NCBI GenBank assembly: GCA_002784045.1
Contig: PFJX01000081.1
Span: 38,566-102,565, forward strand
Direction of reading: 5' to 3'
DNA: 64,000 nucleotides
Source of the DNA: Hydrogenophilales bacterium CG_4_10_14_3_um_filter_63_21
GTDB lineage: Bacteria; Pseudomonadota; Gammaproteobacteria; Burkholderiales; Thiobacillaceae
The position numbers were made by a program, and so were the translations under genes. Each line of letters opens with the position of its first letter. Position 1 is the first letter of the stretch. The notes under the pieces are model-generated. The model made no database searches and was not told where the DNA came from. It saw only the letters and a list, made by a program, of their open reading frames with translations. Below, one piece after another: positions 1 through 64,000 of the stretch.

Positions 1-1
1 C

Positions 2-742
2 CTTCCGCTTTCCGGCCAGATTCTGCCGGGTGACCTCCAGAACATTGCCCCCTTCGGGCAGGAAACCGTGGCCAACAGCCAGGCGGTGGTCATCAACAAC
101 AAGTTGCAGGAGCTGAAGAACAGCATTGAGGCCACCCGCGAGTGGCAGCGTGTGGGTGCCCTGCGCGGCAAGATTCTGGATGCCGATGGCGCGGTCATCT
201 ACGACCTGTACGACGAATTCGGCGTGGCCAAGAAGTCCATCAACATCGCCTTCGGGGTCGAGGCCACCGATGTCCGCAAGTTCTGCCTGGATGCCAAGCG
301 CCATGCCGAGAAGAAGCTCTCCGGCGTGATGGTCACCGGCTTCCGTGCCTTCTGCGATGCCGCCTTCTTCGATGCGCTGACTGGCCATGCCAATGTGCAG
401 AAGGCTTACGCGGCCTACCAGGAAGCGCAGGATCGCCTCGGTGGCGACATGCGTAGCGGCTTCCGCTACGGCGACATCGAGTTCGTGGAATACGACGTCA
501 CGGTATCCGGCCAGAAGTTCATCCCGGAAGGCGTGGCTCAGGTGTTCCCGGTGGCTCGCGGTGCCTTCGCCATGTACAACGCCCCGGCCAACTACAACGA
601 GACCGTCAACACCATCGGTCAGCCGTACTACGCCAAGGCCGAAGCCCGCAAGATGGGCAAGGGCTGGGACTTGGAAGTACAGGCCAACCCGCTGGCCCTG
701 TGCCTCTTCCCCGAAGCCCTGGTCGAGCTGAAGGCAGCCTAA
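2..742 (+). CDS. Phage major capsid protein E, 5' truncated by window edge
   Basis: The frame stays open upstream of the track's GTG at 68 (LPLSGQILPGDLQNIAPFGQETVANSQ...), so the true start is outside the window; sequence resembles the gpE capsid family. Confidence 0.8.
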   Translation, partial: LPLSGQILPGDLQNIAPFGQETVANSQAVVINNKLQELKNSIEATREWQRVGALRGKILDADGAVIYDLYDEFGVAKKSINIAFGVEATDVRKFCLDAKRHAEKKLSGVMVTGFRAFCDAAFFDALTGHANVQKAYAAYQEAQDRLGGDMRSGFRYGDIEFVEYDVTVSGQKFIPEGVAQVFPVARGAFAMYNAPANYNETVNTIGQPYYAKAEARKMGKGWDLEVQANPLALCLFPEALVELKAA

Positions 743-745
743 CCC

Positions 746-1189
746 ATGCGCTACTGCACCCTCGAAGACCTGACCCTGGCGATTCCGGCCCGGACGCTGG
801 CGCAGTTGTCCAACGACACTTCGCCCGCCACCGAGCCGAATCTCCCGGTCATCGAGCGTGCCGTGGCGCACGCCGAAGAGGTGATCGACGGCTACCTGCG
901 AAGCCGCTACGAGCTGCCGCTCAAGGATGTGCCCACGGTGGTGCGCGAGCTGACCGTCAACATCGCCAGGCACTGGCTTTACGCCCGCCGCCCGGAGGGC
1001 AAGGATGATCTGCCTCCGGCGGTGGTGCGGGCCTACAAGGCGGCAATGGACATGCTCGCGGCCATCCAGAAAGGAGCGCTGACCATCGGTGTCCAGGCTT
1101 CGCTTGGCTCCCAGCCGGAGCCAGGAAAGATGCGGGTGAAGACCAGCGGCTCACGTCTCTTCGGACGATCCACCCTGGACAAGTACTGA
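746..1189 (+). CDS. Mu gp36-like protein (DUF1320)
   Basis: MRYCTLEDLTLAIPARTLAQLSND...; position directly after the capsid gene. Confidence 0.75.
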   Translation: MRYCTLEDLTLAIPARTLAQLSNDTSPATEPNLPVIERAVAHAEEVIDGYLRSRYELPLKDVPTVVRELTVNIARHWLYARRPEGKDDLPPAVVRAYKAAMDMLAAIQKGALTIGVQASLGSQPEPGKMRVKTSGSRLFGRSTLDKY

Positions 1190-1190
1190 C

Positions 1191-1664
1191 ATGAGCGACA
1201 CGTTGATTCCCAACACCAGCGAGGCCCTCGAAGAGGCTGTGATTGCCCGACTGAAGGCCCGCTTTCCCGATCTGGAAGTGGAAGCCTTCCCCGATGACCC
1301 CGACGAATACCGGCTGAACCATCCCCTGGGTGCGCTGCTGGTGCGCTATCACGGCAGCAAGTTTGGCCCCCTGCTGGATACCGACCTGGTGGTACAGGAT
1401 CGGGTGATGGCAGTGGAGGTCACGCTGGTCTTCCGCAGCCTCAACGGCAAGGAAGGCATCTACGCCTACCTGGAAGCGGTACGGCTGGCGCTGGCGGGCT
1501 TCAAGCCGCCTGCCTTCGCAAAACTCAAGCCCATCGGCGAGGAATTCCTCTCCCAGGGCGGCGGCGAGTGGCGGTACGCCATCGACTTCGCCACGACCAC
1601 CACGGTGATCGAGGAAGGCGAACCCGACCTTGACCCGCTATCCACCCGAATCTCGTTCAAGTGA
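1191..1664 (+). CDS. Mu gp37-like (DUF1834-type) phage protein
   Basis: Size, sequence and position between gp36-like and sheath genes. Confidence 0.65.
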   Translation: MSDTLIPNTSEALEEAVIARLKARFPDLEVEAFPDDPDEYRLNHPLGALLVRYHGSKFGPLLDTDLVVQDRVMAVEVTLVFRSLNGKEGIYAYLEAVRLALAGFKPPAFAKLKPIGEEFLSQGGGEWRYAIDFATTTTVIEEGEPDLDPLSTRISFK

Positions 1665-1672
1665 GGAGAACC

Positions 1673-1909
1673 ATGAAATACCGTTATCAAGGGCCGGTCG
1701 ATTCGAGCGTCACGCTCAAAGTCGACGGCAAAGAGCAAGACGTGATGCTGTTCCGGGGCAAGCCTGTCGAGTTGCCCGAAGGCCACGACTACGTCCAGAT
1801 GCTGGTTGCCCTGGACTACCTGGTGCCGGAGAACGAAGCGCCCGCTGTGGCCGACGCCCAAGCTCCGGCTGACGCCCCCGACTCCACCCTCAAGAAAGGA
1901 GCCAAGTAA
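1673..1909 (+). CDS. Small phage protein upstream of the tail sheath
   Basis: ATG at 1673 preceded by GAGGAG; stop overlaps sheath start (TAATG). Track start at 1661 is GTG. Confidence 0.6.
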   Translation: MKYRYQGPVDSSVTLKVDGKEQDVMLFRGKPVELPEGHDYVQMLVALDYLVPENEAPAVADAQAPADAPDSTLKKGAK

Positions 1910-3345
1910 TGGCCGCCAACTTCCTGCATGGCGTTGAGACCATCGTAATCAAGGATGGCCCGCGCCCCGTCAAGCTGGTCAAGTCGGCAGTGACCGGCCT
2001 GATCGGCACCGCACCTACCGGCCCGGTGAATGTGCCGACGTTGGTCGCCGCCGACAAGGATGCCGCCCAGTTCGGCAGCGACCTGCCGGGTTTCACCATC
2101 GCCTCGGCGCTGGATGCCAACTTCGACCAGGGCCGCCCCACCTCCGGCGTGGTGATCGTGGTCAACGTGCTCAACCCCGCCATCCACAAGAGCAGCGTGG
2201 CCAATGAGTCGCTGACCTTCGGCGTGAATGATCGCGTCAAGCTCGCCTACCCGGCAGTGGCCAACCTGGTGCTCAAGAGCAACGATGGTGCGACCGCCTA
2301 CGCGGCAGGCACCGATTACACCCTGGATGCCGTGACCGGCACCCTGGTGCGCGTGGCTGGCGGCGGGATCGCCGTGGGGGCCACGGTCAAGGCTGTCAGC
2401 TACGACTATGCCGACCCGACCAAGGTGACTGCTGCCGACATCATCGGCGCGGTGGATGCCGCCGGTAAGCGCACTGGCATGCAGGCGCTGCTGGACAGCT
2501 TCACCCTGATGGGCTTCTTCCCCAAGCGCCTGATCGCGCCGGTGTACTGCACCCTGAACAGCGTCTCCACCGAACTGATTGCGATGGCCAACCGGCTGCG
2601 CGGTCGCGCCTATATCGATGCGCCCATCGGCATCACCCCGGCCCAGGCGATTGCCGGTCGCGGCCCGGAGGGAACCATCAACTTCAACACCTCCAGTGGC
2701 CGGGCGCGGCTGTTCTACCCCCACGTCAAGGTCTATGACGCCACGGCCAATACCGACCGCATGGAACCGCTCTCCCAGCGTGCGGCGGGCCTGGGCAACG
2801 CCATCGACATCGAGAAGGGCTATTGGTGGAGTATGTCCAACCAGGAGATCGTGGGCATCACCGGGATCGAGCGCACCATCAGCGCCATGATCAACGATCC
2901 CAACTGCGAGGCGAACCTGCTCAACGAGGTGGGCATCACCACGGTGTTCAACTCCTTCGGTACCGGCCTGCGCCTGTGGGGCAACCGCACGGCGGCCTGG
3001 CCGACCGATACGCACCCCTCGAACTTCGAGAACGTGCTGGCGGTGGGCGACATCATCGACGAATCCATCGAGTACTTCTGCCTTCAGTTCATCGACCAGC
3101 CGATCACCAATGCCTGGATCGACTCGGTGTCCGAGAGCGTCAATGCCTTCCTGCGCAAGCTGGTGGCCGATGGCGCGATCCTGGACGGTCGCTGCTGGTA
3201 CGACCCGGCGGACAACGAAGCCACCGAACTGGCGGCAGGCCATGTCACCTTCCGGCGCGACTACATGCCGCCCACCCCAGCCGAGCGCATCACCCACAAG
3301 ACGCGGGTGAACATCGACTACCTCAAAAACCTCGGCAAGAAATAA
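1909..3345 (+). CDS. Contractile tail sheath protein (P2 FI-like)
   Basis: MAANFLHGVETIVIKDGPRPVKLVKSAVTGLIGTAP...; 478 aa; followed by tube protein. Confidence 0.9.
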   Translation: MAANFLHGVETIVIKDGPRPVKLVKSAVTGLIGTAPTGPVNVPTLVAADKDAAQFGSDLPGFTIASALDANFDQGRPTSGVVIVVNVLNPAIHKSSVANESLTFGVNDRVKLAYPAVANLVLKSNDGATAYAAGTDYTLDAVTGTLVRVAGGGIAVGATVKAVSYDYADPTKVTAADIIGAVDAAGKRTGMQALLDSFTLMGFFPKRLIAPVYCTLNSVSTELIAMANRLRGRAYIDAPIGITPAQAIAGRGPEGTINFNTSSGRARLFYPHVKVYDATANTDRMEPLSQRAAGLGNAIDIEKGYWWSMSNQEIVGITGIERTISAMINDPNCEANLLNEVGITTVFNSFGTGLRLWGNRTAAWPTDTHPSNFENVLAVGDIIDESIEYFCLQFIDQPITNAWIDSVSESVNAFLRKLVADGAILDGRCWYDPADNEATELAAGHVTFRRDYMPPTPAERITHKTRVNIDYLKNLGKK

Positions 3346-3354
3346 GGAGGCCCC

Positions 3355-3870
3355 ATGAGCGTCAGCATCAATCGCATCACCAACGCCAACGTCTACCTAG
3401 ACGGCGGCACCCTGCTAGGCAAGGCCGAGGAAATCAAGCTGCCCGATGTCACCGCCAAGATGTCCGAGCACAAGGCCCTGGGCATGGTCGGCACCATCGA
3501 ACTGCCCTCCGGCTTCGACAAGATGGAAGGCGAGATCAAGTGGTCATCCTTCTACAAGGACGTGATGACCAAGGTGGCCAACCCCTTCAAGTTCGTGTCG
3601 CTCCAGGTGCGTTGCAGCGTGGAGACCTACACCAGCCAGGGGCGTACCGAGCAGAAGTCGCTGGTCACCTTCCTGACTGTCGCCTTCAAGAAGAACCCAG
3701 GCGGCACCTTCAAGCAGCACGACAACGCGGAATTCCCGACCGGCTTCGCCTGCTACTACATCAAGCAGGTGCTGGACGGCCAGGACATCCTGGAATTCGA
3801 CCCCATGTCGAACATCTACAAGGTGGCGGGCGAGGATCAACTCGCCAACTATCGCGCCAACATCGAGTAA
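3355..3870 (+). CDS. Phage major tail tube protein (P2 FII-like)
   Basis: 171 aa, directly after sheath, AAGGAGG upstream. Confidence 0.88.
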   Translation: MSVSINRITNANVYLDGGTLLGKAEEIKLPDVTAKMSEHKALGMVGTIELPSGFDKMEGEIKWSSFYKDVMTKVANPFKFVSLQVRCSVETYTSQGRTEQKSLVTFLTVAFKKNPGGTFKQHDNAEFPTGFACYYIKQVLDGQDILEFDPMSNIYKVAGEDQLANYRANIE

Positions 3871-3884
3871 GAAAGGACTGACAC

Positions 3885-4172
3885 ATGGCTGAAACTGCAA
3901 CCCAGAAACCGGGCGTACTCAAGGAAGTCAAGCTCCCCAGTGGTGCCCAGGCGATCTTCTACCGCCGCAAGGGTGTTGCCCTCATCAATGCCCAGCGCAA
4001 GGCCGGTGGCGACTCCTCCCGCGTGGCCTTTGCCCTGCTGTCGGAAATCGTCGAGGTCGACGGCAAGCCCTGCCTGATGGAAGACTTCGACGAAATGGAT
4101 CTGTTCGACGTGATGCGCCTCTCCGAGGAGCTGGGTGAATTGGGAAAGTCTGGCCAGACGCCCAAGCCCTGA
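3885..4172 (+). CDS. Phage tail assembly protein (gpE-like), zero-frame product
   Basis: 95 aa between tube and tape measure. Confidence 0.8.
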   Translation: MAETATQKPGVLKEVKLPSGAQAIFYRRKGVALINAQRKAGGDSSRVAFALLSEIVEVDGKPCLMEDFDEMDLFDVMRLSEELGELGKSGQTPKP

Positions 4173-4312
4173 TCCAGATGGCCGAGACCGTGCATACCGG
4201 TCTCGACCGCCTGGCTGAGATGGACTTGGCTGACCTGGCCTACTGGTGCCTGGAGACCAGGCGATACCTGGAGGCAAAGGCCGAGGCCATGCAAGCCCAG
4301 ATGCAAAGATGA
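3885..4312 (+). CDS. Tail assembly E-E' fusion produced by -1 ribosomal frameshifting
   Basis: GGGAAAG heptamer (4142-4148) phased as G GGA AAG; -1 frame open to TGA at 4310-4312: ...GKVWPDAQALIQMAETVHTGLDRLAEMDLADLAYWCLETRRYLEAKAEAMQAQMQR*. Confidence 0.85.
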
Positions 4313-4314
4313 AG

Positions 4315-4350
4315 ATGCCCGCCCAGGGTGACAACTGAGGCGGGCATTTT
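4315..4350 (+). terminator. Intrinsic terminator after the E/E' region
   Basis: ATGCCCGCC ... GGCGGGCAT perfect 9-bp stem followed by TTT. Confidence 0.7.
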
Positions 4351-4363
4351 ACGTTCACCACCG

Positions 4364-4392
4364 ACCGCCGCTCAGGCGGTTTTCTTGTTTTA
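4364..4392 (+). terminator. Second tandem stem-loop terminator
   Basis: ACCGCC-GCTCA-GGCGGT followed by TTTTCTTGTTTT. Confidence 0.55.
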
Positions 4393-4430
4393 AAGCGGAT
4401 TAAAAGACGGTCTCGACCGACATGAGGAAA

Positions 4431-4688
4431 CTACCGCCATTGATGCCAAGCGGTAGGTCTCGGATGACGGCGGCGGACTGGCGAAAGGCGGTTCTTCAAG
4501 CAGCGCCAGCCCAACACAGCCATCGGTCGGACTAGGGCGGCGGCGAGCAGGACAGCAGCGGCCAGGGCCACACCGATGATGGCGGCGCTGAACGTCAGCC
4601 CGAAGGCCACCGCGAGCACAACGGCAACTCCACCCACCAAGGATGGAGCCAGCCAGTACGCGAAGCCAAGTTTCAGCAAGTTGTCCAT
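4431..4688 (-). CDS. Small predicted membrane protein, antisense in the tail operon
   Basis: 85 aa with two hydrophobic segments (WLAPSLVGGVAVVLAVAFGLTF; AAIIGVALAAAVLLAAALV); fills an otherwise empty gap. Confidence 0.4.
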   Translation of the reverse strand: MDNLLKLGFAYWLAPSLVGGVAVVLAVAFGLTFSAAIIGVALAAAVLLAAALVRPMAVLGWRCLKNRLSPVRRRHPRPTAWHQWR

Positions 4689-4704
4689 GTCAGGAGTTTA
4701 GATC

Positions 4705-7467
4705 GTGTCCACCAGTCTGATGACCATCGGTCTGATGCTCAAAGCCTACGACCAGATGTCGGCGGTGGTGTCATCAGCATCGAGCAAGTCTATTGCCAGT
4801 TTGGGCCAGGTACAGGAGAAGTTCAAGAACCTCTCCGACCAGGCGGAACAGTTTGGCCGCGCCACCCTGGCCAGCGGCATGATTGCGGCGGGTTCTGTCG
4901 CCAAGCCCCTGCAAGCCTTCGCTCAGTTGGAAGACGCCACCACCAGCCTGAAGGTGGCGATGATGAACAACTTGGGGCAGGTTCCGCACCAGTTCGAGGC
5001 CATCAACAAGCAGGCCATCCAATTGGGGAACATCTTGCCTGGTACCACGGCTGACTTTATCGGCGCAGCCCGCGCCCTAAAGGAACAGGGTACGGAGTTG
5101 GACACTATCGTCAACGGCGGCCTCAAGTCTGCGTCCTATCTCTCGGTGCTGCTCAAGATGCCCGCCCAGGAGGCCGCCGAAATGGTGGCCAAGCTGCGCG
5201 AGTCTTACGGCCTGGCCGACAACGAGTTGGAGAAGATGGCCGACCTCACCCAGCGGGCGCGGTTTGCCTTCGGCATGACGCCGCAGGACATCAAGATCGC
5301 CTCCAGCTACTCCGGGGCCACCCAGAACATCCTCGGCCTGACTGGACTGGAAAACGCCAAGAAACTGTTGGCCATGCAGGGCCTAGGGGCCGGGGTGTCG
5401 CTGGAGGGGTCGAGCTGGGGCACGAACTTCTCCATGCTGTTGAGCCGCACGGCGGAATCGAAAGACCGGCTGGCCAAGAACAGCAAGGAAATGCGGGCTA
5501 TCAACGAGGAGATGAAGGCATACGGGATCAACCTTCAATTCTTCGACGACAAAGGGAAGTTCATGGGCCTGGACAACCTGGTCAAGCAGTTAGAGAAGAC
5601 CAAGGTTATGCAGGATGTAGATCAGATCAACATGTTCAAGAAGCTGTTCGGGGTGGAAGCTGGCCGCCCTGCACAAATAATCGCTCAAAAGGGATTCACG
5701 GGTTATCAGGAAGCAATCCAGAAAATGGAGCGGCAGGCCAGCCTTCAACAACGCATCGAGTTGTCGCTCACCACCATCAAGAACAAGTGGGAGGCGCTGA
5801 CCGGCACGCTCACCAATGCACTGGCAGCGGTCGGCGAGCCGATTGCCAACTTCATCGCCCCGGCCATCGTGGCGCTGAATGAATTCGTCGGCGGGCCCAT
5901 GATGGACTTCATCGGGCGGAATCAGACACTGGTCGGCGTGATCGGAACCTCTGTCCTGGTCATCGGTCTGCTGGCGATTGCGCTAGGCACATTGGGCCTG
6001 GTGGCAGGCACGGCGGGAAAATTCATCGTGGGCGGCATGGGGGCCATCCAGGGCATGGCAGCCGCGTCACGTTTCGCCATTGGATGGCTGGCTACGCACC
6101 GCCTGGAGATTCTGCGGCTGATGGGGGTGCAACGCGCCCAGATTGCCATCCAGAACCTGCAAAACGCGGTCGTCTACCGGGGAGGGGTCTGGCAGGCGAT
6201 CCAGTACGCGCTGCTGACCACCCGTTACCGGATGCTGGCGATGGTGGCCGCCACCCGCGCCTGGATCGTGGCCATGTCCGGCCAACTCGTGGCGGGCATC
6301 GGCGCTGCCGTGACGGCGATGCGAGCATGGGCAGTTGCCTCGCTGGCTTGGATACGCACCAACCTGCTGACCGTGGCCGGGCTGCGGGGCTTGGCAGCAT
6401 CGTTTGCCGGTTCCCTGGTGACAGGCATCAAGGCGGCCATCATGGCTGTCAGGGCGTTCTCGGTGGCGCTGCTGGCCAATCCCATCGGTCTCATCGTGGC
6501 CGTGGTGGCTGGTGCTGCTTTCCTCATTTACAAATACTGGAAACCGATTGCAGCCTTCTTCTCTGGCCTGTGGGCGGGCCTCAAGGCGGGACTGGCTCCA
6601 CTGGCCCCCGCTTTCCGCCAGTTCGCCGCCCTGGCCACGACGGCGCTGTCGCCGATCACGACACCCTTGCGTGCCCTCTGGAATTGGCTGTCGCGCATCT
6701 TCGGGCAGGTTGAGGATACCGGCGGTGCGGCCCGCAACCTGGGCGTGGCCGTGGGTCAAGGCGTGGCGCGTGCCATCCTCTGGGTGGGCCGCTTGGTCAA
6801 GTCGGTTTTCGAGCTGCCAGGCAAGTTCTTTGATGCAGGCGCAGCCATCGTGCAAGGGCTATGGCGTGGCATCGAGTCGCTGGCCAGCAAGCCTATCGAG
6901 GCCATCAAGAAGATTGGCACCGACGTGGCCGGGGCGTTCAAGAGCCTGCTTGGCATCCGTTCACCGTCCCGTGTCTTCATGGGCTTCGGCGCGAACATCG
7001 GCGAAGGTGTGGAAGTGGGCATGGGGCGGACGGTGGACAAGGTGCGCCAGGCCGCCGGAGCTTTGGCGCTGGCCGGTGTGGCTGGTTTCGGCCAGCCTGC
7101 GCTGGCAACGCCTGCTCCGTACAAGGCCACGGTGTCAGCCGTCGCTCCGGCGGTGGCGGCAGGCCGTGTGCCCGATGTGCCCTCGCTGGCATCCCCCGTG
7201 GTGCCCGTGGTTCCGATGCCAGCAGTGGCTGCGGGTGGCGTGCGGGGCAGTGTCAGTGCCGTTGGGCCGGTACGCATGCCTGCCCAGGCGGCCGGGCAAG
7301 GTGCGGCGTTTGGTGGCGCGGTCACGGTGCATTTCAGTCCGACCATCCAGGTCAATGGCGGTGGCGATGTGGGTGGCCAGGTGAAGACCGCCCTGGCAGA
7401 CGGCTACCGTGAATTCGAGGCATTCATGCGCCGGTTCATGGCCGAGCAACAGCGGAGGAGCTTCTGA
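4705..7467 (+). CDS. Phage tail tape measure protein
   Basis: 920 aa, TP901-like N-terminus and hydrophobic centre; GTG start with AGGAG upstream. Confidence 0.9.
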   Translation: MSTSLMTIGLMLKAYDQMSAVVSSASSKSIASLGQVQEKFKNLSDQAEQFGRATLASGMIAAGSVAKPLQAFAQLEDATTSLKVAMMNNLGQVPHQFEAINKQAIQLGNILPGTTADFIGAARALKEQGTELDTIVNGGLKSASYLSVLLKMPAQEAAEMVAKLRESYGLADNELEKMADLTQRARFAFGMTPQDIKIASSYSGATQNILGLTGLENAKKLLAMQGLGAGVSLEGSSWGTNFSMLLSRTAESKDRLAKNSKEMRAINEEMKAYGINLQFFDDKGKFMGLDNLVKQLEKTKVMQDVDQINMFKKLFGVEAGRPAQIIAQKGFTGYQEAIQKMERQASLQQRIELSLTTIKNKWEALTGTLTNALAAVGEPIANFIAPAIVALNEFVGGPMMDFIGRNQTLVGVIGTSVLVIGLLAIALGTLGLVAGTAGKFIVGGMGAIQGMAAASRFAIGWLATHRLEILRLMGVQRAQIAIQNLQNAVVYRGGVWQAIQYALLTTRYRMLAMVAATRAWIVAMSGQLVAGIGAAVTAMRAWAVASLAWIRTNLLTVAGLRGLAASFAGSLVTGIKAAIMAVRAFSVALLANPIGLIVAVVAGAAFLIYKYWKPIAAFFSGLWAGLKAGLAPLAPAFRQFAALATTALSPITTPLRALWNWLSRIFGQVEDTGGAARNLGVAVGQGVARAILWVGRLVKSVFELPGKFFDAGAAIVQGLWRGIESLASKPIEAIKKIGTDVAGAFKSLLGIRSPSRVFMGFGANIGEGVEVGMGRTVDKVRQAAGALALAGVAGFGQPALATPAPYKATVSAVAPAVAAGRVPDVPSLASPVVPVVPMPAVAAGGVRGSVSAVGPVRMPAQAAGQGAAFGGAVTVHFSPTIQVNGGGDVGGQVKTALADGYREFEAFMRRFMAEQQRRSF

Positions 7468-8384
7468 TGCAATTCGCACTCCTGGGCGATGTCCAGTTCG
7501 AGCTGATCACCTATTTCGACGGCCTGGAGGGGCGCTTTGCCTCGGACTATGCCGAGCACGCCCTGATCGAAGGCAAGCCCCGCTTGCAGTGGATCGGCGA
7601 GCGCCTGGACGAATGGACGCTCAAGCTCAAGTTCCACCAGCTTTTCTGCGACCCGGAACTGGAGCTGGCCCGGCTGCGGGATGCGATGGCAACCCACGAT
7701 CCTCTGCCCTTCGTGCTGGCCACGGGCGAGTACAAGGGGGAATTCGTCATTGCCGAGATTTCGGCGGTGTCCGAGCAGACGGATCGCCAGGGCGGCCTGG
7801 TCGAGGTGGCGGCCACCCTCAATCTGAAGGAATGCCCCGACCCGGAGGGCGAGCGCAGCGCCGAGTCCCGGTCTTCGGCAGTGGCGTTGTGGCGTGCTGA
7901 TCGCCCCTTGCCCCCCGCCGTCAAAACGGGGCTGCTGGATCAGGCCAAGCCGAACATGGCCAGCACCTGGCTGAAGGATGCGATGGTGGCCGGGCGCGAT
8001 GTGGTGGGGGCTTTCCGCGCAGCCAGCGATATCGTCTCGCTGGGTCGGCAGTTGGCTTCCAATCCTTTTATGGCCGTGGAGCGGTTGGCCTATGGCGTGC
8101 CCAGCTTTGACGGCCTGGCCAGGGCGGCGGATCGCTTTGGCGTCAGCCTTCAGCCGCTGACCAGCACGCTGGCGGAAGCCAGGCCACTCATGACGGTGGC
8201 CAGTCGGGTGGCGGGTGAAGCCCGCAGCGCATCCGGCGCATTGGGCGGGCTGACCACGGGCAACCTGGTGGGCCGTCTCGATGCCCTGGGCGGCAACCTC
8301 TCCAACATGGGGCGGCACCTGGATGTTGCCGCGCCGCAGCTTGCCCGGCTCTCTGCCCGTGTGGCGGTTCGGGAGGTGGTATGA
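7467..8384 (+). CDS. P2 GpU-like tail protein with extended C-terminus
   Basis: MQFALLGDVQFELITYFDGLEGRFASDYAEHALIEGKPRLQWIGERLDEWTLKLKFH; overlaps gpX. Confidence 0.82.
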   Translation: MQFALLGDVQFELITYFDGLEGRFASDYAEHALIEGKPRLQWIGERLDEWTLKLKFHQLFCDPELELARLRDAMATHDPLPFVLATGEYKGEFVIAEISAVSEQTDRQGGLVEVAATLNLKECPDPEGERSAESRSSAVALWRADRPLPPAVKTGLLDQAKPNMASTWLKDAMVAGRDVVGAFRAASDIVSLGRQLASNPFMAVERLAYGVPSFDGLARAADRFGVSLQPLTSTLAEARPLMTVASRVAGEARSASGALGGLTTGNLVGRLDALGGNLSNMGRHLDVAAPQLARLSARVAVREVV

Positions 8385-8596
8385 ACCATATCCGCCACAT
8401 CACCACGGAAGGGGAACGCTGGGACTTGCTGGCGTGGCGCTACTACGGCGATGCCACGGCCTACGAGCGGATCATCACGGCCAATCCTGCCGTGCCATTC
8501 GTTGAGACCTTGCCGGGCGGGATTGAGTTGGCCATACCCGTGATTGAGGTGAGCGCCACGATTTCACCAGAGGAGCTGCCGCCGTGGAAAGTGTGA
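8381..8596 (+). CDS. P2 GpX-like tail protein
   Basis: MNHIRHITTEGERWDLLAWRYYGDATAYERIITANP LysM-like. Confidence 0.88.
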   Translation: MNHIRHITTEGERWDLLAWRYYGDATAYERIITANPAVPFVETLPGGIELAIPVIEVSATISPEELPPWKV

Positions 8597-9612
8597 CCCC
8601 CAAGACCCGTAAGCCGGTGCCGCACCCGGTGTTCAAAGTGCAGATGAACAACAAGGACGTGACCGCCGTGCTGACCCCTCATTTGCTGTCCGTCAGCTAC
8701 GTGGATTTTCTCGAAGGCGAGGCAGACACCCTGGATGTTCGAGTGGAGGATGTCGATGGGCGTTTCCGTGGCAAGTGGTACCCAGCCAAGGGCCAAACGC
8801 TGGAGTTGGAGTTCGGCTACGAGGGGGAAACCTTGCAAAAGGCCGGGCTGTTCGAGATCGACGAAATAGAAGGCGAAGGCCCGCCCGATGTGGTGGTGAT
8901 CCGTGCCATCGCCGCCGGGGTCAAAAGCCCTCAGCGCACCCACCAGGGCAAGGCTTACGACAACACCACGCTGGCCGCCATCGCTCAACAGGTGGCCCGC
9001 CGCTTGAAGTTGCAGCTCAAGGGCAAGATCGAACCGATCAAGATCACCCGCGTCACGCAAATCCACGAGAACGATCTGACCTTCATGCGCCGCCTGGCGG
9101 GGGAGTATGGCTACGCCTTCAGCGTCAAGGGCAGCAAGATGGTGTTCTTCAAGAAGGCCGAGCTGCGCCAGTGCAAGCCGATCCTGGTGCTCAACCGTAC
9201 CGACCTGACCCGGTATCACATCCGCGACAAGATCATGGGCGTGCCGAAGGATGCCCAGGTGGCTTACCACGACCCGAAAACCAAGCGGCTGAAGCATTAC
9301 AAGGTACGCAACACCGACGTTGCGACCAGCGATGACCGGATCAAGCTGAACGTGCGGGCGGAAACCGATGAGCAGGCCAGGGTCAAGGCACAGGCCGCCC
9401 TGGACGATGCTAATGCCGACGCCACCCAGCTTGAGCTGACGGTAATCGGCAACCCCAAGCTGGTGGCCGGGATCAACTTCTCACTGGATGGCATGGGGCG
9501 CTTCGGCGGCACCTACCAGGTGGTCAGGAGCCGCCACGACATCGAGCGCGGTAGCGGCTACCGTACCGAGATCGAGGCCAAGCGGGTGCAGGAGGGCAAG
9601 GCCAATGGCTGA
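8584..9612 (+). CDS. Phage late control protein D (tail hub)
   Basis: 342 aa, position after gpX; GTG start. Confidence 0.88.
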   Translation: MESVTPKTRKPVPHPVFKVQMNNKDVTAVLTPHLLSVSYVDFLEGEADTLDVRVEDVDGRFRGKWYPAKGQTLELEFGYEGETLQKAGLFEIDEIEGEGPPDVVVIRAIAAGVKSPQRTHQGKAYDNTTLAAIAQQVARRLKLQLKGKIEPIKITRVTQIHENDLTFMRRLAGEYGYAFSVKGSKMVFFKKAELRQCKPILVLNRTDLTRYHIRDKIMGVPKDAQVAYHDPKTKRLKHYKVRNTDVATSDDRIKLNVRAETDEQARVKAQAALDDANADATQLELTVIGNPKLVAGINFSLDGMGRFGGTYQVVRSRHDIERGSGYRTEIEAKRVQEGKANG

Positions 9613-10207
9613 GAATACCGGCGGCGTGTCGTTCAAGGTGGGGGTTATCCATGCCTCGCGCCCTGGCTTTGCACAGGTGACCTTCCCCGATCTGGATGGC
9701 CTGGTCAGCGCCTGGCTGCCGGTGGTGATGCGAAAGTCGCTCAAGGACAAGGAATGCTTCACCCCCGATCTTGGCGAGCATGTGGCCTGTGTGCTCGATG
9801 AGAACTTCGAGAATGGGGTGGTGCTGGGCGCGGTGTATTCGGATGCCGATGCGCCGCCAGTGGCCAGCCACGACAAGCTGCACTTCCGCTTTTTCGACGG
9901 CGGCAGTTTTGAGTATGACCGCAGCAGCGGCACGCTGACCATCGTGACCACCGGGCCGGTAAATGTGACGGCCGCAGGGCCGGTGACGGTGAAAGCGCCC
10001 AGTGTGACCATTGACGCGCCGGAGACCACCATTACTGGCAACCTGCTGGTGAAGAAGAAACTGACCTACCAGGGAGGGATGGCCGGTAGCGGTGGTGAGG
10101 GCGGCGCGTCAGCCGTCATTGATGGCGGCGTGCAGGTCAATGGCGACGTCAACGCCACGGGCAGCGTCATGGACGGTAGCGGAAACTCGAACCACCACAG
10201 CCACTGA
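9605..10207 (+). CDS. Phage baseplate assembly protein V (spike)
   Basis: ATG at 9605 overlaps the gpD stop; beta-helical repeats and terminal NSNHHSH; track start at 9488 is too early. Confidence 0.85.
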   Translation: MAENTGGVSFKVGVIHASRPGFAQVTFPDLDGLVSAWLPVVMRKSLKDKECFTPDLGEHVACVLDENFENGVVLGAVYSDADAPPVASHDKLHFRFFDGGSFEYDRSSGTLTIVTTGPVNVTAAGPVTVKAPSVTIDAPETTITGNLLVKKKLTYQGGMAGSGGEGGASAVIDGGVQVNGDVNATGSVMDGSGNSNHHSH

Positions 10208-10293
10208 GGCGGCCTGATCCGTCCGTTTTGGGGCGGATCAAACATTAAAGCCCTTTAATATCCGGCAGGCGAGGCGGTGGGCATCCTACGCCC

Positions 10294-10656
10294 ATGAGCC
10301 GCGTAGACCGCATTACCCATCAAGACTGGCAGCCCGCCCTGGGCACCGATGACATCGTCGGTGGCCTGGAGGATATCGACCAGTGCATTCGCATCATCCT
10401 GGGCACGCCCCTGGGGAGCGATCCGCACCGTCCTGACTTCGGCTCCAACATCCACCGTTACATCGACTGGCCGCAAGACCGTGCCGTGACCTACCTGGTG
10501 CGCGAGGTTTTCCGGGCTGTGCGCCGTTGGGAAAAGCGCGTCGGCGAGATGGATGTGCGGGTCAGCCATGAAGTTGCGGCCTTGGTGATCACGGTGGTCT
10601 GGCGGCCTGCCAGTGGTGGCAGCGAGAACACGACTGCGCTGAGGTTCGACCAATGA
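10294..10656 (+). CDS. Baseplate assembly protein W
   Basis: MSRVDRITHQDWQPALGTDDIVGGLEDIDQCIRIILGTPLGSDPHRPDFGSNI, gp25-like. Confidence 0.9.
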   Translation: MSRVDRITHQDWQPALGTDDIVGGLEDIDQCIRIILGTPLGSDPHRPDFGSNIHRYIDWPQDRAVTYLVREVFRAVRRWEKRVGEMDVRVSHEVAALVITVVWRPASGGSENTTALRFDQ

Positions 10657-11804
10657 GCACGCTGCCCGAGCCGAACTTCATCGACCGCGATCCGCAAGCC
10701 ATCACTGCGGAAATGGTGGCCAGCTACGAGGCCATGACCGGCAAGACGCTCCAGCCCGCCCAGGTGGAGCGATTGATTGTTGACCTGTTCGCCTACCGGG
10801 AAAGCCTGGTTCGCATCGGCATCCAGGAGGCTGCCAAGCAGAACCTGGTCGCTTTTGCCAGAGCGCCCATGCTGGATTACCTGGGCGAGTTGGTCGGGGT
10901 CTATCGGCTGGCAGCCAAGACCGCCCGCGCCGATGTGCGCGTGGTCTTCGCCCAGCCCTTGGCCACAGCCTTGGAGATTCCGGCAAGCACTCGGTTCGAA
11001 GCTTCCGGCATCCAGTTTCAGGCGACCGGCAAACAGATCGTGGCGGCTGGCACCGTGGAAGTGGATGTGCCGGTCGAGGCGGTTGAGTCCGGCGTGTCGG
11101 GCAATGGCTTTCTGCCTGGCCAGATCAATACGCTGGTCGATGAATTGGGGGTCGATGTCGCCTCGGTGGCCAACGTCGGCATCACCTACGGCGGGAGCGA
11201 GGCGGAAAGCGATGACCGCCTGCGCGAGCGCATCCGCCTGGCTCCTGAAGCCTTCACGGTGGCGGGTTCCTTCGGGGCCTATCGCCACCACGCCATGAGT
11301 GCCCATCAGGACATCGTCGACGTCGCTGTCATGGGGCCGGACTTGATCCTTGCGGACGGTCTTCTGGTGTCGAGCAATGACATCCCGCCCGGCGTGGTGC
11401 GCCTGTTTCCCCTGGCCAAGACGGGCTTGCCGCCCCAGGTGATCCTGGATGCGGTAGCAGTCACCTGCACGGCGGACAAGGTGCGCCCCCTGACTGACTT
11501 GGTGGAAGTGCGCGTGCCGGTCGAGGCTCCCTTTGCCATCGTGGCCCGCCTGACCTTGTACCGCGACCAGGAGGCGGCCCCGGTGCTGGCCGCTGCCCGT
11601 GCCGCTGCCGACAGCTATGTCGCAAAGCAGCAGGCCAAGCTGGGGCGCGACGTGGTGCCGTCGCAGATCGTGGCCGCGCTGTCCGTGCCGGGGGTGTATC
11701 GCGTCGAACTGGTCAGCCCGGCCAACCTGATCCAGGTGCCGATGGAAGGCTGGGCGCACTGCACCGGCATCGATATCCAGTTCGCGGGAGGGGCCGATGG
11801 CTGA
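10653..11804 (+). CDS. Baseplate assembly protein J
   Basis: MSTLPEPNFIDRDPQAITAEMVASYEAMTGKTLQPAQVERLI...; overlaps W. Confidence 0.9.
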   Translation: MSTLPEPNFIDRDPQAITAEMVASYEAMTGKTLQPAQVERLIVDLFAYRESLVRIGIQEAAKQNLVAFARAPMLDYLGELVGVYRLAAKTARADVRVVFAQPLATALEIPASTRFEASGIQFQATGKQIVAAGTVEVDVPVEAVESGVSGNGFLPGQINTLVDELGVDVASVANVGITYGGSEAESDDRLRERIRLAPEAFTVAGSFGAYRHHAMSAHQDIVDVAVMGPDLILADGLLVSSNDIPPGVVRLFPLAKTGLPPQVILDAVAVTCTADKVRPLTDLVEVRVPVEAPFAIVARLTLYRDQEAAPVLAAARAAADSYVAKQQAKLGRDVVPSQIVAALSVPGVYRVELVSPANLIQVPMEGWAHCTGIDIQFAGGADG

Positions 11805-12543
11805 CCTGACGCCCCCGGTCATTTCGACCGACCCGAAGCTGAAGGCGCTGGCCGCTCTTTCCGAGCGGCTCTCGACGCTTGATTTGACCCCGGTGTTGAC
11901 CAACCTGGTCGATGCGGTGGAGGCCGACGTGCTGCCCTGTCTGGCCGACCAGTTCCACGTCATGGGCGATGAGGGCTGGTTGCTGGCCAACACCGATGAG
12001 CGCCGCCGCAAGCTGATCAAGCAGTCCATCGAGATTCACCGCCACAAGGGCACGGTGTGGGCGGTCAAGAGCGTGCTGGAAGCCTTGGCCGTTTCTGCCG
12101 AAGTGACCGAGTGGTGGCAGACCGTGCCGCGTGGTGCGCCGTACACCTTCGACCTGCTCGCCTGGGTGAATGACAACCTGAGTGACACCAGCGCGGTGCT
12201 GTCTCCGGAGACTTACCAGCGCCTGCGCCGCCTGGTGGATATGAACAAGCCCGTGCGCAGCCACTTCAGCTTCCGCGTTGGGGCACGTTTCGACGATGCC
12301 CTGGGAGCCGCTAACGCCAGCCAGGTAGCCGCCGTGGGGCGCTGGCCAGCCGATGCCGTTGCCGTACAGCCGCCCCCGGCGGCCAACCCCATCCAGGTCG
12401 CCGGGGCTGCCGATTCGCAGGCCCTGGGGCGCTGGACAGGTGTCCCGGCTGCCGTGCAGCCGCCGCCTGCCATCCATCTGTTGCGTGCGGCCTCTGCCGC
12501 CCGTTCCTTAACCGTGATTCGCATCTCAATGGAGGCTCGATGA
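11797..12543 (+). CDS. Phage tail protein I
   Basis: N-terminal region typical of P2 gpI; overlaps J. Confidence 0.82.
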   Translation: MADLTPPVISTDPKLKALAALSERLSTLDLTPVLTNLVDAVEADVLPCLADQFHVMGDEGWLLANTDERRRKLIKQSIEIHRHKGTVWAVKSVLEALAVSAEVTEWWQTVPRGAPYTFDLLAWVNDNLSDTSAVLSPETYQRLRRLVDMNKPVRSHFSFRVGARFDDALGAANASQVAAVGRWPADAVAVQPPPAANPIQVAGAADSQALGRWTGVPAAVQPPPAIHLLRAASAARSLTVIRISMEAR

Positions 12544-14678
12544 GTACGCCTTTACAACCGGTCATCCTCGAAGCGGGGCTTGCCGCCGTCTGGCGGGCCA
12601 CCAATGACGGCGTGGCCGCCCAAATCACCCACATTGCCCTCGGCGATGCTGGGTATGTGCCGTTCCAGTCCCAGGTGGGCATGCGCTCCGAGCGCGTCCG
12701 CTACCCGGTGGCCGATGGCTCCCGCGTCTCACCCCGGCAAATCCACCTGACCGCCCTGGCCGATGGCGCTACCGAGTTCTGGGTGCGCGAGGCCGCCTTC
12801 ATCCTTTCGGACGGCACTGTGTTCGCCGTCTGGTCGCACCCGACCACGGCGCTGGCCTACAAATCCGCCAACGTCGATCTGCTGCTGGCTTATGACCTGG
12901 AACTGACTGCCGTCCCGGCGGGATCGGTGGTGGTGGAAAGCACCGGCGCCGGGCTGAATCTTGCCCTGTCTGCCGAACTGGCCGCGCTGGCTGCCGCTCA
13001 GGTTTCCGGCATGCTGCGCGACCTGCACCAGCAGGATCGCCTGACCGCCGTCGAGGGCCGGGCCGGTGGCCTGGAGCAAGCCCGCGACCAGATGCGGACT
13101 GATCTGGAGAAGGCCCGCGCCTACACCGCCAAGGTGGAAGCCGAAACCGACACCCTGGGCAAGGTCGCCGCCTGGCAGTCCGAATCCCAGGCCGAGGTGC
13201 TGCGCGGCATGGGGCAATCCGGCCTGTACCTGACGCGGGGCTACACCTTCGGCGGCAATGCGGCCTTCGACCGCCCCTTCGCCGAGAACTGGAACCCGGC
13301 AGGCATCCACAACCATCCCAACTATGACGGCATGCCCGGTACCGCCGAGTTTTCGACCATCGTCAACGGCTACTACCTGCGCACCCGCCACAACGACTAC
13401 CTGCTGCGCCGCCCGGCCAATGCCGGTTCGGCCTTCCTGGCCACCGAGGCGGTGTCCGCCCCGGCGCTGCCTGCCGCCGTGGCCAATGCGGGCGACGTGG
13501 CCGCGCAGATCGCCGCGATGCGTGGCCTGTTCGCCGACTACGCCGCCGGGCAGTGGCCTGCTGGTTTCGGCTGGACGCTCTCCTACGTCGAGTTCTGGTT
13601 CGAGCCGCTGTCCGCCGCCTTTGGCGACACCTTCGACAGCTTCCGCCACCAGCAGCGCATTTCCGACCTGGACAGCGCATTCCGCGAGGCCATGCGCTAC
13701 AACGCCGGGGGCTACAAGGATCGTTTCGAGAACGTCCCCTACGAGCCGCCCGTGGTGCGTTGGATCGAGAACGGCAAGCCGGTACTGGCCCGCCTGCGCT
13801 ACCGCATCGCCGCCGTCGATGTCTCGCACCTGGGCGACCTGCGGCCCCACATCGAGACTGTCGATGACCCGGCCTACCGGCAGGGCTTCGGACGCGACTC
13901 GGGGCGCTTCCGGGTGCTGGAGGGCGACAACGCCCCCGGCAAACTGGATGAGCTGATGGCCGCCATTCCCGGCCTGGACGGCGCTGGGGCCAACCTCGCC
14001 GAAACCTACCGGGAATACGGCATCGACACCACGATCCGCCGCTGGGACGGCGCGGCAGCGACCAACGCGGCCTACTACAACCGCTTCGCCCGCGCCTGGG
14101 CCGATGCCGCCAACCGCGATGCCTTCCACCGGGGCTTCAACGATCCGACCCTGTTCGCCGCGCTGACCACCCGTGGCGAGGTGCTGCCGATGGGCATGGA
14201 TGGCCGGGTGTATCGCTTCAGCTACGCCATCCCCTTCGAGCTGGTGCTGCGCACCCCGCTGGAAGGCTGGAATCCGCATGGCCTGCCCGAGGCCGGGAAC
14301 CTGAGCGGCGCTGGCAGCCAGGCCGACCCGTACAACGGCTGGCGGCGCGACGGCACCTTCTACCGCGTGCCGACCGCCTTCTATTCCGGCGGTGCGCCGG
14401 GCGATGCCGCCGACACCGGCATGGCCGATGCCTGGGTGAGCGACGGTGGCGGCACGGCCCGCAGCGTCAAGGGCAGCGGCATCTACGTCGGCCTACCGGA
14501 AATCGCCGGTATCGGCTCCATTCGGGTACGCCACCCGATCTACCCGGTTTTCCACGAAGGCAGCCATGCCTTTGCGGAATTGCAGGGGCTGCGCCGGGAG
14601 CAGGGGGAAACCCTCGCTTCTCTGGCCACCAGCCTCATCGACACCCAGCGTCGGCAAATCGCCCCGCTGACCGTTTAA
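12540..14678 (+). CDS. Phage tail-collar fibre protein
   Basis: N-terminus MSTPLQPVILEAGLAAVWRATNDGVAAQITHIALGDAGYVP typical of P2-type fibres. Confidence 0.85.
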   Translation: MSTPLQPVILEAGLAAVWRATNDGVAAQITHIALGDAGYVPFQSQVGMRSERVRYPVADGSRVSPRQIHLTALADGATEFWVREAAFILSDGTVFAVWSHPTTALAYKSANVDLLLAYDLELTAVPAGSVVVESTGAGLNLALSAELAALAAAQVSGMLRDLHQQDRLTAVEGRAGGLEQARDQMRTDLEKARAYTAKVEAETDTLGKVAAWQSESQAEVLRGMGQSGLYLTRGYTFGGNAAFDRPFAENWNPAGIHNHPNYDGMPGTAEFSTIVNGYYLRTRHNDYLLRRPANAGSAFLATEAVSAPALPAAVANAGDVAAQIAAMRGLFADYAAGQWPAGFGWTLSYVEFWFEPLSAAFGDTFDSFRHQQRISDLDSAFREAMRYNAGGYKDRFENVPYEPPVVRWIENGKPVLARLRYRIAAVDVSHLGDLRPHIETVDDPAYRQGFGRDSGRFRVLEGDNAPGKLDELMAAIPGLDGAGANLAETYREYGIDTTIRRWDGAAATNAAYYNRFARAWADAANRDAFHRGFNDPTLFAALTTRGEVLPMGMDGRVYRFSYAIPFELVLRTPLEGWNPHGLPEAGNLSGAGSQADPYNGWRRDGTFYRVPTAFYSGGAPGDAADTGMADAWVSDGGGTARSVKGSGIYVGLPEIAGIGSIRVRHPIYPVFHEGSHAFAELQGLRREQGETLASLATSLIDTQRRQIAPLTV

Positions 14679-14704
14679 CCCACCCCTCAAAGGAGTAACA
14701 CCTC

Positions 14705-15397
14705 ATGAGTCTCGAAACTCAAATCGCCAACCTAGTGGCGGCGACCAACCAGCTTACCGGCGAGGTGAGCGGGAAGATGACCCAGATCGATCAGCGGGTC
14801 GAACAGAAGCGCGGCGAACTGGATGCCTGGCGATCTGCTGCTCGCCACGAGTTTGTGTTCCCGACGACGATGCGCTACGGAAACGTTAGCCACAACAAGG
14901 CCGAGTTGCTCGTGAATAACGCTGCCAACGTCAGTGCCGACCCGGCAAAAAGTAAGTGGGTTCGTTGCGGCATGAACCTCGACTCGAAATCACGCGGATA
15001 TTTCTCCGAGGGTTCTCTCGTTGTCGTCTGCCTTGATCGCGCCATTACAGCCCCTCCGGGTCACTATCAGAACCCACCTTACTCCAGTGATTGGAGCGCA
15101 ACGTATATGCAGTTCGTGATCGCGAACGAGTCTGCGACGTCCGAAGGTATCGATGCTCGGCTGGCCGCTTTGGGCATTACTCCTGAATTGGCCGGTGCTT
15201 GGTCGGATCACTCACATCGCGTGCGTACTACGGCTGTGAGCGTTCCCTCCCTGCATCCCTATTCGCAGCTATTTGTCCGATTCGTCAATCTGAGTTCCTA
15301 CGATCCTCAAGGTCGTGTGCCTCAGGACATTTTGAGCTTTGGCGGCGATGGCATTTTTGCCATCGACCATGTTGCGGCCTATCCGTTTTCCTTTTGA
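14705..15397 (+). CDS. Second tail-fibre-like / receptor-binding protein
   Basis: Follows the main fibre; coiled-coil-like N-terminus; lower GC than surroundings. Confidence 0.55.
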   Translation: MSLETQIANLVAATNQLTGEVSGKMTQIDQRVEQKRGELDAWRSAARHEFVFPTTMRYGNVSHNKAELLVNNAANVSADPAKSKWVRCGMNLDSKSRGYFSEGSLVVVCLDRAITAPPGHYQNPPYSSDWSATYMQFVIANESATSEGIDARLAALGITPELAGAWSDHSHRVRTTAVSVPSLHPYSQLFVRFVNLSSYDPQGRVPQDILSFGGDGIFAIDHVAAYPFSF

Positions 15398-15402
15398 GGT
15401 GC

Positions 15403-15669
15403 ATGATGAAAGAACAGACTGTTGACACGACGATTCCTCTTGACCCGGTTGCTATCAAAGAGTTGGCCGATTCCATTAATGCGGATGTAATCCGCCGAAT
15501 GTGCGGTGCCCACATCGAGCGCCACTACCCGACCTACAAGCAGCTCAACCTCATGCGCTCCGGCACCAAGGCCGAGCGGGACAAGTTGGACGCCTTCATC
15601 AACGCCTGCCGGGACTGGAGCAACGGCGAGAACCCCGATCCCGCCTCCCTTGAGGCCATTCAGCCGTGA
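15403..15669 (+). CDS. Small phage protein downstream of fibre gene
   Basis: MMKEQTVDTTIPLDPVAIKELADSIN..., GAGGTG upstream of ATG; track start 15199 lies inside the fibre gene. Confidence 0.55.
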   Translation: MMKEQTVDTTIPLDPVAIKELADSINADVIRRMCGAHIERHYPTYKQLNLMRSGTKAERDKLDAFINACRDWSNGENPDPASLEAIQP

Positions 15670-16100
15670 AGTGGCCATACCTGACCCGTTACACCGATGA
15701 ACTCCCCGAGGGCGTCGGTGGCGAGGCGCGTGGCCCCCTGGTGCGTATCCGCACGAAATACCGGGATGACCAGGGTATCCACGCCCACGAGTACGAGCAT
15801 GTGCGCCAGTGGTGGACGGCGGGGCTGGTCGGGGCGGCGCTGATCGTGGTGTTCGCATTGGCCATCCACATGCCGCAAGTCGCCAGCCTGGCTGCGCTGG
15901 GCTTTCTGGCCCACCCGTTGGGTTACGCCCTCTGGCCACGCCACCGGCTGTGGTGCGAGGTGCAGGCGTATCGGGAACAGATGCGGCACCCCGACTGCAA
16001 CGGCGGCTTTTTGACGCTGGAGGATGCCGCCGAGCGGCTGGCCAATCCGCGTTATCGCTTGGGGATCACGGCAGCCGATGCACGTCGGCTGCTGGCCTGA
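15666..16100 (+). CDS. Phage membrane protein with HEXXH motif
   Basis: GIHAHEYEHVRQWW followed by hydrophobic segments. Confidence 0.6.
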   Translation: MKWPYLTRYTDELPEGVGGEARGPLVRIRTKYRDDQGIHAHEYEHVRQWWTAGLVGAALIVVFALAIHMPQVASLAALGFLAHPLGYALWPRHRLWCEVQAYREQMRHPDCNGGFLTLEDAAERLANPRYRLGITAADARRLLA

Positions 16101-16209
16101 CAGGAGGAATCGACGATCAACTGAGAAAAGAAGGAAGCGACCGCCTGGTGTTAGAGCACCGGGCGGCCCCGCAGAACTTGCAGCCGTAACTGCAAACCGT
16201 TGGCCAGGG

Positions 16210-16239
16210 CTTCCCCCACCTGTGCACAGGCATAGGAAG
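16210..16239. promoter_or_regulatory. Two-layer symmetric dyad upstream of the com-like gene
   Basis: CTTCC-N4-CCTGTGCACAGG-N4-GGAAG. Confidence 0.4.
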
Positions 16240-16276
16240 TCTAAGGCGGTTTTGACAATACGAAAATGTTTTGCAA

Positions 16277-16474
16277 ATGCTGCAAGAAGATATCCGCTGC
16301 GGCCAGTGCCAGAGAAAGCTGGCAGTGGGCCGCTACATCGAGATGGAAATCAAGTGCCCGCGCTGCGGCACCATGAATCACCTGAAGGCCACGAGCCTCA
16401 CGCCTGAACGCCATCGAGCGTCTGACTTTGGAGATGACGATGAGCGAAATCCCGCAACGAGTGATGCCGGGTGA
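16277..16474 (+). CDS. com: Com-like zinc-finger translational regulator
   Basis: MLQEDIRCGQCQRKLAVGRYIEMEIKCPRCGTMNHLKA: CxxC...CxxC as in Mu Com; 3' end overlaps the methyltransferase start. Confidence 0.8.
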   Translation: MLQEDIRCGQCQRKLAVGRYIEMEIKCPRCGTMNHLKATSLTPERHRASDFGDDDERNPATSDAG

Positions 16475-17294
16475 CATCTGGCATATTGGCAGGCACCGGT
16501 TGGCCTGCCTGGACGCAACCGACCCCTGGGGGGTTGCCAGGCTGTTCGGCAAGGAAACCTGGGACGTTCTGCTGACCAGCCCGCCGTATGCCCACCAGCG
16601 CACCTACGGCCTGCCCAACTTCGACTGGTCGCGGCTGATGGTCGGGGCGACAGAAGCCGCCCTGCGCCATGCGTCGGAGCGGTTCCATGCGCTGTTCAAT
16701 CTGGGCCTGGTGCATCGGCATGGCCGGGTGGATGAATACTGGCGAGCCTGGCTGATCGCCTGTCGGCGGCTGGGGCTGCCGCTCTACGGCTGGTATGTCT
16801 GGGACAAGTGCTTCGGCTTTCCTGGAAACCATCATGGCCGCCTCAGCCCCTCCCACGAGTTCATTTTCCACTTGGCCCGCAATCCGTGGTCACCCGCCAA
16901 GTGGCTCAAGAAGAAACACCTGGCAGTGCGCGGTGGCCAGGGTAGCCGGACTTGTGACGGTCGGCTGCGTCCCTGGTCAAGCCCCCAGGCTTGCGCCCAG
17001 CCGACGAAGATACCGGACAGCGTAATCCGCTTGCCCAGCGAGCGACGGCGTGGCATCCATACCCGGCACCATCCGGCAGTGTTCCCGGTCGATCTGCCAT
17101 TGTTCCTGCTGCGGACGTTCGGCCAAGCGGGTTGCGTGGTCTATGAGCCGTTCGCGGGCAGTGGCACCACCATCCTGGCCGCCGAGCAGCTTGGCATGAC
17201 GGTCAGGGCAGTCGAGATCAGCCCGCACTACTGCGACCTGATCCTGACCAGGGTCGAACAAGAAACGGGCATCCAGCCTGTGAAGGAGGTGTGA
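16440..17294 (+). CDS. Site-specific DNA methyltransferase, beta-class motif order
   Basis: LLTSPPYAHQRTYG (motif IV) precedes YEPFAGSGTTILAAEQLG (motif I); ATG 16440 with GGAG upstream. Confidence 0.85.
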   Translation: MSEIPQRVMPGDIWHIGRHRLACLDATDPWGVARLFGKETWDVLLTSPPYAHQRTYGLPNFDWSRLMVGATEAALRHASERFHALFNLGLVHRHGRVDEYWRAWLIACRRLGLPLYGWYVWDKCFGFPGNHHGRLSPSHEFIFHLARNPWSPAKWLKKKHLAVRGGQGSRTCDGRLRPWSSPQACAQPTKIPDSVIRLPSERRRGIHTRHHPAVFPVDLPLFLLRTFGQAGCVVYEPFAGSGTTILAAEQLGMTVRAVEISPHYCDLILTRVEQETGIQPVKEV

Positions 17295-17295
17295 C

Positions 17296-18060
17296 ATGGC
17301 CACACCTATCGTTCCCTGGATCGGCGGCAAGCGTCGGCTGGCCAAGCGGATTCTGCCCATCTTCCCGGCCCACGAATGCTATGTGGAGCCGTTCGCAGGC
17401 GGTGCCGCCCTGTTCTTCTTGAAGGATCAGTCCGATGTCGAGGTGCTCAATGACATCAACGGCGAGCTGGTGAATCTCTACCGGGTCGTGAAGCACCACC
17501 TGGAAGAGTTCGTCAGGCAATTCAAGTGGGCGCTGATCAGTCGGCAAATCTACGGCTGGCTCAAGCAGACACCGGAGGAAACGCTGACAGATATCCAGCG
17601 GGCAGCCAGGTTCTATTACCTCCAGAAGATGGCCTTCGGCGGCAAGGTGGCCAATCAGACCTTCGGCACGGCCACGACCTCGGCACCGCGCCTGAACCTC
17701 CTGCGGATCGAGGAGGAACTATCAGCCGCCCACCTGCGGCTGTCCCGTACCTACATCGAACACTTGCCCTGGGATGAGTGCATCCGGCGCTACGACCGGC
17801 CCCACAGCCTGTTTTACCTCGACCCGCCCTACTGGGGCACCGAGGGGTACGGCGTGGGCTTCGGCCTGGATCAATACGCCCGGATGGCGAGCCTGGCCAA
17901 GTCCATCAAGGGCAAGATGGTCATTTCGGTGAATGACATCCCGGAGATGCGCCAGGTGTTCGATGGACTGGAGATGGAGCGTCTGGAGATCAGCTACACC
18001 GTGGGCGGTGCTGGCCGCAGCAAGGCCGTCTCCGGGGAGCTACTGATCCGCAACTGGTGA
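17296..18060 (+). CDS. D12-class (Dam-like) DNA adenine methyltransferase
   Basis: PWIGGKRRLAKRILPIFP, YVEPFAGGAALFF, FYLDPPYWGTEGYG. Confidence 0.9.
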   Translation: MATPIVPWIGGKRRLAKRILPIFPAHECYVEPFAGGAALFFLKDQSDVEVLNDINGELVNLYRVVKHHLEEFVRQFKWALISRQIYGWLKQTPEETLTDIQRAARFYYLQKMAFGGKVANQTFGTATTSAPRLNLLRIEEELSAAHLRLSRTYIEHLPWDECIRRYDRPHSLFYLDPPYWGTEGYGVGFGLDQYARMASLAKSIKGKMVISVNDIPEMRQVFDGLEMERLEISYTVGGAGRSKAVSGELLIRNW

Positions 18061-18076
18061 TCCAGCACAGACGACA

Positions 18077-18099
18077 AAGGGGCCGATGGCCCCTTGTCT
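18077..18099 (+). terminator. Terminator of the phage late operon
   Basis: AAGGGGCC-GAT-GGCCCCTT stem directly after the methyltransferase. Confidence 0.55.
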
Positions 18100-18149
18100 C
18101 TGCGTCGATAGAATGAAAATGTGTTTGAGCCGGTACAAACGATCAGGCC

Positions 18150-18195
18150 GGTGATTTATCCTGAGATTTCGCGTGAGTTTTCGCGGCGCGCTTCA
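18150..18195 (-). repeat. Mu-type right terminal transposase-binding end (attR)
   Basis: Inward from 18195: TGAAGCGCGCCGCGAAAACTCACGCGAAATCTCAGGATAAATC; closely resembles Mu R end TGAAGCGGCGCACGAAAAACGCGAAAGCGTTTCACGATAAATG. Confidence 0.85.
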
Positions 18196-18204
18196 CCAGA
18201 CACC

Positions 18205-21054
18205 ATGAACAAACCACACCGACGTTCATCACGTTCAAAACGCTCTTTCATGAAGCGTTTGGCGGGACAAAGACGCTTGCTCGCGCCGGCCGCCCTGGTC
18301 CTTCTCGCCGGTCTCGGAGGCGGCGCCTACTACCTGGCGCGTGGCCATGCCAGCCCGGAACAGCGCATCGCGAGCGCGAAACAACTGGAACTGGCTGGGG
18401 ACCGCAAAGGAGCCGCCATCGAGATCAAGAATGCCCTTCAGCAAACGCCAGACAATGGCGAGGCACGCTTCCTGCTCGGGCGTATCCATTACGCCAACAA
18501 CGATTTCGTTAACGCGGAAAAGGAACTGCGACAAGCAATGAGCAAGGGCTACCCAGCGCCGGAAGCGTCAATCCTGCTGGCACGTACCCTGCTGGCATTA
18601 CGCCAGCCCAAGAAAATTCTTGCTGAAATCAAGGTATTGCCGGGCGCCACCGCCGACGCCAATGCCGCGATTCTGGCGCTTCGTGCCCAGGCTTACGCCC
18701 TGTCGGGTGACAAAGCCAGCATGGAAAACAGCCTGCGCCAGGCGGACGGCCTGGTCGCTGAGCATCCCGACACCTTGGCATTCCGCGCCGGGCAGGCCTA
18801 CGCCAGCGGCCATGCCGAAGAAGCTCTGGCGGCGGTGGAGAAAGCCATCGCCAAGGCGGGCAAGCGCGTTGACCTGCACGTCATGAAGGCTGATCTGCTC
18901 CGCGCCTCGAAGCGTCGCGAGGAAGCATTCAAGGCTTACAGCAAGGCGCTGGCGCTCGATCCCAGCAATCTGCCTGCCCGGCTTGCTGTCGCTCAACATT
19001 ACCTAACGGCCGCGAACCTCGACCAGGCGCAGGCTGAACTGAAGACGTTGCAAGGCTATGCGCCGAATAACCTGATGGGGCGCTATCTCGAGGGTTTGAT
19101 CGAATTCCGGCGCAAAAACCTCGACGCGGCCAATAACAAATTGCAGGAAGTGCTACGCAGCGCACCGGACTTCGCCCCCGCCAATCTACTGGCGGGGGCC
19201 ATCGCCCTTAGCCAGGGCAAGCGTGAGAGCGCCATAAGCCACCTGAATCGGGTTCTCGAAGTCGCGCCCGACCATATTCTGGCGCGTAAATTGCTCGCTA
19301 CCGCCATGCTCGAATCCGGCCAGGCGAAGCGCGCGCGCGAATTGATCGCCAACATCAAGGACGATGATCACGATGTCCAATTGTTGTCCCTGCAAGGCAA
19401 CATTGCCTTGCGCCAGGGCTCGTATCAGGAGGCTCGCAACAAACTTGAAAAGGCCTCCGCGCTGGCGCCAGACAACACCGCGCTGACCCGCGAACTGGCG
19501 GCCAGCCGGCTGGCGAGCGGCGATGAGCGGGGCGCGATCGAAGCGCTCACCCAGTTGGCCGAAAAGGACACCACAACCCACCAGGCCGATGTGCTGCTGG
19601 TCATGACGCACGCCAAGGCCAAGCGCTATGACGAGGCGCTCAAGGTGGTGGCCGAACTTGAGCGCAGGCACCCTCGCCTCCCGCTGGCCGAAAACCTGCG
19701 CGGCACGATTTATCTATTACGCAATGATGCCGCTCTGGCGCGGAAGTCCTTCACCAAGGCTTTGGAAATCGATCCCGGGTATCTGCCGGCGGCAAGCAAT
19801 CTGGCGCGCCTCGACCTGGTCAACAAGGACATCAAATCAGCACGCGCGCGCTTCCAGAAAGTGCTCCAGAAAACTCCAAAAAACGCGCGTGCCCTCATCG
19901 CCCTGGCGCAACTGGCGGCACTCGAAAAGAACGAGCCCGAGTTTCTCAGCTTGCTCGAACAGGCCAAGAAAGCCGCGCCATCCGACGCAACCTCACGGCA
20001 AATGCTGGCGCGTTACTGGCTGAGCAAGCGTGATGCTGGAAAAGCGATGGTGGAAGCGCGCTCCGCCCTCGATGCCACCGGCAAACCGGAGTTCCTGGAC
20101 GCGATCGGCGCCGCCCAGTTGCTGCAGAATGACACGGCCAATGCGCTGGCGACCTACCAAAAATGGGCCAACAGCAACCCAAACAACCCCCTTGCGCATT
20201 ACCGGCTTGCGCTGGTCCAGAACCTGGCCAAGGATCGCCCGGGCGCGCTCAAGTCCCTGGACAAAGCCTTGGCGCTTTACCCAGGCTTTGCCGACGCCAG
20301 TATTCAGAAGGCGCTTCTGCTGGGTCTGGAAGGAAAGCAGGAGGAAGGCATCAAGCTCGCGCGTGCCCTTCAGGCCCGTACCCCCAACTCGGCTGCCGGC
20401 TATATGGCCGAGGCGGAGATTCTATTTGGCGCCAAGCGCTATCTCGATGCTGGCAAACTCTTCGCCAAGTCGGCGCAAATAGCCGGGCAGGGCCAACCTT
20501 TGGTGCGAGCCCAGCAGGCCTATGCCGCCGCCGGCCAGGCGGTTGAGGGCGAGAAACTGCTCGAGCAATGGCTCAAGGCCCATCCCAATGATCACGCCCT
20601 GCGCCATGTCCTGGCGCAGGCCCAACTCAACGGCAAGCGCCTGAAGGAAGCTGCCGACAACTACCGCATCTTGATCCGCGCGAATCCGCGTGATCTGGTG
20701 GCCTACAACAATCTGGCGTGGCTACTGGGTGAATTGAAGGATCCGCAAGCCCTGGCGATGTCCGAGCAAGCGTACAAACTGGCGCCCAAGAACGCCGCCG
20801 TTATCGACACGTATGGTTGGCAGCTCGTACTGGCAGCCCAGGCCAAACGCGCCATTCCCTACCTGCGGGAGGCACTCAACATGGTTCCCAACAGCCCTGA
20901 GATTCGCTGGCACCTTGCGACAGCTCTGGAGAAAGCGGGCGACAAGAACGGAGCGATAACCGAGCTGGATCGCTTGCTGTCCAGTCATATGGCCTTTCCC
21001 CAGGAATCGCAGGCACGCGTCTTATTGCAGCAATTGAGGAAGGCGGGAGGCTGA
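18205..21054 (+). CDS. prsT: PEP-CTERM system TPR-repeat protein (PrsT-like)
   Basis: Many TPRs and N-terminal hydrophobic anchor; ATG 18205 is in frame and outside the prophage, whereas the track start 18121 is in phage DNA. Confidence 0.75.
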   Translation: MNKPHRRSSRSKRSFMKRLAGQRRLLAPAALVLLAGLGGGAYYLARGHASPEQRIASAKQLELAGDRKGAAIEIKNALQQTPDNGEARFLLGRIHYANNDFVNAEKELRQAMSKGYPAPEASILLARTLLALRQPKKILAEIKVLPGATADANAAILALRAQAYALSGDKASMENSLRQADGLVAEHPDTLAFRAGQAYASGHAEEALAAVEKAIAKAGKRVDLHVMKADLLRASKRREEAFKAYSKALALDPSNLPARLAVAQHYLTAANLDQAQAELKTLQGYAPNNLMGRYLEGLIEFRRKNLDAANNKLQEVLRSAPDFAPANLLAGAIALSQGKRESAISHLNRVLEVAPDHILARKLLATAMLESGQAKRARELIANIKDDDHDVQLLSLQGNIALRQGSYQEARNKLEKASALAPDNTALTRELAASRLASGDERGAIEALTQLAEKDTTTHQADVLLVMTHAKAKRYDEALKVVAELERRHPRLPLAENLRGTIYLLRNDAALARKSFTKALEIDPGYLPAASNLARLDLVNKDIKSARARFQKVLQKTPKNARALIALAQLAALEKNEPEFLSLLEQAKKAAPSDATSRQMLARYWLSKRDAGKAMVEARSALDATGKPEFLDAIGAAQLLQNDTANALATYQKWANSNPNNPLAHYRLALVQNLAKDRPGALKSLDKALALYPGFADASIQKALLLGLEGKQEEGIKLARALQARTPNSAAGYMAEAEILFGAKRYLDAGKLFAKSAQIAGQGQPLVRAQQAYAAAGQAVEGEKLLEQWLKAHPNDHALRHVLAQAQLNGKRLKEAADNYRILIRANPRDLVAYNNLAWLLGELKDPQALAMSEQAYKLAPKNAAVIDTYGWQLVLAAQAKRAIPYLREALNMVPNSPEIRWHLATALEKAGDKNGAITELDRLLSSHMAFPQESQARVLLQQLRKAGG

Positions 21055-21143
21055 CCGATTTGCCAAACTGCTTTCCTGGATGATTGGTTTTCCCATTGAT
21101 ATTTGAGCATTTGAGCAAGAAATTCAGATAAAGGATTTTCCCG

Positions 21144-23930
21144 ATGCATCAACCTTCCAACTTGATTACGACTTTGGTCTTTACCGCTGCTGTCACGCTG
21201 ACCGCCTGTGGCGGCAAGAGCCCGGAAGCACATATCCAATCCGCCAAAGAAGCCATCCTGGCGGCGGATTACAAGGCTGCAACCATTGAGCTGAAGTCCA
21301 CGCTGGAAGCTGCACCTAGCAACGTAGAAGCGCGCCTGCTGCTAGGGCAGTCATTTCAGGCTCAGGAGCATTGGGCGAACAGCGAAAAGGAATTCAGAAA
21401 GGCTTTGGAACTCGGGGCTTCGCCCGAGCAAGTTCTGCCCTCCTTGGCCCGTGCACTGGTCCATCAAGGGAAATACCAACAGGCTCTCGACTTGGCGCTA
21501 CCCGACTACGGACTAGGTGCACAGGCGTTAGCCTCTGTAAAGGCTGAACGTGCCAATGCGTACATGGCGCTCGGCAAGCCTCAGGAAGCCGCTCAGGCTA
21601 TTGAAGAAGGCGAGAAATCACTGGCCGGGCTCGGTCCGACCGATATTTCAAAAGACCTGTATTTGGCCAAGGCGTATCTAGCGTTGATAAACAAGCAGCC
21701 TGGCGAGGCATTGTCGCTCCTGGATGCAATCCTGAAAAAGGACAGCAAATTTATCGAGGCCATGGATATGAAGGCCCAATTGCTGCTGGGAGACAAAAAG
21801 GTCGCTGAGGCATTCAAGGTCTATGAACAGATTGTGGCCACAAATCCGAAACATTTCAGTGCGCATCTTGCCATTGCCGGCCTGCACCAGAGAAAAGGGA
21901 ATCTTGATGCGGCGGACAAATCGGTCCAGGCCGCTGAAAAGATTGCGCCGGGTTCTCCTTTTGTTCTATACGCCCGAGCCAGCATTGAATTTAGCCGCGG
22001 CAATACCCGCAAGGCGAATGAAGCCATCCAGCAAGTTCTAAAGATAAGACCGGACCATCTGGCCAGCCGGCTGATCAGAGCTACCACCAGCCTTGAACTG
22101 GGCAATTACGAACAAAGCCAGAAGGACGCCGAATACTTCCTGGCTCAGCAGCCAGGCAATGCCTTTGCCGCCAGGGTACTGGCGGCAAACCAGTTGAAAT
22201 CGAATAACTTCCAGGGAGCCTTGAATACGCTCACGCCTCTGCTCAAGGCCAATGCGAATGACGTGGCACTGCTGGCCCTGCTTGGCGAGGCGCACCTCAA
22301 GGCACGTGACTACAACAAGGCTATGGAATATCTCGACCGGGCATCCAAATTGGACCCAAAGAATGCCTATATCAAGAGCCAGCAGGCTACCGGCCTGCTG
22401 TATCAAGGAGAAACCGAACAGGCCATCACCATGCTGGAACGGGCCGCCAATCTGAGCGAAAAGCCGGGGCAGGCGGACATAACCTTGATTCTGCTGAAAC
22501 TGAGTAAACAAAATTACGACCAAGCACTGCAGGCCATCGAGGTTTTCGAGAAAAAGTTGCCGAACAATCCGGTCACGCACAGCCTGCGCGCTTCCGCATA
22601 CCTCGGTAAGAAGGACCCCGCCTCCGCGCGCAAATCATTGGGAAAGGCACTGGCCGCCGATCCCAAGTTCTTTCCTGCCGCCGCCACCCTGGCCACCCTG
22701 GACTTGCAGGACAAGAACCCCCAAGCAGCACGTAGCCGCTTCGAATCCATACTGGCGCATGACCAAGCCAATGTATCGGCCATATTGGCCTTGGCCGAGT
22801 TGGCACAAGCCGGCAAGCACGATGAAGAGTATCTCAATTGGCTGATGAAGGCGGTCAAGACGAATAGCAAGCTCGTGCAGCCACACCAGTTGCTGATCAG
22901 CTATTACCTGTCCAAGCAGCAAAATGCCAAGGCTCTGGCGCAAGCGAGAGACGCGGTTCAACAGCATCCTGAAAGTCCCGTTGCCCTCAAACTGCTCGGC
23001 GCCACCCAACTTGCCACGGGCGACACCAATGCCGCACTGGTTACCTTCAAGCAGATGGTAGTGAAGGCGCCTGATTCCTCGGACACCTATTACCGTCTGG
23101 CAATGGCTCAAGTCGCGGCCAAAGACAGGCGATCAGCGCGTATTAGTCTGCAAAAAGCGATTCACTTGCAGCCAGGCTTCATCCAGGCTCAGGACGCACT
23201 GATTCGGCTTGAAATGTCAGAAGGAAAATCGGGGGCGGCCCTGGCGGTAACCAAACAAATGCAAATGGAAAGCCCCAAAGCCACTCTCGGCTTCGAGCGA
23301 GAGGGCGACATACACCTGGCCCAAAAACGTCATTCCCTAGCCATCCATGCCTACCAACGGGCTATTGACCTGGGGGCGGGCACCACCGGCCAAATCAAGT
23401 TGCTTCATGCACTTAATCTCTCAGGTGACACACGAGGTGCTGAACAACGCTTGACGACCTGGATCAAGCAGCATCCCACAGATATCCTCGCGCGCAATTT
23501 CGCCGCGGAGTTTTACACGCAGGCTGGGCGCGACCAGGAAGCTATCATCCAATACGAGGCAGTACAGCGTTTAGCTCCACCCGAAGCCGCCCTTCTCAAC
23601 AATCTTGCCTTGCTCTACCAGCGTATGAATGACAAGCGGGCGCTGGGAACAGCCGAACAGGCCCTCAAGCTTGCTCCCGATCAACCACCGATGCAGGATA
23701 CCCTGGGCTGGATTCTGCTGGAACAGGGGCAGATTCCGCGTGCTTTGGAACTCCTGCACAGCGCGGCGAGTAAAGCACCCAAGTCAGCAACGCTACGTTA
23801 CCACTATGCAGTTGCCCTGGCCCGCTCCGGCAAGAAGGCGGAAGCGAAGAAGGAGCTGGAAGCCGCCATCGCCAGTGGCCAGAAAATACGTGAACTGGAA
23901 GCTGCCAAGGCCCTACTCAAAAGCCTGTGA
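21144..23930 (+). CDS. prsT: PEP-CTERM system TPR-repeat lipoprotein (PrsT-like), second copy
   Basis: Lipobox LTACGG; TPR array parallel to the upstream gene (SPEAHIQSAKEAILAADYKAATIELKS). Confidence 0.78.
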   Translation: MHQPSNLITTLVFTAAVTLTACGGKSPEAHIQSAKEAILAADYKAATIELKSTLEAAPSNVEARLLLGQSFQAQEHWANSEKEFRKALELGASPEQVLPSLARALVHQGKYQQALDLALPDYGLGAQALASVKAERANAYMALGKPQEAAQAIEEGEKSLAGLGPTDISKDLYLAKAYLALINKQPGEALSLLDAILKKDSKFIEAMDMKAQLLLGDKKVAEAFKVYEQIVATNPKHFSAHLAIAGLHQRKGNLDAADKSVQAAEKIAPGSPFVLYARASIEFSRGNTRKANEAIQQVLKIRPDHLASRLIRATTSLELGNYEQSQKDAEYFLAQQPGNAFAARVLAANQLKSNNFQGALNTLTPLLKANANDVALLALLGEAHLKARDYNKAMEYLDRASKLDPKNAYIKSQQATGLLYQGETEQAITMLERAANLSEKPGQADITLILLKLSKQNYDQALQAIEVFEKKLPNNPVTHSLRASAYLGKKDPASARKSLGKALAADPKFFPAAATLATLDLQDKNPQAARSRFESILAHDQANVSAILALAELAQAGKHDEEYLNWLMKAVKTNSKLVQPHQLLISYYLSKQQNAKALAQARDAVQQHPESPVALKLLGATQLATGDTNAALVTFKQMVVKAPDSSDTYYRLAMAQVAAKDRRSARISLQKAIHLQPGFIQAQDALIRLEMSEGKSGAALAVTKQMQMESPKATLGFEREGDIHLAQKRHSLAIHAYQRAIDLGAGTTGQIKLLHALNLSGDTRGAEQRLTTWIKQHPTDILARNFAAEFYTQAGRDQEAIIQYEAVQRLAPPEAALLNNLALLYQRMNDKRALGTAEQALKLAPDQPPMQDTLGWILLEQGQIPRALELLHSAASKAPKSATLRYHYAVALARSGKKAEAKKELEAAIASGQKIRELEAAKALLKSL

Positions 23931-24211
23931 GCAGAAGTCGAGTATCTCCTGAGCAGTGCTTCCACGGACTGAGTCCATGCATCCGGGCGGCTAACAATCA
24001 GACACACCTAACCCCACTCTAGCGAAGAGTGTTTTCATCGCCAGTTCCGCGGGGTTTTGGAGACAGGGTTAAAAAGATCAAGAATGAGCCCGCATTACTG
24101 CTACTTGCGGTTTGTCTGCCCGCAGCCTGTGGCATGGCCGCAGCCCATTGATTGCCCATTCAAGAATGCACTCGCTATGCTTCGGCAGGCGCTCATTTGC
24201 AGCACAGGAAA

Positions 24212-25456
24212 ATGACACCAACGATCACCGCCAACACGCTCCTGGTCGACTTTCGCCTGGCCCAACGCAACATCCTGCGTCAGCGGCGTCGGAGTGCTAT
24301 CGCCATCGCCGCGATCGGCTTTGGTGTCATCGCCATGATGCTTTCCGTCGGCTACATGGAATGGGTCTATTGGGCCAACCGCGAGCTTGCCACGGTCAAC
24401 CAGCTAGGCCACGTGCAGGTGGCAAAACCTGGCTACCACGAAGATGGGCTGGCGGACCCCTATCACTATCTGATGCCGGCACAGTCTCCTGCCCTGCAGA
24501 CCCTGCAGCGGCTTCCCGAGGTGCGCAGCGTAGCACCACGATTGACTTTTAACGGCCTCATCAGCCATGGCGATAGCACGCTGTCGTTCATCGGCGAGGG
24601 GATCGATCCAGCGGTAGATCCCTCCTCGCGTAACCTGGTGGTGATCGCGGGGAAACTCCCCTCCAACCAGGAGCCCAAGGGCATCGTCATGGGCGCGGGC
24701 CTGGCGGCCAATCTCGGGGTGAAAACCGGCGATACCGTCATCCTCCTCAGCAACACCGCATCCGGCGGCATCAACGCCATCGAGGGCAGGGTTCGTGGCC
24801 TGATCTCCACCTCCATGAAGGCTTTCGATGACAGCATCCTGCGTGTGCCCATCGAGGCGGCACGTGAGTTGCTCCGTACCAAAGGGGCCCACCTCTGGGT
24901 GGTGACCCTGCATAACACGGACATGACCGGCCAGGTCATGGCTCATCTGAAGAACGAGCCGGCTCTGGCTGGCTATGAGGTGGTGCCCTGGACCAGGCTA
25001 GCGGACTTCTACAACAAGACCGTGGCCTTGTTCTCACGCCAGATGGGCGTGGTCAAGCTCATCATCGCCGTCATCATCGTACTCAGCATCAGCAACACCA
25101 TGACCATGAGCGTGATGGAACGTACCGTGGAAATTGGCACCGCCATGGCACTGGGCGTACGCCGCCAGCGCATTCTGGTTCTCTTTCTTCTGGAGGGGGG
25201 GCTGCTCGGTGCCATCGGCGGGATTTGTGGGGTGATTCTGGGCTACCTGGCCGCCCAAGCCATCTCGGCGGTGGGCATCCCCATGCCACCCGCCCCAGGC
25301 ATGTCGCGTGGCTTCGTTGCCGGCATCATCGTGACGCCGTCGATTGTCTTTGATGCCCTGCTGCTGGCCGTGTCCACCACCCTCATCGCCAGCATCTACC
25401 CGGCCTGGCGCGCATCCCGGCTGGTTATCGTCGACGCCCTCCGCCACAACCGTTAA
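24212..25456 (+). CDS. ABC transporter permease, FtsX/MacB family
   Basis: Start MTPTITANTLLVDFRLAQRNILRQRRRSAIAIAAIGFG; C-terminal FtsX core NTMTMSVMERTVEIGTAMALGVRRQRI. Confidence 0.85.
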   Translation: MTPTITANTLLVDFRLAQRNILRQRRRSAIAIAAIGFGVIAMMLSVGYMEWVYWANRELATVNQLGHVQVAKPGYHEDGLADPYHYLMPAQSPALQTLQRLPEVRSVAPRLTFNGLISHGDSTLSFIGEGIDPAVDPSSRNLVVIAGKLPSNQEPKGIVMGAGLAANLGVKTGDTVILLSNTASGGINAIEGRVRGLISTSMKAFDDSILRVPIEAARELLRTKGAHLWVVTLHNTDMTGQVMAHLKNEPALAGYEVVPWTRLADFYNKTVALFSRQMGVVKLIIAVIIVLSISNTMTMSVMERTVEIGTAMALGVRRQRILVLFLLEGGLLGAIGGICGVILGYLAAQAISAVGIPMPPAPGMSRGFVAGIIVTPSIVFDALLLAVSTTLIASIYPAWRASRLVIVDALRHNR

Positions 25457-25469
25457 ATACGCCAGACCC

Positions 25470-26681
25470 ATGTGGAAGCTCGCTCTTCGCAATGTCCTGC
25501 GCCACAAGGCCCGCACCGGCATGACGCTGCTTGCCATCATCGCGGGGGTAGTCGGCCTGATCCTGAGCGGCGGCTTCGTGCATGACATCTTCACCCAGCT
25601 CGGCGAGGTTCTGATCCATTCCCAGTCCGGCCACCTGCAAGTCGCCAGAACCGGCTATTTCGAGCGGGGCGCGCGTAGCCCGGAGAAATACCTGCTCATG
25701 GATGCTGAGCCGCTCCGCAAGAAGATCATGGAAAACCCCGCTGTCGAGGACGTATTGGGGCGCTTGTATTTCGCCGGACTACTCAACAATGGGCGTTCCG
25801 ATCTGCCGATTATCGGGGAAGGGGTGGAGCCGGATCGGGAAGCCACGCTGGGCAGTGGCATGGCCATCACCGCGGGGCAACGCCTGCGGGGCACCGATGA
25901 ACACGGCATGATGGTGGGGCACGGCCTCGCCCATGCGCTGAAACTGGTGCCAGGGAACTGGGTGACCTTGGTGATCAATACCCCCGAGGGCGCCCTGAAC
26001 AGCCTGGAGTTCCAGGTGATTGGCACGTTTCAAACTTTTTCCAAGGACTACGATGCCCACGCGGTACGCATCCCTTTAGTCGCGGCGAGAGATCTGCTCG
26101 CCACCACCGGCATCAATACCCTGGTCGTCTCCCTGAAACAGACGCGGGATACCGAACCCATCGCGGCCTCGCTGGAAAAAGCATTTTCCAGGTCAGGACT
26201 GGAGGTGAACACCTGGCTGAAGCTGAATGACTTCTATGCCAAAACGGTAAAAATGTACGACGTACAGTTTGGCGTCCTGCGCATCATCATCCTGCTGATG
26301 GTGCTGCTGAGCGTGGTCAACAGCGTCAATATGAGTGTGTTCGAACGGGTGGGGGAATTCGGCACCATGATGGCCCTGGGCAACCGGAGCAGTCGCGTGA
26401 TCGAACTCATCATTGCGGAAAACGTCATTATCGGACTGGTGGGTGCCGCATCCGGCGTCATTCTGGGCATGGCCCTGGCGCTGGCCATCTCGGCCATCGG
26501 CATCCCCATGCCGCCCCCCCCTAACGCCGACCTCACCTATATCGCCCACATCCGCATCGTTCCTTCGGTTGTGGCCGGCGCTTTCGCCGTTGGCCTCATC
26601 GCGACGGTCATGGCCGCCTGCCTGCCCGCGCTGCGGGTCCGCCGTATCCCCATCGTCGATGCGCTGCGCCAAAGCATTTGA
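25470..26681 (+). CDS. ABC transporter permease, FtsX/MacB family, second subunit
   Basis: MWKLALRNVLRHKARTGMTLLAIIAGVVGLILSGGFV; ATG 25470 just after the first permease. Confidence 0.85.
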   Translation: MWKLALRNVLRHKARTGMTLLAIIAGVVGLILSGGFVHDIFTQLGEVLIHSQSGHLQVARTGYFERGARSPEKYLLMDAEPLRKKIMENPAVEDVLGRLYFAGLLNNGRSDLPIIGEGVEPDREATLGSGMAITAGQRLRGTDEHGMMVGHGLAHALKLVPGNWVTLVINTPEGALNSLEFQVIGTFQTFSKDYDAHAVRIPLVAARDLLATTGINTLVVSLKQTRDTEPIAASLEKAFSRSGLEVNTWLKLNDFYAKTVKMYDVQFGVLRIIILLMVLLSVVNSVNMSVFERVGEFGTMMALGNRSSRVIELIIAENVIIGLVGAASGVILGMALALAISAIGIPMPPPPNADLTYIAHIRIVPSVVAGAFAVGLIATVMAACLPALRVRRIPIVDALRQSI

Positions 26682-26825
26682 CGATGTGTGCATAGCCGCC
26701 AGCCTTGGGAAATCACGCCGCTTCAATTAGCGCCGGTTTCCAGCCGGCTGCCTTGAGAGCCGGCAAGGATTACCGAAGGGTAGGGGCTTCATCAGCCGGC
26801 GCTACAAAGGCGTGAAAGCGCTCTT

Positions 26826-28427
26826 TCAGAAATCGTGGCGGACTTCCGCGTAGGCGCGATCCTGCTGGTCGTACTGGCCGAACAAGCCGGTGGGCGGGCC
26901 ACCGAATACATCCAGGCCGAAGGTCACTTTCCAATTGGGCTGGAATCCCCAACTTGCCTTGGGACGGAACATCCAGTCGCTGCGATTGAGGCTATGCACG
27001 AGTAGCGCCTCAGCTTTCCAGTTGCCAGGGAAACTGTGGCTGACCAGCAATGACATGCCGTTTTCCGCCTTGGCCGGGATGATGTCCGGGTTGTGATCGA
27101 AGAAATAGCGCTGGAATAGCTGGGTATTCACTCGGGTATCGCTGCCGGGATTGAAGTCCAGCCCCACCGCCCAATCCAGGGTATTTTGCTTGACCACGCC
27201 GTCTGGGTCCGGAACCAGCAGATTGAAACGACGGCCGTTGGTGTAGACCGCCTCAGCCTTCAGCACCACTTCACCCAGGTCTTTGCCCAGGGTGCCACCG
27301 GCCTGCCAGATGCGGTCGTGGCGGGGGGTGAAGACATTCGGGGCAAACTGGTAGAAGGTGGGTGAGCTGTTCATGCTGCTATAGAAGAAACCGGACATAT
27401 CCCAGCCCTTTGTGAGCTGCGTCAGCCGTACCCCGAAATTGCCGTGATCAATACCGGTGCCGGGCTTCACCTCATCGAGAATAAGGGGCCTGATCGCCGG
27501 CGGATAGGGATAGAAATCGGCGCCCGATCCGGGACGCGTGAAATCGCTCGGCTTGCCGATTCGGTCGTAACTTGGAAAGGGAATCCAGGCTACTTCCGCA
27601 TGGAAATCGCCCGCGAAGTATTCGGCGCGCGCCGCCCATTGCGGGATACGCAGCACCTGGAAGTCGGGCAGGATGAATTCGCGCAAATCCTTGGCCGAAA
27701 CCACATCGGCGAAGAACAGGCCAACCATCTCGCCCCACACGATGTGCTGGCGGCCGAGCCGCCAGTCCCAGCCTCCGGCCGATAAGTCGAGATAGGTCTC
27801 GCGCAACTGGAATTCGGCCCGCTGGTCGTCGCGTACCGCCTGCTGGTAAAAATCATTCAGGTCATAGATGGCGTTGTAGTCGAGACGGCCACTCAATTTC
27901 CACTGGATGCCTTGGCCAAGATGGCCTTGCGTGCCCAACTCCAGCCTGCCCATCGCCTTGGAGCCATGATCGGGCCTGGCGTAGGTATGCGCCAATTCAG
28001 CCTGGGCAAAACCCCGCACCCTGGAGGGGCCGCCTCTTGCACTGGCGGATTTGTGCGGGCGGGGAAATTCATCCTTGGTGGCCATCTCCTCACTGAACAA
28101 GGTCTCCTTGGAAAGCGGCAATGCCTCTTCAACTTTGCCGCCGTCGACTTTGCCACCAACTGGCTTGTCCAGGGCCGGCTCCAGCGCAAACAGATCCTCC
28201 TTGGAGGCAGGCAAGGACGGAGCTTCTGTCACGCTTACCGGACTGTCTTTGTGCTCTTCAGGCGCCGTGTCGAATAGCGCATCCCTGGACAGGGGGAGAT
28301 CGTTTTCAGCCAGGCGCACCGGCGCGTTCCCTTCCGCTGCGCCGATGGCTTCCGCGCCCGCCAGTGAAGCCCATAGCGAGGTTCCCAGTAACGCGGCTGC
28401 CAGTATCCCAACCGGACGAAAAATCAT
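26826..28427 (-). CDS. Outer-membrane beta-barrel-like protein (DUF1302-like)
   Basis: MIFRPVGILAAALLGTSLWASLAGAEA signal peptide; RLGRQHIVWGEMVGLFFADVVSAKDLREF. Confidence 0.65.
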   Translation of the reverse strand: MIFRPVGILAAALLGTSLWASLAGAEAIGAAEGNAPVRLAENDLPLSRDALFDTAPEEHKDSPVSVTEAPSLPASKEDLFALEPALDKPVGGKVDGGKVEEALPLSKETLFSEEMATKDEFPRPHKSASARGGPSRVRGFAQAELAHTYARPDHGSKAMGRLELGTQGHLGQGIQWKLSGRLDYNAIYDLNDFYQQAVRDDQRAEFQLRETYLDLSAGGWDWRLGRQHIVWGEMVGLFFADVVSAKDLREFILPDFQVLRIPQWAARAEYFAGDFHAEVAWIPFPSYDRIGKPSDFTRPGSGADFYPYPPAIRPLILDEVKPGTGIDHGNFGVRLTQLTKGWDMSGFFYSSMNSSPTFYQFAPNVFTPRHDRIWQAGGTLGKDLGEVVLKAEAVYTNGRRFNLLVPDPDGVVKQNTLDWAVGLDFNPGSDTRVNTQLFQRYFFDHNPDIIPAKAENGMSLLVSHSFPGNWKAEALLVHSLNRSDWMFRPKASWGFQPNWKVTFGLDVFGGPPTGLFGQYDQQDRAYAEVRHDF

Positions 28428-29176
28428 GGTGTCATCTCCTGTGGCCTGGGTTCTGATCGACCCGCCCTGGCCGCTTTCCATTTGTCATCCACTTTCATGG
28501 CCAGCATGGCCACATGGCCGTCCTCGATGCGCACGAGACGGTCGGCCATCGACATGACGTGGCGATCATGGGTGGAAAAAATGAAGGTAGTACCGAATTC
28601 GCGGTTGATCTGTTTCATCAGGGCCAGGATGCCCTCGCCCGTCTTGCTGTCCAGGTTGGCCGTGGGCTCGTCCGCCAGCACGATGCGGGGGTTGATAGCC
28701 AATGCACGGGCGATGGCTACCCGCTGGCGCTGTCCTCCACTCAGTTGGCTGGGGGTATGGTGGGCGTATTTTTCCAGACCCACGACAGACAGGTAACGCT
28801 TGACCCGCTTGCGGCGCGCCTCCTTGCTGATCTCGGGCAACTGCAGCAACGGGTATTCCACGTTCTCCGCGGTCGTCAGCACCGGAAACAGGTTGAAGGT
28901 CTGAAAGATGAAACCTGTGGTGCGCGCACGCAAGTCAGCAAGTTCGTTGGAGGAAAGACCCGAGACCTCCCTGCCGTCGATGAATACCTTGCCCTGAGTG
29001 GGCGTATCGATACAGCCGATGATGTTCAGCAGGGTCGTCTTGCCACTGCCGGAGGGCCCAGCGATGGCCAGGAACACGCCTTCCTCGAAGGAAAGTGTAA
29101 TATCGTGAAGCGCAACAACTTTTTGCTCCCCCAGCATGTATTCCTTGGTAACGCCTTCAACGCGGACAAGACTCAT
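28424..29176 (-). CDS. ABC transporter ATP-binding protein (LolD/MacB type)
   Basis: GPSGSGKTTLLN Walker A, LSGGQRQRVAIARAL signature, ADEPTANLDS Walker B; 4-nt overlap with the downstream barrel gene. Confidence 0.92.
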   Translation of the reverse strand: MSLVRVEGVTKEYMLGEQKVVALHDITLSFEEGVFLAIAGPSGSGKTTLLNIIGCIDTPTQGKVFIDGREVSGLSSNELADLRARTTGFIFQTFNLFPVLTTAENVEYPLLQLPEISKEARRKRVKRYLSVVGLEKYAHHTPSQLSGGQRQRVAIARALAINPRIVLADEPTANLDSKTGEGILALMKQINREFGTTFIFSTHDRHVMSMADRLVRIEDGHVAMLAMKVDDKWKAARAGRSEPRPQEMTP

Positions 29177-29212
29177 GGCAGGGTTTCCGTGTGGGGTTGC
29201 GACATTGGATAG

Positions 29213-29998
29213 GTGGCCGACATGTCCGTTTTAACGTTGTTATGCACTCGTTTCTCGCTGGTCAACCTGTGCCTTGTGATGGGGGTTGCCATCCCGGCCC
29301 TGGCCGAAAGCCCACAAGGGGAGGATGCCTTCGCGCGCAACCTGCTGGAACGTTCGGACGAGATCCGATTTCCACGGAAAGGCTTCCAGGTGGACATCAA
29401 CATTGCCAGCTCCGGGCCGGAACAGGATATGGAAACCCGAAAATACCGCGTTCTGTCCAAAGGCAACGAAAATACGGTCATCATGATACTTGAACCGGCC
29501 TCCGAGCGGGGCCAGATCATGCTCATGAAGGGGCACGACCTGTGGGTTTTCATGCCCAACGTGTCGCAACCCATCCGCCTCGGGCTGGCGCAGCGCCTGA
29601 CTGGCGAGGTCGCCAACGGCGACCTGGCGCGCGCCAATTTCGCGGGTGATTACAACCCCAAGTTGCTGCGCAGTGAACGGCTCGACGGCGAGGAGCACCA
29701 TGTGCTGGAGTTGTTGGCGGTGGATCGTGGGGTGACCTACCACCGCGTGCTGTTGTGGATCAACAAGGCCAACACCCGGCCGCGCAAGGCGGAGTTCTAT
29801 TCCTTATCGAACCGCCTGATGAAGACCTGCGCTTATGAACAGTTCCGGAATATGGCCGGCAAACGCCGCCCGACCCGGCTGGTCATGCAGGATGCCCTGC
29901 GGCCTGGAGAGCAATCAGTCCTCGAATATGGACAGATGAAATTGCGCGACCTGCCCGACAAGGTCTTTTCCAAGGACTACCTCAAAAAGCTGCAATAG
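29213..29998 (+). CDS. Outer membrane lipoprotein-sorting (LolA-like) protein
   Basis: Signal peptide; SERGQIMLMKGHDLWVFMPNVSQPIRL; lipoprotein-sorting fold. Confidence 0.75.
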   Translation: MADMSVLTLLCTRFSLVNLCLVMGVAIPALAESPQGEDAFARNLLERSDEIRFPRKGFQVDINIASSGPEQDMETRKYRVLSKGNENTVIMILEPASERGQIMLMKGHDLWVFMPNVSQPIRLGLAQRLTGEVANGDLARANFAGDYNPKLLRSERLDGEEHHVLELLAVDRGVTYHRVLLWINKANTRPRKAEFYSLSNRLMKTCAYEQFRNMAGKRRPTRLVMQDALRPGEQSVLEYGQMKLRDLPDKVFSKDYLKKLQ

Positions 29999-30023
29999 GG
30001 TGCTGCGCACAACGCTACCCGCT

Positions 30024-30899
30024 TCAGGCAAAGGGGTCGTGCCGCAAACCGCCGAGGCGGAAGAATCTGCGCAGATCATCCAGATCGCGGCGATACCTCG
30101 GTTTCAGGGCTTGCCGCATGGTCTTGAGCCGTTCACGCAACGATGCCGGCAGGGGCTTGTCCGCGGTCTTGATAATGACCAGAAACGGCACTTTGAAGGT
30201 GGCGACCAGGCTGGCATCGCCGGGCAGCAGGCGGCGGGTCAGGTCGGCAAACTCTTCCTTGAGGAAAGCGGCGCGTAGCGAGCGCTCGTAATCCAGGGAA
30301 AAGAGGTGGGGCTGGAAGCGGGCGTTCATGTAGGCGAAGAAGATCACGGATTTCAGTGATTTCAGCCGTCCGAAGTCCGTCAGATAGAGGGCGCCCCCGG
30401 GTTTCAGGACGCGCCGCACCGCTTTGAAGGTGTTTTCCAGATGCTGCAAGGTGGGCAAATGGTGCAGCGCCACGGTACTGATCACGGCGTCCACGCTCTG
30501 ATCGTCGACCACCTCCAGCGTCGTGATATCACCCTGACGGAACTGGACATTGGTCAGGCCCAATTTCAGGATGTGTTTGTTCGCGTCGGCCAGCATCGTT
30601 GACGATAAATCCACCCCAGTGAAGTGGACGTCGGGGTTGAGTTCCGCGATCTGTGCCAGTTGGGTGGCCGGGCCGCAGCCCAGGTCGAGTACGCTTTTGC
30701 AACGCTGGATGACCTGGCTGGCCTGCGCGGAGTGAAACAGGTAGGCGGCGGCCATGACGCCGTCGATGCGGCCTGCTTCCACATAGGCGGCCACTTGCTC
30801 GGGGTCGGCCATCACCAGGTCGGGTTCCGGCTCCCGTGGCAGGGTGCGTTCGACGACCAGTTCGCGGATAAAGGTGGGGATCAGGGCGGGATTGGGCAT
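30024..30899 (-). CDS. Class I SAM-dependent methyltransferase
   Basis: VLDLGCGPATQLAQIAELNPDVHFTGVDLSSTML. Confidence 0.88.
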   Translation of the reverse strand: MPNPALIPTFIRELVVERTLPREPEPDLVMADPEQVAAYVEAGRIDGVMAAAYLFHSAQASQVIQRCKSVLDLGCGPATQLAQIAELNPDVHFTGVDLSSTMLADANKHILKLGLTNVQFRQGDITTLEVVDDQSVDAVISTVALHHLPTLQHLENTFKAVRRVLKPGGALYLTDFGRLKSLKSVIFFAYMNARFQPHLFSLDYERSLRAAFLKEEFADLTRRLLPGDASLVATFKVPFLVIIKTADKPLPASLRERLKTMRQALKPRYRRDLDDLRRFFRLGGLRHDPFA

Positions 30900-30914
30900 A
30901 TCCGCTTTATAAAT

Positions 30915-30948
30915 GAAAAAAGCCCCGCCTGGCTAGCCAGGCGGGGCT
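30915..30948 (-). terminator. Terminator of the PEP-CTERM gene
   Basis: AGCCCCGCCTGG-CTAG-CCAGGCGGGGCT with A-tract on the left (U-tract on the minus-strand transcript). Confidence 0.8.
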
Positions 30949-30968
30949 TGGTTGTCGCGGCCGTGAAC

Positions 30969-31817
30969 TTAGGCCTTGCGGCGATGGGCCAGACCCAGAC
31001 CCATCAGACCCAGACCCAGCAGGCCCAGCGTGGCGGGCTCGGGAACGCGGGACACGTTGACGGTGAAGTCGACGTTGTCGAAGGTTTGGTAGGGGGTGAT
31101 CGCGCCGCCTTTGGCCAGCACACTGCCGGAATCACAGACATCCACCATGACTATCGATGACGTAACCGTATTGAAGCAGGGCACATTATTGAATGTCAGG
31201 CCGGCGGCTGCGGGGCCCTGGGACAGGATGCCCAGGCCGGAGTTGAATGTACCGCCATTACCCGGTGCAGGCAGACTGCCGATGAAGGCAATGTCGTTGC
31301 TGATTGTCTGGGCAGCCCAGAAGTTGGACGAACCCGTCACACCCAGCACCAGGAAAGGGGTACCGCCCGTGGCCGTCGCCTCGAGGGTGGCGATGGGAAC
31401 CGCACCGACGCGGCTGTAGTTGTTCGCGGGGTCATCGAAGGTAGCGATCATGGCACCCGTGCCATAAGTTGCCTCGAAGGCAACCGACGGAGCAAACGTG
31501 TAGAAGTGCTGCCCCCCAAAGGTGAAGTAAGTACTGACGACTGCCTCGAAAATCCCGGTCAGTTCGTTATTGCCCGAGGCGGCACCGATTTGATGCGTGG
31601 TGGGGGACTGCTCGATCGTCTCGATGGTGAAGATGCCGCGCAGGATGTCGTCTTTGCCCAGGAGACCATCTCCGTTGGCATCAAAGGCCTGATACTCGGC
31701 GCTGTTATCCGACAGTTGTTGGAACCCGGTGAAGAGCTGGCTGGCCACGGTATCGGCTTGGGCGGCGCCGGCGGCGAAACTCATCGCCAGGGCGGCTACT
31801 AGATATTTGACTTTCAT
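30969..31817 (-). CDS. PEP-CTERM sorting-domain exported protein
   Basis: MKVKYLVAALAMSFAAGAAQA signal peptide; C-terminus VPEPATLGLLGLGLMGLGLAHRRKA. Confidence 0.93.
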   Translation of the reverse strand: MKVKYLVAALAMSFAAGAAQADTVASQLFTGFQQLSDNSAEYQAFDANGDGLLGKDDILRGIFTIETIEQSPTTHQIGAASGNNELTGIFEAVVSTYFTFGGQHFYTFAPSVAFEATYGTGAMIATFDDPANNYSRVGAVPIATLEATATGGTPFLVLGVTGSSNFWAAQTISNDIAFIGSLPAPGNGGTFNSGLGILSQGPAAAGLTFNNVPCFNTVTSSIVMVDVCDSGSVLAKGGAITPYQTFDNVDFTVNVSRVPEPATLGLLGLGLMGLGLAHRRKA

Positions 31818-31884
31818 GTCGATCTCCAAAAAAGAGTTAACTGATCACATTCGAAAACTGATTTGCGACTTGCGAATCATATAA

Positions 31885-31900
31885 AGCACGTTGCGTGCCA
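31885..31900 (-). promoter_or_regulatory. Sigma-54-type -24/-12 promoter for the PEP-CTERM gene
   Basis: Minus strand TGGCACG-CAAC-GTGCT, one mismatch to TGGCACG-N4-TTGCW. Confidence 0.7.
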
Positions 31901-31986
31901 ACTCATAAATAATGATGCAACTCGTTGAATTAACAATGTTCAATGTTTATCAATCGGGCGCCACACGGCACTGTAGCGATGGCGAT

Positions 31987-32022
31987 GTAAAAAATCCCGA
32001 CATATGAGATCGGGCTGTTTAC
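31987..32022. promoter_or_regulatory. Inverted-repeat enhancer-like site
   Basis: GTAAA-AAAT-CCCGA-N9-TCGGG-CTG-TTTAC, ~90 bp upstream of the -24 element. Confidence 0.5.
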
Positions 32023-32094
32023 GTGAACGATCTCGCGCCTCCACTGTAGCGCCCAGTTTCATCATCCGCGGCGGTCGCAATCCATGCCCGCTAA
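32021..32094. repeat. Dispersed intergenic repeat, diverged copy
   Basis: ACGTGAACGATCTCGCGCCTCCACTGTAGCGCCCAGTTTCATCATCCGCGGCGGTCGCAATCCATGCCCGCTAA; compare copy at 41431. Confidence 0.6.
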
Positions 32095-33152
32095 CTTGCC
32101 GCACGCCAGTAATCGGCCAGCGCGCGCCGCCCGGGGGTCACCGCTGGCACTTGGGCATGTCCCATGCGGAACAGCATCAGCGGAATCTCCCCTGGCAGGA
32201 TCGTCTGCCAACCCGTGGCCAGGATCTGCCGCAAATCAGCGGTAATACCTTCCTCGCAGGCGCCAGGCAAAGCGTATAGGGCCGATGCCGGCATCGGTTG
32301 CAAGACCTGCCCCTGTTGTGTCGCCCTCAGCCAAAGGCGCTGGAATGCCCGTCCGGCGGCGAGAATCGTCACAGTGTCGGTATTCTTTACAGCCAGTAAG
32401 CCCAGATTAGGGGCCAGCCGGCAGGGCAAGGCACAGGCGCGCCAGCCCAGAATGTAGTGGGCGCCCACGAGGTTGGCCAGGTGCATGACGGGCCAATGCC
32501 GCAACTGGCTGAAGAAGGGGCGCAACAGCGGCTCAACGCCCAGTGCGCCCGGTGGCAGGCCCTCTGGACAGCTGGTCCGCCAGCCTACGTCGAAGCGGAT
32601 GGCGGAGAACAGCTCCGCGTGCAGGAGGCGGTTATGGAAGCGTTCGGTTTCCGCGCGGCGCATCAGGCGCAACGCCTGCCTGCGTCGCGCGGGCTGGTCC
32701 AGCCAGTGCAGTTGGCTGGTTGGGTAGATATGCGCGGCTGCCTCCAGTTCGCCGCGCTCCGCAGCGGTCATGCTGGGGCCGTGAAAACGCACCTGGCGGT
32801 TGGTGTGGCGTAGGGGAATGGCCTCCCACAAGGGATCGACCGCCGCCTGACCCGGTTGCAAACGGATCTGCATGATGAGATCGGGCTGTGCCGGGTCGGG
32901 TAACAACACAGTCTGTGTCCCTATACCGAAGCGGCTGGCGGCGATGGCCAGGTTTTCCGCCACAGCGCCGAGGGAGAGCAGCGCCAGTACCCTTTTGTAT
33001 CCGCCCTCGGGCGGCAGTTCGGCCTCGGTGTAGCGTATGCGGAGCCCGTCATCGGTGATTTCGAAGCGAAAGCGATGCTGGTTGTCCGCCGAGGGTGCCA
33101 GGATGGCGCTTTCCAGAACAAAATGAAGCTGATCCTGATCCAGTGTTTTCAT
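32091..33152 (-). CDS. Nitroreductase-family protein
   Basis: LESAILAPSADNQHRFRFEI, LSLGAVAENLAIAASRFGIG, WEAIPLRHTNRQVRF. Confidence 0.7.
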   Translation of the reverse strand: MKTLDQDQLHFVLESAILAPSADNQHRFRFEITDDGLRIRYTEAELPPEGGYKRVLALLSLGAVAENLAIAASRFGIGTQTVLLPDPAQPDLIMQIRLQPGQAAVDPLWEAIPLRHTNRQVRFHGPSMTAAERGELEAAAHIYPTSQLHWLDQPARRRQALRLMRRAETERFHNRLLHAELFSAIRFDVGWRTSCPEGLPPGALGVEPLLRPFFSQLRHWPVMHLANLVGAHYILGWRACALPCRLAPNLGLLAVKNTDTVTILAAGRAFQRLWLRATQQGQVLQPMPASALYALPGACEEGITADLRQILATGWQTILPGEIPLMLFRMGHAQVPAVTPGRRALADYWRAAS

Positions 33153-33254
33153 GTCAGCCTAGGCATTGTTGATGGTGGCACGGTGATGGCAGGTCAATTG
33201 AGAGGGGGATACTTGCCATCTCGATTACGTCAGGCATTCTTCATCCCTGACCCC

Positions 33255-34115
33255 TCAAATACCCAATTGCCTGCGAGCAATGGCGATGGTCAGGCGATTG
33301 ATGGGGTGGCGATTGCCGCCCGGCCGCCAGGTGTGGGCCAACTCGTTGCGGTAGCCGTCGAACTGGATGCCGTGCGGCGCGGCCCAGACTTTGCCGCGCC
33401 CAAGCAGAATCTTGAGCGCCTCGCTGGCGGCGACGCCGGCGCAGAGTTGGCAGGCCATGATGGTGGACGGCCCCTTGCGCGCTTTGAGATCGACGCGGGT
33501 CTTGTCCACCAGGTAATGGCGATGCAGCAGGGCGGGGGCCAGCCCAACCAGGAAGCGAATGGCTTTTTCCAGTTCGGGACGGCCCGCCAACTGGAAATAG
33601 TCCTCGAAACTCAGGTGGCCGGGCAGGAAGTTGAGCAGGGCGGCACTCATCCCTAGCGGCGCGACGGTGGTGGCGGGAATGCGCCGTTCATGGCAGTGCG
33701 CGAAAACCATTTCGCGCGCGGCGAAGGCGAAGAAATCCAGGCCGTCCACATACAAGTCCACCCCTGTAAAGAATTCCGACAGATTGTCCTGGGTGACCCC
33801 GCTGGGAAACACGGTGATTGTCGCCTCGCTGTTGATTTCCAATACCCTTTCCGCCATGGCTTCGGCTTTGTGTCGGCCGAGACTGCCCAGGCTGGCACCG
33901 GCCTGGCGGTTGAAATTGGCCAGCTCGAAGATGTCAAGGTCGGCGATATGAAAATGCTGGATACCCAAACGGGCCAAGGTCAACAGATGAAAACCGCCAA
34001 CCCCGCCCATGCCGGCGATGGCGACCCGCTTGGTCGAGAGCGTGTGTTGTTCGTCTTCGCTAACCCAGCCGATGTTGCGGGAAAAAGCGGTGCCGTAATC
34101 GAAGGCGGCGGTCAT
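33255..34115 (-). CDS. ThiF/E1-like adenylyltransferase
   Basis: AIAGMGGVGGFHLLTLARLGIQHFHIADLDIFELANFNRQ. Confidence 0.88.
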   Translation of the reverse strand: MTAAFDYGTAFSRNIGWVSEDEQHTLSTKRVAIAGMGGVGGFHLLTLARLGIQHFHIADLDIFELANFNRQAGASLGSLGRHKAEAMAERVLEINSEATITVFPSGVTQDNLSEFFTGVDLYVDGLDFFAFAAREMVFAHCHERRIPATTVAPLGMSAALLNFLPGHLSFEDYFQLAGRPELEKAIRFLVGLAPALLHRHYLVDKTRVDLKARKGPSTIMACQLCAGVAASEALKILLGRGKVWAAPHGIQFDGYRNELAHTWRPGGNRHPINRLTIAIARRQLGI

Positions 34116-34121
34116 CGGCGC

Positions 34122-34910
34122 TTACTTGGGTTCGGCGCGCAGCAAGCGGTCAGTGATGCGTGCTTCTTCCTCGGCCGGGAAGAAATAGGGGTAAAGCGTT
34201 TTGTCCTGCCTGGCGAGTTCATGGTGCCCAGCGACGGCATGCATCAGTTTTTGTTTCTCAATCAGATTGAGCCAAAGCAGGACCGCCGGTGCATTCACCC
34301 GAGGGCAGTTGCGCTCGCCGCCGATGACTTCAAATCCCAACATCCGAATGTAAAAAGGCGCATGCGCGGGGTTGACCTCGATGACCAGATCGGTATAGCG
34401 CCACAGATTGCAGAGATAGAGGTAAGCCACATTGAACATCGCGGCCAGGAAACGCTTCGAGGTCATTTTGGTGTCGAGCGCGAACTTGGTGATCTCGGCA
34501 ACCCTGCCCCCCCGCGCGCGCACGACGTCGATTTCGGCCTGGTAAAGTTCGTCGGCCAGAAGACCCTTGCCCACATCGAAACCCAAGGTCAGTGTGCCGA
34601 TGACCTGTTCGCCATGGTAGGTAGCCAGGGTAATGCTGTCGGGACAACTGGGTGATCCCGTGCCGCCAAGGCCTTGGTAACCCACCTCGCCGTAGCGCTT
34701 TTCCACGAAAAACTTGGCATCCCGCGTGCGCTCTTCGTTATGCGCCAGACGGATCTTGAACTGATCCTCACGGACCACCTGGCCGCCGCTATCCTGCGCG
34801 GGCCCAACCCCTTTTCCGCCCACCTCACGCAGTCGCTGCGGTGACTCGAAGGCCACGATGGTCTTCGCCCAGCTCCGACTTGCATTTTTGAAGTGATCCA
34901 TTATTCCCAT
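34122..34910 (-). CDS. N-acyl amino acid synthase FeeM-like (GNAT-type) protein
   Basis: VAEITKFALD ... HAPFYIRMLGFEVIGGERNCPRVNAPAVLLWL; ATG 34910 chosen. Confidence 0.75.
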   Translation of the reverse strand: MGIMDHFKNASRSWAKTIVAFESPQRLREVGGKGVGPAQDSGGQVVREDQFKIRLAHNEERTRDAKFFVEKRYGEVGYQGLGGTGSPSCPDSITLATYHGEQVIGTLTLGFDVGKGLLADELYQAEIDVVRARGGRVAEITKFALDTKMTSKRFLAAMFNVAYLYLCNLWRYTDLVIEVNPAHAPFYIRMLGFEVIGGERNCPRVNAPAVLLWLNLIEKQKLMHAVAGHHELARQDKTLYPYFFPAEEEARITDRLLRAEPK

Positions 34911-35035
34911 TAGTCCGACTCCCCATCTTGGGGCTTGATGAAATAACCGCGCGCCATCGATATATGGCTTTCGCAGTATAGAGTTCAACCGATGCGATCT
35001 CAAACAGGGCGGGTACATGCCGATACAATATAGCC

Positions 35036-35770
35036 ATGAAAATCGAACTGCTTACCAGCGAGGATGCCGACCGCTACCTGGTTCGTCACACCGATGAAAT
35101 CGAGCGTGTCCTCCGTGACGTTATGCAAGACAAGGCCATCGTCGCGGCGTATGGGGAGAATGGCAAAGACTTCCTGCTGACTGCTATCGTTGCCGTCGAG
35201 CCCAAGGAAAACGCCATTTATCTGGGCTATGGGCCGGACGAAAGGCTGAACACTCAACTCCTCGAAGCCGGCAATGCCACGTTCGCCACCACCCATAACC
35301 AGGTGCGCGTGCAGTTCTCCTGCAATCACATCGAACGTGTCGTCCAGGGCCATGCGCCGGCGTTTCGGGTCGCCATGCCGCGCGAACTCCTGCGCTTGCA
35401 GCGGCGCGAGTATTACCGCCTGGTCACCTCCGTGGTCAACCCGGTGAAATGCCTGATCAATACTGAACGGGGGATGCTGGAAACCCTGGTGGTGGACATC
35501 AGCATCGGTGGCGTCGGCATTCTGGCCTATCAGGAAAATGGCGAACTGATCGCGGGCGAGACCTATCACGGTTGCCGCATTTCCCTGCCCGGCTCCGGCG
35601 AATTCGCCTTGAGCCTGGCCGTGTGCACCACCTTTGAAATCACCCTGAAAAACGGCCGCCACACCCACCGGGCGGGCTGCCAGTTCATCGACTTGCCGGC
35701 CAGCGTGGAAACCGAGATTCAGCGCTACATCATCCGCGTCGATCGGGAGCGCCGGACGCGCTACATCTGA
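35036..35770 (+). CDS. YcgR-like PilZ-domain protein (c-di-GMP flagellar brake family)
   Basis: LLRLQRREYYRLVTS and VVDISIGGVGI (RxxxR / DxSxGG). Confidence 0.82.
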   Translation: MKIELLTSEDADRYLVRHTDEIERVLRDVMQDKAIVAAYGENGKDFLLTAIVAVEPKENAIYLGYGPDERLNTQLLEAGNATFATTHNQVRVQFSCNHIERVVQGHAPAFRVAMPRELLRLQRREYYRLVTSVVNPVKCLINTERGMLETLVVDISIGGVGILAYQENGELIAGETYHGCRISLPGSGEFALSLAVCTTFEITLKNGRHTHRAGCQFIDLPASVETEIQRYIIRVDRERRTRYI

Positions 35771-35779
35771 GCCGCTGGT

Positions 35780-36895
<1,116 letters not shown>

Positions 36896-36925
36896 CTACT
36901 CCCTGAGCGGGGCCTTGATGCAATA

Positions 36926-37654
36926 TCAAGGCGTACTTTCCCCGGCCTCTTCCCCTTGGGCCGGGGTTTTTTTCGCCACCCCCAGCCAGCCGCGCACCAC
37001 TGCTTCCGCCTCGTCGACGCCTTCGCGCTTGGGGGAGGAAAACAATTGCACCGAGGCCGCGAAACCGGCATCGAGCAATTCCGCGCGCACTTGGCGCAAC
37101 ACCGGCAAAGCCTGGCCGCGCGATAGCTTGTCGCTTTTGGACAGCAGCACATGCACCGGCCGGCCGGACGGCCGAAACCAGTCCAGCAGGGAGCGATCCA
37201 GTTCGGTGAGTGGGTGGCGGATGTCCATGATCAAGACCAGGCCGGCCAGTTGCGGGCGGCGACCGAGATACCCCCCGATCAGCGCCTGCCAGATATGTTT
37301 TTGATCCTTGGGCGCGCGCGCATAACCATAGCCGGGCAGGTCAACCAGATAGCGGCTGTCTTCCACGCGGAAGAAGTTGAGGTGTTGCGTGCGCCCCGGC
37401 ATTTTGCTCACAAAAGCCAGCCGCTTGTGGTTGCATAAGGTATTGATGGCGCTGGACTTGCCGGCGTTGGAGCGGCCCGCGAACGCCACTTCGGCCAGGC
37501 TGTCGGCGGGGAGGTCGCGCAGTTGCGCGATGGTGGTATGGAAGGCGGCGTTGAGCACGGCAGTGTGTTGTGTGGCCCGGTGGGGAGCCCAAGTGTCCCG
37601 CTCGAAAGGCTGGCATGATAGCAAACGGGCCGCTAAAATATTGCGGTTTCCCAT
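36926..37654 (-). CDS. engB: Ribosome biogenesis GTP-binding protein YihA/EngB
   Basis: [57 protein letters not shown]. Confidence 0.94.
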
Positions 37655-37684
37655 GCTGCCAACCCGGATTTAGGAGCATCAACC

Positions 37685-38323
37685 ATGAAACTTCACGCGC
37701 TGATTACTGGCTTGCTGTTTGCCGCTACGTTTGCAGCCAATAGCTGGGCCAACACGCCCGCGCCGGCCCCCGCCGCCAAAGGCGACGCCACCCGCGCGCA
37801 GAAGATCGTCAACGACGTGTGCGCCGCCTGCCATACGTCTGACGGCAACAGCACCAATCCAACCTATCCCGCGCTGGCCGGCCAATCGCCCGAATACCTC
37901 GCCAAGCAATTGCATGAGTTCAAATCCGGCGCCCGCAAAAATGCCATCATGGCCCCCAACGCCGCCAAGCTGTCCGAGGACGACATGCTCAACCTGGCGG
38001 CCTACTTCAGTGCCCAGAGCCCCAAGCCGCGCCAGGCCAAAGATGCCAGCCTGATCGCCGCGGGCCAGAAGGTCTTCAAAGGCGGCAATGCCGGCAGCGG
38101 CGTTCCCGCCTGCGCCTCCTGCCACGGCCCCAGTGGCGCCGGCATCCCGGTACAGTTCCCGCGCCTGGCCGGACAGCACTCCAAGTATGTGTTCACGCAG
38201 CTCAAGAACTTCCGCAGTGGCGATCGCGCCAACGATGGCGGCAAGATGATGCAAGTCATCGCCCGCAAGTTGACCGATCAGGAAATGAAAGCCGTGGCCG
38301 AGTACGTCAACGGCCTGCGCTGA
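37685..38323 (+). CDS. Cytochrome c4 (dihaem)
   Basis: Signal peptide, CAACHTSDG and CASCHGPSG. Confidence 0.9.
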   Translation: MKLHALITGLLFAATFAANSWANTPAPAPAAKGDATRAQKIVNDVCAACHTSDGNSTNPTYPALAGQSPEYLAKQLHEFKSGARKNAIMAPNAAKLSEDDMLNLAAYFSAQSPKPRQAKDASLIAAGQKVFKGGNAGSGVPACASCHGPSGAGIPVQFPRLAGQHSKYVFTQLKNFRSGDRANDGGKMMQVIARKLTDQEMKAVAEYVNGLR

Positions 38324-38372
38324 TCCCGCTCTTTCTTGATGACGGCCCGCCTCGCGCGGGCCGTTTGCATTG

Positions 38373-40379
38373 ATGACCGCATCCCATCTAGCCGACCTCA
38401 ACCCGCAGCAACGAGAAGCCGTGAAATATCTCGACGGCCCCTTGCTGGTGCTGGCTGGCGCCGGTTCCGGCAAGACCCGGGTGATCACCCGCAAGATCGC
38501 CTATCTCGCCAGCGAATGCGGCATCGACGCCCGCCACATCGCCGCCATCACCTTCACCAACAAGGCCGCGCGGGAAATGCGCGAGCGGGTGGGCGAACTG
38601 CTCCCCGGTAAACAGGGGCGCGGCCTCACGGTTTCCACCTTTCATGCCCTCGGCCTACAGATCCTGCGCCAGGAAACCCGGCGCATCGGTTACAAGCCGC
38701 GTTTCTCGGTGCTCGACGCCGCCGATGCCCAGCAGATCCTCTCCGACCTCCTGAAAACCACCGACAAGAGCAGCCTGCGCCAGGCGGCCAGCGTGGTGTC
38801 GAACTGGAAGAACGCCCTGCTGCCGCCCGCCGCCGCCCTGAAAGCCGCCACGGACGAAGCCGAGCGGCAATATGCACTCGCCTATCAAGCCTATCAGGAC
38901 ACCTTGCGCGCCTATCAGGCGATGGATTTCGACGACCTCATCCGCCTGCCGGTGCAGTTGTTCCAGGAGCACCCCGAGGCGCTCGCCACCTGGCAAGGCC
39001 GCCTGCGCTACCTGCTGGTGGACGAATACCAGGACACCAACGGTGCCCAGTACGCCCTGATGAAGTTGCTCGCCGGCCCCGCCGGGCGCTTCACGGCGGT
39101 GGGCGACGACGACCAGGCGATCTATGCCTGGCGCGGCGCCGACGTGGAAAACCTGCGCCGCCTGGGGCAGGACTACCCGACCCTGAAAATCATCCCGCTC
39201 AACCAGAACTACCGCTCCAGCCAGCGCATCCTGGCGGCCGCCAACAGCATCATCCGCAATAACCCGCGCCTGCACGAAAAGAACCTGTGGAGCGATCACG
39301 GCCTCGGCGACCCCATTGAACTGCTGCAATGCCGCGACGACCGCCATGAGGCGGAATCTGTCGCCCTGCGCATTTCCGCGCACAAGTTCGAGTACCGCAC
39401 CCGCTTCGCCGACTACGCGATCCTCTATCGCGGCAACCACCAGGCGCGGCTATTTGAGGAAGCCCTGCGCGAAGCCAAGATTCCCTACGTCCTCTCCGGT
39501 GGCCAATCGTTCTTCGACAAGGCCGAGATCAAGGACCTTTCCGCCTACCTGCGCTTGATCGCCAACCCGGACGACGACCCCGCCTTCATCCGCGCCTCCA
39601 CCACGCCGCGGCGCGGGGTTGGCGCGGCGACCCTGGAAAAGCTCGGCGACCATGCCGGGCAGCGCCATATCAGCCTGTTCGAAGCCGGCTTCGAAGCCGG
39701 CTTCCAGACCCAGTTACCGCCCCGGCAATTGGAACCGCTGCTGGCGTTCCGCGACTTCATCAACCGCCTCGGCGACCGCGCGGAAAAAGAACCGGCCGGG
39801 CAACTGCTGGAAGAACTGCTCGCCGCCATCCACTACGAGGAATGGCTCTACGACTCGGAAGACGACCGCGCCGCCCGCGCCAAGTGGGCGAATGTGCGCG
39901 AGTTTGTCGACTGGCTGAGCAAGAAAGGCGAGGGTGAGAAAAACGAAGGCGGCAAGACCCTGATCGAGCTCAGCCAGACCATCACGCTGATGAATTTGCT
40001 GGAAGGGCGTGAGGACGCGGCCCCCGACGCCGTCCGCTTATCCACCCTGCACGCCCCCAAGGGCCTGGAATATCCCTACGTCTACCTGGTCGGCGTGGAG
40101 GAGGACATTCTTCCGCACCGGGAATGCCTGGACGGCGCGCGCCTGGAAGAAGAACGCCGCCTCATCTACGTCGGCATCACCCGCGCTCGCCGTGGCCTGG
40201 TCATCACCTGGTGCGGCAAGCGCCGCCGCGGCGGCGAAATGGGGGAGTGCGAACCCTCGCGTTTCCTGAATGAAATCGACCAACTCGACATCAAGCGTTC
40301 CGGCACCCCGCCCGGCGGCGATGTCCGGGAAGAAGGCCGGCGGCGGCTTTCCGCGCTGAAAGCCCTGCTCGGCAAATAA
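38373..40379 (+). CDS. rep: ATP-dependent DNA helicase Rep (UvrD family)
   Basis: LNPQQREAVKYLDGPLLVLAGAGSGKTRVITRKIAYL, VDEYQDTN, VGDDDQAIYAWRGADVENL. Confidence 0.94.
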   Translation: MTASHLADLNPQQREAVKYLDGPLLVLAGAGSGKTRVITRKIAYLASECGIDARHIAAITFTNKAAREMRERVGELLPGKQGRGLTVSTFHALGLQILRQETRRIGYKPRFSVLDAADAQQILSDLLKTTDKSSLRQAASVVSNWKNALLPPAAALKAATDEAERQYALAYQAYQDTLRAYQAMDFDDLIRLPVQLFQEHPEALATWQGRLRYLLVDEYQDTNGAQYALMKLLAGPAGRFTAVGDDDQAIYAWRGADVENLRRLGQDYPTLKIIPLNQNYRSSQRILAAANSIIRNNPRLHEKNLWSDHGLGDPIELLQCRDDRHEAESVALRISAHKFEYRTRFADYAILYRGNHQARLFEEALREAKIPYVLSGGQSFFDKAEIKDLSAYLRLIANPDDDPAFIRASTTPRRGVGAATLEKLGDHAGQRHISLFEAGFEAGFQTQLPPRQLEPLLAFRDFINRLGDRAEKEPAGQLLEELLAAIHYEEWLYDSEDDRAARAKWANVREFVDWLSKKGEGEKNEGGKTLIELSQTITLMNLLEGREDAAPDAVRLSTLHAPKGLEYPYVYLVGVEEDILPHRECLDGARLEEERRLIYVGITRARRGLVITWCGKRRRGGEMGECEPSRFLNEIDQLDIKRSGTPPGGDVREEGRRRLSALKALLGK

Positions 40380-40493
40380 AAATGCCCCACGCGGGCCGAT
40401 CAGCCCGTTTGGCTTCCCATGCGAGCGTTTTTTCATGTGAAACAACCGCCCTGCCGTAGGTGGGTTTCCCGACACTGCCTCGGGCCATGCGTG

Positions 40494-41330
40494 TTATGCC
40501 CGCGGGGAAAGCCAGGGTTGCCTGAAGCCCAGGTCGCTGCCCAGTGGTTTTGCCGGGTAGTGGAAGGGCACCGGGCCGTCCGGTTCGGCGTGGATGAACT
40601 GGCGCACGAAAGGGTCATCCGATTCAAGGATTGCGGCGGTCGGTCCTTCGGCGATGATCACGCCCTCCGCGAGGAAGTAGACGTAGTCCACCACCTTGAG
40701 CGATTCCGAGACGTCATAAGTGACGACGATGCTGGAAACGCCGAGGGCATCGTTGAGGCGGCGCAGCAGGTTGGCGATGACATTGAGCGAGATCGGGTCG
40801 AGGCCGGCGAACGGCTCGTCGTACATGATCAGCATCGGGTCGAGCGCGATGGCGCGCGCCAGGGCGACGCGCCGCTCCATGCCACCGGAGAGTTCGCGCG
40901 GCATCATGGCGTGGGCGCCGCGCAGGCCGACGGCGTGCAGTTTCATCAAGACCAGATCGCGAATCATGCGTTCCGACAAGTCGGTGTGCTCGCGCATGGG
41001 AAACGCGATGTTCTCGTACACCGAGAGATCGCTGAACAGGCCGCTGATCTGGAACATCACGCCCATCTTGCGGCGCAACCGGTAGAGGCCATCGTTGTCG
41101 AGCGCGTGCACGTCCTCGCCATCGACCCATACCTGTCCACGCTCGGGTTTCAGTTGGCCGCTGATCAGGCGCAGCAGGGTGGTTTTGCCACAGCCGCCGG
41201 TGCCCAGCACGGCAACGGCCTTGCCGCGCGGAATGGTGAGGCTGATGCCGTTGAGGATTTTGCGGTTCTCGTAAGAGAAATGCAGGTCGCGGATTTCGAC
41301 GACGTTTTCGTTGGACAACTTCGACTCCAT
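40494..41330 (-). CDS. MlaF-like ABC transporter ATP-binding protein
   Basis: LSGGMERRVALARAIALDPMLIMYDEPFAGLDPISLNVI. Confidence 0.85.
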   Translation of the reverse strand: MESKLSNENVVEIRDLHFSYENRKILNGISLTIPRGKAVAVLGTGGCGKTTLLRLISGQLKPERGQVWVDGEDVHALDNDGLYRLRRKMGVMFQISGLFSDLSVYENIAFPMREHTDLSERMIRDLVLMKLHAVGLRGAHAMMPRELSGGMERRVALARAIALDPMLIMYDEPFAGLDPISLNVIANLLRRLNDALGVSSIVVTYDVSESLKVVDYVYFLAEGVIIAEGPTAAILESDDPFVRQFIHAEPDGPVPFHYPAKPLGSDLGFRQPWLSPRA

Positions 41331-41430
41331 TCAGGGTGGGGTAGCGGGGCGAAGGTAGGCGCGGCCACCTGCCCGGGTCAAGCAAACCGCATGTCCTGAT
41401 GCGCTTTGGCCGCCTGGTGAACGGCCATTT

Positions 41431-41506
41431 TTAGCGTGAAACAAGCTCGCGCCTTCACTGTAGCGCCGGTTTCATCATCCGGGGTGGCCTCAATCCATGC
41501 CCGTTA
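41431..41506. repeat. Dispersed intergenic repeat
   Basis: TTAGCGTGAAACAAGCTCGCGCCTTCACTGTAGCGCCGGTTTCATCATCCGGGGTGGCCTCAATCCATGCCCGTTA. Confidence 0.8.
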
Positions 41507-41609
41507 GCGTGAAACAAGCTCGCGCCTCTGCTGTAGCGCCGGCTGGAAGCCGGCGCTACAGCAGAGGCGCGGCTTCATTCTCCGGGGCGGCTTTGCCGCC
41601 ATGCCGGTT
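41504..41609. repeat. Dispersed intergenic repeat with 24-bp perfect hairpin
   Basis: Tandem with previous copy; CGCGCCTCTGCTGTAGCGCCGGCT-GGA-AGCCGGCGCTACAGCAGAGGCGCG at 41521-41571. Confidence 0.85.
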
Positions 41610-41627
41610 AGGCCAGATTATGGCTAA

Positions 41628-41653
41628 AAAAGAGCGGCCAGAGCCGCTCTTTT
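41628..41653 (-). terminator. Terminator of acs
   Basis: AAAAGAGCGGC-CAGA-GCCGCTCTTTT. Confidence 0.75.
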
Positions 41654-41670
41654 CCTCCCGCCGGCACCCC

Positions 41671-43656
<1,986 letters not shown>

Positions 43657-43821
43657 GACGAACGTCTCCTCAGACGGAAAATTGACGGGAAATCCAACGT
43701 TTTCCTCCCCCGTAAAGGGGACGCCGGATTCGTAAGTCGCTGAAGCGACAACGACTCCGCGGCCCCCAAGGAAGGGGCAAAATTAGGCCACTTCCAACCG
43801 TTGCGCATTTTGCACTGCAAT

Positions 43822-46521
43822 ATGACCACTTCGCCAGCCTCGGAAAGACTATCCCGCACTGCCGCATACAGCCGCTGGCTGGCGGCTCGCCTGAATGCCC
43901 GTGCCGAGTTGAGCGCGTGGTTGCTGGAAACCCTGGCGGAGCCGGTTTCCCGCCAGGAAATGACGGATTTCCTGGCGACCGGCATGACCTGTGAGGAAGA
44001 CCTCAAGCGCCAATTGCGCCGCTTGCGCGAGCGGATATTCGCCCGCGTGATGGTGCGTGACCTGAATGGCCTGGCCGATCTTGCCGAAGTCACCCGGACT
44101 CTGACCGACCTGGCGGAAGTCGCCGTGCAAGCCGCCCTCGCCTTCCACCACCGCGACCTGGCCGCCCTCCACGGCGAGCCGCTCGACTCTGCCTCGCAGC
44201 CGCAGCGACTGATCGTGGTGGGCATGGGCAAGCTGGGCGGCGGGGAACTCAACGCCTCCTCCGACATCGACCTGATCTTCGTGTTTCCGGAGGATGGCGA
44301 GACCGCCGGCCCACGCCGCATCGGCAACTTCGAGTTCTTTACCCGCCTGGGCAAGCGCCTGATCAATGCGCTCGACGACAAGACCGGCGACGGCTATGTA
44401 TTTCGCGTCGACATGCGTCTGCGCCCCTATGGCGACGGCGGCCCGCTGGCCTCCAGCTTCGCCATGCTGGAAGAGTATTTCTACACCCAGGCGCGCGAGT
44501 GGGAGCGCTACGCCTGGATCAAGGGCCGAGCGCTGACCGGCGGCATCGATGGCAAACGAATCGACGAGCTGGAAGCCTTGCGCCGGCCCTTCGTGTTCCG
44601 CAAATACCTCGACTTCGGCGCGTTCGCTTCCATGCGCGAACTTCATCTCCAGATCCGCCGTGAAGTCACCCGCCGTGACCTGGCCGACAACATCAAGCTC
44701 GGCCCTGGCGGGATCCGCGAAATCGAATTCATCGCCCAGGTGTTTCAGCTCATCCGCGGCGGCCAGCAGACTTCGCTGCAAATGCGCCCCACCCGCGCGC
44801 TGCTGCACCAGCTTGCCGCCCACGGCCTGATGCCGGAAACCCAGACCCGGGAACTGGAAGACGCTTATGTCTTTTTGCGCAATCTGGAACACCGCCTGCA
44901 ATACCTGGACGACGCCCAGACCCAGAGGCTGCCGGCGGGTAATGAAGACCGCCGGCGGGTGGCCGAGGCGATGGGCTTTCCCGGCTGGGCCGCCCTGCTG
45001 GCGCGGCTGGAGCCGATGCGCCGGAAAGTTTCCGGCCAGTTCGAACAGGTGTTCGGCGCGCCGCAGGAAGACCAGTCCAGCCACGCCCTTGCCAATTTGT
45101 GCGAGCAGCCCGATGCGGACGCGCTCGACCTGCTCAATGTGGCGGGCTATGGCGTCCACAGCCAGGCCGCGCTGGAGCGCCTGCGCGCGCTCAAGCTCGG
45201 CGGCCGTTACGCCAGCCTGCCGGCGCGGAACAAGTCCGCCCTCGACAGCCTGTTGCCCCCCCTGGTGGAAGTCGCCGCGCGCTTCCCCAACGCCCTGGAC
45301 ACCCTTTCGCGCATCCTCGACCTGCTGGAAGCGATCTGCCGCCGCGCGCCCTACCTCGCCCTGCTCAAGGAATACCCGCAAACCCTGATGCAACTCGCGC
45401 GCATCGTAAGCAGTAGCCCGTGGGCGGCCGCCTACCTGACCCGGCAGCCGCACCTACTCGATGAATTGCTCGATCCGCGCAGCCTCATGGCCGTACCTGA
45501 CTGGAATGCCGCGCGCGAGGAACTGCGCGCGGCATTGGGCAGCCTCGCGGGCGATGTGGAAGGCCAGATGGATGCCCTGCGCCACTTCAAGCAAAGCGAA
45601 ACCTTCCGCCTGCTCGCGCAAGATCTGGCCGGAGTGTGGAGCGTGGAAAAGCTCTCCGACCATCTCGCCGACCTCGCCGACCTGCTGGTCGACGCCACCC
45701 TGGGATTGGTCTGGAACACCCTCTCCGGCCGCCACCGCGAACAGCCCGGCTTCGCCGTCATCGCCTATGGCAAGCTGGGCGGCAAGGAACTCGGCTACGC
45801 CTCCGACCTGGACATCGTCTTCCTCTACGACGACCCCCATCCCGACGCGCGGGAGATTTATGCCCGCCTGGGCCAACGCCTCAACACCTGGATGTCCACC
45901 CTCACCCCGGCCGGCATTCTCTATGAAACCGATCTCCGCTTGCGCCCGGATGGCGCCTCCGGCCTCTTGGTGAGCAGCGTGGCAGCGTTCGCGGACTACC
46001 AACGGAACCAGGCCTGGACCTGGGAACACCAGGCCCTGACCCGCGCCCGCTACTGCTGCGGCGACACCCGCGTGGGCGATCGCTTCGCGGAAATCCGCGA
46101 AAACGTGCTGGCCAAAACGCGCGACCTGGAAAAACTGCGCGCCGAAGTCCTGGAAATGCGCCAGAAAATGTTCGACGGCCACCCCAACGCCAGCGGCCTG
46201 TTCGATCTCAAGCACGACCGCGGCGGCCTGGTGGATGTGGAGTTCACCGTGCAATACCTGGTGTTGGCCCATGCCTGCCGGCACCCGGAACTGCTCGCCA
46301 ATGTCGGCAACATCGCCCTGCTGAAACGCGCCGGCAACCTGGAACTGATCCCGGAAGATATCGCCCAGGCCGCCGCCGACGCCTACCGTGAACTGCGCCG
46401 CCGCCAACACGCCGTCAAACTGCAAGGCGCGGAGCACGCCCGTGCTGAACACGGCGGACTCGCCCAGGAAATCGCGGCGGTGAAAGCGCTCTGGAACGCG
46501 GTCTTCGGAGCGGGTGGCTGA
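43822..46521 (+). CDS. glnE: Bifunctional glutamine synthetase adenylyltransferase/deadenylase
   Basis: Two nucleotidyltransferase cores: GMGKLGGGELNASSDIDLIFVF and AYGKLGGKELGYASDLDIVFLYD. Confidence 0.96.
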   Translation: MTTSPASERLSRTAAYSRWLAARLNARAELSAWLLETLAEPVSRQEMTDFLATGMTCEEDLKRQLRRLRERIFARVMVRDLNGLADLAEVTRTLTDLAEVAVQAALAFHHRDLAALHGEPLDSASQPQRLIVVGMGKLGGGELNASSDIDLIFVFPEDGETAGPRRIGNFEFFTRLGKRLINALDDKTGDGYVFRVDMRLRPYGDGGPLASSFAMLEEYFYTQAREWERYAWIKGRALTGGIDGKRIDELEALRRPFVFRKYLDFGAFASMRELHLQIRREVTRRDLADNIKLGPGGIREIEFIAQVFQLIRGGQQTSLQMRPTRALLHQLAAHGLMPETQTRELEDAYVFLRNLEHRLQYLDDAQTQRLPAGNEDRRRVAEAMGFPGWAALLARLEPMRRKVSGQFEQVFGAPQEDQSSHALANLCEQPDADALDLLNVAGYGVHSQAALERLRALKLGGRYASLPARNKSALDSLLPPLVEVAARFPNALDTLSRILDLLEAICRRAPYLALLKEYPQTLMQLARIVSSSPWAAAYLTRQPHLLDELLDPRSLMAVPDWNAAREELRAALGSLAGDVEGQMDALRHFKQSETFRLLAQDLAGVWSVEKLSDHLADLADLLVDATLGLVWNTLSGRHREQPGFAVIAYGKLGGKELGYASDLDIVFLYDDPHPDAREIYARLGQRLNTWMSTLTPAGILYETDLRLRPDGASGLLVSSVAAFADYQRNQAWTWEHQALTRARYCCGDTRVGDRFAEIRENVLAKTRDLEKLRAEVLEMRQKMFDGHPNASGLFDLKHDRGGLVDVEFTVQYLVLAHACRHPELLANVGNIALLKRAGNLELIPEDIAQAAADAYRELRRRQHAVKLQGAEHARAEHGGLAQEIAAVKALWNAVFGAGG

Positions 46522-46959
46522 AGCGGAAGGTTGCCGCGGAAACAGCGCTGTTTGGAAAGGTGGGCTATCAGATAAGCGGCAAGTTCCGACCCCGAAGGGG
46601 AACGCGTTACTGGCACTCGCGCACCCCATGCGGCCGCCGACGCTCGGCCGGCGGTTTTCCCGGCCAGTCCTGGGGTAGCGCCTACCAGGCTGTCATTTTC
46701 GCGGCAATTCTTCCGAGAGTCCGAAACGCACGCTTATTATGCGCAAATTCAAAAAATAGCCATTGTTAATCAATGGGTTGAACAGAAATAGCAAGAGGTG
46801 GAAGGGCCGGTTTCCTTGCCCGTAAGGGGTGGCTTCTGTCACTATTGACGGGTTTGTTGGCCGTTTTTCGGCCTCACGCGGATTTTCTTCCGAACCTACT
46901 GCCCGCCTATCCCGCTGCTGTTGCGCACGGCGCGGCCCTGTTTCAAGCCGAGATTGTGT

Positions 46960-49900
46960 ATGGACAACGATATTTCCCGCCGCAGCCAGCCCACCCGGCC
47001 GGTTGCGCCGGAGCGGATGAAGCGCATCCGCCAGATCAATTTGCAGCTCGCCGCTTTCGGCCAGCCGGTGCCGCGAGAGGGCAGTGATGATCTGCTCGAT
47101 GTCGCCGCCGATCTCTTGCGCAATTATCGCCAGCACCGCCGCTTGCTGCGCGATTACCGCTGTCCGGCGGACCAGCGAATTCAGGACTTCGTCAACGCCA
47201 CCCTGGCGCGCAGTGGCGTCCTCAGTGGCATGGACTCGCGGGTGCAACTGCCCGCCGCGCCGTTCATCCTGGACCGCCCCGGCCTGGCTGCGGAATTGTC
47301 CCTGCCGCTGGATGGCGACCAGTTCGAGTCGCGCTATGTCACCTCTTATCGCGTTCGCCAAGGGGTACTGCATAACCCGAGCCGCGACCGCCGTACCACC
47401 GAGGGCGTGTTCCACATCGCCGAGGGCGGCCTGCCGATTCCCTGGGACAAGAAAGCGGTGCCCGTGGCCACTTTCGCCGCCCTGCTGCGTGCCGCGCTGG
47501 ATGCGCCGGACGATCTTTTGCGCCTGCCCTACACCGCCAACCAGCCGATCGGTGCGCATCTCTGGGTATCGCTGCTGCTGCGCCCGCGGGTTTCGCCGGA
47601 AGTGGCGGGGGTGATGCCCGCCAAGTCGATGGAAACCCGTTTCTTCGCGCCGGGCGGGCTGGTGTCCAACCTGGATTTCGTGGAGCGCATCTTCGGCAAT
47701 GCCGGCGACCCCTATCTGCCGGAAAACGACGCCGGCCTCGACGTGGAAGGCTGGAGCGGCCACACCGGCTGCGTCATCCTGGCGCCGCACCTCACCACCC
47801 TGCGCAAGAAAGCCCTGGGCCTGCCGCGCTGGGACGAGGCCAGTGAACGGCAACGCCGCGACGGCATGTGCTGGAAGGAGGCCGGCGAGCTATACAACGA
47901 TGGCCAGCCCTTCAAGCTGGTCTGCCGCGACATGGCGGGGGTGATCGTCACCCTGCTGGCCGACAACTACTTCGGTTACAGCAAGAAGGAAATCAAGTCG
48001 CAGATCAGCTATGCCGCCAACCTGTTCGGCGGCTGCGAGGAAGAACACTCCGGCGGCGCTCTGGCCTTCCCCAGTTTCAACCTGGGCGAAATCTACGCGC
48101 CCGACAGCCGCCTGCCGGATCGCGGCCATAGCCTGGCCGAGGTGCTGGCCCTGCTCGGCGACCAGGTGGAAATCCACCCGGAAGGCCATGCCAGCGACAA
48201 GCGCTACAAAAACATCCATTTCGTGCCGGAGGACGCCCGTTTCGACGTCAACACGCTGCGGGTGAACTGGGGAGAAGATCGCGGCATCAAGCTGCTGGCC
48301 GGCCACACCTACCTCTACCCCTGCGGCTACAAGATCGAGTTGCAGAAGCACCCGCAAGCGCCCACCTGGCGCCTGCTGGGCAGCGACGCGGAAGGCACCT
48401 TCTGCTACAAACCCTGCACCGTCTCCGGCGGTGGCAAATCGGAAATCTCCAAGTCCCTGGTCGGTTCCCTGCTCTCCGGCCCGTTCTTCGTGCAGGACAT
48501 CCAGGATGACCTGGATCAGGTGGCGGCCATTTTCAACCGCGACTATTCCACCCGCTTCAAGGTGGCCCCGCCGGAAGGGCGCGATAGCCGCAGCCTGCTG
48601 GGCGCGGACCGTTCCGTCGGCTCGGTGATCCGCCTGCTCACCCCCTCCTCCACCGAATACACCGCGGAATACAACGCCTGGCTGGAAACCATTCCGCAAC
48701 ACATCCGCGCCCTGGTGTTCGTCATCAAGCGCTTCTATCGGCCGGAGTGGGCCAACAAGGGGGAAAACGCGTGGCGCGAGCATTTCTCGGTGGACCTGGT
48801 CAACGGCCATCCCGCGCACGAACTCAAGTACCACGGCCGCAGCCTGGTGGCGAGCTACCTGCGGGTCGGCCGCATGCCTGACGGCGGCTGGCGCGTGCAC
48901 AAGCTGCGGCAGGACTTCGAGGACGCGCACAAAGTGCAACTGGCCGACGACATCGCCGTCGCCACCACCCTGCCGGCCAGCCAGCTCAGCCACCTCAACC
49001 CGGCCTGGCCGCACCCTTCGGTCAAACTGGTGGAGAACTGCGAGGCGCGCCTGTTCCAGCGCCCGGACGAGGCCCGGCACCGCGGCATGGACCCGCAGAG
49101 CGAACTCGATCTGACCCTGGCCGACAGCTTCATCTCCAACTTTGAACCGCTGTCTCGCCAGGACGCCCGCGACCTGGTCGACGACGTGGTGGATTTCTCG
49201 CAATACAGCGAGCCGATGCGCCAGTTCATCCAAGGTGCGGCCGATGCCCTCGAAGAGGGCTGGTTCGTCTCCTCCGCCCACCCGCGCATCGTCAACGGCA
49301 AACCCACCCCCAACGTGCGCTACCTGCAAGCATGCCCGGATCTGGCCCGCCCACGTGAACGCACGCTGGCGGAACTCGGCACCCGCTTGCAACGGCGTAT
49401 TCCGGCGGGGCAACCGGTGTATTTCCCGGTCAACGCCGTGCTGCCGGGGCGCCGCAACAACCCACGGGCGCCCGGCATCAAGCCGCTCGCCGTGTACGGG
49501 CCGATCCACTATCAGGAACTGCCCGAGTTGTTCATGGACTTCATCGCCAGCCTCTCCGGCAAGTCGCCCTCCACCACCGGCGCCGGCTCCGAAGGCGCGC
49601 TGACCAAGGGCCCGTTCAACGCGCTGTCCACCACCGCCGACCTCAATAACGCCCTGGTTTCGTTCATCCTGTGCGGCTACCCTGGCTTCACCTCCGCCGC
49701 CGGCTTCATTGGCCACGAGCGCCGGGTCGATCATGATGTCAGCTTCCTGGTCCCGGAAATCTGGAGCCGCCTCACCCCGCGCGAACAGGATCCAGCCTGG
49801 CTGATCGCGCGCGGCTACCTGGAAGCGCTGGAAGATTTCGACCACAACGGCCAGCGCGTCCTCGCCAGCCGCCTCGGCTACCGCATCACCAAGCGCTTCG

Positions 49901-50433
49901 CGCACGCCTTCCTCGGCAAAATCTTCGACAGCCCGATGGCGGTGTTCGACGAAGCCATGCTGAAACCGGAAACCCAGGACCGCGAAGCCTTTGTCGAAGC
50001 CATCCAGCACATCGTCGCCTCGCAGCGCCGGGTCGCCCAGGGTTATCTGGACGACGGCTCGATTGACGACGCCTGCCCGCCGCTGCAAGCGCTCCTCCAC
50101 ATCATGGCCCACGGCGAATACCAGGGGAAAGACCTCTCCCATTCGGAAATTCGCGCCCTGTTCACGCGCGAATCGCTGCTGGCGAGCGACTGGTATCGCG
50201 AGCGCCTGGACCTCAAACAGCAACGCGACATCGCCCTGGCGGAACGCCAGGTGGCCTACCTCAAGGCCTTCCTGGAAGCCGATGCGCGCGAACGCTGCGA
50301 CCCCGACCAGCTTGCCCCCTGCCGGGCGCTGCTCACCCAGGCCGAAGCCGAACTCGCCCGAGTCGGCGCCGCCGCCTACCGGGAAAGCCTGTGGGGCAGC
50401 CTGGGCGCGGACTGGGTGCATCGCGCGGGGTGA
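46960..50433 (+). CDS. Large (~1157 aa) conserved-type protein; possible PPi-type PEP carboxykinase family
   Basis: ATG 46960 MDNDISRRSQP; phosphate-binding-like CTVSGGGKSEISKSL; size near that of PPi-PEPCK; no other domain recognised. Confidence 0.5.
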   Translation: MDNDISRRSQPTRPVAPERMKRIRQINLQLAAFGQPVPREGSDDLLDVAADLLRNYRQHRRLLRDYRCPADQRIQDFVNATLARSGVLSGMDSRVQLPAAPFILDRPGLAAELSLPLDGDQFESRYVTSYRVRQGVLHNPSRDRRTTEGVFHIAEGGLPIPWDKKAVPVATFAALLRAALDAPDDLLRLPYTANQPIGAHLWVSLLLRPRVSPEVAGVMPAKSMETRFFAPGGLVSNLDFVERIFGNAGDPYLPENDAGLDVEGWSGHTGCVILAPHLTTLRKKALGLPRWDEASERQRRDGMCWKEAGELYNDGQPFKLVCRDMAGVIVTLLADNYFGYSKKEIKSQISYAANLFGGCEEEHSGGALAFPSFNLGEIYAPDSRLPDRGHSLAEVLALLGDQVEIHPEGHASDKRYKNIHFVPEDARFDVNTLRVNWGEDRGIKLLAGHTYLYPCGYKIELQKHPQAPTWRLLGSDAEGTFCYKPCTVSGGGKSEISKSLVGSLLSGPFFVQDIQDDLDQVAAIFNRDYSTRFKVAPPEGRDSRSLLGADRSVGSVIRLLTPSSTEYTAEYNAWLETIPQHIRALVFVIKRFYRPEWANKGENAWREHFSVDLVNGHPAHELKYHGRSLVASYLRVGRMPDGGWRVHKLRQDFEDAHKVQLADDIAVATTLPASQLSHLNPAWPHPSVKLVENCEARLFQRPDEARHRGMDPQSELDLTLADSFISNFEPLSRQDARDLVDDVVDFSQYSEPMRQFIQGAADALEEGWFVSSAHPRIVNGKPTPNVRYLQACPDLARPRERTLAELGTRLQRRIPAGQPVYFPVNAVLPGRRNNPRAPGIKPLAVYGPIHYQELPELFMDFIASLSGKSPSTTGAGSEGALTKGPFNALSTTADLNNALVSFILCGYPGFTSAAGFIGHERRVDHDVSFLVPEIWSRLTPREQDPAWLIARGYLEALEDFDHNGQRVLASRLGYRITKRFAHAFLGKIFDSPMAVFDEAMLKPETQDREAFVEAIQHIVASQRRVAQGYLDDGSIDDACPPLQALLHIMAHGEYQGKDLSHSEIRALFTRESLLASDWYRERLDLKQQRDIALAERQVAYLKAFLEADARERCDPDQLAPCRALLTQAEAELARVGAAAYRESLWGSLGADWVHRAG

Positions 50434-50479
50434 GACGCCACGGCGGCCGCGCCGCCTTTGCCTGAAGCTCTGCCTGAAA

Positions 50480-50501
50480 CCCCGCCACGGCGGGGGGTTT
50501 T
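50480..50501 (+). terminator. Terminator of the 1157-aa gene
   Basis: CCCCGCC-AC-GGCGGGG followed by GGTTTTCTT. Confidence 0.7.
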
Positions 50502-50584
50502 CTTGCCTGCGACAATTTGCCACATTCCCGGATCTGGGCACGCTTCCTACCATGCCGCGCCTATTTCGATCACGGAGTCCGGAA

Positions 50585-52645
50585 ATGAAGTCGCGCCTGA
50601 AACCCCTCGTCGCCCTGCTCGCCGCTTGCCCCCTGTATGGCCTCGCCGCCGAGATTCCGCTGCTGGACGAGATTTCTGTCACCGCGCAGCGGCCCGGTTT
50701 TATCCCGTTTGCCTCCAGCCGCGCCGCGCCCACCCCGCGGGACGCCGATCTGGCGGCTTCCCTGGCGGAACTTCCTGGCGTCGCGGTGGTGAAGAACGGC
50801 CCGCTCACCGGCATTGCCCAGGTGAGAGGCCTGTCCGGCGACCGCGTCAACATTCTGGTGGATGGCATGGACATCACTCCGGCCTGCCCCAATCACATGG
50901 ACCCGCCGTTGCACTATGCGGCACCAACCGATACCGAATCCATGACCCTGATCGCGGGCGCCTCGCCGGTCTCGGCGGGGGGCGACGCCCTCGGCGCCTC
51001 GATTCTGGCGCAATCCGTCAAACCGGCTTTCCAGACTGATGCCGCCTGGCGGCCAAGCGGCAAGATTGACGCGGGCATCAGCGGCGCCAATGACGGCTGG
51101 AACCTGGGCCTCAACGCCAGCACGGCCAACCAGGACAACGCCCTTTCCTACGCCGGCAACTTTGCCCAGGGCGATGATCTGAACTACGCCGGTGGCACGG
51201 TTAAAGACAGCGGCTACGACAGCCAGCGCCACAAACTCGCTTATGCGCGAGCCACCGGCTCCGGACGCTTCGATGCCAGCGTCAGCCAGCATCGGGTTCG
51301 CGACGCCGGCGACCCATCCTTGCCGATGGACATGATCAAGGACGATGCCGACGCGGTAAACCTGGCCTGGGAAGGCAAGCTGGGCGAGACCCGCGTCACC
51401 ACCCGTGTGTACTGGCATGACATCGAGCATTTGATGGACAACTACAGCCTGCGTGGCGGTGCTGGCATGTACGCCCCGGCCACCAGCACGGACGTGGGCC
51501 TGGTACTGGGCGGCAAGCGCAACATGGCGGGCGGGCGCGTGAGCTTGGGCGCGGAGTGGCTTGCCAACGATTTCGCTGCCTCGCAATGGACTTCTTTGGG
51601 CGTGTTCAACCAGGACATCCTGCGTGATGCCACCCGCGACCGCTTGGGTGTTTACGGCGAGTGGCAAGGCGCGCTGGGTGGCGCCTGGAGCGCCAACCTG
51701 GGCTTGCGTTCGGATACGGTGCGCATGAATACCGGAAACATCAACGCGACCGCGGGGGGTACGGTGGCGGCAGATCGCGCTACCTTCAACGCGCTGCCAC
51801 ATGAGAAAACCGACCACAACTGGGATTGGAATGCCCTATTCCAGTACGCTGCCGCACCTGATCTGGGTTACGAAATCGGCCTTACCCGCAAGACCCGTTC
51901 CCCCAGCCTGCTGGAACGCTATGAATGGACCCCGTCTTCCGCCAGTGCGGGCCAGGCGGATGGCAACACCTACATCGGCCAACTGGGCCTCAAGCCGGAA
52001 GTCGCCCACGCCCTCAGCCTTGCCGTACAGGGCAAGGCCAGCGGCCATGACTACAAGGTGGGCGCGTTCTACCAGCATGTTTCCGATTACATCGTCGGTA
52101 CACCTTATCTCTATACCGACCCAACTAAAGCCGCACCCTACAACGCCGCGACGAGCTACCGTCTGCAATACCAGAACCACGACGCCCGCCTCTACGGCCT
52201 GGATGGTTCCTGGGGCTACAAGAGCGGCGCCTGGCAGTTTTCCGGCGTGTTGAGCTACGTGCGCGGCCGCAATCTGGACAGCGACAGCGACCTGTACCGC
52301 ATCGCCCCGCTGCGTCTGACCTTGCAAGCAGAGCATCAGGCCGGCGCCTGGAACAACAGCGTGCGTATGCGTTCCGCCCAGGTCCAGGACAAGTTGGCAA
52401 CCTACAACCTGCCCGGCCTGACCAACGAACAAACCACTCCCGGCTACGCCGTATTCGACTGGCACGCCCAGTGGCGCGCGGCCAAGGGTGTGAAAGTCAA
52501 TTTCGGCATCGACAACCTGCTCGACAAGCTTTATTACGACCACCTCGGCGGCGTGAACCGGGTCACCGGCGGCGACGTGGCCGTCGGCGCGCGGCTACCC
52601 AGCGCCGGCCGCTTCGCCTTCGCGCAACTGGAATGGATTTTGTGA
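50585..52645 (+). CDS. TonB-dependent copper receptor (OprC/NosA-like)
   Basis: MKSRLKPLVALLAACPLYGLAAE; ACPNHMDPPLHYAAP (CxxxM) and DIEHLMDNYSLRG (HxM). Confidence 0.85.
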   Translation: MKSRLKPLVALLAACPLYGLAAEIPLLDEISVTAQRPGFIPFASSRAAPTPRDADLAASLAELPGVAVVKNGPLTGIAQVRGLSGDRVNILVDGMDITPACPNHMDPPLHYAAPTDTESMTLIAGASPVSAGGDALGASILAQSVKPAFQTDAAWRPSGKIDAGISGANDGWNLGLNASTANQDNALSYAGNFAQGDDLNYAGGTVKDSGYDSQRHKLAYARATGSGRFDASVSQHRVRDAGDPSLPMDMIKDDADAVNLAWEGKLGETRVTTRVYWHDIEHLMDNYSLRGGAGMYAPATSTDVGLVLGGKRNMAGGRVSLGAEWLANDFAASQWTSLGVFNQDILRDATRDRLGVYGEWQGALGGAWSANLGLRSDTVRMNTGNINATAGGTVAADRATFNALPHEKTDHNWDWNALFQYAAAPDLGYEIGLTRKTRSPSLLERYEWTPSSASAGQADGNTYIGQLGLKPEVAHALSLAVQGKASGHDYKVGAFYQHVSDYIVGTPYLYTDPTKAAPYNAATSYRLQYQNHDARLYGLDGSWGYKSGAWQFSGVLSYVRGRNLDSDSDLYRIAPLRLTLQAEHQAGAWNNSVRMRSAQVQDKLATYNLPGLTNEQTTPGYAVFDWHAQWRAAKGVKVNFGIDNLLDKLYYDHLGGVNRVTGGDVAVGARLPSAGRFAFAQLEWIL

Positions 52646-52656
52646 AAGGAAACACC

Positions 52657-53076
52657 ATGCAACACGCCCTACTTCCCCTGCTTCTGGCCCTGGCCCTCCC
52701 CGCCCTGGCCGACACCGTGAAAGTGGACAACGCCTGGGTGCGCGCCACCGCCCCCGGCCAGCAGATCGCCGGCGGCTTCATGAACCTCACCGCCGATGCC
52801 GACATGGTTCTGGTGGGCGGCAGCAGCCCGGTATCGAAGACCTTCGAGCTGCATTTCATGCGCATGGAAAACGGCGTCATGGCAATGCGCCAGATGAAGG
52901 AAATCGCACTGCCCCGTGGCAAGACCGTGAGCCTGGAGCCGGGAGGCCTGCACGTCATGTTCATCGGCCTCAAGGGCCAGATCAGGCCGGGGCAGAAGGT
53001 GCCGATGACGCTGCTGGTCAGGGGCGTGGATGGCCGCGAACGGAAGCTGGCGGTGGCGGCCGAGGCGCGTCGCTGA
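52657..53076 (+). CDS. PCuAC-family periplasmic copper chaperone
   Basis: Signal peptide; ELHFMRMENGVMAMRQM ... GGLHVMFIGLKG; 12 nt after the receptor. Confidence 0.88.
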   Translation: MQHALLPLLLALALPALADTVKVDNAWVRATAPGQQIAGGFMNLTADADMVLVGGSSPVSKTFELHFMRMENGVMAMRQMKEIALPRGKTVSLEPGGLHVMFIGLKGQIRPGQKVPMTLLVRGVDGRERKLAVAAEARR

Positions 53077-53077
53077 C

Positions 53078-53095
53078 TGTAGCGCCGGCGCTACA
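53078..53095. repeat. Palindromic core of the dispersed repeat
   Basis: TGTAGCGCCGGCGCTACA perfect 18-nt palindrome. Confidence 0.65.
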
Positions 53096-53141
53096 AAATG
53101 CCGGCTGAACGCTGGCTTTTTTCGGCCCGCCAGCGGGTCTC

Positions 53142-53843
53142 CTACTGCAACTCGCGTTCCATCTCTTCGATCGTGGTGTGGCGCACATCCTTGCCCTTGA
53201 CCATGAACACCACATACTCCGACATGTTCTTGGCATGGTCGCCGATGCGCTCGATGGCTTTCACCACGAACAACAGGTCGATAAAGGTGGTGATGGTGCG
53301 TGGGTCTTCCATCATGTAAGTGATCAAGTTGCGCATGATCATCTGGAATTCTTCGTCCACCTCCCTGTCCTGGCGCGCCACGCCAGCGGCGCCGGAGGCG
53401 TCCAGGCGGGCAAAGGCGTCGAGCGATTCGCGCAACATCCGGGTGGCCAGGCCGGCCATGTATTTGATGTCGTTGTAACGCGGCGATGCGATGCGGTCGC
53501 TTTCGAATATCTTGATGGCGTAGCGGGCGATCTTGGACGCCTCGTCGCCGATGCGCTCCAGATCGGTGATGGTCTTGACGATGGTCAGGATCATGCGCAG
53601 GTCACCGGCGGTAGGCTGGCGTAGCGCGATGATATGGGTGCAGGCCTCGTCGCTGGCCACTTCCATGGCATTGACTTTGTGATCATTGACGATCACTTCT
53701 TCCGCCAGGGTGACGTTGCCGGAGATCAGCGCCTCCACCGCGCGGCCGACCTGCTCTTCCACTAGACCGCCCATTTCCAGCACGCGCGCACGCACGCCCT
53801 CCATGTCGGCATCAAATTGCTTGTAAATGTGTTCGCTGGACAT
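53142..53843 (-). CDS. phoU: Phosphate transport system regulatory protein PhoU
   Basis: MSSEHIYKQFDADMEGVRARVLEMGGLVEEQV..., TDLERIGDEASKIA. Confidence 0.94.
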   Translation of the reverse strand: MSSEHIYKQFDADMEGVRARVLEMGGLVEEQVGRAVEALISGNVTLAEEVIVNDHKVNAMEVASDEACTHIIALRQPTAGDLRMILTIVKTITDLERIGDEASKIARYAIKIFESDRIASPRYNDIKYMAGLATRMLRESLDAFARLDASGAAGVARQDREVDEEFQMIMRNLITYMMEDPRTITTFIDLLFVVKAIERIGDHAKNMSEYVVFMVKGKDVRHTTIEEMERELQ

Positions 53844-54056
53844 CAATCGTCTCCGTCGGTTACCGCGCTGGCGCCGCTTAGGTGCCAACCCGGCGGCGTG
53901 CGCGGATTATAGGCAAGTCGTGGGGTCCGTTTATGACAAGTCGATGACAGTTAGCGGTACTCCCGGGCGGGAAAATCGCCCGATCCGCCTGCCATGCGGG
54001 CCAAGTCATTCTTGGGACGACCCGGCGAACGACTTGAGCGCGGCGTTTACTCGGCC

Positions 54057-54494
54057 TTACAGATCGCTGCTGAATGGCACCTTGGCCACGGCGCCATCGA
54101 TCTCCACGGCCATGACCCAGTGGCGCCGGCCGCTGACGCAGATCGGCAGCGTCACGCGGGCGCGGAAGACGCCGTCGCCATCGGCGCGCAGGGTGTAGAG
54201 GTTGAAGCCCATGTCCATGCCTTCCATGGTGAAGCGTGCCTGTACTTTCCTGGCGCCGGCCGCCTTCACCCAAACCTGAAAGGGCTGCAGCGGTTTCACT
54301 GGGCCACTCAGGCCAATGCTGACTTCATGGCCCAGCAAACGGGTATGGCAACCCGCCACCAGATCGGCGCAGGGCAAGGTCAACGTGGCGGTCGGGACAT
54401 CCTCGCCACCGCGCCAGAGCACCACGGCGGCGAGGCCGATGATGAGCAGCGGCAGCACGGTCCACAGCGCTTTCATTTTCATGACGATCTCCAT
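54057..54494 (-). CDS. Small membrane-anchored periplasmic protein
   Basis: MEIVMKMKALWTVLPLLIIGLAAVVLW anchor; RFTMEGMDMGFNLYTLRADGDG; overlaps the Nudix-ThiE gene. Confidence 0.6.
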   Translation of the reverse strand: MEIVMKMKALWTVLPLLIIGLAAVVLWRGGEDVPTATLTLPCADLVAGCHTRLLGHEVSIGLSGPVKPLQPFQVWVKAAGARKVQARFTMEGMDMGFNLYTLRADGDGVFRARVTLPICVSGRRHWVMAVEIDGAVAKVPFSSDL

Positions 54495-55417
54495 GCGGCG
54501 CTTTTCAGGGCGACACCCTGTGCGCCCGCCGCGCGAGCCCGTGCCAGCTCGTTGGGCGAAAGCCCGCCTAGGGCATAGACCGGAAGCGGGTAATCGGCCA
54601 ACCATGCCGCGAAGCGTTCCCAGCCGAGGCTTTCGGCGCCGGGATGGCTGGGGGTGGGCAGCACTGGCGAGAGCACCACGAAGTCGACGCCCAGTTGCGC
54701 CGCCCGTGCCAGTTCCTCGGGGCCGTGGCAGGAGGCTGCGAGCAGTGCGACTTCCGGGCGGGTCTCCAGGCGCATGAGTTGGGTGGCGCTGAGGTGCAGG
54801 CCGCAGCCCAGTTCCGCGGCCAGGGCGGCGTCGGCGTTGAGCATCAGGTCGGCGCCGTGGGCGCGGCAACGGGCGTCCGTTTCACGCGCCAAATCTTTGA
54901 ATGCTTCGGGCGCGAGGAACTTCTCGCGCAGTTGCAGCAGGCGCAGCCCGCCCGCCAAGCGTTGCTCCAGACGTTCCAGAAACACCTCGACGCCGAGATT
55001 TTCCACATCCGAAATGGCGTATTCCAGGGGCAGTTGCAAGGCTTTCAGAATGGGGCCGTTGGCGGACAGGATCGGCTCGACTTCGGGCTTGCGGGCTTGG
55101 CACCAAGCCAGCGCCTGGCCTTCGCGCGGATGCGGCTCGCCCAGCCATTCGCTCACCCGGAAGAAGCGCAGCATGACGTGGGCATGGGGGTAGCGATAAG
55201 CGCGCTTGAGCCAGGGCCAGGCCGTGGCCACCCGGATGCCGAGTTCTTCCCGCAATTCCCGATCCAGGGCGTCGCGCGCGGACTCGCCGGCTTCCACCTT
55301 GCCGCCGGGAAACTCCCACCAGCCGGCATAAGCCTTGCCGGCAGGCCGGCTCGCCATGAGAAAAGAGCCGTCCGGGCGTTCGATGACGGCGGCGGCGACT
55401 TCAACGAGTGGGGCCAT
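54479..55417 (-). CDS. Nudix hydrolase fused to thiamine-phosphate-synthase-like domain
   Basis: GGKVEAGESARDALDRELREELGI Nudix box; C-terminal ThiE-like barrel. Confidence 0.9.
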   Translation of the reverse strand: MAPLVEVAAAVIERPDGSFLMASRPAGKAYAGWWEFPGGKVEAGESARDALDRELREELGIRVATAWPWLKRAYRYPHAHVMLRFFRVSEWLGEPHPREGQALAWCQARKPEVEPILSANGPILKALQLPLEYAISDVENLGVEVFLERLEQRLAGGLRLLQLREKFLAPEAFKDLARETDARCRAHGADLMLNADAALAAELGCGLHLSATQLMRLETRPEVALLAASCHGPEELARAAQLGVDFVVLSPVLPTPSHPGAESLGWERFAAWLADYPLPVYALGGLSPNELARARAAGAQGVALKSAAWRSS

Positions 55418-55491
55418 GTGCTGAGGTTGCGAGAAAGGAGTAAGCCAGATTGTGGAAGGCTACCTGGCGACTGGAGATGCCCGGCTCTAGC

Positions 55492-55740
55492 CTACAAGGG
55501 CTGCTCACCTTGCGTGCTTTCCAGGCGCGCCAGACGGGCTTCCAGTTCCTGCAATTTTTCACGGGTGCGCCCCAAAACCTGCGCCTGCACATCGAATTCC
55601 TCGCGGGTCACCAGATCGAGCCGGGACAGCCAGGCGGCGAGGCTCGCCTTGAGGTTCTTCTCCACATCGCGGGCCGGTGTCATGGCCAGCACTTCGGAGA
55701 CTTTGGCCGCCATATCAGCGGCGATCTTTTGTTTGAACAC
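55492..55740 (-). CDS. ubiK: Ubiquinone biosynthesis accessory factor UbiK (YqiC/BMFP family)
   Basis: [17 protein letters not shown] ... [31 protein letters not shown]; probable GTG start. Confidence 0.82.
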
Positions 55741-55775
55741 GGCGCACTCCCAGGGGTTGAAATCACGCCGGAAGT

Positions 55776-55820
55776 TTAGCGTGAAACAAGCTCGCGCCCC
55801 CACTGTAGCGCCGGCTTTAT
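55776..55820. repeat. Dispersed intergenic repeat copy
   Basis: TTAGCGTGAAACAAGCTCGCGCCCCCACTGTAGCGCCGGCTTTA. Confidence 0.8.
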
Positions 55821-56044
55821 GGCCCGAAGGGCCGGTATCCTTTAGGGCCAGCCGGCTTCGTGGGCCTAATCAGGAAGACGCCGACTTACCGGCTTTATCA
55901 GGAAGCCGGCGCGACCAGGGCGCCCGTTTCCCGCCGCGCGAAGACAGTGCAATGGATGGAGCCGGTGCACCAATAAAGCGCGCGGTCCTGCATCAAGATC
56001 GAACATTTGTTTTCAATTGTTTGATTTTTAACAACTTTTTAAGT

Positions 56045-56060
56045 TGGCATGGCTCGTGCT
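56045..56060 (+). promoter_or_regulatory. Sigma-54-type promoter for the porin-glnK-amtB cluster
   Basis: TGGCATG-GCTC-GTGCT with GG/GC spacing as in the consensus; 45 bp upstream of ATG. Confidence 0.65.
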
Positions 56061-56104
56061 TTAAGAGGACGTGCACCATCGCACCATTCCTCTGGAGAAC
56101 CGCC

Positions 56105-56869
56105 ATGAAAAAACTGCCTTACCTGCTCGTTCTGTCCGGCCTGATCTCCGCGCCCGCGCTCGCCGAAGACAGCCCCCATAGCCTGTCCGCCAACGTGAGC
56201 ATGACTTCCGACTATGTCTTTCGTGGCATTTCGCAAAGCAGTGGTGATCCTGCAATCCAGGGTGGCTTCGACTACTCGCACAGCAGCGGCCTCTATCTCG
56301 GCACCTGGGGTTCCAATGTCAGTTGGATCAAGGATTTCCAGGGCTATCAAAATGGCAGCCTGGAACTGGACCTGTACGGCGGCTTCCGCAATTCCATCGG
56401 CGATACCGGCGTCAGCTACGATGTTGGCGTCGTTAGCTACATGTATCCGGGTGAAAAGGCGGGCGCCACCGACGCCGATACCACCGAGGTCTACGCCTCC
56501 CTGGGCTGGAAGTGGTTCTCCCTCAAATACTCATACGCCACCAGCAGCGGCACCTTCGGCTTCGCCAATGCCCGTGGCTCGAACTACCTGGATCTGTCGG
56601 CCAGCGTACCCATCGGCGAGACCGGTCTGACTGCCGGCGCACATTGGGGCACCTTCAAGTTCAAGAACAATGGCCCGCAAGACTATGACGACTGGAAAGT
56701 CAGCCTTGCCTATGACCTGGGCCAAGCCTCCAAGTCCATGTCTGGCGTAACCATCGGTATCGCCTACACGGACACCGATGCAACCAGCGCCAATTGGCGA
56801 AACATCACTGCTGACGCCACCGATCTCAGCAAGAGCGCAACTTCGCTTTGGATCGCCAAATCCTTCTAA
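56105..56869 (+). CDS. TorF-family putative porin
   Basis: MKKLPYLLVLSGLISAPALAEDSPHSLSANVSMTSDYVFRGISQSSGDPAIQGGFDY; precedes glnK-amtB. Confidence 0.88.
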   Translation: MKKLPYLLVLSGLISAPALAEDSPHSLSANVSMTSDYVFRGISQSSGDPAIQGGFDYSHSSGLYLGTWGSNVSWIKDFQGYQNGSLELDLYGGFRNSIGDTGVSYDVGVVSYMYPGEKAGATDADTTEVYASLGWKWFSLKYSYATSSGTFGFANARGSNYLDLSASVPIGETGLTAGAHWGTFKFKNNGPQDYDDWKVSLAYDLGQASKSMSGVTIGIAYTDTDATSANWRNITADATDLSKSATSLWIAKSF

Positions 56870-57265
<396 letters not shown>

Positions 57266-57277
57266 GGAGAAACGATC

Positions 57278-58801
57278 ATGAAACGCTTATTTGCGACATT
57301 GATGTTGCTAGGCTCGCTGGGGTTTTCCGGTGTGGCCCTGTCAGAGGATGCGCCGGCGCCGGCCCTCGCCGCCACGGTCGACGCGGCTACCGCCCCCGCG
57401 GCGGATGCGAGCGCGCCCAGCGCCGCCCCGGTTGCCGCCACGCCAGCGCCAGCGGCCGCCGCCCCGGCTCCCGCGCCCACCCCGAACAAGGGCGACACCG
57501 CCTGGATGCTGGTCGCCACCCTGCTGGTGATCATGATGTCCATACCCGGCCTGGCGCTGTTCTACGGCGGCCTGGTGCGCAGCAAGAACATGCTGTCGAT
57601 TCTCATGCAGGTGTTCTCGATCTTCGCGCTGATCACCGTGCTGTGGGCCATCTACGGCTACTCACTGGCGTTCACCCAGGGCAATGCCTTCATCGGCGGC
57701 TTCGACCGGCTGTTCCTCAAGGGCATCTTCGACCCGGTGAGCGGCAGCGTCGCCAACGCCGCCACCTTCAGCAAGGGCGTGGTGATTCCCGAGTTCGCCT
57801 TCGTCGCCTTCCAGGCCACCTTCGCCGCCATCACCGTGGCGCTGACCGTGGGCGCCTTCGCGGAACGCATGAAGTTCTCCGCCGTGCTGCTGTTCGCGGC
57901 CCTGTGGTTCACCTTTGCCTACCTGCCGATGGCGCACATGGTCTGGTTCTGGCCCGGCCCGGATGCGTATACCGACGCCAATGCGGGCGCGGCCGCGACA
58001 GCGGTTTCAGGCTGGCTGTTCCAGAAGGGCGCGCTCGACTTCGCGGGCGGCACCGTGGTGCATATCAACGCCGGTATCGCCGGCCTGGTGGGCGCCATCG
58101 TGGTGGGCAAACGCATCGGCTACGGCCGCGAGGCCTACACCCCGCACAGCCTGACCATGACCATGATCGGCGCTTCCCTGTTGTGGGTGGGCTGGTTCGG
58201 CTTTAACGCCGGCTCCGCGTTGGAAGCGGGCGGCACGGCGGCGCTGGCCTTCATCAACACCCTCAACGCGACGGCCGCGGCGGCGCTGACCTGGACCTTC
58301 GCCGAGTGGCTGATGAAGGGCAAGCCCTCCATGCTGGGCGCGGCGTCCGGCGCGGTAGCCGGCCTGGTGGCGATCACCCCGGCCTGCGGCTGGGTGGGCG
58401 TCGGCGGTGCCCTGGCGATCGGCGCGCTGGCGGGGGTGGTCTGCCTGTGGGGCGTGACCGGCCTGAAGAAGATGCTGGGCGCGGATGACGCACTCGATGT
58501 GTTCGGCATCCACGGCATCGGCGGCATCCTCGGCGCGCTGCTGACCGGGGTGTTCAACACCTGGGCCCTGGGCGGCACCGGCATCATCGACTACGTCAAC
58601 AACAAGGTGATCGACACCGAAATCGGCGCGCAGCTCTGGATCCAAGCGCAGGCCGTCGGTACCGCGATCATCTGGTCTGGCGTGGTGGCCTTCGTCGTGT
58701 TCAAGCTGATCGACATGACCATGGGTCTGCGAGTCCCGGAAGAACAGGAACGCGAAGGCCTCGACACCGCCAACCACGGCGAGCGAGCCTACAACTACTG
58801 A
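57278..58801 (+). CDS. amtB: Ammonium transporter
   Basis: GDTAWMLVATLLVIMMSIPGLALFYGGLVRSKNMLSILMQVF; HGIGGILGALLTGVF. Confidence 0.97.
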   Translation: MKRLFATLMLLGSLGFSGVALSEDAPAPALAATVDAATAPAADASAPSAAPVAATPAPAAAAPAPAPTPNKGDTAWMLVATLLVIMMSIPGLALFYGGLVRSKNMLSILMQVFSIFALITVLWAIYGYSLAFTQGNAFIGGFDRLFLKGIFDPVSGSVANAATFSKGVVIPEFAFVAFQATFAAITVALTVGAFAERMKFSAVLLFAALWFTFAYLPMAHMVWFWPGPDAYTDANAGAAATAVSGWLFQKGALDFAGGTVVHINAGIAGLVGAIVVGKRIGYGREAYTPHSLTMTMIGASLLWVGWFGFNAGSALEAGGTAALAFINTLNATAAAALTWTFAEWLMKGKPSMLGAASGAVAGLVAITPACGWVGVGGALAIGALAGVVCLWGVTGLKKMLGADDALDVFGIHGIGGILGALLTGVFNTWALGGTGIIDYVNNKVIDTEIGAQLWIQAQAVGTAIIWSGVVAFVVFKLIDMTMGLRVPEEQEREGLDTANHGERAYNY

Positions 58802-58884
58802 TCTTTCAGCGGCACGCGCTAACACCACGAAGCGCCGCAAGGACCAAGCGCCAAGTTAGCCTGAAATACCGCTAACGATCCACA

Positions 58885-58924
58885 AAATCCCCCATAAGCC
58901 TCAATGGCTTATGGGGGATTTCTC
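58885..58924 (+). terminator. Terminator of glnK-amtB
   Basis: AAATCCCCCATAAGCC-TCAAT-GGCTTATGGGGGATTT perfect 16-bp stem. Confidence 0.8.
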
Positions 58925-59052
58925 ATTGCCTGAAAATTCTTCCGCGGCAGCGGCAGCGCCCACCCCCGGCTACCCCGCCACGCCTCCAGCCTTCATTGGC
59001 ATCGGCGTCAGCTACTGCAAGAACCCGGCCAGGCCAAGAATCTACGAAAAAA

Positions 59053-59076
59053 TTGATCCACATCAAATTTGATGTG
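59053..59076 (+). promoter_or_regulatory. FNR/Anr-type box overlapping an 18-nt palindrome
   Basis: TTGATCCACATCAA (59053-59066) and CACATCAAATTTGATGTG (59059-59076). Confidence 0.65.
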
Positions 59077-59199
59077 TGATTTTCAGAACATGCAGCCCCG
59101 AGGTAAGACCCGAGGTACGAGTAACTTTCGACAGCCGGTAAGTTTGTACCGGAAACACCCCCCGCTCTTGCTTTGAAACGCGACATTGGAGGAGAAACG

Positions 59200-59412
59200 A
59201 TGCGCACCAAGCTCTTGTTCACCCTGGCCGCCCTTGGGCTGGCCGCCACATCCGCGCAAGCCCGTGGAGCCGTCACCGGAGAAAATGTCAAACTCTCAAG
59301 GCGTGGCCAGATCAGCATCCCCAAATGGGTGCGCGAAACAGCGCACCTTACCGAGAGGATGGAGTTCCTGGTGCCCTACCTGGACGGGCAAAGCTTTGGG
59401 CCACGTTATTGA
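59200..59412 (+). CDS. Small exported protein with AbrB/MazE-like motif
   Basis: Strong GGAGGAG; signal peptide MRTKLLFTLAALGLAATSAQA; then VKLSRRGQISIPKWVRETAHLTERMEFLV. Confidence 0.7.
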   Translation: MRTKLLFTLAALGLAATSAQARGAVTGENVKLSRRGQISIPKWVRETAHLTERMEFLVPYLDGQSFGPRY

Positions 59413-59427
59413 GGAAGGAGGAAACGC

Positions 59428-60222
59428 TCACTTAGCTGCCGGCTTGGCGGCAGAAGTTGCCTTAGCTTCAGCCACCATGTAATCCACCGCCACCTTGGTG
59501 TCGGCATCAGACAACTTTACGTTGCCACCCTTGGCGGGGCCACCAAAACTGCCGTTGATCGCGGCGTTGTACAGGTATTCCTTGCCTTCCTTGAGCAGCG
59601 GCGCCCAGGCCTTGGCATCGTTCAACTTCTGCGCGCCGGTCACGGCGGTGTCGTGGCAGGAAGCGCAGTTCTCGGCATAAACGCCCTTGCCGCGCACCAG
59701 GTCGGCGGCACTGGGCTCCAACTCCTTCTTCAGAATCGGCTGGAAATTTGCCCCAGCGGCATTGGCCATATGCACGATCCCACGCGCCACTTCAATGTCG
59801 GAAAGATCAGGGTCGCCGCCACGCGACGGCATCTTGTTGAAGCCCTTGAGCGCATGGTCGAGCAGCGTGCCATAACCCTGGGCGATCCGCTTGCCCCAGG
59901 CCGCCTTCTCCTTGAATTTGGGTGAACCCAGCGCGCCGGATTCATGGCAGCCGAAACAAACCTCGGCATACACGGCCTCGCCGGAACGCTCTGCGCGGGG
60001 AGCGTTTGGATCCACGGCCACGGAAACGCCGAATGGCTTGATCCGCTCGCGCACGGCTTTGTCTGCCAGGGGGGTCGGATCCGGCGTCCCCATACCGGCC
60101 CGCACGCCGAGCACCAGCATCACGATCAGGAAAATCGCCAGGCCCGGCGCGAACAATCCGCCCAACGTAGCCAACAAGAAATCCTTCGGCGTGGTTTTGG
60201 TCATTTCGATGTGATCGGACAT
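59428..60222 (-). CDS. Membrane-anchored dihaem cytochrome c5-family protein
   Basis: N-terminal TM; CFGCHESG and CASCHDTA. Confidence 0.9.
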   Translation of the reverse strand: MSDHIEMTKTTPKDFLLATLGGLFAPGLAIFLIVMLVLGVRAGMGTPDPTPLADKAVRERIKPFGVSVAVDPNAPRAERSGEAVYAEVCFGCHESGALGSPKFKEKAAWGKRIAQGYGTLLDHALKGFNKMPSRGGDPDLSDIEVARGIVHMANAAGANFQPILKKELEPSAADLVRGKGVYAENCASCHDTAVTGAQKLNDAKAWAPLLKEGKEYLYNAAINGSFGGPAKGGNVKLSDADTKVAVDYMVAEAKATSAAKPAAK

Positions 60223-60319
60223 GGCGAGCTCTTAGCCTGAATCAAGTTGAGTAACCGCGCGATTATAAGAGCAATGCCCCGCCGACCGAAAGGCTGCTGT
60301 GCTATCCTCACCGGCCTTC

Positions 60320-60396
60320 GCGCCCGTAGCTCAGATGGATAGAGTACTGCCCTCCGAAGGCAGGGGTCGCGCGTTCGAATCGCGCCGGGCGCACCA
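60320..60396 (+). tRNA. tRNA-Arg (anticodon CCG)
   Basis: GCGCCCG...CGGGCGC acceptor, CTGCC-CTCCGAA-GGCAG anticodon arm, GCGCG-TTCGAAT-CGCGC T arm, encoded CCA. Confidence 0.96.
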
Positions 60397-60597
60397 ATAG
60401 AATCAAAGAACGAACGGTTCTTGCCTGACGCAGGCCATTGCAGTGGATCACCGAGCCAACATCTGGCTTCTCTCGGCTTCATCGTGGAAATAAAACTGCG
60501 CGGCGGCAGGCCAATCGCACACGAAGCCGTGCATACACTGGCAAGGCGCGGTATTTCTGGCTAAGAATTCAAGCTTTCAACTTTGTTGAGTTGCGTC

Positions 60598-61959
60598 ATG
60601 TCGCGCCTTGTTTCATCACCTTTTCCCCGCTCCCTCGAAGACGCTCTGTCACGCCGCGATTTCCTCTGGCTCATGGGGGTGGCTGGCTCCGCCTTGCTGT
60701 TGCCGCTCTCCGGCTGCGCGGTTGACCCCGTAACCGGGCAGAAGACCTTGGTGGGGATGTCCGAAGACCAGGAAAAAAGCCTCGACAAAAGCCAGTCGCC
60801 CAGCCAGTTTTCTTCCGACCTGGGCGCGGTCCAGGATGCCGGCCTGAATGGCTACATGCAGGATGTCGGCACGACGCTGTGGAGCAAATCACATCGCCCG
60901 CAGATGCCTTACTCGGCGCGCGTGCTCAATGCCAATTACGTCAATGCCTATACTTTCCCCGGCGGCAGCATGGGGGTCACCCGCGGGATCATGCTGGAGA
61001 TGCAGAACGAGGACGAACTCGCCGCGCTGATGGGGCATGAGATCGGCCATGTGAATGCACGCCACGCGGCAGAACGCGCCGGCAAGGAAATGCTCACCAA
61101 TGTGGCGTTGGTCGTGGCCAACGTGGCCATCGCCAGTTCAGAAAATGGCCAGCAATACCTGCCCCTGCTGCAACCCCTGAGCCAGATCGGTGCCTCCGCT
61201 TTGCTCGCCAAATACAGCCGCGACAACGAGCGCGAGGCGGACAGCCTGGGGATGGATTACATGGTGGCGGGCGACTACAACCCGGACGGCATGGTCGGTC
61301 TGATGAACATGCTGCGCGGCGAAGCCCAGCAAAAACCCAGCCTGCTGGAAACCATGTTCGCCTCGCACCCGATGCGCGAGGAGCGCTATCAAACCGCCCG
61401 CCGTACCGCCGAACAGAAATACACCAGCCAGCGCGGCCGCCCGCCGAAGCGCGAACGCTACCTGGACAACACCGCCGGCCTGCGCCGCCTTCAGCCGACG
61501 GTGGAGGCCTGCCAGAAGGGCGAGGCGCTGATGGCGAAGAAGGAGTTGCCGCAGGCGGAAGGACAGTTCGGCCTGGCCCTGCGCCATACGCCCAGCGATT
61601 ACGCCGCGAACGTGTTGATGGCCAAAGCCCTGATGGCGCAGAAGAAAAGCCAGGAAGCCGACAGCTACCTGGCTACCGCCAAATCGATCTATCCCGGCGA
61701 GGCCCAGGCCGTGCATCTGTCCGGCCTCGCCAAGCTTGCGTTGCGCCAACCGGAAGCCGCGCTGGCCGAATTCCATGCCTACGACAAGCTGCTGCCGGGC
61801 AATCCCACCACGCAATTCTTCATGGGAGCAGCCAGCGAAAACATGGGCAGGAAGCGTGACGCGGCCAACTTCTACTACCGCTATCTACAGAGCGGCGCCC
61901 AGGGCGGAGAAGCCCAGTTCGCCGTGGCCCGCCTCAAAGATTGGAAGGTGATCAAGTAA
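60598..61959 (+). CDS. M48-family metalloprotease with TPR C-terminus, lipoprotein
   Basis: LMGHEIGHVNARHAAERAG; LPLSGCAVDP lipobox. Confidence 0.92.
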   Translation: MSRLVSSPFPRSLEDALSRRDFLWLMGVAGSALLLPLSGCAVDPVTGQKTLVGMSEDQEKSLDKSQSPSQFSSDLGAVQDAGLNGYMQDVGTTLWSKSHRPQMPYSARVLNANYVNAYTFPGGSMGVTRGIMLEMQNEDELAALMGHEIGHVNARHAAERAGKEMLTNVALVVANVAIASSENGQQYLPLLQPLSQIGASALLAKYSRDNEREADSLGMDYMVAGDYNPDGMVGLMNMLRGEAQQKPSLLETMFASHPMREERYQTARRTAEQKYTSQRGRPPKRERYLDNTAGLRRLQPTVEACQKGEALMAKKELPQAEGQFGLALRHTPSDYAANVLMAKALMAQKKSQEADSYLATAKSIYPGEAQAVHLSGLAKLALRQPEAALAEFHAYDKLLPGNPTTQFFMGAASENMGRKRDAANFYYRYLQSGAQGGEAQFAVARLKDWKVIK

Positions 61960-61981
61960 GCCACCAGTCAGGAGAACAACC

Positions 61982-62380
61982 ATGCGCCAGAACACCTTCG
62001 CCCAGCATGCCCAGAGCGTCCTCGGCTTCATCGAGTATGTCGGCTTGACGGTCATCACCGTCGCCACCGTGATCGCGGGTTCCATCGAGGTCAGCCAGAT
62101 GGCGACCGCGGGCCTGGTCACATTGGCCGATCTGCTGCTGCTGTTCCTTTACCTGGAAATCCTGGCGATGGTGGCCATGTACTTCGAGTCGGGGAAATTG
62201 CCGGTACGCTTCCCCGTCTACATCGCGATCGTCGCGCTGGCGCGTTACCTGGTGCTGGACATGAAGAACCTGGACATGTGGCAAATGCTCGGCGTTACCG
62301 CTTCCATTCTTCTGCTCACCCTGGCGGTGCTGGCCCTGCGTTATGGCCATGTGCGCTTTTCCTACGGCGAGCACGAGTAA
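61982..62380 (+). CDS. psiE: PsiE-family membrane protein
   Basis: 132 aa, IEYVGLTVITVATVIAGSIEV ... YLEILAMVAMYFESGKLPVRFPVYIAIVALARYLVLD. Confidence 0.82.
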   Translation: MRQNTFAQHAQSVLGFIEYVGLTVITVATVIAGSIEVSQMATAGLVTLADLLLLFLYLEILAMVAMYFESGKLPVRFPVYIAIVALARYLVLDMKNLDMWQMLGVTASILLLTLAVLALRYGHVRFSYGEHE

Positions 62381-62412
62381 GCCCGAATTCGCGGGGCGCG
62401 CACTGGAACAGA

Positions 62413-63339
<927 letters not shown>

Positions 63340-63405
63340 CTACCCACTCAGTACCCATTCAGGCGGCTGGGGTTGAGCCTGTCACTTACCCCCCTCCGCA
63401 GAGTA

Positions 63406-63432
63406 CAAAAAAGGGGCGACCGTAGTCGCCCC
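63406..63432 (-). terminator. Terminator of hsp20 gene
   Basis: GGGGCGAC-CGTA-GTCGCCCC with A-tract on the left. Confidence 0.75.
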
Positions 63433-63450
63433 CAGGGGAGGTTTCAACGC

Positions 63451-63885
63451 TCACTCGATGGCCAGTTTCCTGGCGGCGGTGGCCGTTTTCTTGGGCAACA
63501 CAAGTTCCAGCACGCCATTGTCGAATTTGGCGTGGGCATTGGCTTCATCCACTTCCTGGCCAAGTGCGAAGCTACGGTAGACCTTGCCGTAATAGCGTTC
63601 GCTGCGCAGCACCTTGTCACCCTCCTTCTTTTCAGAGGTTTTCTTGACCTCCGCGCTGATGGCCACGCTATTGCCTTCGATCGTGACATGGATGTCGTCC
63701 TTGCTCACGCCGGGCAGTTCGGCGTGCACGGTGTAATCCTTGTCGCCTTCCTTCACATCCATCTTGATCATCTGCATTTCGTGATGTTCGCTGGATAGCT
63801 GCATCGGGCGCACAAAATAACCTTTGAACAGATCGTCCAACATGTCGTCAATGGCGAATGGATCGCGTCGAACAATGTTGCTCAT
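63451..63885 (-). CDS. Hsp20/alpha-crystallin small heat-shock protein
   Basis: MSNIVRRDPFAIDDMLDDLFKGYFVRP ... HAELPGVSKDDIHVTIEGNSVAISAEVKK. Confidence 0.92.
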   Translation of the reverse strand: MSNIVRRDPFAIDDMLDDLFKGYFVRPMQLSSEHHEMQMIKMDVKEGDKDYTVHAELPGVSKDDIHVTIEGNSVAISAEVKKTSEKKEGDKVLRSERYYGKVYRSFALGQEVDEANAHAKFDNGVLELVLPKKTATAARKLAIE

Positions 63886-64000
63886 CTCTGGCTCCTTGCG
63901 AGGTTTGCCGGAAACCGCACGGCTCGGTAATTCCAATATCGCCTCTCTCGGGGAATATTCAACCTAGAAAGCTCAGTTGGACGCGCCCGAGTGTGCGGTT

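Follow-up and report, generated by a model that had tools for sequence, protein, structure and literature searches.

The short open reading frame (ORF) flanked by amtB on one side and a cytochrome c gene on the other in the 64-kb stretch of DNA analysed here (the window) is best explained, with a probability of about 0.84, as a chance fccA-vapB chimera, a gene relic and not a periplasmic regulator. It runs on the forward strand from an ATG at 59200 to a TGA at 59410-59412, has a GGAGGAG Shine-Dalgarno sequence directly 5' of the ATG, and encodes 70 residues, MRTKLLFTLAALGLAATSAQARGAVTGENVKLSRRGQISIPKWVRETAHLTERMEFLVPYLDGQSFGPRY. The original prediction of a 70-residue protein with a signal peptide was confirmed. 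The peptide starts with MRTK, has a mean hydropathy of 1.9 over residues 5-18 and ends in an AQA cleavage site, and thus carries the positive N-terminus, hydrophobic core and AXA site typical of Sec export. Homology of its two parts shows, at the level of sequence, that the ORF originated as an fccA-vapB chimera, which is now probably a non-functional relic.

Table 1. Features of the chimeric ORF and its surroundings (window positions).
Feature	Position	Strand	Basis
FNR/Anr-type box TTGATCCACATCAA, inherited from the fccA promoter	59053..59066	+	unique in window and conserved in relatives
18-nt perfect palindrome CACATCAAATTTGATGTG, overlapping the box	59059..59076	.	not conserved
Leader and ribosome-binding site, homologous to fccA leaders	59067..59199	+	DNA similarity
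Whole chimeric ORF, 70 aa	59200..59412	+	sequence reading
Signal-peptide codons, homologous to fccA (MRTKLLFTLAALGLAATSAQA vs MRYKLLIAMAAFGLVATSAQA)	59200..59262	+	DNA identity
Truncated vapB: ~24 nt of vapB 5'UTR and codons 2-38	59265..59392	+	DNA identity
Tail SFGPRY and stop, closing the chimeric ORF	59393..59412	+	non-homologous
Two-domain c-type cytochrome gene, convergent	59428-60222	-	neighbour of the ORF

When the promoter and signal-peptide region was searched as DNA, the matches fell at the beginning of a gene for a diheme cytochrome in several congeners, with 79% identity over 63 nt to one locus (L010) and 79% over 70 nt, ribosome-binding site included, to another (L009). Leader and signal peptide together resemble those of fccA in nine or more loci of relatives, and the box is correspondingly placed in most of these. 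The best profile matches of the parent gene are heme subunits of flavocytochrome c (3vrd_A, E = 8.5e-34; 1fcd_C, E = 6.7e-31), and sequence comparison shows the parent to be fccA, the diheme subunit of flavocytochrome c sulfide dehydrogenase, of Thiobacillus-like relatives. The ORF itself contains no cysteine and hence no CXXCH heme motif. The same genome retains three closest fccA paralogues: no box was found at two of them (L081, L090), and the 200 nt upstream of the third (L077) show none either; the boxed fccA start therefore seems to survive only in the chimera.

The FNR-type box had likewise been predicted, and it stands as a conserved element of the relatives' fccA promoters. TTGATCCACATCAA is the sole perfect match to TTGAT-N4-ATCAA in the window, where shuffled sequences give an expectation of 0.02. 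Many relatives carry the same box 95-157 nt 5' of the fccA ATG. A slightly looser pattern located it 5' of 25 of the 42 best named loci, among which are records of Thiobacillus, Hydrogenophilales and Parasulfuritortus. It is also seen in the fccA leaders of L010, L011, L015, L067, L074, L080 and others. The window and L074 agree in their box-to-ATG distance, 147 nt; the window leader resembles the longer leader type of that locus and has the segment CGCGACATTGGAGGAGA in common with it. As a candidate -10 element at class II spacing, TACTAT can be read 23 nt past the box in several relatives, a place where the window has no TANNNT. At one further locus (L152:2051-4902) a Crp/Fnr-type regulator gene directly precedes the box, which in turn lies upstream of fccA, and fccA is followed there by a flavoprotein-type fccB ORF, the identities of regulator and flavoprotein being taken from a reading of the translations. 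The 18-nt palindrome overlapping the box is present as described, but it is not conserved: it was not found in the homologous fccA leaders, and the box combined with the second arm of the palindrome occurs in this genome only among 23 of the genus. The palindrome is probably coincidental, and for want of conservation a role as an operator was rejected. An Rfam search of positions 58700-60500 returned no regulatory RNA, the only match being a tRNA at 60320-60393.

The remainder of the ORF derives from a different gene. A segment of 128 nt shares 75% DNA identity with vapB of L003 and L008, and 73% with that of L002. The closest intact relatives, L002 and L003, belong to the same genus and encode an 89-residue VapB (METVKLSSRGQIVIPKDVRETAHL...) without a signal peptide, immediately followed by the PIN-domain gene vapC. 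The vapB start codon has been lost (GTG GAA ACC in L003 vs GGA GAA AAT in the window). There is no PIN-domain toxin gene beside the ORF, the next gene being the convergent cytochrome c gene. Profile searches matched the ORF to Pfam MazE_antitoxin (PF04014) with E = 0.028 and 14.8 bits, below the cut-off of 24.7, and to TIGR01439 (AbrB) with E = 8e-5 and 22.3 bits, below the cut-off of 28.3; the intact relatives score 35.0-36.9 bits on PF04014. The AbrB resemblance is thus real but sub-threshold. The likeness to AbrB/MazE noted in the original prediction reflects true kinship of the protein's body, but this body is a piece of vapB that has been cut short before the last strand and carries substitutions. 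No match to the final 20 nt of the ORF was found in the loci of relatives or elsewhere in the genome, and an origin of this tail from the fccA 3' end or from the neighbouring genes was rejected for lack of similarity. Decay of the same vapBC family was also observed in a congener (G013, contig C44, locus L126), where vapB has lost its N-terminal half, vapC is disrupted and a palindromic repeat, GGTGGATAAGCGAAGCGCATCCACC, precedes the decayed vapB; the break there falls near the codon at which the window fragment ends.

Similarity to fccA ends at 59262 and similarity to vapB starts at 59265, which places the joint within a few bases, at ~59264. The cytochrome gene, which faces amtB in the window, adjoins a UvrD/Rep-type helicase gene (named from a reading of translations) in most of 17 relatives, and the neighbours of amtB differ among relatives; within the stretch fetched, amtB was not found beside the cytochrome gene in any of the 17. 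As both genes have other neighbours in relatives, the interval between them marks a rearrangement breakpoint. Illegitimate recombination or a deletion at this point, in a Thiobacillus-like betaproteobacterium, would have brought together the start of fccA, with its FNR box, leader, ribosome-binding site and signal peptide, and the 5'UTR and first ~38 codons of vapB, joined in frame by chance. FNR/Anr may still drive transcription of the chimera at low oxygen. The short product, if any is made, would be exported by Sec and then degraded, since its AbrB fold is unlikely to be intact.

Comparison of the vapB part with L003 gave dN = 0.185 and dS = 1.07, against dN = 0.012 and dS = 0.81 between L002 and L003, and the corresponding ratios of nonsynonymous to synonymous changes are 14:14 and 1:13. 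The excess of replacements is significant by Fisher's test for L003 (p = 0.007) and L002 (p = 0.03), in a sample of only 36 codons. Two of the nine residues that are invariant in 14 VapBs have been replaced (T3N and G27R); L151, which contains a stop codon, was left out of the alignments. A proline has been introduced into the third strand, and the sequence stops before the last strand, so that the swapped-hairpin domain is incomplete. Consistent with this, AlphaFold modelled the ORF with a mean pLDDT of 51, one short helix, two strand bridges and no strands after the helix, whereas an intact VapB modelled in the same way yielded a pLDDT of 77 and the full AbrB strand-helix pattern. The predicted fold is accordingly not AbrB-like, contrary to the original prediction, and constraint and modelling together suggest that AbrB fold and function have been lost. 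However, some features count against a relic: the frame is open over 70 codons, a good hydrophobic core and the AXA site persist in the signal peptide, and dN/dS is below 1 overall. Most of the divergence behind this last value probably predates the fusion. When neutral change was simulated at 0.15 per site, with substitutions only and no indels, the frame stayed open in ~40% of runs, and an open frame is therefore weak evidence of use.

The whole ORF, used first as a query against the genome collection, gave no match. Searched against 101 related genomes and next against 399 of the order, the ORF matched only normal AbrB/MazE-type antitoxins with no preceding signal peptide, and among ~480 related genomes none has the signal peptide-AbrB layout, which was seen in the window genome only. 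These results bear directly on the view that the ORF belongs to a true family of exported, periplasmic AbrB/MazE-like proteins. The sub-threshold AbrB profile matches and the clean signal peptide speak for such a family, but every homologue found for the body lacks a signal peptide and looks like a cytoplasmic antitoxin, leader and signal peptide have their confident homologues in cytochrome genes, and the fold appears to be lost. The separate ancestries of the two halves largely refute this view, which we regard as very improbable; an exported AbrB-fold protein with a role of its own is not supported, because its signal peptide and promoter belong to fccA and no relative has the layout. Just as improbable is an artefact of assembly or binning that joined fccA and vapB sequence within the contig. 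The genome is a draft of 174 contigs and sequences of two origins do meet at the junction; however, both halves have diverged by 21-27% from every intact copy found, and no second copy of the leader or of the vapB fragment was found in the genome, which leaves no intact copies to be joined wrongly. The vapB part, moreover, carries replacements of its own and no longer has a start codon.

Somewhat more credible, though still unlikely, is a newborn gene, in which a vapB fragment came under an oxygen-controlled promoter, acquired a Sec signal and now yields an exported peptide with some use in the envelope at low oxygen. Such a gene would account for the open frame, for the intact signal peptide, ribosome-binding site and FNR box, and for a junction that is in frame and directly follows the signal-peptidase site. 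It fits poorly with the occurrence in one genome only, the excess of replacements, which includes invariant sites, and the lack of a confident fold. We therefore favour the chance chimera that has become a relic.

The puzzling annotation of a 'periplasmic AbrB protein' is thereby explained as the joint of two broken genes, which is a neat solution of a puzzle and not a new system. It illustrates clearly how a signal peptide together with a regulated promoter can by chance become joined to a coding fragment of other origin, and new exported proteins could begin in this way. No paper on signal-peptide/AbrB fusions was found in the titles and abstracts of the open-access literature, and the same holds for FNR control of fccAB in Thiobacillus. 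As a by-product, the analysis shows that an FNR-type box is conserved 5' of fccAB in Thiobacillus-like bacteria, which makes oxygen control of sulfide oxidation in them a testable prediction.

Compared with fccA (PDB codes 1fcd chain C and 3vrd chain A), the chimera has the same FNR box, leader, ribosome-binding site and signal peptide, but lacks the mature cytochrome with its heme motif, and fccB. Compared with a VapB that has an AbrB/MazE (SpoVT/AbrB-like) N-terminal domain (PF04014), it retains a piece of the 5'UTR and codons 2-38 at ~75% DNA identity, whereas the start codon, the last strand, the toxin-binding C-terminal half and vapC are missing, T3 and G27 are changed, and a signal peptide precedes the fragment.
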